From NCBI GenBank assembly GCA_015491735.1, contig WFVH01000085.1, positions 1-46,374 on the forward strand: a stretch of 46,374 nt of DNA, written 5' to 3'. The notes under the pieces were generated by a model that made no database searches, was not told the DNA's origin, and saw nothing but the letters and a program-made list of their open reading frames with translations. Position 1 is the first letter of the stretch, and every line of letters begins with the position of its first letter. The DNA is from Gammaproteobacteria bacterium (GTDB taxonomy: Bacteria; Pseudomonadota; Gammaproteobacteria; Thiohalospirales; Thiohalospiraceae). Shown here piece after piece: positions 1-46,374 of this stretch. The position numbers and the translations under genes were made by a program.

Positions 1-2
1 AC

Positions 3-818
3 AGCAGACTGTGCATCGAGTGTCACCGGCGGCACTACGCAGGCAATCGGGAAGAGGCGCGCCGCAAGGGGGTTCATCCCGTGGACATGAAACTGGAGCA
101 GCCGGTACGAATGGGGGATGAGAAGATAGAGAAAATCACCTGCCTGACCTGTCATGTACCTCATGATGCAGTACCGGGCACCCCCCTGCTGAAATTCGAT
201 CACCGGGAGGGGAGACTGTGCAGCTTCTGCCACGACGGCTACGATGCGGTGGCCGACAGCGATCACGATTTGCGCGTCACCGCCCCCGAGACCAGGAACC
301 GCTTCGACATTTCGCCGCGCAAGGCGGGGGTGTGTGGCGGCTGCCACACCATGCACCGTGGCGATGGCCGGGCACCATCCTTGTACGCGGGGGCGTTCCG
401 GCCCTGGAGCGGTGAGGAATATGCGTTGGAGCGGGACAGGATTTGTCTCGATTGCCATCGTGAAAAGGGCATCGCTGAAAAAGCCACGGTCCAATATTTC
501 AGCCATCCGCGCAAAGAGCTCGTGCTGCGCTCCAGGCCGGAGGAGATGCCGTTGGTGAACGAGTCTGGAGAAATAGAGGAATTTGGTTCCATTGCCTGCA
601 TCACCTGCCACGAACCCCATCACTGGACTGCGGACAAATCACAAACAGCATCACAGACTACGGTGAATCGGAAAGGCAATGTTCTCAGCAGTTTTTTGCG
701 GCATAAAAACATCAAACAAGCTTTTTGTATTGATTGTCACGGTATCGAGAGCGTAGTGAAATACAAGTACTATCACGATGAACTCAGTCGGAACATTGGA
801 GTGGATTATATTGAATGA
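3..818 (+). CDS. multihaem cytochrome c, 3' part (5' end outside window)
   Basis: The reading frame is open at the left edge, so this is a C-terminal fragment of about 271 residues. Seven CxxCH haem-attachment motifs are visible: CIECH at bases 12-26, then CLTCH, CSFCH, CGGCH, CLDCH, CITCH and CIDCH. Several are followed at once by another His (CHVPH, CHTMH, CHEPHH), the pattern of doubled-CXXCH cytochromes. Such proteins are exported c-type cytochromes that move electrons in the periplasm or at the cell surface. No signal peptide can be seen because the start is missing, and no porin or partner gene is visible beside it. The stop codon at 816-818 lies inside the 8-bp duplication that flanks the family A repeat immediately downstream, so the insertion kept the reading frame's own stop. 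The exact role and total haem number are unknown. Confidence 0.85.
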   Translation, partial: SRLCIECHRRHYAGNREEARRKGVHPVDMKLEQPVRMGDEKIEKITCLTCHVPHDAVPGTPLLKFDHREGRLCSFCHDGYDAVADSDHDLRVTAPETRNRFDISPRKAGVCGGCHTMHRGDGRAPSLYAGAFRPWSGEEYALERDRICLDCHREKGIAEKATVQYFSHPRKELVLRSRPEEMPLVNESGEIEEFGSIACITCHEPHHWTADKSQTASQTTVNRKGNVLSSFLRHKNIKQAFCIDCHGIESVVKYKYYHDELSRNIGVDYIE

Positions 819-822
819 CTAA

Positions 823-975
823 GGTAACTATTCAGCTCACCCCTGAAATCCGCCATTTCTGCGTTGAAAAATGGTCATTTACACGCGTAAACTCCCATTT
901 TTCGCCTTGAACTGACGAATTTCAGGGGCAATCTGAACAGTTACCGGCCTGTTTCATACCATGCTGAATAGTTAC
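823..975. mobile_element. family A (subtype A1) IS66-like MITE, copy 1
   Basis: This is a 152-153 bp element without coding capacity. Its outer ends form a perfect 12-bp inverted repeat, GTAACTATTCAG at 824-835 and CTGAATAGTTAC at 964-975. A longer imperfect internal pair lies at 824-849 and 919-944. It is flanked by the direct repeat ATGACTAA at 815-822 and 976-983, with one extra G at 823. It differs from the copy at 19272-19423 at only about four positions by eye. Ends starting GTAA plus an 8-bp target duplication are features I associate with the IS66 family, so I infer a non-autonomous derivative; no transposase is present in the window. Confidence 0.8.
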
Positions 976-1097
976 ATGACTAAAAGTGTTTATCCAGCCG
1001 ACTGCGCCACGTAAATCTCTGGCCTGAAATACTGGATATTTTGTGGTTTTACCAACTGTATGGTGTTGCGGTAACCCTCACTTTTTCAAGTGATGTG

Positions 1098-1232
1098 TCA
1101 GATCAAATCAAAACTAATACAGATAAACAACACTTTCTGGTCCATGTCGGCAAGGGTTCCGCCGAGATTGGCCGTCAGTGTAGTTTTTCCTACGCCACCC
1201 CTGGTCGAAACGACCGCATATTTTTTTGCCAT
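1098..1232 (-). pseudogene. truncated ParA/Soj-type ATPase remnant next to tRNA-Thr
   Basis: The minus strand encodes 44 residues from an ATG at 1232 to a TGA at 1098. A good ribosome binding site (GGAGG, 7 bases before the ATG) precedes it. The peptide carries a Walker A motif, STRGGVGKTT, followed by LTANLGG and a hydrophobic KVLFICIS strand, which matches the first 40 or so residues of ParA/MinD-type ATPases. A full ParA needs more than 200 residues, so this is a 5' remnant. The usual signature lysine of the deviant Walker A (KGGVGKT) is Arg here. It starts 86 bases beyond the 3' end of tRNA-Thr. In ICE-type genomic islands a parA/soj gene is often the first gene inside the tRNA junction, so I infer an island scar. 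Confidence 0.6.
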
Positions 1233-1317
1233 GAACCTTCCTCCATGTGGAAACCACAGGAGTACAGGAGTTGCCCTTTCATGGCATTCTGATTGTGTAA
1301 CTTATTGAAATCAAAGA

Positions 1318-1393
<76 letters not shown>

Positions 1394-1492
1394 GCAGGCG
1401 CACAAGAGTCATGCAAAGTAAAAACGGAGTGCCATGCCGAAAGGTAACCGCTCCTCCCCCACCAACCCGGTTACCTTCCTTGTCAATTCCTG

Positions 1493-2113
1493 TCAACCAA
1501 CATTCCGGCAGCGGAGCACTTTCCAATAACCAAAAAGATTGACACTACGGATCTCCACAACTTCCAGTCCCGTTTTCTGAAGAAAATCATCCAGATCAAA
1601 GTCAGGCCGAAAGCCAGCCAGCTTAGACAGGGGCGCAAGAAGATTTTCAACGGATCTTAGTAACGGATTGGTCGATCGGAAATGGTTGGCGATAAAAATA
1701 TCCCCCTCCGGCTTACACACTCTTGCCATCTCTCTCACCAACTGGACGGGATCGGGAACGACGGAAACCACATACATTGCCACAACTTTGTCAAAGCCGT
1801 TGTCCCTGAACTGCATCTGTTCGGCATCCATCTCCAGAACAGCTTCAACATGGGTCAGCTCCTCCCGATCTACCCGCCGACGCGCCTTGTTCAACATCTC
1901 GGTGGAAATATCGATACCCGTGACTTTGACATCATCTGGATATAGCGGCAATGACAATCCGGTACCAACCCCAACCTCCAAAATGGCATCTCCCGGATGA
2001 CAATCCAGCGCTGATATGATGGTTTTGCGTCCTGGGTGAAATATGGGACCAAAAACAACATCATAAACGCGAGCATAGCGCCGATAGGCTGTTTTTATCG
2101 CGTCAATATTCAT
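1493..2113 (-). CDS. pmtA: class I SAM-dependent methyltransferase, PmtA-like
   Basis: A soluble 206-residue methyltransferase. The SAM-binding motif I reads ILEVGVGTGLSLPLYP (about residues 44-59), followed by the acidic end of strand 2 (GIDIS) and a post-motif MDAEQ. The N-terminal YARVYDVVFGPIFHPGR stretch resembles bacterial phosphatidylethanolamine N-methyltransferases of the PmtA type, which make phosphatidylcholine at the inner membrane face. I take the ATG at 2113, preceded by AGGGA six bases upstream, over the TTG one codon earlier. It stands alone between tRNA-Thr and tRNA-Lys on the same strand. The family is well supported; phospholipid as substrate is an inference from resemblance, and a quinone or other small-molecule methyltransferase is possible. 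Confidence 0.8.
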   Translation of the reverse strand: MNIDAIKTAYRRYARVYDVVFGPIFHPGRKTIISALDCHPGDAILEVGVGTGLSLPLYPDDVKVTGIDISTEMLNKARRRVDREELTHVEAVLEMDAEQMQFRDNGFDKVVAMYVVSVVPDPVQLVREMARVCKPEGDIFIANHFRSTNPLLRSVENLLAPLSKLAGFRPDFDLDDFLQKTGLEVVEIRSVNLFGYWKVLRCRNVG

Positions 2114-2334
2114 CAATAATCCCTAAAAGCACCCCTTGCTCTCAATACGACAGGTCCTCCATCCCCGCAAGCACACTTCCGGTACGAACTATCTGAATCC
2201 ATCGCAATTAACCATCCATGATAGACGACGCTTCGTATTTTCCATGGTGGATCGGCTCGATTATAACACCTGAGCACAAAAAAACCGTCAGATACCCCCT
2301 GCCCTAGCCAGAACCCTCGTCGTTATGCAAAAAA

Positions 2335-2410
2335 TGGTGGGCCGTCCGCGACTCGAACGCGGGACCATCGGATTAAAAGTCCGGTGCTCTACCAACTGAG
2401 CTAACGGCCC
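2335..2410 (-). tRNA. tRNA-Lys (anticodon TTT)
   Basis: Cloverleaf on the minus strand with acceptor GGGCCGT (from 2404-2410) pairing with ACGGCCC (from 2339-2345), discriminator A and encoded CCA at 2335-2337. The anticodon loop CTTTTAA gives TTT. The first pair of the anticodon stem (C-A) is mismatched; the rest is regular. It lies between pmtA and nuoN, all on the minus strand. Confidence 0.95.
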
Positions 2411-2585
2411 AAACGGAAGTCGGATATGATATAGCAGTTGGGGAAAAAAACAAAGTGGAATAACGGGTAGCACGGTTACAACATTGCAACCCAAGCCGAC
2501 ACGCACTTACCAGAAAGGTTTTTTCAACACGGTGGCTGGACCTGTATAAGGATGAGGCAGCGCCGTCGCGCACTTTTCCGATTCC

Positions 2586-2677
2586 GCTCCGGCGGAGCCG
2601 CGACCTCCCACTGATTTCTCTGGCGACGTTGGCGGGATTCCATCGACACCTACCCCTGCCAACGCAAAAGAGAAATC
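2586..2677. terminator. inverted repeats downstream of nuoN, possible operon end structure
   Basis: Two dyads lie just after the nuoN stop. A GCTCCGGCGGAGC hairpin sits at about 2586-2598. A longer imperfect inverted repeat has GATTTCTCT at 2613-2621 paired with AGAGAAATC at 2669-2677, with TTGGCGGG and CCTGCCAA inside it. On the minus strand the larger stem comes first after the nuo genes. No clear T-run follows, so a classical rho-independent terminator is not proven. The rest of 2411-2685 shows nothing recognisable. Confidence 0.4.
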
Positions 2678-2685
2678 CGGCATAG

Positions 2686-4125
2686 TCACAAGGCAAAGGC
2701 GTTGACACACAAACTCATTAACGCCCCCGGGAACAACCCAAGAACCAGGATAGCCAGGCTATTTGCACTTAACATCACGCGGACATCAAACTCGCTGTCA
2801 ATGGGGGTATTGTCTTCGGGCTTGTCAAAATACATGAGTTTAACAACGCGCAGGTAGTAGAATGCACCAATAATCGAGAACACCACCGCAACGGCGGCAA
2901 GCCAGACCATTTCCGCTTCCACGACTGCAGACAGCACGGACAGTTTGGCCCAGAAGCCAAGGAATACGGGCACCCCGGCCATAGAAAACATAAGAATCAG
3001 CATCATGAAGGCAAACCAGGGACTGCGCTCGTTCAGCCCCTTGAAATCATCCAGCCTGTCGGCCTCGAATCCCGTCCGGCTAAGCAACATTATCATTCCA
3101 AAACCACCGAGGCTCATAAGCGCATAGACAATGGTATAAAACATGGCCGAGGCATAACCACTATCAGAGCCACTAAGCACGCCCAATAGCAGATAACCAA
3201 CGTGGGCAATGGTGGAATAGGCAAGCATGCGCTTGATATTGGTCTGGGCTATAGCGGTGATATTACCTAACGCCAAAGACAATATTGCCAGAATCACGAG
3301 CATCCCTTGCCAATGCTCCTGCAACCCTTCAAGGCCGTCAACCAGCAACCGCATGACCATGGCAAAAGCAGCAATTTTCGGTGCACTGCCGATATACACC
3401 GTCACTGCTGTAGGGGAACCGTGATAGACATCCGGAACCCACATGTGAAACGGAACCGCTCCAAGCTTGAATGCCAGGCCAACGACTGTAAACACGAGGC
3501 CAAACACCAATACCATATTCCCGGCACCGGCGGTTGCAACACCTGCGCTGATTTGAGACAACTCGAGCGATCCGGTCACGCCATAAAGCATCGACATACC
3601 GTACAACAACATCCCGGAAGCCAGGGCACCCAGAACAAAATATTTCATTGCCGCTTCTGATGAGTAGCTGGAGTCGCGATTCATCGCCACTAGCGCATAC
3701 ATCGACAGGGATAGCAGCTCCAGACCGAGATAGAGTGTCAGCAAGCTGTGCGCGGACACCATAATCATCATGCCCAAAACACCAAACAACCCCAGTACAA
3801 AAAACTCGCCCCTGAATAAGTTACGTGCCTGCAGATAAGAGCGCGAATAGAGAAAGACGACAAAAACCGAAAGATAAATAAATACTTTCAACGTGTCGCC
3901 CATCGCATCACGAATAAAACTCCCGTTGAACGCGATCTCCGGGCTGCCAAACTGATAACCCAACGAGGCAATCGCCGCACCCACCAGCGTTGCCTGGGCC
4001 AGCAGATAGGTGATAATCCGGTTTTTATCGGTCAAAAACAGATCGATGACCAATATCAGACAGGCCATGCCAAGGACGAACATCTCGGGAAGAGCAGCGC
4101 TCATTTTCGGTATTTCAAATTCCAT
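2686..4125 (-). CDS. nuoN: NADH-quinone oxidoreductase subunit N
   Basis: About 479 residues, almost entirely hydrophobic, with some 14 predicted membrane helices. It is one of the three antiporter-like (MrpD-type) subunits of complex I that couple quinone reduction to proton pumping across the inner membrane. Recognisable stretches include [20 protein letters not shown] and [20 protein letters not shown], the latter with the conserved lysine/histidine region of the broken helix. It is the last gene of the nuo operon, 14 bases after nuoM. I take the ATG at 4125; a GTG three codons earlier (4134) is the alternative. Length agrees with NuoN of other gammaproteobacteria. Confidence 0.96.
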
Positions 4126-4139
4126 AGCAGGCACTCTGA

Positions 4140-5657
4140 TTACAACTTGGATTGAGCAATATGTTCAAGCAGGTGCTGGACAGAAACACTCATCACATCC
4201 AACAGCGGAGCGGGATAAATTCCAAAGAACAGCACAGCAACCGCCAAAACGGTCAAAATGATAAATTCGCGTGCATTGATATCTTTGAGAGCAGCTACAT
4301 TTTCGTTGGCCACTTCACCAAAGAAAACACGTTTTACCATCCACAATGTGTAGGCAGCGCCGATAATCAACGTCAAGGCTGCCAAAAAGGCGAACCAGAA
4401 ATTGGCTTTGAAAGCACTCAATATCACCATGAACTCCCCAACAAATCCGGATGTACCCGGTAAACCGGCATTGGCCATGGCGAACAGTACTGCAAATGCA
4501 GCGAAGGTAGGCATGGTGTTGGTCACACCACCATAAGCGCTAATCTCCCTGCTGTGGATCCGGTCATATAACACACCGATACACAAAAACATCGCTGCCG
4601 AAATAAAACCGTGGGAAATCATCTGCACGATAGCGCCCTCTATCCCCATCGCCGCACCGTTCCAGCTACCGGTGTTCTCGAAAATGGTAAATGCGATAAA
4701 AAAGCCAAGGGTGACAAACCCCATATGCGATATCGACGAATAGGCTATCAGCTTCTTCATATCCTTTTGCACCAGCGCAACAAAGCCGATATATACCACC
4801 GCTATCAGGGAAAGGGTTATCATGAGCCAGTCAAGCTCATGACTGGCGTCGGGGGTTATAGGCAAGCTGAAACGCAAGAAACCGTACGCCCCCAACTTGA
4901 GCATAATAGCCGCCAGAATCACCGATCCCCCGGTAGGCGCTTCCACGTGGGCATCCGGTAGCCAGGTATGAACCGGCCACATGGGAACCTTTACCGCGAA
5001 GGCCAGCAGGAAAGCAAGAAAAATCAGAATTTGCGCCGTCAGACCCAACTTCAAGGCATGAAAATCCAGAATGGCAAAACTGTCGGCCTGGAAATACATA
5101 TAGATCAATGAGACCAGCATAAATACCGATCCCAGAAAAGTGTACAGAAAAAACTTGATTGTGGCATATACTCGCCGCGGCCCGCCCCAAATCCCGATCA
5201 CCACGAACATCGGGATTAACAAAGCCTCCCAAAACACGTAAAACAACATGCCATCCAGCGCGGCAAATACGCCATTCATCAACCCTTCCATGATGAGAAA
5301 AGCAGCCATGTACTGGGCAGGTTTATACTGAATCACCTCCCACCCGGCCAGTATCACCAATACAGTGGTAAAGGTGGTGAGTATAACCAGGGGCATGGAG
5401 ATACCATCTACCCCCAAGTGGTAGTTGATATTAAAGCGCTCTATCCAGGGGTATAGCTCGACAAACTGCATCTGGAAAGAGTTGGAATCAAACTGAACAT
5501 ACAGGGGTATCGAAATGGCAAACGTGAGCAATGCCACCAGTAGCGCCACTACCCGGGCCTCCAGCACATGCTTGCCACTACCTATGGCCAGCACCAACAG
5601 GCCACCTATGATCGGTGTCCAGACAACCAGACTCAGGAGTGGCAGTTCAGAGGACAT
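4140..5657 (-). CDS. nuoM: NADH-quinone oxidoreductase subunit M
   Basis: 505 residues, about 14 transmembrane helices, an antiporter-like proton-channel subunit of complex I. The conserved segment [25 protein letters not shown] is present (near residues 220-245), as is the [18 protein letters not shown] helix that is diagnostic for NuoM/ND4. A conserved glutamate in the [13 protein letters not shown]-type helix is seen as [13 protein letters not shown]. It begins with ATG at 5657, 32 bases after the nuoL stop, and is followed by nuoN. No truncation or frame problem is visible. Confidence 0.97.
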
Positions 5658-5689
5658 GCATTCCCACCTTTATAGATATTGTGTTCCAT

Positions 5690-7651
5690 TCAAAAGACAA
5701 AGAGAGCTATCAAAGCAAACAATCCCACAAACATTGCAAAGGCATAGTGGTAAAGAAAACCCGTTTGAATGTGCTTTATCACAGCAGAGAGCCATCCCAC
5801 ACCTTTCGCCGTGCCATTGACAACAAATCCATCGATCAACTTGACATCACCCACTTGCCATAACAGCCTGCCCAGTGCCCGGCTTCCGGCGGCAACGACC
5901 TTATCGTTAAAATCGTCAAATCCGTATTTATGCTCCAAAACGGTGTAAACCACGCCAGCACGCGCCTTAATCATCTCTGGAATATCGGGCCGTTTCATAT
6001 ACAGAAACCAGGCAGCACCCACACCCGCCATGGCGAGATAGAGTGCCGGCGTTGCCAGGCCATGCAAGATAAAAGCAAACCAGCCGTGGAAATTTTCCCC
6101 AAGCTTGCCAAGCACGTCACGCTCGGGACTTACGAAAATGGCCCCGTTGAAAAAATCACCAAACAGCATGGGGCCGATGAATATCGCACCAACAACGACT
6201 GATGGAACCGCCAGCGCGATCAGCGGCCCCGTTACGACCCAGGGCGTCTCATGCAGATGCTCCCGGGCATGTTTATCCATCCGCTCTTCTCCGTGGAATA
6301 CCAGAAAGAACATCCGGAAACTGTAGAAGGCAGTGATGAACACGCCGACGAGCACGGCAAAATAGGCAAATCCTGCACCGGGCGTCTGTGAAAGGTGCAC
6401 GGCTTCAATGATGGCATCCTTTGAAAAGAACCCTGCAAACCCTGGGAAGCCAATCAGCGCCAGAGAACCAATCAGCATCGTCCAGTAAGTGATTGGCATG
6501 TATTTTTTTATGCCGCCCATCTTGCGAATATCCTGTTCATGGTGCATGCCGATAATCACTGAACCCGCAGCCAGAAACAGCAATGCCTTGAAAAAAGCAT
6601 GTGTCATCAAGTGAAACACGCCTGCAGCGTAGGCTGAAGCCCCCAGGGCAACCGTCATGTAGCCCAACTGCGAGAGCGTAGAGTAAGCAACCACCCTTTT
6701 GATATCGTTCTGAATAATACCCAGAATGCCCATGAACAGAGCTGTTATCGAACCGACAACCAGAACCACCGTCAGTGCAGTCGTAGACAACTCGTACAGT
6801 GGCGACATTCTCGCCACCATGAATATACCCGCAGTAACCATCGTTGCGGCATGGATCAGAGCTGAAATGGGCGTTGGACCCTCCATGGAGTCCGGCAACC
6901 AGACATGCAGAGGAACCTGAGCAGACTTGCCCATCGCACCAATAAACAGAAGGATGCAGATCACTGTCATCAACGACCATTCAACACCGGGGATTACCTG
7001 AATGGTCATATCTGCCATCATGGGCGCTGCCGAAAACACATCGGCATAGTCCAGGCTGTTGAAATACATCAATACGGCAGCTATTCCCAACAGAAAACCG
7101 AAATCACCCACGCGGTTGACCAGGAAAGCCTTCAGATTCGCGAAGATCGCCGTAGGTCTCTTATACCAGAAACCGATCAGCAAATAGGAGACCAGACCGA
7201 CGGCCTCCCAGCCAAAAAACAGCTGCATAAAGTTGTTGGACATCACCAACATCAGCATTGAGAAAGTGAACAGGGAGATGTAGCTGAAAAAACGTTTGTA
7301 CCCCGGATCGTCATGCATATAGCCAATGGTATAGATGTGCACCATCAGGGAGACCCAAGTTACCACGACCATCATCATGGCCGTCAGGGAATCGACCAAG
7401 AACCCCACCTCGAAACGAACCCCGTCACTGACCATCCAGGTGTAGACCGCGCCGTTGAAAGGCTCTCCACCATCGATAACGATATGCTTGAATACATATA
7501 GCGACAACGCTGCAGAGACAGCAACGCCGGCAATTGTCACGGTATGCGCTACGGAACGACTGATAAAACGTCCAAAAAGACCGGCGACAATCGCGCCAAC
7601 CAAAGGAGCCAGCGCTACGGTGAGATAGATATTTTGCATATTATCAGCCAC
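5690..7651 (-). CDS. nuoL: NADH-quinone oxidoreductase subunit L
   Basis: 653 residues, the largest membrane subunit of complex I. It has an N-terminal antiporter-like domain (MGKSAQVPLHVWLPDSMEGPTPISALIHAATMVTAGIF, seen in pieces around residues 240-280, with the conserved lysine and histidines) and a C-terminal extension that would form the long lateral helix HL plus a final membrane anchor. The reading frame begins with GTG at 7651, preceded by AAGGA at a spacing of seven bases. An ATG four codons further in (7639) is possible but has a poorer ribosome binding site. It lies four bases after the nuoK stop. Confidence 0.97.
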   Translation of the reverse strand: MADNMQNIYLTVALAPLVGAIVAGLFGRFISRSVAHTVTIAGVAVSAALSLYVFKHIVIDGGEPFNGAVYTWMVSDGVRFEVGFLVDSLTAMMMVVVTWVSLMVHIYTIGYMHDDPGYKRFFSYISLFTFSMLMLVMSNNFMQLFFGWEAVGLVSYLLIGFWYKRPTAIFANLKAFLVNRVGDFGFLLGIAAVLMYFNSLDYADVFSAAPMMADMTIQVIPGVEWSLMTVICILLFIGAMGKSAQVPLHVWLPDSMEGPTPISALIHAATMVTAGIFMVARMSPLYELSTTALTVVLVVGSITALFMGILGIIQNDIKRVVAYSTLSQLGYMTVALGASAYAAGVFHLMTHAFFKALLFLAAGSVIIGMHHEQDIRKMGGIKKYMPITYWTMLIGSLALIGFPGFAGFFSKDAIIEAVHLSQTPGAGFAYFAVLVGVFITAFYSFRMFFLVFHGEERMDKHAREHLHETPWVVTGPLIALAVPSVVVGAIFIGPMLFGDFFNGAIFVSPERDVLGKLGENFHGWFAFILHGLATPALYLAMAGVGAAWFLYMKRPDIPEMIKARAGVVYTVLEHKYGFDDFNDKVVAAGSRALGRLLWQVGDVKLIDGFVVNGTAKGVGWLSAVIKHIQTGFLYHYAFAMFVGLFALIALFVF

Positions 7652-7655
7652 GGCG

Positions 7656-7961
7656 CTATCCTTTCAGCGAATCCAGATCTTCGACATTGATGGTGTGTTT
7701 GTTGCGGAACAGCACCACCAGAATCGCAAGCCCGATGGCCGCCTCCGCAGCCGCTACGGTAAGAATGAAGAACACAAATACCTGGCCTGCGATGTCACCA
7801 AGATAGTGGGAGAAGGCAATAAAGTTAATGTTGACCGCAAGCAACATCAACTCAATCGACATCAGCAAAACAATAATGTTTTTTCGATTGAGAAAAATGC
7901 CGGCAACACTGATACCAAACAAGATTGCCGCCAGAATCAGATAATCAGACAGTGCAATCAT
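7656..7961 (-). CDS. nuoK: NADH-quinone oxidoreductase subunit K
   Basis: 101 residues with three membrane helices, the ND4L-type subunit of complex I. Family marks are [25 protein letters not shown], containing the conserved membrane glutamate of helix 2, and [13 protein letters not shown] with the second glutamate in helix 3. Both glutamates belong to the proton path between the quinone module and the antiporter subunits. The ATG at 7961 overlaps the nuoJ stop by four bases (ATGA), which implies translational coupling. Confidence 0.97.
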
Positions 7962-8587
7962 TTCTTGTCCCCTGCGTTTGACCCTGGTTGCCCTTTGGGG
8001 TTATTGGCCACGATGCGCAACCGGTCTTTCTTGCGCACAGCAATCTGCAGATCCGGATCCTGGCGTTTGCCCTGTGGCCGTTTGCGCAGCGCCAGGGAAA
8101 TTGCAGCGATAATGGCCACCAGCAAAATCACCGCCGCAATCTCAAACGGATAGACATACACGGTGTAGAGAACCCGGCCCAACTCCTTCGTGTTACTGTA
8201 GTCGGCGGAGTGCCCCACCGGCTCAGCAAATTTCTCGAGACCAAAGTTCCCCGGCCCGACCACATAGACCATCATCCCGATAACCAGCAATGCCACAACG
8301 ACCCCAACCGGCAACAACTTGACGAAACCCTCCCGCAACTGAGCCAGATTGATATCGAGCATCATCACCACGAACAGAAACAGCACCATCACCGCCCCGA
8401 CGTAAACCAGGACAAGCGTGATAGCGAGAAACTCCGCCTCCAGCAACAGCCACAGGGCAGCGCCGGAAAAAAAGGTGAGCACCAGAGATAACGCCGCATG
8501 CACCGGATTACGCAGGGTAATCACCATCAGGGCGGAACCCAGCAAGGCTGCGGCGAACAAGTAGAAAAGGAGCTGCTCGAAATTCAT
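7958..8587 (-). CDS. nuoJ: NADH-quinone oxidoreductase subunit J
   Basis: 209 residues with five predicted membrane helices, ND6-type subunit of complex I. The segment [25 protein letters not shown] (about residues 52-76, only partly quoted as [16 protein letters not shown]) is the hallmark helix with the pi-bulge. The C-terminal 45 residues are basic and hydrophilic ([12 protein letters not shown]), a tail on the membrane surface that is somewhat longer than usual. It follows nuoI by 20 bases and overlaps nuoK by four. Confidence 0.96.
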
Positions 8588-8607
8588 CTGAATCCTGTTT
8601 CCGTCAG

Positions 8608-9096
8608 TTAACGATAAGGTGCATCTTGCGCACGATCCGCAGCAATCTGCGCCTCGTGCTGCGCTCCAACTTCCAGCAGATCCTTTTTGCTTTTAACAAG
8701 ATCGCTGCGCTTTTCACCAAAATATTCGAAAACACGCGTCTCCACGATAGCATCTACCGGACAGGACTCTTCACAAAAGCCGCAAAAAATGCACTTGCTC
8801 AAGTCAATATCGTAACGGGATGTCCGCCGGCTGCCATCCTGGCGTGGCTCGGCCTCAATCGTAATCGCCATGGCAGGACAAATCGCTTCACAAAGCTTGC
8901 ATGCTATGCAACGCTCCTCGCCACCGGGGTAGCGGCGCTGCGCATGCAGCCCCCTGAATCGCGGCGACTGGGGCGTCTTTTCTTCCGGGTAGATGATAGT
9001 CACCTTCCGGTCCAGCAGATAACGCCCGGTCAACCGTAAGCCCTGCAGCAGCTCCAGCAGGAAAAGACTCTTGAAAAAACGGCCCAATGCTTTCAT
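8608..9096 (-). CDS. nuoI: NADH-quinone oxidoreductase subunit I (two 4Fe-4S clusters)
   Basis: 162 residues, a peripheral ferredoxin-like subunit that carries clusters N6a and N6b of complex I. Two motifs are seen: [12 protein letters not shown] and [12 protein letters not shown]. An amphipathic N-terminus ([20 protein letters not shown]) contacts the membrane arm. I choose the ATG at 9096 because AGGAG lies seven bases upstream and the protein then starts like other NuoI proteins; an in-frame upstream start at 9120 would overlap nuoH. Flanked by nuoH and nuoJ in the standard order. Confidence 0.96.
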
Positions 9097-9116
9097 TTCA
9101 AAACTCCTGCCCACCA

Positions 9117-10151
9117 TCAAGCGCCATCAAACCAGGGACCAAGCCCGCCCACTACCGCCGCACCAACCACCAGCAACCAAACAATCGTAATTGGTATCAG
9201 TATCTTCCATCCCAAGCGCATCAGCTGATCATAGCGATAGCGTGGAAAAGTAGCACGTATCCATAAAAACAGCAGCAGGAAAAAAGAGGTTTTCAACAGG
9301 AGCCAGACAATGCCCGGCACCCAGGAAAACAGACTTTCCAACAACGGAATCCCCTGAAAGGGCGAAAGCCAGCCGCCGAGAAACATCAGCGATGTCAACA
9401 TGGAAATGAGGATCATGTTGGCATATTCAGCAAGGAAGAACACACCGAAACTCATCCCTGAATACTCAACATGGAACCCCGCAACAATCTCGGACTCCCC
9501 CTCGGCAAGGTCAAAGGGAGCCCGGTTGGTCTCGGCAAGACCCGCGATAAAATAGACCACAAACAACGGAAGCAATGGCAACCAGAACCAATGCAGCAAA
9601 CTCCCCTCCTGGGAAAGAACAATTTCCCGCAGATTCATGCTGCCGGCTGCCAGTAGTACACCAACCAGCGCAAAACCCATTGCGATTTCATAGGAAACCA
9701 CCTGAGCAGCAGAGCGCAGCGCGCCCAGAAACGCATATTTGGAGTTCGATGCCCAGCCGGCGATAATGATCCCGTAAACACTCAAAGAGGTGACCGCCAG
9801 GACGTACAGCAGCCCTGCATCGATATCGGTGACATATAAATTGTCACCAAAAGGCATCACCGCCCATGCGGCTATCGACGGCCCCATGGCAAGCATGGGC
9901 GCAAGCAAAAACAGAAACCGGTTGGCTCCGGCCGGAATGATGATCTCCTTGAAAATCAGTTTGACCGCATCAGCGATAGGTTGAAGCCATCCCCGTGGCC
10001 CAACGTGCAAAGGCCCTACGCGCCCCTGGATATATCCAATGATTTTACGCTCTGCAAAGGTCAGGTAGGCGACCGCAACCATAAGCGGAACAAGCAGCGC
10101 CACGATCTTGAGCAGCACAATCACCAATGTCAGTAGTGCATCAAGCATCAA
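9117..10151 (-). CDS. nuoH: NADH-quinone oxidoreductase subunit H
   Basis: 344 residues with eight predicted helices. This ND1-type subunit forms much of the quinone chamber where the peripheral arm meets the membrane. Diagnostic segments are [26 protein letters not shown] (near residues 30-55), the acidic loop [19 protein letters not shown] (around 205-225) and [18 protein letters not shown] near the end. All the charged residues of the quinone-site loop that I can recognise are present. It lies 24 bases after nuoG. Confidence 0.97.
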
Positions 10152-10175
10152 TCATCCATCCGCTTTTATTTAATC

Positions 10176-12545
10176 TCAGTTTTTGCTGATATCGACAGAA
10201 CCATAAATTGCCCCAAGCCCCGCCGTTTCCGCCAGTGCAGCTGGAACAATCACACAACCGTCAGCGACCCTTTCATCAATCACCACCGGCAGCCAGATGG
10301 AATCTCCGCCCTGCCTCACCTGGGCAACATCACCATCGGCCAGCCCCAAACCCGTTGCTACCGACTCATTGACGTAGACGGCGGCCGCCATGGCATCTTG
10401 TGTATTCTGGAGAGGCTCCGAACGCCGGACCAGCGCATCGGCCGCATAAATCGGCACCTCGCCAATCCGCTGCAAACCGGTGGAATCCGCATCGAGACTG
10501 GTGGGACAACGCCATGTAACCCTGGACGATGGCTCGATTTGTTCACACGAGGCTTTCAGCTCGTCGCGCACCTGTTCGCTCGATGTATAATCGAACCCTT
10601 GCAAATCGAACAAATTGCCAAGAACCCGTAGCACCTTCCATGCAGGCCGAGATTCACCCAACGGCACAACTGCGCCGGAAAAACTTTGCCAGCGGCCCTC
10701 GATATTCACAAATGTCCCGGATGTTTCCGAGAAAGGTGAAACCGGCAAGATTACATCCGCATACCGTTTCATCTGTTCGCTGACAAAGGGAGTCATCAAA
10801 ACAACGAAGGATGCCTGTTCAAGAATCTTTACAGAGGTGGCAGGAGAAAGAGTGTCCAACTCTGGCTCCACGCCCATCAGCAGGTATCCCCGCAGCGGGT
10901 GCTCAAACATCACCGAGGCATTGACGCCGGCAACGGCCGCCTCCTCCCCGGCCGGACCTCGATGCGGCACCGCTCCGGCCAACCATCCACCACTACTGTT
11001 CGCTCCCTCCGGCAGTTGCCCGAAGCGGGCGCCACTCAATTTGGCGATTAGCGCGGACAAAGCGCGCAAAGACGAGAGTTGAGGACTCTGCAAGGCCAAG
11101 GTCCCCAACAGCACTGTTGAGTTTTCCGCTGCCTTGAGGCGCTCTGCGACAACCAGCTCCGTATCACCAACAGAAACATTTTCCAGCAATACTTGCAGCC
11201 CTTCCGGCGCAACGTCTCCGGTGATATCCAGCAATGCTTTCGCTATACCCGCCAAAACACGCACCATCCGGTCCGGATTGCCAATCAATTTCTCTGCAAC
11301 GGGAAAGTTAAAGGAGTAATCGACGGGATTGACAAACATTACGCTGGCGCCGGAAACGGCCGCCTTGCGCAACCGGTGGGCGATAATCGGCTGCTCCTTG
11401 CGCACATTGGAGCCAACCAGCAGCGCTGCATTCAACTTCTCCAGTTGTTTGATTTCCTGTCCGAGCCAGGGAAAGGGAGGCAGCAACTCCTGATCGGAGA
11501 AATCGCTTTGCCGCAGCCGATGGTCGATATTGGCGCTACCCAGACCTCTTGTCAGCTTCTGTAGCAGATACATCTCCTCCAAAGTGGAACTGGGCGACAT
11601 CAGCGTACCGAACTGCTCCGCCCCATGCCCGTTGATCAGATCCCTGATTCCCTTTACGACCCGCTCGAGCGCCGTTTCCCAACCAACTTCACGCCACTCA
11701 TCTTCCACCTTGATCATTGGCTTGTCCAGCCGTTCCTTGCTATTCAACCCAACATAGCTGAATCGATCCCGATCCGAAATCCAGGTTTCGTTGATAGCTT
11801 CGTTGGCTTGAGGCACAACGCGCATTACCCTGTTCCGCCGCGTCTGCAGCACCAGGTTGGAACCCACGCAATCGTGCGGTGAAACAGAGAGGATGTCACC
11901 CAGCTCCCAGGGCCGGGCGGTAAAACGGAAGGGTTTGGATGTGAGGGCGCCAACAGGGCAGAGATCAATGATGTTTCCGGACAATTCGGAGCCGACACTC
12001 TTCTCCACGTAGGTGCCAATCTCCATATGTTCTCCACGGCCAGTAGCCCCCAGCTCCTTCACGCCGGCGATCTCCTGACCAAAGCGCACACAGCGGGTAC
12101 AGTGGATACAGCGGGTAAAGTCAGTAGCTATCAGCGGGCCGATATCCTTGCTCCTGACAACGCGCTTAATCTCCGAGAAACGGGAAACATCGCTACCGTA
12201 GCCAACCGCGATATCTTGCAGATCGCACTCCCCCCCCTGATCGCAAATAGGACAATCGAGAGGGTGATTGATCAACAAAAACTCCATGACATTCTTCTGA
12301 GCAGCCAACGCCTTTGGCGAGTTGGTCCAGACCTTCATTCCATCGGTTACGGGGGTGGCGCAGGCTGGCAGCGGCTTGGGGGCCTTCTCAACCTCCACCA
12401 GGCACATCCGGCAACTGGCGGCAACCGACAACTTTTCGTGATAGCAGAAACGCGGGATCGTAATACCCGCTTCATCGGCGGCTTCGATCACCATCGCACC
12501 ATCACGCGCCTTGATCACCTTGCCGTTGATTTCAATATCTGCCAT
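10176..12545 (-). CDS. nuoG: NADH-quinone oxidoreductase subunit G
   Basis: 789 residues, the large iron-sulfur subunit of the peripheral arm. In order: an N-terminal ferredoxin fold with CRMCLVEVEKAPKPLPAC (2Fe-2S), HPLDCPICDQGGECDLQD (His-ligated 4Fe-4S), TRCIHCTRCVRFG (4Fe-4S) with the partner cysteine in IDLCPVGALTSKPF, and then a long molybdopterin-oxidoreductase-like domain without evidence of cofactor. It passes electrons from NuoF towards NuoI. The C-terminal half is the most variable part of the family, and small differences there are normal. ATG at 12545, 45 bases after nuoF. Confidence 0.97.
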   Translation of the reverse strand: MADIEINGKVIKARDGAMVIEAADEAGITIPRFCYHEKLSVAASCRMCLVEVEKAPKPLPACATPVTDGMKVWTNSPKALAAQKNVMEFLLINHPLDCPICDQGGECDLQDIAVGYGSDVSRFSEIKRVVRSKDIGPLIATDFTRCIHCTRCVRFGQEIAGVKELGATGRGEHMEIGTYVEKSVGSELSGNIIDLCPVGALTSKPFRFTARPWELGDILSVSPHDCVGSNLVLQTRRNRVMRVVPQANEAINETWISDRDRFSYVGLNSKERLDKPMIKVEDEWREVGWETALERVVKGIRDLINGHGAEQFGTLMSPSSTLEEMYLLQKLTRGLGSANIDHRLRQSDFSDQELLPPFPWLGQEIKQLEKLNAALLVGSNVRKEQPIIAHRLRKAAVSGASVMFVNPVDYSFNFPVAEKLIGNPDRMVRVLAGIAKALLDITGDVAPEGLQVLLENVSVGDTELVVAERLKAAENSTVLLGTLALQSPQLSSLRALSALIAKLSGARFGQLPEGANSSGGWLAGAVPHRGPAGEEAAVAGVNASVMFEHPLRGYLLMGVEPELDTLSPATSVKILEQASFVVLMTPFVSEQMKRYADVILPVSPFSETSGTFVNIEGRWQSFSGAVVPLGESRPAWKVLRVLGNLFDLQGFDYTSSEQVRDELKASCEQIEPSSRVTWRCPTSLDADSTGLQRIGEVPIYAADALVRRSEPLQNTQDAMAAAVYVNESVATGLGLADGDVAQVRQGGDSIWLPVVIDERVADGCVIVPAALAETAGLGAIYGSVDISKN

Positions 12546-12590
12546 CGCCCGTCCCGTATTCCTGTATTTTCAATCCTGTCGGCCCGTTCA

Positions 12591-13856
12591 TCACACCATG
12601 CATTTTTTGTGATCGATGTGGTACTGAAACTCATCACGAAAACGCGTGACAAAACTGCTTACCGGCATTGCTGCTGCATCACCCAATGCACAGATGGTCT
12701 TTCCGGAAATACCGCCTGCAACCTCGATCAGCAAATCCAGATCCTCCTGCCGGCCCTGGCCATTCTCTATTCGATTGACAACCCGTTGCAACCACCCGGT
12801 ACCTTCCCTGCATGGCGTACACTGCCCGCAGGACTCTTCATAGTAGAAATAGGAGATTCGGGCCAATGCCTTGACCATGCATGTTGTCTCATCCATCACG
12901 ATGACGGATCCCGCACCGAGCATGGAACCCGCCTTGGCGATGGAATCATAATCCATGGTAACCTCCATCATTACCTCCGCTGGCAATACAGGAGTGGAGG
13001 AGCCACCGGGAATGACCGCTTTTAACTGATGACCATCCCTTACACCACCCGCCATCTGCAACAGATCCGCAAACGGCGTTCCCATGGGTATCTCATAGTT
13101 GCCGGGCTTGTTGACATGGCCAGACACGCAGAAAAGCTTGTTCCCCCCGTTATTGGGTTTGCCCAGTTCAAGGAACCACTTGCCGCCATTTTTCAGAATT
13201 ACCGGAACGGATGCCAGCGTCTCGGTATTGTTGATCGTGGTTGGCCTGCCGTAGAGTCCGTAGCTGGCGGGAAACGGGGGTTTGAAGCGGGGCTGACCCT
13301 TCTTGCCTTCAATGGACTCGATAAGCGCCGTCTCTTCCCCGCACACGTAAGCACCAGCACCGAGATGAACATGGATATCAAAATCGAAGCCGGAGCCGAG
13401 TATGTTTTTTCCAAGAAAACCGGCGGCGCGCGCCTCTTCCAACGCCGCCTCAAAACGCTCATACGGCTCCCAGAACTCCCCCCGGATGTAGTTATATCCG
13501 GTAGAGGCGCCAATACAGTAGCCAGCAATAATCATCCCCTCAATGAGTTGATGTGGATTGTAACGCAGGATATCACGATCCTTGCACGTACCCGGCTCCC
13601 CCTCATCCGAATTGCACAGAATATATTTTTCCCCCGGTGCATTGCGCGGCATGAAACTCCACTTTAGTCCGGTTGGAAAGCCTGCCCCTCCACGCCCGCG
13701 CAGCGCCGAAGTTTTCAATTCGGAGATGATGTCATCGGGATCGGTTTTCTCCTTGAGGATTTTTTTCAATACCTCATAACCATCCGCCCCCTGATAAGTC
13801 GCCAATGTCCATGGCTTATCCAGATGCAGGGTTCGAAAACAGACCTGGTTATTCAT
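12591..13856 (-). CDS. nuoF: NADH-quinone oxidoreductase subunit F (FMN, NADH site)
   Basis: 421 residues, the NADH-oxidising subunit. The nucleotide-binding part has [13 protein letters not shown] (about residues 53-65) and [14 protein letters not shown] for FMN and NADH contacts. The C-terminal [15 protein letters not shown] binds 4Fe-4S cluster N3, with the fourth cysteine in [10 protein letters not shown] at 13856, 27 bases after nuoE. It pairs with NuoE to form the electron-input module. Confidence 0.98.
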
Positions 13857-13883
13857 TCATCAACTCCGGCGGAACCATCCATC

Positions 13884-14381
13884 TCAATCAATCTCATTCA
13901 GAATCCTGTCCACTTTTTCAGTGGTAAGGTGTTCGTAATAGTGCTCACCGATCTGGAACATGGGGGCACCGACGCAGGCACCAAGGCACTCCACCTCTTT
14001 CAGAGAGAAGCGGCCGTCAGGCGTCACTTCACCGAATCCAATCCCCAGCTTTTTCTTCAGGTGCTCGACAATCTCCTCCGATCCGCACAACATACATGAA
14101 ATATTGGTGCAAACACAGATTTTATGCCGACCGACCGGCTTCATTTCGTACATCGAATAGAAGGTGGCTACTTCATAGACAGCAATGGGATCCATCTGCA
14201 AATATTGTGCAACCGCATCCATCAACTCGGTAGTCAAGTGTCCCTCGTTTTGCTCCTGCACAATACGCAACGCCGCCATCACCGCCGACTGTTTCTGATC
14301 CGCTGGATACTTCGCAATCCAGCGATCAATCTCGGCGCGGGAATCTTTCGTCAGCAGATCAATCAGATTTCTACCCGTCAA
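13884..14381 (-). CDS. nuoE: NADH-quinone oxidoreductase subunit E (2Fe-2S), TTG start
   Basis: 165 residues, a thioredoxin-fold 2Fe-2S subunit. The ligands lie in [13 protein letters not shown] and [12 protein letters not shown]; an additional cysteine pair (CVC...MLC) surrounds the first ligand set. The start is unusual: the frame opens with TTG at 14381, whose TTGA overlaps the nuoD stop, and a strong GGGGAGG lies seven bases upstream. This supports the TTG as the real, coupled start. It works with NuoF in NADH oxidation. Confidence 0.95.
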
Positions 14382-15631
14382 CGGTCAACCTCCCCAAAAA
14401 CGATATCCTGGGTACCCAGTATGGCCACCACATCAGCAAGCATGTGCCCGCGCGACATCTCGTCAAGCGCCGAAAGATGCACGAAACCCGGTGCGCGAAT
14501 CTTCAACCGATAAGGCTTGTTTGCACCATCGGAAACCATATAGATGCCAAACTCCCCCTTGGGATGTTCAACGGCGGCATAGGCCTCACCTTCCGGTATG
14601 GAATATCCTTCCGTGAAAAGCTTGAAGTGGTGAATCAATGACTCCATATCGCCTTTGACATCATCACGGCGGGGCGGGGTGATTTTGTGGTTGTCGAGCA
14701 TCACGGGACCAGGGTTTTCCCGCAACCATTTGACGCACTGCCTGATAATCCGGTTGGATTGCCGCATCTCTTCAACCCGCACCAGGTATCGATCATAGGT
14801 GTCTCCGTTGGTTCCGACCGGAATATCGAACTCCAAACGATCATAAACTTCATAGGGCTGTTTTTTGCGCAGATCCCAGGCGATTCCCGAACCGCGAATC
14901 ATGGGGCCTGTAAAGCCCAACTGCAGGGCACGCTCCGGCGTAACAATGCCTATATCCACCGTGCGCTGCTTCCAGATACGGTTTTCCGTCAGCAAGGTTT
15001 CATATTCGTCGACACAAGCGGGAAAACGCACCGTAAAATCTTCGATAAAATCCAGCAGGGAGCCTTGACGGTTGCGGTTGAGACGCTCTACATCCTGGGC
15101 ATTGTGCCATTTCGATGTTTCATATTTTGGCATCGAATCCGGCAGATCACGGTATACACCGCCCGGGCGGTAATAGGCCGCATGCATGCGCGCACCGGAA
15201 ACAGCTTCATAACAATCCATCAGATCTTCCCGTTCGCGAAATGCGTACAGGAAGATAGTCATTGCACCAATATCCAGGCCATGGGCGCCGATCCACATCA
15301 AATGATTGAGAATGCGCGTTATCTCGTCGAACATCACCCGAATATACTGGGCCCGGATGGGTACCGACACGCCCAGCATTTTCTCCACGGCCATGACATA
15401 AGCATGTTCGTTGCACATCATGGAGACGTAATCAAGGCGATCCATGTATGGCAGAGCCTGATTGTAGGTTCGTGTCTCGGCAAGTTTCTCCGTAGCACGA
15501 TGCAACAGCCCGATATGAGGATCGGCGCGCTCGATCACTTCACCGTCCATCTCCAGCACCAAGCGCAACACACCATGTGCAGCGGGGTGCTGGGGGCCGA
15601 AATTGAGAGTGTAGTTTCGAATCTCAGGCAT
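14378..15631 (-). CDS. nuoD: NADH-quinone oxidoreductase subunit D
   Basis: 417 residues, the 49-kDa-type subunit derived from the large subunit of NiFe hydrogenase, which forms the quinone reduction site with NuoB. It opens with [20 protein letters not shown], containing the beta-hairpin and His that contact quinone, and ends with [20 protein letters not shown] as in orthologues. The ATG at 15631 gives the family length and has AGGGG about nine bases upstream; an ATG two codons earlier (15637) is possible. nuoC and nuoD are separate genes overlapping by eight bases, not fused as in E. coli. Confidence 0.97.
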
Positions 15632-16250
15632 CGCCATTTTCCCCTTCGCTTGATTTTCCGTCCATAAAACGGTGATCATCCCGAATCACCCGGGGAACGT
15701 TTATGCGCGTTTCGATGCTTACCGGTTCGTAAACAACCCGTTTTCTCGCTTCGTCATAGCGCATCTCGACATTACCGGTAAGTGGAAAATCCTTGCGGAA
15801 AGGATGACCGATAAAACCATAATCGGTCAGAATACGGCGCAGATCGGGATGGCCTTCGAACAGCACGCCAAACAGATCGAAAGCCTCACGTTCAAACCAG
15901 TTGGCAGTGGCCCAGACAGAAACAACAGAATCGACAACCGGCCGATCGTCATCCAAAAACACGCGTAACCGCAAACGCTGGTTCCTCGTTATCGACAGCA
16001 GGTGATAAACCACGGCAAACCGCGGACCATCCCAACCGCCATTACCGAACTCGGAATAATCGATTGCACACAGATCTATAAGCTCCTCGAAAGAGAAACC
16101 GGCTTCATCACGCAATGCCTTGCAGCTCTCCAGAAGCTGTTCGCGGGGAACCTCCAGTGTCACCTCCCCCAACGCTTCCCTGCAGCGACCGCCCACGCTT
16201 TCAAACCGGCTCCTGATCAGTTCTGCAAGCTTCTGGTTAGGCTCGGACAT
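15624..16250 (-). CDS. nuoC: NADH-quinone oxidoreductase subunit C
   Basis: 208 residues, the 30-kDa-type subunit of the peripheral arm. The signature is in the segment [31 protein letters not shown] and [10 protein letters not shown] (about residues 130-170). The start is the ATG at 16250 ([12 protein letters not shown]); the open frame continues upstream only as antisense-like sequence over nuoB. It is separated from nuoB by eight bases and overlaps nuoD. Confidence 0.97.
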
Positions 16251-16258
16251 TGGCAGGC

Positions 16259-16741
16259 TCACTCGCTTCGGGCTATGGTGTTGGTGCGGCGGATCTTGTT
16301 CCGTAGCTGCATGACGCCATACAGCAATGCCTCCGCCGTTGGCGGGCAGCCCGGCACATAGATATCGACAGGAACGATACGGTCGCACCCGCGCACGACA
16401 GAATAGGAGTAGTGATAATAACCGCCCCCATTGGCGCATGAACCCATGGATATAACCCAGCGGGGTTCGGCCATCTGGTCATAAACCTTGCGCAGCGCAG
16501 GGGCCATTTTATTGATAAGAGTTCCGGCAACGATCATCACATCGGACTGGCGTGGACTGGGGCGAAACAGCATGCCGAAACGGTCAAGATCATAGCGGGA
16601 GGCTCCCGCCTGCATCATTTCCACGGCGCAACAGGCCAGACCGAACGTCATCGGCCACATCGAACCGGTGCGCGCCCAGTTGATCAGCTGATCGGCAGAT
16701 GTCGTTACGACCCCCTCCTTCAGAACACCCTCTATTCCCAT
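16259..16741 (-). CDS. nuoB: NADH-quinone oxidoreductase subunit B (cluster N2)
   Basis: 160 residues. It carries the terminal 4Fe-4S cluster N2, with the tandem cysteines in [10 protein letters not shown] and further ligands in [10 protein letters not shown] and [15 protein letters not shown]. It delivers electrons to quinone at the NuoB-NuoD interface. I choose the ATG at 16741 ([10 protein letters not shown]), which overlaps the nuoA stop by ten bases and has AAGGGG seven bases upstream; an in-frame ATG seven codons earlier is less likely. Confidence 0.97.
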
Positions 16742-17088
16742 TCCAGAGCCCCTTTCATCCATTCATAGATAAAGCCGATAACGAGGATGCCGAGAAACAG
16801 TACCATGGCAAGAAAACCGAACAGCCCGATCTCATCCAGCACTACCGCCCAGGGAAACAAAAAAGCAATTTCCAGATCAAAAATAATAAAGAGGATGGCA
16901 ACGAGGTAGTAACGGACATCGAATTTCATGCGGCTGTCTTCGAAGGGTTCAAAGCCGCATTCGTAGGCTGATAATTTTTGTTCATCGGGGCGGCGGGGAG
17001 CCAACACCAACCCCAAGCCGATCATTACGCCACCCAGTACAAAACCGATAACCAGAAAAACCAGGATGGGAAAATAGTTTTCTAACAT
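16732..17088 (-). CDS. nuoA: NADH-quinone oxidoreductase subunit A
   Basis: 118 residues with three membrane helices, ND3-type subunit. The conserved loop [27 protein letters not shown] is present (about residues 39-65), including the Cys of the mobile quinone-site loop and the membrane acid pair in [13 protein letters not shown]. It is the first gene of the nuo operon; the promoter should lie in 17089-17202 or upstream beyond the family B element. I could not pick a convincing -10/-35 pair there. Confidence 0.97.
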
Positions 17089-17202
17089 TATTTCGGTGTC
17101 CCCGAATTGTTATCTATTTGCACTGAAAAAACCGAGATGGTTTTAATCAGCGTATGCCATGGGCAAACAGGATGTCAACCCCTTTGCGGCATGATCCATG
17201 CT

Positions 17203-17483
17203 ATTAACCCGGCAATAATATATATCGTATTCAGCCGTCGTGTGCCGGTCTGCTGCAAGGCGGTAAAACACCGCTGGAGTCACCCTCCAGCAAGTTTTGC
17301 CAACGCAACCAGCAGACCGGCACACGGCGGCCTGTCCTTTCCAATCAAATCGTCAGGGCTTTCAGGAAAGCCCGGCCCGGCATTGCAGCTTTTGCCAAGG
17401 GAGCAACCATTGCCTGCAAGCCACGCCTTGTTCCAGCCAGTTCTTGAGACCCTGAGTGCGACATATATTATTGCCGGGTTAAT
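17203..17483. mobile_element. family B inverted-repeat element, full copy 1
   Basis: A 281-bp non-coding element between tRNA-Leu and nuoA. Its ends are a perfect 21-bp inverted repeat at 17203-17223 and 17463-17483 (starting ATTAACCCGGCAATAAT). Inside, a second dyad GCCGGTCTGCTG / CAGCAGACCGGC encloses CTCCAGC/GCTGGAG-like sequence. It shares long blocks with 20819-21095, for example TTCAGCCGTCGTGTGCCG and CATTGCCTGCAAGCC. I found no clear target duplication. It separates secG/tRNA-Leu from nuoA and so may affect transcription into the nuo operon. Confidence 0.75.
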
Positions 17484-17543
17484 ACCTGTTCTGCGCGCTC
17501 GATCCCAGCAATAAAACGGATATTACGATACCCGCAAACAAAT

Positions 17544-17628
17544 TGGTGCGGATGGCCGGACTCGAACCGGCACGGCTCACGCCACCGCCCCCTCAAGACG
17601 GCGTGTCTACCAGTTCCACCACATCCGC
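17544..17628 (-). tRNA. tRNA-Leu (anticodon GAG)
   Basis: A class II tRNA of 85 bases with encoded CCA. Acceptor GCGGATG (17622-17628) pairs with CATCCGC; discriminator A. The anticodon stem CCGTC/GGCGG encloses TTGAGGG, giving GAG for CUC/CUU codons. A long variable arm (TGGCGTGAGCC) is present. Its position between secG and nuoA is a conserved gammaproteobacterial arrangement. Confidence 0.96.
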
Positions 17629-17640
17629 AAATTGGGCACG

Positions 17641-18072
17641 TTACTCCTGCCTGCCATCAACAGACTCCGGCCCTTTGGGCACCGCCGGTATATCTTTATC
17701 AGGTGGTGCAGACCCAGACCCGGATTGCCGCGCAGGATCAACCGGTATAACCGGAACATCCGGCGCCGAGGGTGCAGGGACTTGCTGCGTTTTTTCATCA
17801 GGCAGGGGCGAGACCCCTTCGGTTACACTTTTACGAACCACTGTCTGCCCCGACAGGTAGGCCAGAGTCAAACTGGTTATAAAAAAAGCGGTTGCCAGAA
17901 CAGCTGTGGTGCGAGTAAGGAAAGAGGCCGAACCACGACTGCCAAATACGGTTCCCGATGCGCCGGCACCGAATGCCGCACCCATCTCGGCCCCCTTCCC
18001 GGTCTGCAGCAGAATCAAAACCACGAGGCTAACGGCAATAATAATGTGAACTGCTAGAATGATCGTTTGCAT
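17641..18072 (-). CDS. secG: preprotein translocase subunit SecG
   Basis: 143 residues. Two membrane helices (about residues 2-22 and 52-75) flank the conserved loop [34 protein letters not shown], the signature of SecG, the small accessory subunit of the SecYEG channel. The C-terminal 60 residues are rich in Pro, Ser and acidic residues, which is longer than E. coli SecG (110) but common in this group. It follows tpiA by 24 bases and is followed after 12 bases by tRNA-Leu, probably on one transcript. Confidence 0.96.
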
Positions 18073-18096
18073 GCTTCTGTGTTTGATTGTGGTTCG

Positions 18097-18849
18097 TCAG
18101 CAAGCCGCCCGGCAGATAGAAACAAACTCATCCGCATCCAGCGAGGCGCCGCCAATAAGCCCTCCGTCAATATCCGGCATGGAAAACAGATCCGGAGCAT
18201 TGGCTCCTTTTACGCTGCCTCCATAGAGAATACGCACCTTCTCCGCCGTGGCGGAACATTGCTGGGCAATGCGCCCGCGGATGAACGCATGAACCTCCTG
18301 AGCCTGGTCGGGAGAGGCTGTTTTCCCTGTACCAATGGCCCAAACCGGCTCATAGGCGATAACGCCGTCGGCAAGCGCCTCGATCCCTTCCAGCGCTACA
18401 ACCGCATCTAGCTGGCGGGCCACGACATCTTCGGTAACACCCCGTTCGCGCTCTTCCAGTATTTCACCCAGGCACAAGACAGGAACAATACCTGCTGCCC
18501 GCGCCGCAGCATACTTGGCAGCAACCCGGGAGTCGCTTTCTCCGAAGAGAGTCCGCCGCTCGGAGTGGCCAACGATAGCGTAGCGGCAGCGGAATTCCAA
18601 TAGCATGGAGGCTGAAATCTCGCCGGTGTAGGCGCCTGCCTCGTGTTCGCTTATATTTTGGGAGCCAAGCGAAACCGCCGTCCCAGCCAGTTGCTGCTGC
18701 ACGCCGGGCAAATAGACATAAGGAGGGCAGACAACAACCTCCGCCCCGCTCACTGTATCAATTGATTGTTTTATTCCCTCCAGAAGGTTTTTGATGGTCT
18801 CTGTGGAGCCATTCATTTTCCAGTTTCCGGCGACCAGCGGCTGACGCAT
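18097..18849 (-). CDS. tpiA: triosephosphate isomerase
   Basis: 250 residues, a TIM-barrel enzyme interconverting dihydroxyacetone phosphate and glyceraldehyde 3-phosphate in glycolysis and the Calvin cycle. Active-site parts are complete: AGNWKMNGS (Lys near residue 11), YAIVGHSERR (His electrophile), AYEPVWAIGTGKTA (catalytic Glu and flexible loop) and ILYGGSVKGANA (phosphate site). It is cytoplasmic. It is followed closely by secG; upstream, a run of repeats separates it from glmM. Confidence 0.98.
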   Translation of the reverse strand: MRQPLVAGNWKMNGSTETIKNLLEGIKQSIDTVSGAEVVVCPPYVYLPGVQQQLAGTAVSLGSQNISEHEAGAYTGEISASMLLEFRCRYAIVGHSERRTLFGESDSRVAAKYAAARAAGIVPVLCLGEILEERERGVTEDVVARQLDAVVALEGIEALADGVIAYEPVWAIGTGKTASPDQAQEVHAFIRGRIAQQCSATAEKVRILYGGSVKGANAPDLFSMPDIDGGLIGGASLDADEFVSICRAAC

Positions 18850-19009
18850 CTGCTTTTCCTCTCAATTTACAACGAAAAGTCGGGGAAGCTTACCCTTCCT
18901 GACCGAGAAAATCAATTTCCTCGATTCGAAACCGCTCGCCATCAGATGTCGCGCATAATCGAATATAATTTCATTATTAATCTGGAAGATATTTGGGTGA
19001 TGTTCAGCA

Positions 19010-19100
19010 CTTCAGGCATGTGTCGGGTCAAGGCTCGGCGCGCAGGTAATGATTACTCCATTGACAGGCGCTGTCACACGAAGCCGGTACATGCCTGAAG
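19010..19100. repeat. isolated inverted repeat upstream of tpiA
   Basis: CTTCAGGCATGT at 19010-19021 is repeated perfectly inverted at 19089-19100 (ACATGCCTGAAG), with GTCGGGTC outside/inside similarity extending it. The 67-bp interior has no open frame of note. It could be another small element or the outer end of the adjoining family B fragment. The rest of 18850-19009 shows no recognisable feature apart from the tpiA leader. Confidence 0.5.
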
Positions 19101-19197
19101 CCTGACCGACGGAAATCAAATACCCGGCTGAACGTTCCGGCCCACAGAGGGCATTATCAAAGCTTGCGGAAGGCCGGGCTACAGCGGCGCTCAGAAT

Positions 19198-19256
19198 GCC
19201 TTGCTGCACATCGGCACACGACGGCTGAACCTGATCCATATATTGATGCCAGGTCA
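19198..19256 (-). repeat. family B fragment, inverted
   Basis: Read on the minus strand, this stretch contains TTCAGCCGTCGTGTGCCG and GCAGCAAGGC, the same blocks as the left part of the family B elements at 17203 and 20819. The rest of the element is either lost or too diverged to align by eye. It directly precedes the family A copy at 19272. Confidence 0.55.
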
Positions 19257-19271
19257 AATACTGTCCCGAAC

Positions 19272-19423
19272 GTAACTATTCAGCTCACCCCTGAAATCCG
19301 CCATTTCTGCGTTGAAAAATGGTCATTTACACCCGTAAACTCCCATTTTTCGCCTTGAACTGGCGAATTTCAGGGGCAATCTGAACAGTTACCGGCTTGT
19401 TTCATACTATGCTGAATAGTTAC
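19272..19423. mobile_element. family A (subtype A1) IS66-like MITE, copy 2
   Basis: A 152-bp element with perfect 12-bp ends, GTAACTATTCAG at 19272-19283 and CTGAATAGTTAC at 19412-19423. It is flanked by the exact 8-bp direct repeat TCCCGAAC at 19264-19271 and 19424-19431. By eye it differs from copy 1 (823-975) at about four of 152 positions, so the two moved recently from a common source. It lies 12 bases from the glmM stop codon, between glmM and tpiA of the same operon. It has no gene of its own. Confidence 0.88.
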
Positions 19424-19435
19424 TCCCGAACAAAG

Positions 19436-20794
19436 TTACCCGGATGCCGCCTGGGTCACGATGTCTGCAAGTTGCTTCGCCAGTTTTTCAACCTGCGGGG
19501 CGTCATCCCCCTCTACCATTACACGAATGACCGGCTCTGTTCCCGATGCACGCAACAGCACCCGGCCACGCCCGGCCAGTTGGGATTCGACCTGGCGAAC
19601 AGCATCTTGCACATGTTTCGAACCATCTGGCGAAAACGGGCTTTCGAGACGAACGTTTACCATGGTTTGTGGAAATTTGGTCATCCCCCGTTTCAGGGTA
19701 TACAGTGTCTGACCGCTGTTGACCATTGCCGCCACCACCTGCAGCGCAGAAATAATACCATCACCCGTGGTCGTACAATCACGGCAGATGATATGGCCGG
19801 AAGATTCACCCCCCAGAATCCACCCCTCCTGTTGCATCATCTCACCTACGTATCTGTCCCCCACCGCTGCTCGGCGAAACGGGATTCCGGCATCCTTGAA
19901 CGCCAGCTCCAATCCGAGATTGCTCATCACTGTCCCGACAACGCCGCCATGATAGACACCTCCGTTACGATGGCCGTTTCCCTGCCGATCACGGGCAATG
20001 ACGAACAACAGTTCATCACCATCCACGACCTCCCCTTTATGGTCGACCATAATCAAGCGATCACCATCACCATCCAGGGCGATACCCACTTCTGCACCAT
20101 GTTCAATAACGGCCTGCTGCAACGTGGCGGGGCTGGTGGAACCACACTCCGAGTTAATATTGACACCATCAGGGTCGGTGCCGATGGCAATGACATCGGC
20201 GCCCAGCTCCTTGAACACTTTTGGCGCCACATCGTATGTCGCACCATTTGCGCAGTCCACCACCATTCTCATGTTACCCAGCTCAAGCCCGAGCGGAACC
20301 GTGCTCTTGCAAAACTCGATATACCGTCCAGCTGCGTCGTTGACCCGCATCGCCCTGCCAAGCTGCCCAGACTCCACACAGGTCACCGGGTGATCCAGGT
20401 ATTTTTCAATTTCATGCTCGGTTTCATCCGGCAATTTAAAACCCAAGCGGGAGAAAAACTTGATGCCGTTATCGAAATAGGGGTTATGAGAAGCGCTGAT
20501 AACAATACCTGCGTCAGCCCGCATGGTTCGGGTAAGATAGGCGATTGCCGGTGTCGGCATGGGGCCCAGAAGACGGATATCCACTCCGGCAGCAGAGAGT
20601 CCGGCCTGCAGGGCCGACTCGAACATATAGCCAGAGATACGGGTATCCTTGCCAATGACGACCTTACCCCTCCCCCCGTGACTGGCCAGCACATGGCCGA
20701 CCGCCCAACCGAGGTGCAGCACAAACTCCGGCGTGATCGGATTGTCACCCACTCTGCCACGTATGCCGTCAGTCCCGAAATAACGTTTACCCAT
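19436..20794 (-). CDS. glmM: phosphoglucosamine mutase
   Basis: 452 residues, converting glucosamine 6-phosphate to glucosamine 1-phosphate for peptidoglycan and lipopolysaccharide precursors. It starts [16 protein letters not shown] with GAGGGAAG just upstream; the open frame extends far upstream only through the family B repeat and this extension should be ignored. The phosphoserine loop is [19 protein letters not shown] (Ser near residue 100), the metal-binding loop is DGDGDR, and the C-terminal phosphate loop is [12 protein letters not shown]. In E. coli glmM follows folP and ftsH, as here. Confidence 0.97.
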
Positions 20795-20818
20795 TCTTCC
20801 CTCGCTTGATTTTTCACT

Positions 20819-21095
20819 ATTGACCCGGCGACGATACATATCGTATTCAGCCGTCGTGTGCCGGTCTGCTGCAAGGCAGCAAAGCGCCGCCCAGGCTATC
20901 CGCCAACGCAGCCGGAAGACCGGTATACGACGGCCCCCCTTCCAAAACCAAATGGCCAGAGGTTTCAGGAACAGGCTGGCGCAGCATCGCCGCTTTCGCC
21001 ACAATGGAGCAACAACCATTGCCTGCAAGCCGCGCCTTGTTCCAGCCTCTTCCTGAAACCCTGAATGCAACAACAGCTATTGTTGCCGGGTGAAT
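20819..21095. mobile_element. family B inverted-repeat element, full copy 2
   Basis: A 277-bp element between folP and glmM. Its ends (ATTGACCCGGCGACGAT near 20819 and the inverse of ATTCACCCGGCAACAAT ending at 21095) are imperfect inverted repeats matching the perfect ends of 17203-17483. Internal blocks shared with that copy include TTCAGCCGTCGTGTGCCG, CTGCTGCAAGGC and GCCTTGTTCCAGCC. Divergence of both ends suggests it is older. It is joined directly to a decayed family A copy. Confidence 0.7.
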
Positions 21096-21224
21096 AACAA
21101 CTCGGCTCACCCCCGAGGTTGGCAATTTATTGACGCTGAACCCGCACCTTCTGTCTTGAAAAAACCAATTCAGGGAGCAACGCGGGCAGTTACTTTCAAA
21201 TATCACAACTCATTGAATAGTTGC
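21095..21224. repeat. decayed family A element
   Basis: The left part AACAACTCGGCTCACCCCCGAG corresponds, with substitutions, to the family A left end (partly quoted: TCAGCTCACCCCTGAAAT). The right part has GGGCAGTTAC near 21192 and GAATAGTTGC ending at 21224, matching the inner and outer right ends. No target duplication remains visible. It abuts the family B copy, so two element families share this folP-glmM spacer. Confidence 0.5.
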
Positions 21225-21229
21225 CGTTT

Positions 21230-22069
21230 TCAATCAACCTCTTTAGCCGCAGCGACAATCTTCAAGGCATCTGCCGTCGGGCCTACATCATGCACACGCA
21301 CAATGGAGGCTCCCAGCCATGCGGCCACGGTTGCAGCAGCGATACTGCCATACAGCCGCTCCTGAACCGGACGCTCATCCAACACTTTCCCCAACATGGA
21401 CTTGCGCGAGATTCCCACCACGACAGGAAACCCCAGCGCAGCAATTTCGGGCAGCCGATTCAGCAGTTGCAGATTATGCCGCAATGTTTTGCCAAATCCA
21501 AAACCGGGATCGACCAGTAGATGTTCGCGGCGGATCCCCGCTTTCAGGCATGAGTCGATACGTTGATTCAGAAAGGATATCACCTCTTCAACCACATCAT
21601 CATAGTGAGGTTGCTTCTGCATGGTTCGAGGCTCACCCTGCATATGCATCAGACAAACAGGAACATCACACGCTGCCGCCACAGCGACCGCCCCCTCCTG
21701 TTGCAGCGCGCTGACATCGTTGATCATTCCCGCCCCCGCCCTCACCGCCTCCGACATCACCGCCGGCTTGCGGGTATCCACGGACAAAATGACAGGCAGC
21801 TCTGCATGCACCGCTTCTATAACGGGAATAACGCGGTCGAGTTCCTCTTGCAGCGAAACCGGCTGGGCGCCGGGCCGGGTCGACTCTCCCCCAACATCGA
21901 TGATGACCGCGCCGGCCTCGAACATATCCCTGGCCCGGGCGATCGCCGCATCGCGGGGAAAAAAAACACCCCCGTCCGAAAAGGAGTCGGGAGTGGTATT
22001 CAGGATGCCCATCACCTGCGGCTTCGACAGATCCAGAAGCCTGCCGGCGCAGTCCAAGCGCTCGCTCAT
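21230..22069 (-). CDS. folP: dihydropteroate synthase
   Basis: 279 residues. It joins p-aminobenzoate to 6-hydroxymethyl-dihydropterin diphosphate in folate synthesis, in the cytoplasm. Family signatures are present: MGILNTTPDSFSDGG (about residues 20-34), VIIDVGGESTRPGA (about 55-68), the strand with SVDTRKP, and the C-terminal SIVRVHDVG. The family length is normal. It starts at the ATG at 22069, 23 bases after ftsH, in the classic ftsH-folP-glmM order. Confidence 0.97.
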   Translation of the reverse strand: MSERLDCAGRLLDLSKPQVMGILNTTPDSFSDGGVFFPRDAAIARARDMFEAGAVIIDVGGESTRPGAQPVSLQEELDRVIPVIEAVHAELPVILSVDTRKPAVMSEAVRAGAGMINDVSALQQEGAVAVAAACDVPVCLMHMQGEPRTMQKQPHYDDVVEEVISFLNQRIDSCLKAGIRREHLLVDPGFGFGKTLRHNLQLLNRLPEIAALGFPVVVGISRKSMLGKVLDERPVQERLYGSIAAATVAAWLGASIVRVHDVGPTADALKIVAAAKEVD

Positions 22070-22092
22070 CCGGTCAAACCTGGCGGCTATGT

Positions 22093-24042
22093 TTAATGCT
22101 GGCCCGCAGGCTCTCCAACATTTCCGCCTTTTTTGCCTTCTTTAACGCCTTTTTTATCGTTTTCGGCGCCTTTTTCACTGCTCATGGCGCTCCCCCCTCC
22201 AGAGCGGGGTTCCGGCTCATCCCAATCCTTGGGAGGGCGCGGCGGTTTGCCGGCCATGATATCATCGATCTGCTGAGCATCGATGGTTTCATATTTCATC
22301 AGCGCTTCCGCCATCAGATGCAGCTTGTCCATGTTTTCGGTAAGCAGCTTTTTGGCTCTCTGGTAGTTATTGTCAATAATGGAGCGGATCTCCTCATCGA
22401 TAATATGGGCTGTCTCGTCAGAAACATTCTTGTGCTGGGTCACTGAGTGCCCGAGAAACACCTCACCTTCCTCTTCGCTGTAGGTCAATGGTCCCAACCG
22501 TTCGGACAGTCCCCACTTGGTCACCATATTGCGGGCAATTTCGGTGGTTCGCTGGATATCGTTCGATGCGCCGGTAGTCACTTTTTCCGGACCAAACACC
22601 AACTCCTCGGCAATACGACCCCCAAACAGGCTGCATATCTGGCTTTCCAGGCGCTGTTTGCTGTAGCTGTACCGATCTTCTGTTGGCAAAAACATGGTCA
22701 CACCCAACGCCCGGCCACGGGGTATAATCGTGACTTTATGCACGGGATCATGCTCGGGAACCAACCGGCCGACGATGGCGTGGCCCGACTCATGATAGGC
22801 CGTAAGTTTTTTCTCCTCTTCATTCATCACCATGGACTTGCGCTCGGCGCCCATCATGATTTTATCCTTGGCCTTCTCGAAATCGGCCATGGTCACCGTC
22901 CGCTCGCCGGCACGGGCAGCAAACAGGGCGGCCTCATTGACCAGATTGGCCAGATCCGCCCCGGAAAAACCCGGTGTGCCGCGGGCGATGACCGACGCCT
23001 GAACATCGTCGGCAACCGGCACCTTCCGCATATGCACCTTCAGGATCTGTTCACGGCCCCGCAGATCCGGCAGCGGCACCACCACCTGCCGGTCGAAGCG
23101 CCCCGGGCGTAACAGAGCGGGATCCAGCACATCGGGGCGGTTGGTAGCGGCAATAACGATGACACCTTCGTTACCTTCGAAACCGTCCATCTCCACCAGC
23201 AACTGATTCAATGTCTGCTCGCGCTCATCATGCCCTCCACCCAGACCCGCACCGCGGTGACGGCCCACCGCATCGATTTCATCGATAAAAATAATGCAGG
23301 GGGCATGTTTCTTGGCTTGTTCAAACATATCCCGCACGCGGGATGCGCCAACACCCACGAACATTTCCACAAAATCAGAGCCGGAAATGGTGAAGAACGG
23401 CACTTTGGCCTCACCGGCAATGGCTTTGGCCAGCAGTGTTTTTCCGGTTCCTGGCGGCCCCACCATCAACACTCCCTGCGGAATCTTGCCACCCAGTTTC
23501 TGGAATTTTTCCGGTTCACGCAGAAATTCCACCAACTCGGCCACATCTTCTTTTGCCTCTTCAGCGCCCGCTACATCATTGAAGGTGATCTTCACCTGAT
23601 TTTCGCCCAGCATCCGGGCACGGCTCTTGCCGAAAGACATGGCGCCGCGGCCTCCAGCACCACCTTGCATCTGGCGCATGAAGAAAATCCACACGGCAAT
23701 CAGCAGCAGCATCGGGAACCAGGAGATAAATATCTGCACCAACAAGGATTGTTGCTCGGGCGGCCGCGCATCGATGACGACATTGTTGTCGAGCAGGTCG
23801 CCAATCAAACCCGGATCACCGGGACTATAGGTCACAAAGGTATTGTCATCCGCTGTTATGCCCTTGATAGTGCGGCCTTCAATCGTCACTTTTTTCACCT
23901 GGCCATCCCGCACATCCGCAATAAAACGGGAATACTCAAGCGGTTGCGCCGCTTGCTGGTGGGGAGTGAAGTTATTGAAAACCATCATCAGGATGATAGC
24001 GATAACCACCCACAGCAGAATATTTTTAACAATGTCGTTCAA
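22093..24042 (-). CDS. ftsH: ATP-dependent zinc metalloprotease FtsH, TTG start
   Basis: 649 residues, an inner-membrane AAA+ protease that removes misassembled membrane proteins and regulators. N-terminal helices at about 7-24 and 100-118 flank a periplasmic domain. The ATPase has GPPGTGKT (Walker A), [16 protein letters not shown] (Walker B) and the second region of homology around [18 protein letters not shown]. The zinc site is HESGHAIVG. The C-terminal tail is Lys/Gly rich. The frame starts with TTG at 24042, six bases after AGAGG; a rare start may limit expression. A family A2 repeat sits between it and rlmE. Confidence 0.97.
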
Positions 24043-24080
24043 AACAAGCCTCTTGGATCTTCAGAACCGGAACCCGCAAT

Positions 24081-24212
24081 GTAACCACTCAGCGAGTTGC
24101 AATAGTTGGAAGCAACTGCTCAGACAGCCCTTGAAACCGGTCAATTCAAGGTGAAAAATGATCATTTTTCACCGCAGGAATAGCAGGTTTCAGGGGTTAT
24201 CCGGGTAGTTAC
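24081..24212. mobile_element. family A (subtype A2) MITE with target duplication
   Basis: A 132-bp element between rlmE and ftsH. Left end GTAACCACTCAGCG at 24081, right end GGGTAGTTAC finishing at 24212. Exact 8-bp direct repeats CCCGCAAT flank it at 24073-24080 and 24213-24220. The centre is a perfect 24-bp palindrome at 24150-24173 (GGTGAAAAATGA and its complement). The left end matches the copy at 36840 better than the A1 copies, so I call a second subtype. Confidence 0.85.
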
Positions 24213-24249
24213 CCCGCAATTTTAACATGCGCAAGCTGCCACTACGTTA

Positions 24250-24870
24250 CTACAATCCATACTTTCTTGCTACCAAATACACCTCCCGGGAACGTGGCCG
24301 CGACGCCGCCGGCTTACGGGTAGCCACCTTCCGGAACGAACGGCGCAACTCCTGGCGCAGCGATTCGATCCCTTCACCCTCAAATGCCTTCAACAGCAAA
24401 TCACCACCCGGCGCCAGCACATGATGAGAAAAATCCAGTGCCAGTTCAGCAAGATACATGGCGCGGGGCTGATCGACTGCCTTCATTCCGCTCATGTTGG
24501 GCGCCATATCCGATATCACAATATCAACAGCTCGCTCGCCCACCGCCGCTACCAACTGCTCATAGACAAACTGCTCCCGGAAATCGCCTTGAATAAACCG
24601 CACATCGGGCAACGGCTCCATCGGCAAGATATCCAGCGCGATCACCCGGCCGGTCTCCGTCACCAGCTGAGCGGCAAGCTGCGACCAACCACCGGGAGCC
24701 GCTCCCAAATCAACCACCGTCATGCCGGAAGCCAGAAGTTTGTCTCTTTCATGGATCTCGAGCAACTTGTAACTGGCCCGGGATCGATATCCTTCCCGCT
24801 GAGCTTGTTGGACATAGGGGTCTTCGAAATGTTCCCGCAACCACCTGGAACTACTCTTGCCGCGCCTCAC
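24250..24870 (-). CDS. rlmE: 23S rRNA 2'-O-ribose U2552 methyltransferase
   Basis: 206 residues, RrmJ/FtsJ type. The SAM site is [14 protein letters not shown] (about residues 51-64). The K-D-K-E catalytic tetrad is recognisable: Lys in [10 protein letters not shown], Asp in [11 protein letters not shown], Lys in [11 protein letters not shown] and Glu near [11 protein letters not shown]. It methylates the A-loop of 23S rRNA late in 50S assembly. The start is GTG at 24870, preceded by GGAGAAGGGG, and lies within the end of the upstream small membrane gene. The rlmE-ftsH linkage and divergent yhbY match E. coli. Confidence 0.97.
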
Positions 24871-25117
24871 GATGCCGCCCCTTCTCCAGTTTTTTCAGAA
24901 TATTGCGGGTGCGCATCACCAGCCACCCGGCCGCGAAGCTGGCCACTCCGAACAATACGGCAAACTGCAATACCGGGCTGGCGACCAGACGGCCAACCAC
25001 GAGCCATACCAGCGGAAGCATCACCAGCACGACCCCCAGCTCAAACTTGACCTGATTGAAGGGACTGGCTGCGACTGTAATACTTCTTCGCTTGCGGGTT
25101 ATACTCTGCTTTGGCAC
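24851..25117 (-). CDS. small basic membrane protein of unknown function
   Basis: 88 residues with two predicted membrane helices (about residues 28-46 and 50-68) and basic ends ([11 protein letters not shown] at the start, [14 protein letters not shown] at the end). I do not recognise a named family; many gammaproteobacteria have a short two-helix protein at this locus. The frame begins with GTG at 25117, no later start being available, and ends 20 bases inside rlmE, which suggests coupled translation. Divergent yhbY starts only 38 bases away, so promoters must be compact or overlapping. Confidence 0.65.
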
Positions 25118-25155
25118 GGCTACACTACCGTTATTGAACTGTACACTCTGTGATT

Positions 25156-25458
25156 ATGGCATTGAACAACAAACAAATCAGACAGTTGAAACACATATCC
25201 CACGCACTCAAGCCTGTCGTGCTGATTGGCCAAGCGGGCCTCAGTGACGCCGTTATCAACGAGATTGACAAAGCGCTCGAGTTCCACGAACTGATCAAGG
25301 TGCGAGTCAGTGCGCCCACTCGGGCAGCCCGCCGTACAATGATTGACGAAATCGCTTGCAGGACAAACAGCGAATTGATCCGAACAATCGGCCATGTTGC
25401 CGTATTCTACCGAAAACCCCGCAACGCAAAACAAAAATTGCGCATTACACTACCGTAG
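25156..25458 (+). CDS. yhbY: YhbY-type CRM-domain ribosome assembly protein
   Basis: 100 residues, a single CRM domain. It has the GxxG-type loop in VVLIGQAGLSDAVINEIDKAL and the conserved KVRV strand and HELIKV segment. YhbY binds pre-50S particles and acts in late ribosome assembly, which fits divergent rlmE, another late 50S factor. I use ATG at 25156 (MALNNKQIRQL) rather than the GTG two codons earlier. Convergent with the 95-residue gene at 25552; the 93-bp spacer contains no strong terminator. Confidence 0.95.
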   Translation: MALNNKQIRQLKHISHALKPVVLIGQAGLSDAVINEIDKALEFHELIKVRVSAPTRAARRTMIDEIACRTNSELIRTIGHVAVFYRKPRNAKQKLRITLP

Positions 25459-25551
25459 GGACTCCCTGCGTGACGCGCTGTGCGGACGGTTACCATTCAC
25501 CACAGGGGTGTGCTCGAGGGGTTTTGCGCTCATCACCGATTTGAATCGCTG

Positions 25552-25839
25552 TTATTCGGCTTCCACCCATCGTTGCAAGGCCGAGATAATGCTCTTTGCC
25601 TGCTCTCTGCTGGAAATATTGAATTTCGAGCGTTGCTGATACTCTCCGTTGCGCTTTTGATAGCGGCGTATGGTATAGCGATCCGGCCCATACTCCTCTT
25701 TCTTTCGATCCCAATCCTGGTAGCGGTAAATAATGGTCGCCCAGGCGCCCTTTGAAAGGATCTCTTTATCCAGCTCCTTGACCACCTTGATGCCATCTTC
25801 TGTGTAGTCAATGGTCAATTCATCTACTGTTTCTGCCAT
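25552..25839 (-). CDS. conserved-looking 95-residue protein of unknown function
   Basis: A small soluble protein rich in charged residues and in Tyr/Arg. It has a beta-rich centre (GAWATIIYRYQDWDRKKEEYG, partly quoted) and a C-terminal helix SREQAKSIISALQRWVE. I do not recognise it with certainty. The strand-strand-helix pattern is faintly like PC4/YdbC single-strand DNA binding domains, but this is only a pattern match. ATG at 25839; it lies downstream of glgP on the same strand, with a strong hairpin between them. Confidence 0.7.
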   Translation of the reverse strand: MAETVDELTIDYTEDGIKVVKELDKEILSKGAWATIIYRYQDWDRKKEEYGPDRYTIRRYQKRNGEYQQRSKFNISSREQAKSIISALQRWVEAE

Positions 25840-25880
25840 GTTTATTCCTTAACTGACTATCTGTTGAAAACAACTCGTTT

Positions 25881-25924
25881 ATTAACCCGGCAACACCAGG
25901 CCAGCCTGGTGTTGCCGGATTGAA
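25881..25924. terminator. perfect hairpin with family B ends after glgP
   Basis: A 14-bp perfect stem with a 4-base loop at 25887-25918 (CCGGCAACACCAGG / CCTGGTGTTGCCGG) lies 25 bases after the glgP stop. The flanks ATTAACCCGGCAA and TTGCCGGATTGAAT are the ends of family B, so this looks like an element reduced to its two ends. There is no T-run on either side, so termination is plausible but not certain. Confidence 0.6.
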
Positions 25925-25943
25925 TCCGCGTGATGAGTAATAC

Positions 25944-28451
25944 TCACCCCTTCTCCGCAACGGCTATCGGCTCCAGTTTCCAGATTTCGTCATTGTACTC
26001 CTGCATGGTGCGATCCGTTGAGAACTTTCCACTGCAGGCGGTATTGAGAATGCTCATTCGGGTCCATCGCTCTTGATCGAGGTAGGCTTCGGCTACCCGT
26101 TGCTGAGCATCGACATAGTCACGAAAATCTGCCGCTACTACCCACGGATCATCGGGGCTGTAAATGGACTGAATCACCGGGACAAAAAGCCCGGGTTCGA
26201 ACTGGCTGAAGTGGCCACTCTCGAGCAGATGCATTACCCTTTTGAATGCTTCGTCTCGCCCGATAATAGATGCAGGGTCATAGTTTTTTCGCCCCGCTTC
26301 CACCTCTTCGGCCGTGAGGCCAAACAGAAAGAAGTTCTCCGCCCCCACCTCGTCACGGATTTCGATATTGGCGCCATCGAGAGTGCCAAGGGTAATTGCT
26401 CCGTTCATCATGAACTTCATGTTTCCCGTACCGGAAGCCTCCTTCCCCGCCGTAGAGATCTGTTCGGAGAGATCAGTACCGGGACAGATGATCTCCATCG
26501 CGGAAACACGATAGTTAGGTAAAAACACCACTTTGAGCCGATCGCCAACTTGAGGATCGTTATTGATTACACCCGCCACATTGTTGATCAACTTGATTAT
26601 CAGCTTGGCCATTGCATAACCAGGCGCAGCCTTGCCTCCGATGATGACGCAACGCGGCACCCACTTGCCGGTATCCCCCTGCTTGATGCGATCGTACAGA
26701 TGAATAACATGCAGGATGTTCAACAGTTGGCGCTTGTATTCATGCATCCGTTTCACCTGCACATCGAACAGGGCATCGGTGTTGAACTGGACGCCGCACT
26801 CCGCCTTGACCAGCGCAGCCAATCGCTCCTTGTTCAAATGTTTGACGGCCCGCCATGCCGCACGAAAGCCGGCATCATCAGCGTAGGGGATCAATTTTTG
26901 CAGTTGCCGCAGATCCACCTTCCACTCCTCGCCAATATTCTCACTCATCAGCTCGGCAAGCGCCGGGTTACAGCCAGCCAGCCAGCGGCGTTGCGTCACG
27001 CCATTGGTTTTATTGTTGAATTTATGTGGCCACAACGCATGGAAATCACGAAACAACCCCTCCACCAGCAAACGGGAGTGCAGCGCGGCAACACCGTTCA
27101 CGGAAAAACTGCCGACAATGGCAAGAAAGGCCATCCGCACCTGCGGCTCCGAACCCTCCTCGATAATGGACATACGCCGCAGCCGGTCGCTATCGCCCGG
27201 CCAGCGGGCAGCGACTTCGGCCAGAAAGCGCGCGTTGATTTCGTAGATTATGTCGAGCAAACGCGGCAGTAACTGCTCAAACAGGCGCACCGGCCAGCGC
27301 TCCAGCGCCTCCGGCAACAACGTGTGATTGGTATAGGCCATCGTGTTGCTGGTGATCTCCCAGGCCTCATCCCACTCCAGGCCGTGCTCATCCATCAGCA
27401 AGCGCATCAGTTCGGCAACGGCGCAGGCCGGATGGGTATCGTTGAGCTGGAAACTGTTCTTGTCGGCAAACTGGCTGAAATCACTGCCGTAACTCCGAAC
27501 CCAGCGCACCAGGACATCCTGCAAACTGGCGGATGCCAGAAAATACTGCTGGCGCAGCCGAAGCTCCTTGCCATTCTCGCTGGCGTCGTTGGGGTAGAGC
27601 ACCATGGTTATGTTTTCCGCCGCGTTCTTGGCGGCAACCGACTCGGGATAACTGCCCGCATTGAACTCCCCCAAATCGAAAACATCCGTTGCCGCGGCCC
27701 GCCACAGACGCAGCGTATTGACTACGCCGTTGCGATAACCAGGAATGGGGATATCGTACGGCACCGCCTGTACATCATGGGTATCCACCCATCTCACCCG
27801 CATCCGCCCCCCGGCATCCTGATAGTACTCGCTGCGCCCCCCAAAATGGATAATCTTGGTGTGCTCCGGGCGCTCAATCTCCCAGGGGTTGCCATCACGC
27901 AACCAGTGATCCGGCTCCTCTATCTGATAACCGTTCTCCAGTAACTGGCGGAACATGCCATACTCGTAGCGGATACCATAACCCATCACCGGCAGCTGCA
28001 ATGTCGCGCAACTGTCCAGGAAACAGGCAGCCAGACGGCCCAAGCCTCCATTGCCCAAACCGGCGTCCATCTCGACATCCGCCAGGTCCTCCAGACTCAG
28101 ACCCAGATCATACAGGGATTTGCTGACCTCATCGGTTATCCCCAGATTAAGCATGGTGTTACTCAGGGCGCGTCCCATGAGAAACTCGAGAGACAGATAA
28201 TAGGCGTGCCTGCTGTTCCGGGTGCGGCTGGCATATTTGGATTGTTTCCAGCGCTCCATCAATCGGTCACGCAGTGTCAACACCAACGCCTTGTAGGGAT
28301 AATGGGTGGAGAGGCAGTCACCATCACACCCCAGTGTGTAGTTGTAATAACGCCGAAAATCATCGGTAAGACTGGCAATATCCATGCCCAGGGACGGCAG
28401 CTCCGTCAGCAGGGAACTGGGCTTATGGCTGCAGGCAGGTTTCAATTGCAT
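25944..28451 (-). CDS. glgP: glycogen/alpha-glucan phosphorylase
   Basis: 835 residues, family GT35. It releases glucose 1-phosphate from storage glucan with pyridoxal phosphate as cofactor, in the cytoplasm. N-terminal YYLSLEFLMGRALSN and GNGGLGRLAACFLDS and the C-terminal cofactor segment KEASGTGNMKFMMNG (PLP lysine) are intact, as is LDGANIEI. ATG at 28451. No other glycogen genes are adjacent. Its presence suggests storage of glucan reserves, as in many sulfur-oxidising gammaproteobacteria. Confidence 0.97.
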   Translation of the reverse strand: MQLKPACSHKPSSLLTELPSLGMDIASLTDDFRRYYNYTLGCDGDCLSTHYPYKALVLTLRDRLMERWKQSKYASRTRNSRHAYYLSLEFLMGRALSNTMLNLGITDEVSKSLYDLGLSLEDLADVEMDAGLGNGGLGRLAACFLDSCATLQLPVMGYGIRYEYGMFRQLLENGYQIEEPDHWLRDGNPWEIERPEHTKIIHFGGRSEYYQDAGGRMRVRWVDTHDVQAVPYDIPIPGYRNGVVNTLRLWRAAATDVFDLGEFNAGSYPESVAAKNAAENITMVLYPNDASENGKELRLRQQYFLASASLQDVLVRWVRSYGSDFSQFADKNSFQLNDTHPACAVAELMRLLMDEHGLEWDEAWEITSNTMAYTNHTLLPEALERWPVRLFEQLLPRLLDIIYEINARFLAEVAARWPGDSDRLRRMSIIEEGSEPQVRMAFLAIVGSFSVNGVAALHSRLLVEGLFRDFHALWPHKFNNKTNGVTQRRWLAGCNPALAELMSENIGEEWKVDLRQLQKLIPYADDAGFRAAWRAVKHLNKERLAALVKAECGVQFNTDALFDVQVKRMHEYKRQLLNILHVIHLYDRIKQGDTGKWVPRCVIIGGKAAPGYAMAKLIIKLINNVAGVINNDPQVGDRLKVVFLPNYRVSAMEIICPGTDLSEQISTAGKEASGTGNMKFMMNGAITLGTLDGANIEIRDEVGAENFFLFGLTAEEVEAGRKNYDPASIIGRDEAFKRVMHLLESGHFSQFEPGLFVPVIQSIYSPDDPWVVAADFRDYVDAQQRVAEAYLDQERWTRMSILNTACSGKFSTDRTMQEYNDEIWKLEPIAVAEKG

Positions 28452-28574
28452 ATTCTCTCCAATATTGTGAACAACAACTCAGCACGATTACACCTATCCC
28501 CTCTCCTTTACCAACACTTTCAGGATAGCGGCGATCTGAAAAACCACGCTGTACAGAATAACAAACTCACCATT

Positions 28575-28717
28575 TTCCAACCCGGACACCTTTCCTGCCC
28601 CGCTCGGCCGGTCCCGCTTTGCGGCAGTTGACAAGCAAACAGTTTTCGCCTGCAGGGCACACCCTTCCGGCCTGTTGTTGAAACCCTGAAGGCGACACCT
28701 ATTGCTGCCGGGTTAAT
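28575..28717. repeat. decayed family B element upstream of glgP
   Basis: The right half matches other family B copies in order: GCCTGCAGGGC, CGGCCTGTTGTTGAAACCCTGA and the end ATTGCTGCCGGGTTAAT finishing at 28717. The left half is short (CCAACCCGGACACC near 28578). It occupies most of the terB-glgP spacer. Confidence 0.55.
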
Positions 28718-28737
28718 GATATCGGTCGGTAGCGGGA

Positions 28738-29190
28738 CTATTCCATTGCCCGGTGTTTGGCAGCGATGAATGCAGAGTGCGGAACATGGAGCAGCTCGGC
28801 CAACTTGCGCACCAGATGCTCCTCATGCTTGTCCAGCTGGCCATCTGCGTAGGCCACCTGCCAGAGATGTTCAATCAGTTTTACCCGCTGCGCCCGCGGG
28901 AAATGCTTGTTGATTAGCGAAGTAAACTGGTAATAGTCAGCCTGGCCTGCCGCCGCCTCCTCTGCAAGCGCCATCAAGCGCTCAATCTCGCTGCCGGACA
29001 GTGAAAACCGTTTATCGAGGATATCCCTGACCACCTGCCGCTCATCCGCCACCACCGTTTCATCCATACGCATCATCTCGATCAGCAGCGCCGCCGTAGC
29101 CAGCTGGAGTGAATGCTCTGGTAAGGGTTCATCCCTTTCTCCTGGAGGCGCAATGTATTGCTCAAAAAATTTCCTGACCGATGAAAGCAT
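28738..29190 (-). CDS. TerB-family protein
   Basis: 150 residues, all-helical. It has two recognisable TerB repeats with acidic metal-binding motifs: LLIEMMRMDETVVADERQVV and LWQVAYADGQLDKHEEHLVRKLAELL (partly quoted). TerB domains occur in tellurite resistance and in many stand-alone proteins with unknown cytoplasmic or membrane-associated roles; there are no other ter genes here, so I do not infer tellurite resistance. ATG at 29190. Its upstream region has the dyad ACCGTTAC (29200-29207) / GTAACGGT (29236-29243), a possible operator. Confidence 0.88.
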   Translation of the reverse strand: MLSSVRKFFEQYIAPPGERDEPLPEHSLQLATAALLIEMMRMDETVVADERQVVRDILDKRFSLSGSEIERLMALAEEAAAGQADYYQFTSLINKHFPRAQRVKLIEHLWQVAYADGQLDKHEEHLVRKLAELLHVPHSAFIAAKHRAME

Positions 29191-29283
29191 GACGACAAAA
29201 CCGTTACCCGACTATGAAACGCCGCATTATAGCCCGTAACGGTGACAAACACCGCTGTTCCAACCAAGTATTACCGAATACAT

Positions 29284-31236
29284 CTACCGCAGCGACAACC
29301 GCTCTTCGTGCCCGGCGGCAGTCACCAGCGGCATACGGCTGTGCAGGCGGGCAGGCTCTTTTCCGAGCCGCTGCTCATAGATGGCAGTATAAGCCAAAAC
29401 GCGTTTTACATATTTGCGGGTTTCATTGAAGGGTATGGTTTCTATCCAGCGATCCGCTGCAAGAGGATTCCGCTCCGGCAACCAGCGATTGACCCGGTGA
29501 GGACCGGCATTATACGCGGCCGTGGCCAGCACGGGATTGCGATTGAACTGTTGATATCTGCCACTAAGGTAGGTGATGCCGAGGCGTATGTTGGTGTCCG
29601 GTTTCAGGACATCTCCCGGGATCCGCACGGGAGACTTGATCTCTCTGGCGACCTCCCGGGCAGTGGCAGGCATCAGTTGCATCAGGCCAAGCGCTCCGGC
29701 ATGAGAACGAACATCCGCCATAAAGGCGCTCTCCTGGCGAATCAACCCATAGACCCAGGCAGGATCGATACCGCGGTTACCGGCTTCCCTGAAGATCTGC
29801 TCCCGGTAAAGGAGAGGAAAGCGCATGTCGAGATCGTCCAGATGATCAGACCGCCCCAAGGTGATGATGACGCGATCATGCCACCCCCAGGCATCGGCCA
29901 GCTTGGCCGCTTTCAGCAAGTCGTCCCCCTGTAAATGCTGCAGGGCATGGCGCCATTCACGCCGGGCAGGCGCGATCCGCCCCAACCGATAAAGCTCACC
30001 GGCACGCTGAATCGCCGGAACGCTGGCTATCGATTGTAGCTCCTGTTCTGAAAAAACAAGCGGCCGCTGCTCAAACTGATAAGGCTGTTCGAGCTGGTCC
30101 GCAGCCAGAAACCCATGATAGCTGCGGTTTTTGGCAAGTTGACGATAAATCGAAATGGCCTGCTCCTGCTCCCCCAAAGCCTCCAAAGCCCGGGCGCGCC
30201 AATAGCGCCACTCCTGCCCGGCCTTTTCTTCCTCGCTCAGTCTGTCCAGCCATTCGAGCGCCACCCCCCAGTCTCCCTGGCGCAAAGCGAGACGGACACC
30301 CCACTCGCGCACCGCCCGGCTGCTATGCTGAGGCCTGACTTTGGAGAGCCATTTCAACCCCTCGGCATCATGCCGCCACGCCAGCCTCAATCCAAAACCA
30401 CTCATCACCTCCGCTTTTTCCGCCGGGGTAAAACTGAAGCGCCGTTGCAAGGTGCTCCAACTAGCGGTAGCTTCCTCGAAATCACGCTTGGCCAGGCGTT
30501 TGACGGCCTTGATCAGAATACGGCGCGTCGCATCCTGTTCATCACCCAGACCTCTTATCTTTGTAACCCGCCCGGGATGAAGGTGCAGTTTTGCCAACTG
30601 CCTGACTCTGTTTTTCCCGGCGCGGGAAAGCGATTGCGCAAGATGGTTGGCCAACGATATCTGCCCCCGTTCCAGTGCCAGATAAGCGCGCTGCCGAATC
30701 AGTTTTTTGTCGATTTTTCCAGCTTTGCGGGCCGCCTGGAAAACCGGCTCACAACTCGATGGGCGCTTGTACCCGGATAGCCACAGCGTATCAATATCTT
30801 CGAGCGCCCGCCGTTTCTGGCCGGTTTCGAGCAAGGCCGTCCGATGGTAACAGGCCAGAGAAATGTCACCCTCGGGAACATAGTGGGTCAGAAAATCCTT
30901 CCACCTCTTCTTCCCTGCGAGATGCCTGAGCAAGGCGCTGCGCAACATCGGTGCAAGGGGAGTGTGACCATAGTCCCGAAAAAACCGGGAAAACGCATCA
31001 CCTTCCACCACCGCAATTCGCTGACGAAGATCCTTATAGATTAAATAGGGATAAAGAGAATAGTCCCGCAGCCGCGGTAAAAGATCGTTGTAGCGGGCAA
31101 ACTCCCGCTCCTGCAACGCGCGTTCGGCTTGCAGAAACAACTCCCGCTGTTGATCCACAGAGCTTGCAGCCGAAGCCGGTACGGCCAGCAGGAGTAAAAC
31201 AAACCCCACAACCCCGATACACCTGTTAGTTGTCAC
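29284..31236 (-). CDS. slt: soluble lytic murein transglycosylase
   Basis: About 650 residues, a periplasmic enzyme cleaving peptidoglycan to 1,6-anhydromuropeptides. A signal peptide (MTTNRCIGVVGFVLLLLAV..ASA) leads a long alpha-superhelical U/L domain. The catalytic SLT domain begins near PAWVYGLIRQESAF, containing the catalytic Glu, followed by SHAGALGLMQLMPATA and the C-terminal ITYLSGRYQQFN and AYNAGPHRVNRWL motifs. I prefer the GTG at 31236, preceded by GGGGGA at good spacing, to the TTG at 31263. Normal length for Slt70. Confidence 0.95.
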   Translation of the reverse strand: MTTNRCIGVVGFVLLLLAVPASAASSVDQQRELFLQAERALQEREFARYNDLLPRLRDYSLYPYLIYKDLRQRIAVVEGDAFSRFFRDYGHTPLAPMLRSALLRHLAGKKRWKDFLTHYVPEGDISLACYHRTALLETGQKRRALEDIDTLWLSGYKRPSSCEPVFQAARKAGKIDKKLIRQRAYLALERGQISLANHLAQSLSRAGKNRVRQLAKLHLHPGRVTKIRGLGDEQDATRRILIKAVKRLAKRDFEEATASWSTLQRRFSFTPAEKAEVMSGFGLRLAWRHDAEGLKWLSKVRPQHSSRAVREWGVRLALRQGDWGVALEWLDRLSEEEKAGQEWRYWRARALEALGEQEQAISIYRQLAKNRSYHGFLAADQLEQPYQFEQRPLVFSEQELQSIASVPAIQRAGELYRLGRIAPARREWRHALQHLQGDDLLKAAKLADAWGWHDRVIITLGRSDHLDDLDMRFPLLYREQIFREAGNRGIDPAWVYGLIRQESAFMADVRSHAGALGLMQLMPATAREVAREIKSPVRIPGDVLKPDTNIRLGITYLSGRYQQFNRNPVLATAAYNAGPHRVNRWLPERNPLAADRWIETIPFNETRKYVKRVLAYTAIYEQRLGKEPARLHSRMPLVTAAGHEERLSLR

Positions 31237-31272
31237 CCTGTATCCCCCCGATAGTCCCTTCAATGATCCGTT

Positions 31273-31316
31273 ATCAACCCGGCAAACAAACAGACGGGCT
31301 CAGTTGCCGGATAAAC
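31273..31316. repeat. short family B end-pair hairpin upstream of slt
   Basis: ATCAACCCGGCAA near 31273 and TTGCCGGATAAACT ending near 31316 face each other across about 15 bases, like the reduced element at 25881-25924 but with a weaker stem. It lies directly upstream of the slt start. Confidence 0.45.
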
Positions 31317-31489
31317 TAATATCGGTCCGCAAGCGGATCGCTTTAATGCAAAAAAATCGTCACGACTCACCAGCAACAAACAACAGCCAATGAAAACGGG
31401 ATATACTAAAGCGAACATCAAGTTGGCCGCCAGCGCGGGAACGGCCTGAATCCCGCAGCGAACGGCAATTGTGCCCCTTGCGTTTTCTG

Positions 31490-31732
31490 TCAACCTGACA
31501 ACAATTAATAGATCATGTTCAGCCGCTGGCTGCCGCGGGATTTAACAAAGCAGTCTGCGCTGCGGCACACGAGACGTCTTTTCATATAACAGCAAGCGGT
31601 TAGAGACTTCAAGCCTTTCTCAGCGCTGCGTTATCACGCTTGCCAATGAAGCAACCATCGGCGGCGAGTGATGCCTTGATCGAAAGGACGCTTGAAGCCC
31701 TGAACATGATCGATATTGATGCCAGATTAATA
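31490..31732. repeat. decayed family B element in the slt/beta-helix spacer
   Basis: About 243 bp that align in order with family B blocks: TCATGTTCAGCCG, GGCTGCCGCGGG, GCTGCGGCACACG, CAAGCCTTTC, GAAGCAACCATCGGC, CTTGAAGCCCTGAA and a right end GCCAGATTAAT. Substitutions are frequent. The region 31317-31489 between this and the hairpin upstream of slt contains only a short TCCGCAAGCGGA dyad. Confidence 0.5.
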
Positions 31733-31763
31733 ATGATAGTTCATATCAAAGCAGTTACTAAGC

Positions 31764-31931
31764 CAATCGATAGTAAAGCGACCTTCAGAGCGACCCAGGT
31801 GTCCCGGTTCAAAGCGCGGCCCGCAGGGAATCCAGCCATCTCCGAGGGCCGCGACGCCGAGCCGGGACACGCCCGGGCCGCTCCCTCCGGGCGGCCCAGC
31901 CACCCGCTGATGGTCGCTTTACTATCGATTG
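31764..31931. mobile_element. family D palindromic element with 20-bp perfect ends
   Basis: A 168-bp, GC-rich element with a perfect 20-bp inverted repeat at 31764-31783 and 31912-31931 (CAATCGATAGTAAAGCGACC and its complement). A second dyad inside, GTGTCCCGGTTC / GAGCCGGGACAC, makes the whole able to fold into a cruciform. It is unrelated by eye to families A-C. No target duplication is obvious. It ends 112 bases before the beta-helix gene. Confidence 0.65.
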
Positions 31932-32043
31932 TCCTAGCAGGTATCAATCAGGCAACATCACATCCATGCCAAAACAGATTGCGCTTCCGGGTATCTTCAT
32001 GAAAAAATGTATTTTTCAAACGATTGCCAACGATAAGAACAGA

Positions 32044-33543
32044 ATGATGGATTCCTTCAGCACCATCCTGAAAACAAAAAAAATGATGGGAGCAACCATT
32101 GGAGTAGCGCTGCTCGTCTTGTCTACCGGTCTCGCTGCGCGGGACTATCACGTTGGTCCCGCGCAGGCCCTTGACCGAATCGGGGATGTGCCCTGGGCAA
32201 AACTCAAGGCTGGCGACCGGGTCTACATCCACTGGCGTCAGCAACCCTATGCCGAAAAGTGGGTTATCAACCGGCAGGGAACCGCCCGGCAACCCATCGT
32301 CATCTCTGGTGTCCCGGGTCCCAACGGGGAGCGGCCGGTTATCGATGGCCGCAACGCCCGCACGGCCGCTGGTCTCGACTACTGGAACGAGAATCGCGGA
32401 ATCATAAAAATAGGGGGTTCAAACACCCCCCCTGATGGACTACCCGCACATATCGTTATCGAGGGGCTGGAGATCCGCTCGGCGCACCCCGACTACCGTT
32501 ATATCGATAGCCGCGGCAAAGCAGTGAATTACGCAACCAATGCAGCCAGTGTCTACATTGAAAAAGCCTCCGACCTGACGCTGCGCAACTGTGTGCTTCA
32601 TGACTCCGGAAACGGGCTGTTCATCGGTGCTTACGAGGGCAAAACGAAAAACATACTGATTGAGAAAAACCATGTTTTCGGGAACGGGGTCATCGGCCGC
32701 GTCCGTGAACACAACGCCTATACTGCCGCAACCAACATAACGTTCCAGTTCAATCGCTTTGGACCACTTCGCCCAGGGGCCAACGGAAACAATCTCAAAG
32801 ATCGATCGGCCGGTCTCACTGTACGCTACAACTGGATTGAAGGCGGCAACCGTTTACTGGATCTGGTAGAGTCTTACGATGTCCCGATCCTTGCCACACT
32901 CCCTTCCTACCGGAAAACCTATGTTTACGGGAATATTCTCATCGAACAGGATGGAGGTAACAGCCAGGTGATGCACTACGGGGGTGACAGCGGTGAAACC
33001 CGGCATTACCGGAAAGGAACCCTCTATTTCTACAACAACACACTTTACTCTGTCCGAGCCGGCAATACCACACTGCTCAGGCTCTCCACCAATGAAGAGC
33101 ATGCCGACGTGCGTAACAATATTCTTTATGTTACAGGCAACGGCAGTAAACTGGCGCTTCTCGACGAAAGTGGTAAATTGACGTTGCGCAATAACTGGAT
33201 CAAATCTTCGTGGGTCAATTCTCATGAAGGACGCTCTTTTTCAGGGAGTGTCATGGACAACGGAAGCTCCATAGAAGGAGCAAATCCTGGCTTCGCAAAT
33301 GGATCCGGGTTCGGTTTCCAGCTCAGAAACGACAGCCCAGCGCGCGATCGAGCAGCGAAACTGCCACCAGAGATACCGGAAGAGCACAAACTTACCATGG
33401 AATACCGGCCACACCAGGGCAGCCGGCAACGCATGACAGTGGGAACGCCTGATCTCGGCGCCTGGGAACTGCGAGGCGTCATCATTCCGGGATCTTTGAA
33501 AAAAGGCACCCGCTCAGAAGATGATTGCTCAGATTGCCCCTGA
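32044..33543 (+). CDS. secreted right-handed parallel beta-helix protein
   Basis: About 499 residues from the chosen ATG. A signal sequence (KMMGATIGVALLVLSTGLA) is followed by repeated beta-helix coils with the pattern hxIxxNxI/V, e.g. NITFQFNRF, LTVRYNWIEGG and ADVRNNILYVTG. Such folds are typical of polysaccharide lyases, epimerases and adhesins; no catalytic site is recognisable. Starts at 31966, 31999 and 32089 are alternatives; I chose 32044 for a plausible signal peptide length. The last codons (DDCSDCP) and the stop lie within a decayed family A end, so the original C-terminus may have been different. Confidence 0.8.
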   Translation: MMDSFSTILKTKKMMGATIGVALLVLSTGLAARDYHVGPAQALDRIGDVPWAKLKAGDRVYIHWRQQPYAEKWVINRQGTARQPIVISGVPGPNGERPVIDGRNARTAAGLDYWNENRGIIKIGGSNTPPDGLPAHIVIEGLEIRSAHPDYRYIDSRGKAVNYATNAASVYIEKASDLTLRNCVLHDSGNGLFIGAYEGKTKNILIEKNHVFGNGVIGRVREHNAYTAATNITFQFNRFGPLRPGANGNNLKDRSAGLTVRYNWIEGGNRLLDLVESYDVPILATLPSYRKTYVYGNILIEQDGGNSQVMHYGGDSGETRHYRKGTLYFYNNTLYSVRAGNTTLLRLSTNEEHADVRNNILYVTGNGSKLALLDESGKLTLRNNWIKSSWVNSHEGRSFSGSVMDNGSSIEGANPGFANGSGFGFQLRNDSPARDRAAKLPPEIPEEHKLTMEYRPHQGSRQRMTVGTPDLGAWELRGVIIPGSLKKGTRSEDDCSDCP

Positions 33544-33606
33544 AATTACTAACCCCGTTCAGGGCAGAAACGGCATATGGATTTCAGGAATCAATCAGGC
33601 GGTTAC
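33520..33606. repeat. decayed family A element at convergent gene ends
   Basis: TCAGATTGCCCCTGAAAT at 33530-33547 is identical to the inverse of the right end of the A1 copies, and ATTTCAGG...GGCGGTTAC at 33581-33606 is its counterpart. The beta-helix gene's stop codon TGA (33541-33543) is part of the CCCCTGAAAT block, and the spmAB stop is at 33609-33611 just beyond the other end. Confidence 0.5.
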
Positions 33607-33608
33607 GG

Positions 33609-34907
33609 TTACCGGAACATAAACAGACAAGCGGCAACTGCAGCAACCACCCCGGCAAAATCCGCACTCAATGCCGTAACCAAAGCATGGCGGATACGGC
33701 GAACCTGCACAGCACCAAAGTAGACGGCCAATACGTAAAAGGTGGTCTCGGTCGATCCTTGCAAGGTAGACACAAGATAGCCAGTATAACTATCCGGCCC
33801 AATAGCTGGATCGTTGATGATGGAAGCCATGATTCCATAGGCTCCAGAGCCGGATAGGGGACGCAGCAGCGCCATTGGCAGGGCCTCCGCCGGCAAACCA
33901 AACACACCCGTCCATCGGCCAATTGAATTGACGATAAACCCCATCGCTCCACTGGCACGAAACATGCCAACGGCAACGAGAATGGCCACCAAATAGGGGA
34001 TAATCTTTACCGCCACCTGGAAGCCATCCTTGGCCCCCTCGACAAAGGCTTCGTAAACAGCCACCCCACGGACAACACCGAAGCCAAGAAAAGCGACCAT
34101 CAGGGCAGGCAGTATCCACGGAGCAATCATTTTGCCATAGACAACACTCAATGGAATAAGGGCAAGCAGCACTCCCATGGCCAACAGGGAGACCCATAAT
34201 GGATAAGCATCACCGGCCTGACTGGACAAAGATAGTTCCCCGTTTGATGTCTGCTGCTCAATCGCGGGTGTTTCCGCCGGAAAGGAAGCACCCGCCTGAC
34301 CATCAATCGGGAAAAAGCGGCGAAAAAGTATCGCCGCCATAATGGCAACAGCCGTCGAGCAAATAGTAGCAAACAGTGTGGTAGGTAAAATTCCTGCCGG
34401 ATCATTCGATCCGGCGGCCGCTCGTAATGCAATGACGCCGGTGGGCAACAAGGTGACACTGGAAGTATTGATGGCCAGAAACAACACCATCGAATTACTC
34501 GCTGTCCCCGGATGAGGGTTGATTTTATTCAACTCCTGCATGGCCCGGATACCAAACGGAGTAGCCGCGTTACCCAGTCCCAGGGCATTGGCCGACATAT
34601 TCAGGATCATGGCTCCCATGGCGGGATGGTCCGGTGGCACATCAGGGAAAAGACGTACCATCAACGGCCGGATAAGGCGAGCCAGAATCGTCAATAACCC
34701 CCCTTCCTCAGCCACTTTCATCAGACCAAGGAATAACGCCATCACCCCGATCAACCCCAATGCCAACTCCACCGAGCCGGCCGCCGACTCCACCATTGCC
34801 CGGGAGAGATCATCCATCGGCAGCGTATCACCGGGTGGCCAAAACAGCTGCTGCCAGGCCGCGGTAACAAAGGCGATCAGCACGATAGATAAAAAAATGA
34901 TGTTCAT
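33609..34907 (-). CDS. fused SpmA-SpmB-type membrane protein (nucleoside recognition domains)
   Basis: 432 residues. The first half resembles SpmA (NALGLGNAATPFGIRAMQELN, SMVLFLAINTSSVTLLPTGVI), and the second half SpmB (DGFQVAVKIIPYLVAILVAVGMFRASGAM, TLQGSTETTFYVLAVYFG). In Bacillus these are separate spore maturation proteins; in Gram-negative bacteria a fused form of unknown function is common. About ten membrane helices; a hydrophilic linker near residues 205-235. Both halves have the nucleoside-recognition (Gate) domain, so transport is likely, but the substrate is unknown. It converges on the beta-helix gene. Confidence 0.9.
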   Translation of the reverse strand: MNIIFLSIVLIAFVTAAWQQLFWPPGDTLPMDDLSRAMVESAAGSVELALGLIGVMALFLGLMKVAEEGGLLTILARLIRPLMVRLFPDVPPDHPAMGAMILNMSANALGLGNAATPFGIRAMQELNKINPHPGTASNSMVLFLAINTSSVTLLPTGVIALRAAAGSNDPAGILPTTLFATICSTAVAIMAAILFRRFFPIDGQAGASFPAETPAIEQQTSNGELSLSSQAGDAYPLWVSLLAMGVLLALIPLSVVYGKMIAPWILPALMVAFLGFGVVRGVAVYEAFVEGAKDGFQVAVKIIPYLVAILVAVGMFRASGAMGFIVNSIGRWTGVFGLPAEALPMALLRPLSGSGAYGIMASIINDPAIGPDSYTGYLVSTLQGSTETTFYVLAVYFGAVQVRRIRHALVTALSADFAGVVAAVAACLFMFR

Positions 34908-35292
34908 CAGTTACAGCAAACTGGGTAGCGTTACGAATCAATCCGGTTGTCCAGGCTACCTGGCGCTTGTATCTTCAGCTCTTTGTTATAGCCACCTGCG
35001 TCCAGGCCCTGGAGTGCCGCTATATTCTACAGCAAGTTTTGACAGCAGCGCTCCCTGACGTGGAAGACTGGTTCCAAATCAGAAGATCCGGAGCTTCAGC
35101 GTGTGTCTGCCCCTGTCGTTGCTGCGCTTGCCAGGGAGCACGCCATCCCCCCCTCCCGGTACAACGAAGAGATTGCAATTACTATATCGATTGTCTTGGT
35201 ACCCGGCACGCCAATGCCTGTTTTGGCTTGAACTAACACTCAAAAGAACTAAAATCCTTACTAAGACGGTTTACTGTGGAGTCTGGAAGCTC
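34908..35292. other. gene-free spacer between spmAB and the DUF6763-like gene
   Basis: A 385-bp divergent intergenic region. I see no coding frame with convincing content and no member of repeat families A-D. A weak dyad GCTCCCTG (35050-35057) / CAGGGAGC (35132-35139) is present. It should carry promoters for both flanking genes. Confidence 0.5.
35228..35255 (+). promoter_or_regulatory. candidate sigma-70 promoter for the DUF6763-like gene
   Basis: TTGAAC at 35228-35233 and TAAAAT at 35250-35255 are separated by 16 bases and sit 38 bases upstream of the ATG at 35293. The match to consensus is good but unsupported by other data. Confidence 0.4.
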
Positions 35293-35595
35293 ATGCCTGC
35301 ACAAGATAATCCCATCGTGGGGAACTGGTATTCGACCCCGAAAAACGAGCAGTTCAAGGTGGTCGCAATAAATGAAGATGATGAAACCATCGATATCCAG
35401 TACTTCAATGGCGATGTTGACGAAATCAATCTGGATACCTGGTACGAAAGCGATCTGGAACAGATAGCAGCGCCCGAAGACTGGTCGGGGCCATTTGATG
35501 ATCTCGTGGCAGACGATTTCGGTGACACTGAAAAACCTGCCCATTTCAGGAACGGGGACAGTCCGCTGGATACCATTGAACCTGAAGATTTTTGA
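35293..35595 (+). CDS. small acidic protein, DUF6763-like
   Basis: 100 residues, strongly acidic. The order NWYSTPKNEQFKVVAINEDDETIDIQYFNGD, then EINLDTWYESDLEQIAAPEDWSGPFDD, matches my memory of the DUF6763 family of small gammaproteobacterial proteins; function is unknown. The beta-strand content suggests a small SH3/Tudor-like barrel. ATG at 35293 with GGAAG five bases upstream; the frame continues open upstream but without a ribosome binding site. It converges on the PLD gene, with only five bases between stops. Confidence 0.8.
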   Translation: MPAQDNPIVGNWYSTPKNEQFKVVAINEDDETIDIQYFNGDVDEINLDTWYESDLEQIAAPEDWSGPFDDLVADDFGDTEKPAHFRNGDSPLDTIEPEDF

Positions 35596-35600
35596 TTTTT

Positions 35601-36794
35601 CTAGGGTACTACTCCGCGCGACCGGCGTTGGCTGTAGTATTGCACCCACATCGCCAGTGTACCCCAAAACCACTCCCGCAGGCGCTGATGCCATGGCCGG
35701 CTGCTCCACTGTTCGTAACGAACCTCCTCGCTCTGCGCAAAATCCTCCAGGAGAATAGCCGCTACCCGATCAGCAAACTCACTGTCTTGCACCTCCTGGT
35801 TTGCTTCCAGGTTCCAGTGCTGAGTCCATCGATCGAGATTGGTGGAGCCAATACTTGCCCACTCGTCACACAACCATATCTTTGCGTGCAGAAAACGGGG
35901 ACGATACTCGAAAATAGTTACACCGTTACGCAACAATCGTTGATAATAACGTTGGCCAACGCGGCGAACCGCCGGGTGATCGGTCTGTTCGCCTGGAAGC
36001 AGAATCCGCACGTCGACACCTCTTTTTGCCGCCCGCTGGAGAGCACGCCGTATTTTCCAGGTCGGTATAAAATAGGCGGTAACAAGCCAGATGCGCCGTT
36101 GAGCGCTGCGAATCTGGTTGGTCAGTGAACCTTTTACCTCCTGAAAGGGGGGCTGAATAACCGACAAGCGGGCTAACGAACCACCGACCCGTTCGCTGGT
36201 ATCCGCAACCTCCAGCTGCAGCGTATCCCCACTGACGCGCCTCCACACGGAAGAGAAGCAGTGTTGCCAGTCAGCCACCACCGGCCCATGAAGCTCAACC
36301 ATGACATCGTGCCAATAGTCATCCGCAGCCCCAACGGGGGAAAACTCGTCGGTAATGCCCGCTCCGCCGGTAAACGCAACGCGCCCATCGACCAGCAAGA
36401 GTTTACGGTGATCCCGGTACAGATTATCCCGCCATTTACCATATCGCAGCGGATTGAAAAACAGCAGACGGATACCCGCCTCGAGCAGGCGCTGCCGATC
36501 CCGTTGCTCCAGAGCCCGGGAACCAAAATCATCCAGCAGCAGATAGACGGCTACCCCGCGGCGGGCCGCTTCCGTCAATGTTCCAATAAACTGGCTGGCG
36601 ACATCTCCTGATTCAACAAGATACATCTCCAGCAATATGTAACGCCGGGCCTTTTCAATACTCGCCAACATTCGTGGATAAAAAGAAACCCCATCCACCA
36701 GCACGGCAACCTGGTTGCCCCGCCTCCAAGGATAGGAGTTCTGGCGGTAATCATTATATCCCGACTGTTCCGGATGTGAGTGAACGGATTTCAT
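35601..36794 (-). CDS. clsB: cardiolipin synthase-like phospholipase D enzyme
   Basis: 397 residues with two PLD HKD motifs: YRDHRKLLLVDGRVAFTGG (about residues 130) and FLHAKIWLCDEWASIGSTN (about 300). It lacks N-terminal membrane helices, like ClsB rather than ClsA. ClsB-type enzymes make cardiolipin or transfer phosphatidyl groups at the inner membrane. The short C-terminal REWFWGTLAMWVQYYSQ segment is aromatic and may bind the membrane. The substrate is inferred from family only. ATG at 36794. Confidence 0.88.
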   Translation of the reverse strand: MKSVHSHPEQSGYNDYRQNSYPWRRGNQVAVLVDGVSFYPRMLASIEKARRYILLEMYLVESGDVASQFIGTLTEAARRGVAVYLLLDDFGSRALEQRDRQRLLEAGIRLLFFNPLRYGKWRDNLYRDHRKLLLVDGRVAFTGGAGITDEFSPVGAADDYWHDVMVELHGPVVADWQHCFSSVWRRVSGDTLQLEVADTSERVGGSLARLSVIQPPFQEVKGSLTNQIRSAQRRIWLVTAYFIPTWKIRRALQRAAKRGVDVRILLPGEQTDHPAVRRVGQRYYQRLLRNGVTIFEYRPRFLHAKIWLCDEWASIGSTNLDRWTQHWNLEANQEVQDSEFADRVAAILLEDFAQSEEVRYEQWSSRPWHQRLREWFWGTLAMWVQYYSQRRSRGVVP

Positions 36795-36839
36795 CCTGAA
36801 TTATCACCATGAAAAAACACCCGGCAAACAAAACGATTC

Positions 36840-36998
36840 GTAACCACTCAGCGAGCGCCAACATGCGTAAGCAACGGCTCAACCCGCCCCTGAAACTCGC
36901 CAGTTCAAGGAAAAAAATGTGGGTTTACGAGTGTAAACGACCATTTTTCAATGCAGCAAACGGCGCAGGCTGGTTTCAGAGGGTGACTGAGCAGCTAC
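36840..36998. mobile_element. family A (subtype A2) element, partly decayed
   Basis: The left end GTAACCACTCAGCGAGCG at 36840 matches the A2 copy at 24081, and the order AAGCAACGGCTCA, CCCTGAAAC, GTTCAAGG and GCAGCTAC (ending 36998) follows. The interior carries GGGTTTACGAGTGTAAACG, a small dyad. I could not find a clean 8-bp duplication. A family C element begins eight bases further on. Confidence 0.6.
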
Positions 36999-37005
36999 CG
37001 GTTTT

Positions 37006-37254
37006 CTAGTACTCTTTCAAGGTAATAGATGTGGATTGGGAGCGCGAAGCGACCCCGAAGGGGTGAAATACAGAGATGTATTTCATCAACGCCACCATGG
37101 ACGCTGACAGGCCAACCCTTCGGGCGTCCCTGTGGTGTTCCGCTGCAGCGTTGCAGTGCTTGACAAGGGAAGAACCCTTGCCTGCGCACTGCGCCTTGCC
37201 GCGAAACACCACAGGGGTGCTGAATCCTGATTTATTACCTTGTCGGAGTACTAG
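37006..37254. mobile_element. family C inverted-repeat element
   Basis: A 249-bp element with perfect outer ends CTAGTACTC (37006-37014) / GAGTACTAG (37246-37254) and inner matching AAGGTAATA (37019-37027) / TATTACCTT (37233-37241). It contains further dyads, e.g. GAAATACAGAGATGTATTTC and ACCCTTCGGGCGT-type hairpins. Its right-hand 48 bases recur at 43463-43509. CTAG at both ends may be part of the element or a 4-bp target duplication. Confidence 0.65.
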
Positions 37255-37275
37255 GGCTGACACCCTGTTTTTCAC

Positions 37276-37551
37276 CTAATGATCAGCGTGTTTCCCTTTA
37301 TGCAACTCCACCAGTTGTTCGAGCAGATTTTCGATATTCGCCAACCGCTCCTCCACCGTCTGCATATGTTTTTTTTTCATCTCCTTCATCGGCTTCATCT
37401 TGGACATCATTTCGCACTTTTCCTTGTCATGCACCGGCTTGGAAGAGTCCATCTCCATGGGTGTTTCTTTAGCAGGTATCTCGTCTCCGGCAAGCACCGG
37501 GCTGCTGATGAGTACTGCACAGACGGCGGTTAACAAGCTGGTTTTTTTCAT
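37276..37551 (-). CDS. small exported protein with C-terminal coiled coil
   Basis: 91 residues from the ATG at 37551 (GGAG nine bases upstream). A Sec signal peptide (MKKTSLLTAVCAVLISSPVLA) is followed by an acidic, Met/Lys-rich segment with a single internal Cys (KEKCEMMSKMKPMKEMKKK) and a C-terminal coiled coil VEERLANIENLLEQLVELHKG. The Met- and His-rich composition (ends KHADH) hints at copper or other metal binding in the periplasm, but this is inference. No family recognised. Confidence 0.75.
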   Translation of the reverse strand: MKKTSLLTAVCAVLISSPVLAGDEIPAKETPMEMDSSKPVHDKEKCEMMSKMKPMKEMKKKHMQTVEERLANIENLLEQLVELHKGKHADH

Positions 37552-37715
37552 GTCTCTTTTCTCCATCGAGTAGTAAAAAATTCATGATCCGGAAAGCTGC
37601 AACAAACGGCTCCGGCAGAGTCTGCATCAGGCTGCTCCGCGGGTTCGCGGCGGCTCTCCATCCGCTCTCGCTCAATAGACTACAGCCAGCGATATCCGTG
37701 TCAACAGGGTGGATG

Positions 37716-38330
37716 TTACCCGGCAGCCCGCTGCCGCTCTCTCATATCGCGTAACGAGTATATACAGCCGCAGTAGTTTTGCCGGTAGAACTTCTCCTCA
37801 CGGGAGATAGCCACTCCCCGCTGCTGACCACCCGCTTTACGCCAGTTATGGGTCCAGTAGATCAATCCGGGATAGCGGGAAGCGGCCCGCTCACCACTTT
37901 CATTGACCTGTTGCAGATCTTTCCACCGGGAAAACCCCAGGCTGCTTGTAAAAACAGCAAAGCCATTCTCGTGGGCAAACAACGCGCTGCGCTCAAAACG
38001 AAGATCGAAGCACCGGCTGCAACGCTCACCCCGCTCCGGCTCATGTTCCAGCCCTCTGGCGCGCACGAACCACTCCGTAACATCATAGTCTCCATCGAAG
38101 AAGGGGATACCCTGCGCTCGCGCATAACGAATGTTCTCTTCCTTGCGGATCTCATACTCCCGCCTGGGATGGATATTGGGGTTATAGAAAAAAAGGGTCG
38201 GTTCGATGCCCGCATTGCGCATCGCCTCGATCATGGCCCCCGAGCAAGGCGCACAACAGGTGTGCAGCAACACCTGCTTCCCGCCACCGGGCGGAATCAA
38301 CACCATACTTTTTTTTTGTGTGCGGCCCAT
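37716..38330 (-). CDS. queH: epoxyqueuosine reductase QueH
   Basis: 204 residues. QueH carries out the last step of queuosine synthesis in tRNA, replacing QueG. Conserved cysteine motifs are HTCCAPCSG (residues 23-31), [10 protein letters not shown] and NYCGCIYS, which hold a 4Fe-4S cluster and the metal site. The start ATG lies two bases after the recA stop, so the two are co-translated or at least co-transcribed. The usual gammaproteobacterial neighbour of recA, recX, is absent here. Confidence 0.94.
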
Positions 38331-38332
38331 GG

Positions 38333-39355
38333 CTATACCTGGACTTCATCCGAGCTGTCGCGTCTGGCCGGCAGCAGTTTCTCACGCAGTTGTTCCTCCA
38401 GTTCCTGCATGATGTCCGGATTTTCTTTCAGAAAATTCCGTACATTGTCTTTTCCCTGACCGATACGATCACCATTGTAGCTGTACCAGGCACCTGCCTT
38501 GTTGATCAATCCCTGGGCAACGCCGAGATCGATAAGCTCGCCTTCGCGGGAGATCCCCTCTCCGTAAAGGATTTCGAATTCGGTCTGTTTGAATGGCGGC
38601 GCCACCTTGTTCTTCACCACCTTTACCCGGGTCTGATTGCCGATCACTTCATCACCCTTTTTGATCGCGCCAATACGGCGAATATCCATTCTGACCGAGG
38701 CATAGAACTTGAGCGCATTGCCGCCGGTAGTGGTCTCCGGATTACCGAACATGACGCCAATCTTCATCCGGATCTGGTTGATAAAAATCACCAGGGTATT
38801 GGAGCGTTTGATATTGGCAGTCAGCTTGCGCAGCGCCTGGGACATCAAGCGCGCCTGCAGCCCCATGTGGGAGTCCCCCATCTCCCCCTCGATCTCCGCC
38901 TTGGGGGTAAGCGCCGCAACCGAGTCCACCACGACCACATCCACCGCGCCGGAGCGCACCAGCATATCGGTAATCTCCAGCGCCTGTTCGCCGGTATCCG
39001 GCTGGGAGACCAGCAGATCATCGATATCAACGCCGAGCTTTTCGGCATAGACGGGGTCCAGCGCATGCTCCGCATCGACGAAGGCGCAGGTGCCACCGGT
39101 TTTTTGCGATTCGGCAATGATCTGCAGGGTAAGCGTGGTCTTGCCGGAAGATTCCGGCCCATAGATTTCCACTACGCGGCCCTTGGGCACTCCGCCGATT
39201 CCCAGCGCGATATCCAGCCCCAGCGAGCCGGTAGAGATGGCCTCCACGTCATGCAACGCTCCCGAATCGCCCATTCGCATGACCGATCCCTTGCCAAACT
39301 GTTTCTCAATCTGGCTCAGTGCCGCACTCAGCGCCTTTTTCCTGTTGTCATCCAT
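38333..39355 (-). CDS. recA: recombinase RecA
   Basis: 340 residues. Walker [10 protein letters not shown], Walker [10 protein letters not shown], the L1/L2 loops ([41 protein letters not shown], partly) and the C-terminal acidic tail are intact. It forms the ssDNA filament for recombination and triggers LexA cleavage. I use the ATG at 39355 ([13 protein letters not shown]); the frame's nine extra upstream residues are not conserved. I could not find a convincing LexA box between 39356 and 39424. It is co-transcribed with queH. Confidence 0.98.
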
Positions 39356-39424
39356 TGCAAGAAACCTCGGTATTAGCCTCAATCAACCAATTATTTCACA
39401 GTTACGGCAAACCACCAACCCGGC

Positions 39425-39967
39425 CTAATCCGCCGTCAGAATCCAGCGATCCACCACCTCATAGCGCACGCCTCCCGGAACGGTAACAGAATGCACCAAT
39501 ACGAAACTGTCCACCCACCAGGTGACGGGAACGTATCCGGCTGACGGGCCGGGCGGCACGGCTGCCTTGCGCAGATAGGTAAGATGTGGTTGATAGGGGC
39601 GGGACTCAGGCTCCAGACCACACTGCTCGAGTCCCTTCTGCACCTGCTCGTTCAAATCGAGAAGCGCTGCCGGCCAGTTGTCTGCTCCCAGCCAGGCAAC
39701 ACGCGAACCGCTCCAGTAGCCGGTTCTGTTGAGCACCAGCTGAAATGCGGATGCCCGGATATTGCCGGCGACCTGACCGGCGCACCGGCGTTCCGCGCTG
39801 GAAAGCCAGCCCAGGTAGCGCAAGGTGATATGAAAATTATCCGGCGGCACCGGCTGACCACCGGCGCCATAGAATCCTCCTTCTGTCAGCCGCTGTTTCA
39901 GCCGCTGGCGCAATCCCGTATCGGGCCACAGTGCAAAGAACAGGCGCTGCCGCTCATCTGGCGGCAT
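39425..39967 (-). CDS. thpR: RNA 2',3'-cyclic phosphodiesterase (ThpR/LigT)
   Basis: 180 residues of the 2H phosphoesterase superfamily. Two catalytic HxT motifs are seen, NFHITLRYLG (near residue 45) and QPHLTYLRK (near 130). The enzyme opens 2',3'-cyclic phosphates of RNA and can act as a ligase in vitro. The ATG at 39967 (MPPDERQRLFFALWPD) is chosen because it gives the family N-terminus; it overlaps the pncC end by 14 bases. pncC-thpR-recA is a plausible transcription unit. Confidence 0.93.
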   Translation of the reverse strand: MPPDERQRLFFALWPDTGLRQRLKQRLTEGGFYGAGGQPVPPDNFHITLRYLGWLSSAERRCAGQVAGNIRASAFQLVLNRTGYWSGSRVAWLGADNWPAALLDLNEQVQKGLEQCGLEPESRPYQPHLTYLRKAAVPPGPSAGYVPVTWWVDSFVLVHSVTVPGGVRYEVVDRWILTAD

Positions 39968-40436
39968 CCCGGAGTCCCTCCAGCGCAACCCATACCGCCT
40001 TTTGGCGCACAGCTTCACGATCACCGTCAAAACACTCCTTGTGTGTCTCCTCCGGCCCGCCTGCAACGGCCCAGGCGAACCATACCGTACCCACCGGTTT
40101 CCCTGGCGTTGCGCCACCCGGTCCGGCGATACCGCTGACCGCCACGGAGAGCCGGGCATGACTGCGCATCAACGCGCCCCTCGCCATCTCCTGTACCGTC
40201 TGCTCGCTTACCGCGCCAAACTCCTCCAGCGTCTCGGCGCGAATCCCGAGCATCTCCTGCTTGGCGATATTGGTATAAGTGACAAACCCCCGCTCAAACC
40301 AACGGGAGCTTCCGGGAATATCAGTGATGATCTTGGCAATCCAGCCACCGGTGCAGGACTCGGCCGTAGCCAGCACCCACCCTTTCTGCAGCAGCAGCTC
40401 ACCAAGCTGACAGGCCAGCCGCTGGATCCTGTCCAT
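39954..40436 (-). CDS. pncC: nicotinamide-nucleotide amidase (CinA C-terminal domain)
   Basis: 160 residues, the stand-alone CinA C-terminal domain that deamidates NMN to nicotinic acid mononucleotide in NAD recycling. Signatures: ATAESCTGGWIAKIITDIPGSS (catalytic Ser, partly quoted), VTYTNIAKQEMLG and SGIAGPGGATPGKPVGTVW. The ATG at 40436 overlaps the pilZ stop as TGATG. pncC next to recA is a widely conserved bacterial pairing. Confidence 0.94.
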   Translation of the reverse strand: MDRIQRLACQLGELLLQKGWVLATAESCTGGWIAKIITDIPGSSRWFERGFVTYTNIAKQEMLGIRAETLEEFGAVSEQTVQEMARGALMRSHARLSVAVSGIAGPGGATPGKPVGTVWFAWAVAGGPEETHKECFDGDREAVRQKAVWVALEGLRDAAR

Positions 40437-40741
40437 CAGCTTTTTATCTGCTGAAACCGGCAACTGATGATACACCGGCCATCGGCGGAAGGTTCCACCC
40501 TGACCACTTCGGCCGAGGCCTCCAGCGGAGGCGTCAGATTTTTCTGCGGAGAAATCACGATTTCCAGCTGTGCGCCCACCGCTATCTCCTCCTCCGTTTC
40601 AAACTGCACGCCACCCGCGCTCAGATTGTGCCCCACTGCCTGGCGCATTTCACTCTCTCCGGAGCGTCTGTAATTCACCACACATTCAACATCCATACGG
40701 GTAAAATCACGTTTTTCGCTATACTCGAATCGCATTGTCAT
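40436..40741 (-). CDS. PilZ-domain protein
   Basis: 101 residues, a single PilZ domain that probably binds cyclic di-GMP. The N-terminal arginine motif is SEKRDFTRMD and the beta-barrel motif is NLSAGGVQFET. It begins at the ATG at 40741 or two codons later. Located upstream of pncC and coupled to it by an overlap, although no functional link is obvious. Divergent from mutS. Confidence 0.85.
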   Translation of the reverse strand: MTMRFEYSEKRDFTRMDVECVVNYRRSGESEMRQAVGHNLSAGGVQFETEEEIAVGAQLEIVISPQKNLTPPLEASAEVVRVEPSADGRCIISCRFQQIKS

Positions 40742-40824
40742 CAGTTGCAGCCTCGCTCTATCGACAGGATGCTACAAGCAATACCAGACCACTGTAATAT
40801 TCGCAAGCACCAATCAGTTAAAAA

Positions 40825-40853
40825 TTGGCCACATTAGCGATTTTAGCTACACT
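40825..40853 (+). promoter_or_regulatory. candidate mutS promoter very close to the start codon
   Basis: TTGGCC at 40825-40830 and TACACT at 40848-40853 are 17 bases apart. Transcription from this pair would begin about at the mutS ATG (40861). There is no Shine-Dalgarno sequence upstream of that ATG, so a leaderless mutS message is conceivable. This is a sequence match only. Confidence 0.3.
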
Positions 40854-40860
40854 TGCGCAG

Positions 40861-43425
40861 ATGACCCCGGCCAAATCACGACACACCCCGCTGATGCAGC
40901 AGTACCTGAGCCTCAAGGCAGAGCATCCTGACATTCTGATGTTCTTCCGCATGGGTGATTTCTACGAGCTTTTCTACGACGATGCGCGCAAGGCGGCGCA
41001 ACTGCTGGGTATCAGCCTTACCAGCCGGGGAAAATCGGCCGGAGAACCCATTCCGATGGCCGGTGTCCCCTGTCATGCGGTGGATGGCTATCTGGCCAAG
41101 CTGGTCAAACTGGGCGAGCCGGTAGCCATCTGCGAACAGATTGGCGACCCGGCAACCAGCAAGGGGCCTGTCGAGCGCCGTGTAACCCGCATCATCACGC
41201 CTGGCACCGTCACCGAGGAGGCGCTGCTGGAAGAGCGCCGCGACAACCTTGTGGCAGCGCTTTTTCAGCAAAAGGAACGATTCGGCCTGGCATGGATGGA
41301 TCTTGCCAGCGGTCGCTTCCACGTCATGGAGCTGGAGGGCAAGGAGGCGCTTGCCGGCGAGCTGGAGCGGCTACGCCCCGCGGAGTTGATTGTCAGCGAA
41401 GAAGCGCCTACCCCGGTGTATGAACAGAACAGCTTGCGGCGCCTGCCGCCCTGGCACTTCGAATTTGACAGCGCCACGCGCATGCTGTGTGGCCAGTTTG
41501 GCACCCGGGATCTCGCCGGGTTCGGCTGCGACCCCTTTCCCCTGGCGGTAGCAGCCGCCGGTGGTCTGCTGCACTATGTCCGCAATACACAGCGCAACGG
41601 CCTGCCTCACATCTGCTCCCTGCGTGTGGAACAGCGGGAGGAAAGCCTCATCCTCGATGCGGTCAGCCGCCGCAACCTGGAGCTGGAGACCAGCATCTCC
41701 GGGCATCCGGAACAGACCCTGGCAGGCGTTTTCGACCGCACCGCTACCGCCATGGGCAGCCGCCAGCTCCGACGCTGGCTGAACCGGCCGTTACGTAACC
41801 AGCAGACCATCGGCCAACGCCACCGGGCGGTGGCCGAGCTGCTGGCGGAGCATAACTTCGAGCTGCTGGACAGCCAGTTGCGCGGCATCGGCGACGTAGA
41901 GCGCATCCTGACCCGGATTGCCCTGCGCTCTGCCCGTCCCGGCGATCTGATCCATCTGCGCACCGCCTTGGGCCGGCTGCCGGAGCTGCAGAGAACGCTG
42001 GCTGGCAAAAACAGTCCGCTGCTGCGGGAACTGCGTCACCGCATCAGCGAATTCCCGGAGATACATGAACAACTGCAGCGGGCCGTGGTGGATGCACCAC
42101 CGCTGCTGATCCGTGACGGTGGCGTCATTGCACAGGGCTATGATGACGAACTCGATCAGCTGCGCGCCCTGCAGCAGAACGCCAGTCAATATCTCATCGA
42201 ACTGGAGCAGCGGGAGAGAGAACAGACAGGCATCGCCAACCTCAAGATAAGCTACAACCGGATCCATGGCTACTACATCGAGGTCAGCCGCGCCCAGAGC
42301 GCCCGGATCCCTGATCGCTACCAGCGCCGCCAGACGCTCAAGGGGGCTGAGCGTTATATCACGCCGGAGCTGAAAGATTTCGAGGACAAGATACTGAGCG
42401 CCAACGAGCGGGCTCTGGCGCGTGAAAAAAGATTGTACGAACAGCTACTGGATGACATCGCCACCCGGTTGAACGAGTTGCAGCAGTGCGCCGCCGCCCT
42501 GGCCGAACTGGATGCCCTGAACAACCTGGCCGAACGCGCCGCCACCCTTGATCTGGCCGCTCCCGAATTCACCACCCGGCCCGAAATCAGAATCACCGCC
42601 GGCCGCCATCCCGTCGTGGAGCAGCTCCAGGACACCCCGTTCGTCCCCAACGATCTGCACATGGATCAAAGCCGCCGCATGCTGCTGATAACCGGCCCCA
42701 ACATGGGCGGCAAATCCACTTACATGCGCCAGACCGCCCTCATCGTGTTGCTGGCATGCATGGGCAGTTTCGTTCCGGCGCAACGGGCCGTCATCGGCCC
42801 CATCGACCGCATTTTTACCCGCATCGGCGCCTCAGACGAGCTGGCGAGCGGCCGCTCCACCTTCATGGTGGAGATGACCGAAACCGCCAACATCCTGCAC
42901 AACGCCACCCCCAACAGCCTGGTGTTGATGGACGAAATCGGGCGTGGCACCAGCACCTTCGACGGCCTCTCCCTTGCCTGGGCATGCGCCCGGCAGCTAG
43001 CAAAGGAGATTGGCGCCTTTACCCTGTTCGCAACCCACTATTTCGAACTCACTCAGCTCCCCCAACAGGTGGAAGGGGTGGCCAACGTTCACCTTGACGC
43101 CATTGAACACGATGAACATATCGTATTCATGCACTCCGTCAAGGAGGGTTCCGCCAGCCAGAGCTACGGCTTGCAGGTAGCCGCCCTGGCGGGTGTTCCC
43201 CCACAAGTCATCCAGCAGGCCAAGGACAAGCTGAAACAGCTCGAACGGCGCGGTAAAACCAACCCGTCGGCGAACACGGCGCAACCGGCTGAAAACAGAG
43301 TCCAGCCCCCCCGGCAATCGGTTGTCGAACAGGCGCTGTCGCAACTGGAGCTGGATGATCTCTCACCTAGAGAGGCGTTGGAAAAACTGTATCAACTGCA
43401 GGCGTTGCTAAAGAAGCACGGCTGA
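40861..43425 (+). CDS. mutS: DNA mismatch repair protein MutS
   Basis: 854 residues. It recognises mismatches with the Phe-x-Glu motif in [14 protein letters not shown] (about residue 36), and has the ATPase motifs [13 protein letters not shown] (Walker A, near 620), [16 protein letters not shown] and FATHYFELT. The C-terminal 50 residues form the dimerisation tail. I use the ATG at 40861 rather than the TTG at 40825. Length is standard. It acts with MutL, which is not in the window. Confidence 0.98.
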
Positions 43426-43462
43426 AAGGTGTTGCACTGGGGGCGTTCTCAATTAATTAAGA

Positions 43463-43509
43463 CCACAGGGACGCTGAATCCTGATTTATTACCTTGTAAA
43501 GAGTACTAG
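43463..43509. repeat. family C right-end fragment
   Basis: CCACAGGGACGCTGAATCCT followed by GATTTATTACCTTGT and GAGTACTAG (ending 43509) matches the right end of the family C element at 37207-37254 with few differences. The left part is missing. It follows the mutS stop by 37 bases. Confidence 0.6.
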
Positions 43510-43730
43510 CGAGTTGAAATCGCGTTCGTTTTCAAATAACGAAATTGCAGTATATAATAGACACGTTCTATTTCGGCAAACCATTCAGCCGGATCATAAC
43601 AATAATCAAGCTGGAACAGCCTGTTTGGGCAGCGACCACCTGAACACCCCCTGGAATCTGTCAGGCAAGGCGAGAGTTGTGAGATGACAGTCAATAACTG
43701 ACCACTGTTCAACGTGGAAAGGGTGCGCGT

Positions 43731-43756
43731 ATTTCAGGGGCCGGCCAAACAGTTAC
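43731..43756. repeat. family A right-end remnant upstream of the cytochrome-porin gene
   Basis: ATTTCAGGGG followed by CCGGCC and AAACAGTTAC corresponds to the A1 inner right end (ATTTCAGGGGCAATCTGAAC then AGTTAC). The left end could not be located with confidence, although AACTGACC near 43696 may be it. The remainder of 43510-43838 shows no clear feature. Confidence 0.4.
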
Positions 43757-43838
43757 TCGATATTTTGAACGTGCCGAAACCGGCAAGGGATTCCGGTTTC
43801 TCCCGAAGCATTCCGGGCAAAAAAAGGAGCACCTACCT

Positions 43839-45089
43839 ATGAGATATCCATCTTTTTTCCCTCCGTTCTCTCTGGTGATCGGGTTGGTCATTGCCGTATT
43901 GTGGATACCCGATCCGGCAAATGCTGTTCCGGCGTTTGCCAGACAGAAGGCAAAACCCTGCACTTCGTGTCATTTTCAGCACTTTCCGGCATTGAACAAG
44001 TTTGGCCGTGAATTCCGTGCAGAAGGATACGTTATGCTCGATGAAGATGAGCAAGGAGTCATTCGGGAGGACGGTCTTTCCCTGCCCATGACGCTCAACA
44101 CCGCTGTCATAGCCAAGCTGCGTTATCAGAAGACCAACGGGAACAGCAAGGAAGGCAGCGATTATGGCGCTATCGAGTGGCCGGACGAAGCCGCACTGAT
44201 GGTCGGTGGCCGCCTGGCTGAAAACGCGGGATTTCTCATGGAGTTGGGGCTGGTCGATGCAAACTCGTTTTTGTCGACGAAGATCCATTTCAATATAACC
44301 AAGGTGAATGATACCCGGTTAAGCATTATCCCTTTTTCCACCGACGGACTGGGGGTTGCATACGGATTCGAATTGTTGAATACCGGCGCCCAGCGCTCCC
44401 AACGGCCGATTGAAGCCCGCAGCAGTTACAGCGCCGCACAGGCCCTGGGTCTGGGCAGCGGGGAGGCCACCGGCATTGCGCTGGTTGCCTCCAATGACCA
44501 GTTTTTCCTCAACTATACCCCCTGGGTTCCCGGTTGGGGGGAGAGTAACACCACCGTCAAACCCTCCGGCCTGTCCCACTATCTGCGCGCCGCCTACACA
44601 CCGGCCATCGGTACTGTAGAAGCCGGATTTGGCGTACAGTACTGGTACGGAGAGGCCACAACGGCATTGAATGACGAATCGGGAGATACCCTGGATATCG
44701 AAACCAGCGGCTGGGTGATTGATGCCCAGGCCCAGTCGGATCTCTATTCCATGCCGCTCGGAGTATACGCCAGCTACGGCAGCTGTCAGGGAAGCGCTAC
44801 GCATTTTGCCGACAACTGCCAAAATAACGATGACGCCACCGCGTTTGGCCTGTTGGCGCAACTGGGTTTCGTTCCAAACGTGGCCGCCGTCTATGCTGCT
44901 TTCCGCTCCATGGATATCGGCACTGAAGAAGATGCGGATTTCGATGTATGGGTATTGGGGCTGAACTACATGTACACACCCAATGTTCGTTTCGAGCTGT
45001 TCTACGAACGGGAGAGTGGTTCCGGCGTTGATGCCCGCCCCTCGGAACAGGATGATCGGCTGCTCTTTCAGTTGTTTGCAGGTTTTTGA
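43839..45089 (+). CDS. Cyc2-like fused monohaem cytochrome / outer-membrane porin
   Basis: 416 residues. A signal peptide (residues 1-29, ending PANA) precedes AVPAFARQ, a single haem site CTSCH at 41-45, then HFPALNKFGREFRAEGY. The remaining 340 residues look like a beta-barrel: alternating aromatic and polar strands and a terminal Phe (LFQLFAGF). One N-terminal haem followed by a barrel is the architecture of Cyc2, the outer-membrane iron oxidase, and the PALN.FGR.F..EGY segment resembles it. ATG at 43839 with GGAG nine bases upstream. Single-gene unit. Iron oxidation is only inferred; similar proteins occur in bacteria not known to oxidise iron. Confidence 0.75.
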   Translation: MRYPSFFPPFSLVIGLVIAVLWIPDPANAVPAFARQKAKPCTSCHFQHFPALNKFGREFRAEGYVMLDEDEQGVIREDGLSLPMTLNTAVIAKLRYQKTNGNSKEGSDYGAIEWPDEAALMVGGRLAENAGFLMELGLVDANSFLSTKIHFNITKVNDTRLSIIPFSTDGLGVAYGFELLNTGAQRSQRPIEARSSYSAAQALGLGSGEATGIALVASNDQFFLNYTPWVPGWGESNTTVKPSGLSHYLRAAYTPAIGTVEAGFGVQYWYGEATTALNDESGDTLDIETSGWVIDAQAQSDLYSMPLGVYASYGSCQGSATHFADNCQNNDDATAFGLLAQLGFVPNVAAVYAAFRSMDIGTEEDADFDVWVLGLNYMYTPNVRFELFYERESGSGVDARPSEQDDRLLFQLFAGF

Positions 45090-45164
45090 GTCTGTAGCCG
45101 GCACAAGGGAAGTATCCGAGATTGCAGCAAAGCAGGGTTTGGTTTAAGCTTAGCCGCTCATTCT

Positions 45165-45255
45165 GGAGAGGTGTCCGAGTGGTTGAAGGAGCACGCCTGG
45201 AAAGTGTGTATACGGTAACACCGTATCGAGGGTTCGAATCCCTCCCTCTCCGCCA
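45165..45255 (+). tRNA. tRNA-Ser (anticodon GGA)
   Basis: A 91-base class II tRNA with acceptor GGAGAGG/CCTCTCC, discriminator G and encoded CCA at 45253-45255. The anticodon stem CACGC/GTGTG encloses CTGGAAA, giving GGA for UCC/UCU codons. A long variable arm (TACGGTAACACCGTA) is present. Downstream lies a gene remnant and a Fic gene, a typical place for accessory DNA. Confidence 0.96.
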
Positions 45256-45258
45256 AAT

Positions 45259-45292
45259 ATGGAAAGGACTCCTGCACGAGTTCCCTTTCCAT
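45259..45292 (+). terminator. hairpin after tRNA-Ser
   Basis: ATGGAAAGG at 45259-45267 pairs with CCTTTCCAT at 45284-45292, with extra ACTC/GAGT pairing inside. No T-run follows, so it may be a processing or attenuating stem rather than a true terminator. Confidence 0.45.
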
Positions 45293-45446
45293 GCTTCAAG
45301 ATAGGTTCGAACCCTCGATTCAAAAAAACGGGTTCGACCAGGCACGAAGCACTGCAGGATGCCGGAGCAGCGAGACGGCGCCCCGAAGGGGTGAGGCCGG
45401 AGGCCGAATCAACCCCTCTTTTTCCACCATAAAATCAAAAGATTAC

Positions 45447-45623
45447 CTATTCCCGACCGCATTGTTCGATTGCGCTGGCCATCCAGGCCGGCATGCTGGA
45501 AGTACGCAGTCTTTCGAACGCCTCTTCGCTCAATCCCTCCCGGATACGCCTGACGACTACGGCATCGACATTCCCCTTGCCCAGGGGCCACAGCGCCAAG
45601 AGCACCATGCCCGGTTTTTCCCA
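45447..45623 (-). pseudogene. possible 3' remnant of an accessory gene
   Basis: A minus-strand frame ending at 45447 has coding-like composition only over its last 55 or so codons: LALWPLGKGNVDAVVVRRIR, then EGLSEEAFERLRTSS and MPAWMASAIEQCGRE. Upstream the same frame runs antisense to fic and looks non-coding. I infer the C-terminal end of a disrupted gene, perhaps an antitoxin-type partner, but I do not recognise the family. Confidence 0.35.
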
Positions 45624-45664
45624 TCCGTGTCTCCGTGACGAGGGAGCCGCCATCCAGGTGATGG

Positions 45665-45773
45665 ATGCGGATATGCGGAGAATAGCGGTTGTTTTCTCCG
45701 CGTAACTTGCGGAGATTATCCTTGTCCTTGCGGAGAATAGCAGCCATAATATCCGCATACATTGCGGAGATTG
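45665..45773 (+). promoter_or_regulatory. operator-like TGCGGAG repeat array upstream of fic
   Basis: TGCGGAG occurs four times at 45674, 45708, 45729 and 45763, with spacings 34, 21 and 34, so the region is two 50-bp units repeated at a 55-bp period. Inverted versions (CTCCGC near 45696; ATATCCGCAT at 45749-45758, the inverse of ATGCGGATAT at 45665-45674) lie between. The last copy overlaps the fic ribosome binding site (GGAG, eight bases before ATG). This suits a repressor binding array. Confidence 0.5.
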
Positions 45774-45777
45774 CAAG

Positions 45778-46374
45778 ATGTGCCTAAGGAAAAAACCGGA
45801 TTGGCCCGCCTTTACCTGGGATGAAACGAGCCTCTCCAGCTTGCTCGCGCGTGTATCCAGGGAACAGGGACGGCTGCTGGGCAGAATGGAGGCGCTGGGC
45901 CTTGAGCTGCGCAGTGAGGCCCATCTCCGCACCCTGACCGAGGAGGTGGTCAAATCCAGTGAAATCGAAGGCGAGAGGCTGGACCCCGAGCAAGTCAGAT
46001 CCTCCATCGCGCGCCGGCTCGGCATGGATATCGGCGGGCTGGTCCCCGCCGACCGCGATGTCGAGGGCGTGGTCGAGATGATGCTGGATGCAACGGGCAA
46101 CTATGCACAACCACTGACCGAGGAGCGACTGTTTGCCTGGCACGCCTCCCTGTTCCCAACCGGCCGGAGCGGCATGACCAGGATCCGGGTGGGGAAGTGG
46201 CGTGACGACAGCGACGGTCCCATGCAGGTTGTGTCCGGCCCGGTCGGCAGGGAGAAGGTCCACTATCAGGCGCCACCGGCAGACTGTGTGCCCGATGAAA
46301 TGGCAAAATTCCTGCGCTGGTTCGAACAGCCTGGAGATACGGATCCGTTGCTGGTTGCGGGACTGGCGCACCTG
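45778..46374 (+). CDS. Fic-family protein, DUF4172 N-terminal part (3' end outside window)
   Basis: The first 199 residues of a Fic/DOC-superfamily protein. The N-terminal helical domain (PDWPAFTWDETSL...) matches DUF4172. The segment SSEIEGE at residues 60-66 fits the inhibitory motif (S/T)xxxE(G/N) whose Glu blocks ATP in the Fic site; KSSEIEGERLDPEQVRSSIARRLG is the classical context. The catalytic HPFxDGNGR motif should lie beyond the window. Fic enzymes usually AMPylate proteins. ATG at 45778 with GGAG eight bases upstream, just behind the repeat array. Confidence 0.88.
   Translation, partial: MCLRKKPDWPAFTWDETSLSSLLARVSREQGRLLGRMEALGLELRSEAHLRTLTEEVVKSSEIEGERLDPEQVRSSIARRLGMDIGGLVPADRDVEGVVEMMLDATGNYAQPLTEERLFAWHASLFPTGRSGMTRIRVGKWRDDSDGPMQVVSGPVGREKVHYQAPPADCVPDEMAKFLRWFEQPGDTDPLLVAGLAHL

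Follow-up and report, generated by a model that had tools for sequence, protein, structure and literature searches.

Cyc2-type proteins are used by iron-oxidising bacteria to draw electrons from dissolved extracellular iron, and their gene serves as the principal marker of neutrophilic iron oxidation. The window, that is the whole stretch of 46,374 nucleotides analysed here, carries near its 3′ end a gene that a sequence-only reading had taken for a Cyc2-like cytochrome-porin. This raises the question of whether a true Cyc2 is encoded and from which donor it would take electrons. The three features behind that proposal, a single CTSCH haem site, its AFARQ context and a barrel ending in Phe, are all present (residues 41–45; C-terminal ...QLFAGF), and both family and architecture are supported by the signature, the barrel model and the phylogeny. 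The gene probably encodes a Cluster-1-type Cyc2, most likely oxidising extracellular Fe(II) at neutral pH.

The open reading frame is intact, with 416 codons and an ATG start (Table 1). It is present in a single copy in its genome, and its GC content (55%, against 54% for the contig) is not unusual. The gene sits between mutS, which ends at position 43425 and is separated from it by 413 nt, and a tRNA-Ser gene. Three promoter-like sites were found, against 1.1 expected in shuffles, and no riboswitch or other Rfam family was detected upstream of the gene. Just after the tRNA-Ser, a frame cut by the contig end (45778–46374, + strand) looks by eye like a Fic/DUF4172-type protein. Elsewhere in the window, positions 37276–37566 (− strand) encode a small protein that looks secreted, is rich in Met, Lys and His (MKPMKEMKKKHMQ...) and possibly binds metal.

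Table 1. Features of the cyc2-like locus (positions in the window)
Feature	Position	Strand	Basis or remark
cyc2-like gene, fused monohaem cytochrome-porin, 416 aa	43839..45089	+	ORF reading, full-length homology, structure model
Possible sigma-70-like promoter between mutS and cyc2 (413-nt gap)	43529..43558	+	10/12 consensus bases; weak evidence
Shine-Dalgarno AGGAG, 9 nt 5′ of the cyc2 ATG	43825..43829	+	Direct sequence reading
Predicted signal peptide, residues 1–29, ANA end then VPAFARQ	43839..43925	+	Sequence reading
N-terminal cytochrome mini-domain, residues 30–64, Cyc2 signature	43926..44030	+	Keffer 2021 motif
Single CTSCH haem c attachment site, residues 41–45	43959..43973	+	Sequence; C41, C44, H45 invariant in 42 relatives
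Predicted 16-strand outer-membrane beta-barrel, residues 87–415, C-terminal Phe	44097..45083	+	AlphaFold2 model, OprO/OprP matches
tRNA-Ser (GGA), directly 3′ of the cyc2-like gene	45165..45255	+	Window; dihaem cytochrome gene in this place in most near relatives

According to the published criteria (Keffer et al. 2021, PMC8406198), a Cyc2 has a signal peptide, a single CXXCH, the AXPXFAR[Q/K][T/Y] motif and a PXL placed four residues after the CXXCH. It should further reach at least 365 residues (the FeGenie rule) and possess a porin of 16 strands that is similar to OprO and OprP. The window protein begins with a hydrophobic stretch running up to ANA, read by eye from its sequence alone. In the AlphaFold2 model this region forms a helix at residues 9–21 and is of low confidence at residues 22–29. 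Behind the predicted signal peptide come VPAFARQKAKPCTSCHFQHFPALNKFGREFRAEGY, a short linker and the barrel, whose last residues are ...LFQLFAGF; the total length is 416 residues. Exactly one CxxCH occurs, the CTSCH near the N-terminus, in the context AVPAFARQ / PALNKFGREFRAEGY, and the signature as a whole follows the pattern AVPAFARQ...CxxCH...PAL..FGR.F...GY. The PXL spacing is kept (CTSCH-FQHF-PAL). The sole deviation is the last position of AVPAFARQK, where K replaces the T/Y of the motif and the T of most relatives. Since 23 of the 143 aligned relatives depart from the motif at this point as well (Sideroxyarcus of the Gallionellaceae, for instance, has Q), the position represents a consensus rather than an absolute requirement. 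Residues R35, Q36, C41, C44 and H45 are invariant in 42 aligned sequences.

The fold was modeled with AlphaFold2 from an alignment of 42 sequences, comprising the window protein and fetched relatives. The model (mean pLDDT 88.3, pTM 0.85) shows 16 strands within residues 87–415, the stretches 284–288 and 291–302 being counted as one strand. The barrel of about 330 residues comes close to the 340 residues of the initial estimate. Two helices (31–37 and 54–61) are predicted in the mini-domain. The top Foldseek matches were porin-type barrels only, and the best two solved structures in VIA-align were OprO (Z 23.8) and OprP (Z 23.6), with OprB and OmpC-type porins near-tied within 1–3 Z. For the Mariprofundus Cyc2, too, OprO and OprP have been reported as structural relatives (PMC8406198). 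A shared fold gives by itself no proof of function, and a profile search of the PDB sequences with the window protein yielded no match.

Searches of species genomes revealed 422 stretches encoding relatives. Among the best 80 of these 422, the nearest belong to 'Candidatus Thiodiazotropha' (62–65% identical over the full length), and the endosymbionts of the tubeworms Lamellibrachia and Escarpia are also near. The farther relatives among the same 80 come from Thiocystis violacea, Thiobacillus denitrificans, Hydrogenovibrio SC-1, Sideroxyarcus and other Gallionellales, Nitrospirota, 'Deltaproteobacteria' and Nitrospinota. Whole-genome sampling gave full-length matches (E < 1e-50) in 12 of 369 genomes of Gammaproteobacteria, and others in many members of one family (f207) of another class of the same phylum, which from its size and pattern is probably Zetaproteobacteria (Mariprofundaceae). 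The barrel alone scored 264–302 bits against home-made HMMs of the Gallionellaceae type (E 4e-76) and of the delta/Nitrospirota type (E 2e-87), while shuffled barrels scored below zero bits. These scores, together with the full-length identities, indicate a homology far beyond chance. Sequences with a CHTVFPEL... signature match the window protein via the N-terminus only, the barrel alone reaching 8.7 bits.

The phylogenetic position was evaluated with two trees, a quick one (135 rows) and a careful one (45 rows). Each placed the window protein within the clade of Thiodiazotropha and tubeworm-symbiont sequences, with an SH-aLRT of 99 in the quick tree and bootstrap/SH-aLRT values of 99/87 (100/98 for a wider set) in the careful one. 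The Gallionellaceae, Nitrospirota, delta and f207 sequences fell outside this clade, as did the Cyc2 subtype of the congeners described below. In both trees the window protein forms the longest branch of its clade (0.46–0.53, against at most about 0.2). The Cyc2 of lucinid symbionts has been placed in a data set equivalent to Cluster 1, in a study that also states that iron oxidation was not demonstrated in these symbionts (PMC12442345), and Cyc2-like genes of tubeworm endosymbionts have been noted (PMC5566968). Taken with our trees, which contain named Sideroxyarcus, Gallionellales and Thiodiazotropha sequences, this published placement points to Cluster 1 for the window protein, as do the home-made HMMs. 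It is a somewhat divergent Cyc2 of this kind, new in its host lineage and belonging to a family already known. Neither a fold lacking a barrel nor affiliation with a family of other known function was found.

Three observations concern other sequences collected during the searches. The Cyc2 encoded at locus L030 of one genome assigned to the window's class (G301) is nearly identical to the f207 proteins; with 590 contigs and 7% contamination in this bin, L030 may be a stray contig. Another genome carries two tandem cyc2 copies of equal score (G551:C314, 4814–6010 and 7040–8236). A further family of monohaem, barrel-sized proteins has the motif FARQY..SCxACHxAFPxLNxxGxxF....LPxW and is Cyc2-like at the N-terminus only, with one member in the window's own organism family and one elsewhere in the class (L013 / G008:C3 52050–52316, and L012).

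We then considered the genes that could serve as electron partners. Of 12 gammaproteobacterial relatives examined, 10 have a dihaem cytochrome c gene directly 3′ of cyc2 on the same strand (for example L057 6334–6996, L062 6267–6995 and L071 6284–6967). This arrangement was seen in Thiodiazotropha, tubeworm symbionts, Thiocystis and other Gammaproteobacteria, and the proteins form one family, about 35–91% identical among themselves. This cytochrome is a likely physiological partner of Cyc2. A different, c4-like dihaem cytochrome adjoins cyc2 in Sideroxyarcus and Methylotenera. Neither type adjoins the cyc2-like gene in the window. Elsewhere in the window's genome we found a c4-like cytochrome (C38) that is 39–44% identical to those of Sideroxyarcus and Methylotenera, and two dihaem proteins (C80 and C83) that are 25–31% identical to the symbiont partner; all three could act as electron carriers. 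The same genome encodes a cbb3 oxidase (ccoO and ccoP over the NCBIfam cut-offs), with two matches to the RuBisCO large subunit and 19 matches to the Cytochrom_C domain. No match to DsrA of the reverse-Dsr pathway exceeded the cut-off in this genome, two weak hits lying far below it, and no match to the MtrB/PioB porin (PF11854) was detected. A 530-aa haem protein on contig C19 was considered as NirS; NCBIfam gave no support for this identity, and denitrification is therefore not claimed.

The sequence-only reading had also pointed to a multihaem cytochrome in the window as making extracellular electron uptake conceivable. Such a protein is indeed encoded by a frame running off the contig start (3–818, + strand), with at least seven CxxCH, a doubled CXXCH motif and a match to the MtrC/MtrF II–IV domain (47 bits, cut-off 30). 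However, it lies about 43 kb from the cyc2-like gene, and the two are tied by nothing beyond their common contig. A genome search for closely spaced CxxCH pairs returned one site, on another contig.

The distribution of the gene among close relatives is patchy. Congeners G001, G004 and G007 (with fragments in G003) possess another subtype of Cyc2, with a BLASTP identity of only about 30%, although the identity of MutS is 76–84% where a congener gave a full-length match. Another congener, G006, retains a broken remnant of the window-type cyc2 (C111; L216 4022–4324) that covers the last ~107 residues with internal stops and shows 75.8% nucleotide identity over 248 bp. The nearest intact relative, 'Ca. 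Thiodiazotropha endolucinida' (G358), shares only its class with the window's genome. In relatives readable up to 5 kb after mutS, neither cyc2 nor tRNA-Ser was found there. Since the congeners carry either another subtype or, in one case, a decayed remnant only, transfer and loss of the gene is the simplest reading of its history. The window protein nevertheless keeps 41 of the 42 columns that are at least 90% conserved in 41 relatives, which argues for constraint over decay despite the longest branch.

By analogy with characterised members of the family, the window protein would reside in the outer membrane with haem attached, and electron uptake through it is plausible. The 16-strand barrel would admit Fe2+ into its pore, and the small N-terminal c-type haem domain, plugging the periplasmic mouth, would accept one electron per Fe(II). 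This domain would then hand the electron to soluble c-type cytochromes of the periplasm, whose genes lie elsewhere in the genome. These in turn would feed the cbb3 oxidase, and reverse electron flow would provide NADH for CO2 fixation. Fe(II) as the donor, the direction in which electrons flow and the carriers involved are all extrapolated here from the family.

Several explanations compete with Fe(II) oxidation by a functional Cyc2. The protein could be an ordinary general-diffusion or phosphate-type porin with an incidental CxxCH, since its best structural matches are plain porins. The sub-threshold match to Porin_4 (17.7 bits, cut-off 27) points the same way; no Pfam or NCBIfam model matched the protein above its cut-off. 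Yet the haem site and its context, with the five invariant residues, are more strongly conserved than any other part of the family, and each of the 144 family sequences collected, for whose selection a motif with CxxCH was used, has exactly one CxxCH. We give this explanation almost no credence. A recently acquired gene that is being lost in the genus and no longer functions would fit the remnant in G006, the other subtype in further congeners, the long branch and the missing adjacent partner. The intact frame with its Shine-Dalgarno sequence, the conserved columns and the confident barrel model argue against such a loss of function, which we regard as very improbable.

The choice of donor is a closer matter. 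The protein could be a true Cyc2 by descent that takes electrons from iron sulfide minerals, cathodes or partner cells, or that serves in Fe(II) detoxification. Its nearest relatives are sulfur-oxidising symbionts without known iron oxidation, and the genome encodes the cytochrome with the MtrC/MtrF-like domain; conversely, the MtrB/PioB porin was not found there, and those members of the wider family that have been studied biochemically act on Fe(II) (PMC8406198). On balance, we consider these other roles unlikely. A more specific proposal is that a stand-alone, fast-diverged Cyc2, deprived of its dihaem partner, is a conduit for electron uptake from donors that are not dissolved Fe(II), perhaps with the multihaem cytochrome, in an autotroph lacking detectable DsrA or MtrB/PioB; this is speculative and rather improbable. 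Oxidation of Fe(II) is favoured by the agreement with the Cyc2 criteria, the clade placement, the barrel HMM matches and the RuBisCO, cbb3 and cytochrome genes of the host. It is weakened by the missing adjacent dihaem gene, the longest branch and the K at the last signature position.

The presence of a clear Cyc2 in a further uncultured, autotrophic gammaproteobacterial lineage adds to the lineages that may oxidise iron. That a single genus combines several subtypes (the window type, a distant type and a broken remnant) is another case of the 'low clade fidelity' reported for Cyc2, and the conserved pairing of cyc2 with a dihaem cytochrome gene in the symbiont clade suggests a candidate periplasmic carrier.

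Among known systems, the Cyc2 of Thiodiazotropha and of the Lamellibrachia and Escarpia endosymbionts have the full-length homology, clade, signature and barrel in common with the window protein; they differ by the dihaem gene directly 3′ of cyc2, the shorter branches and the T in place of K. The Cluster 1 proteins of Mariprofundus PV-1 and the Gallionellaceae likewise combine a single haem and the signature with a 16-strand, OprO/OprP-like barrel, the likeness to the PV-1 protein being drawn from its published features. The Gallionellaceae-type proteins are, however, about 35–38% identical to the window protein, and the window's host is not known to oxidise iron. Acidithiobacillus ferrooxidans Cyc2 and Leptospirillum Cyt572 (Clusters 2 and 3) share the N-terminal haem signature and the barrel plan; if the CHTVFPEL... 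sequences represent these clusters, as we infer, the resemblance is restricted to the N-terminus. The MtrAB, MtoAB and PioAB systems perform a comparable job by moving electrons across the outer membrane with a separate 26-strand porin and a decahaem cytochrome (PMC8406198), whereas in Cyc2, the type encoded in this genome without an MtrB/PioB match, the haem domain and the porin are fused into one protein.
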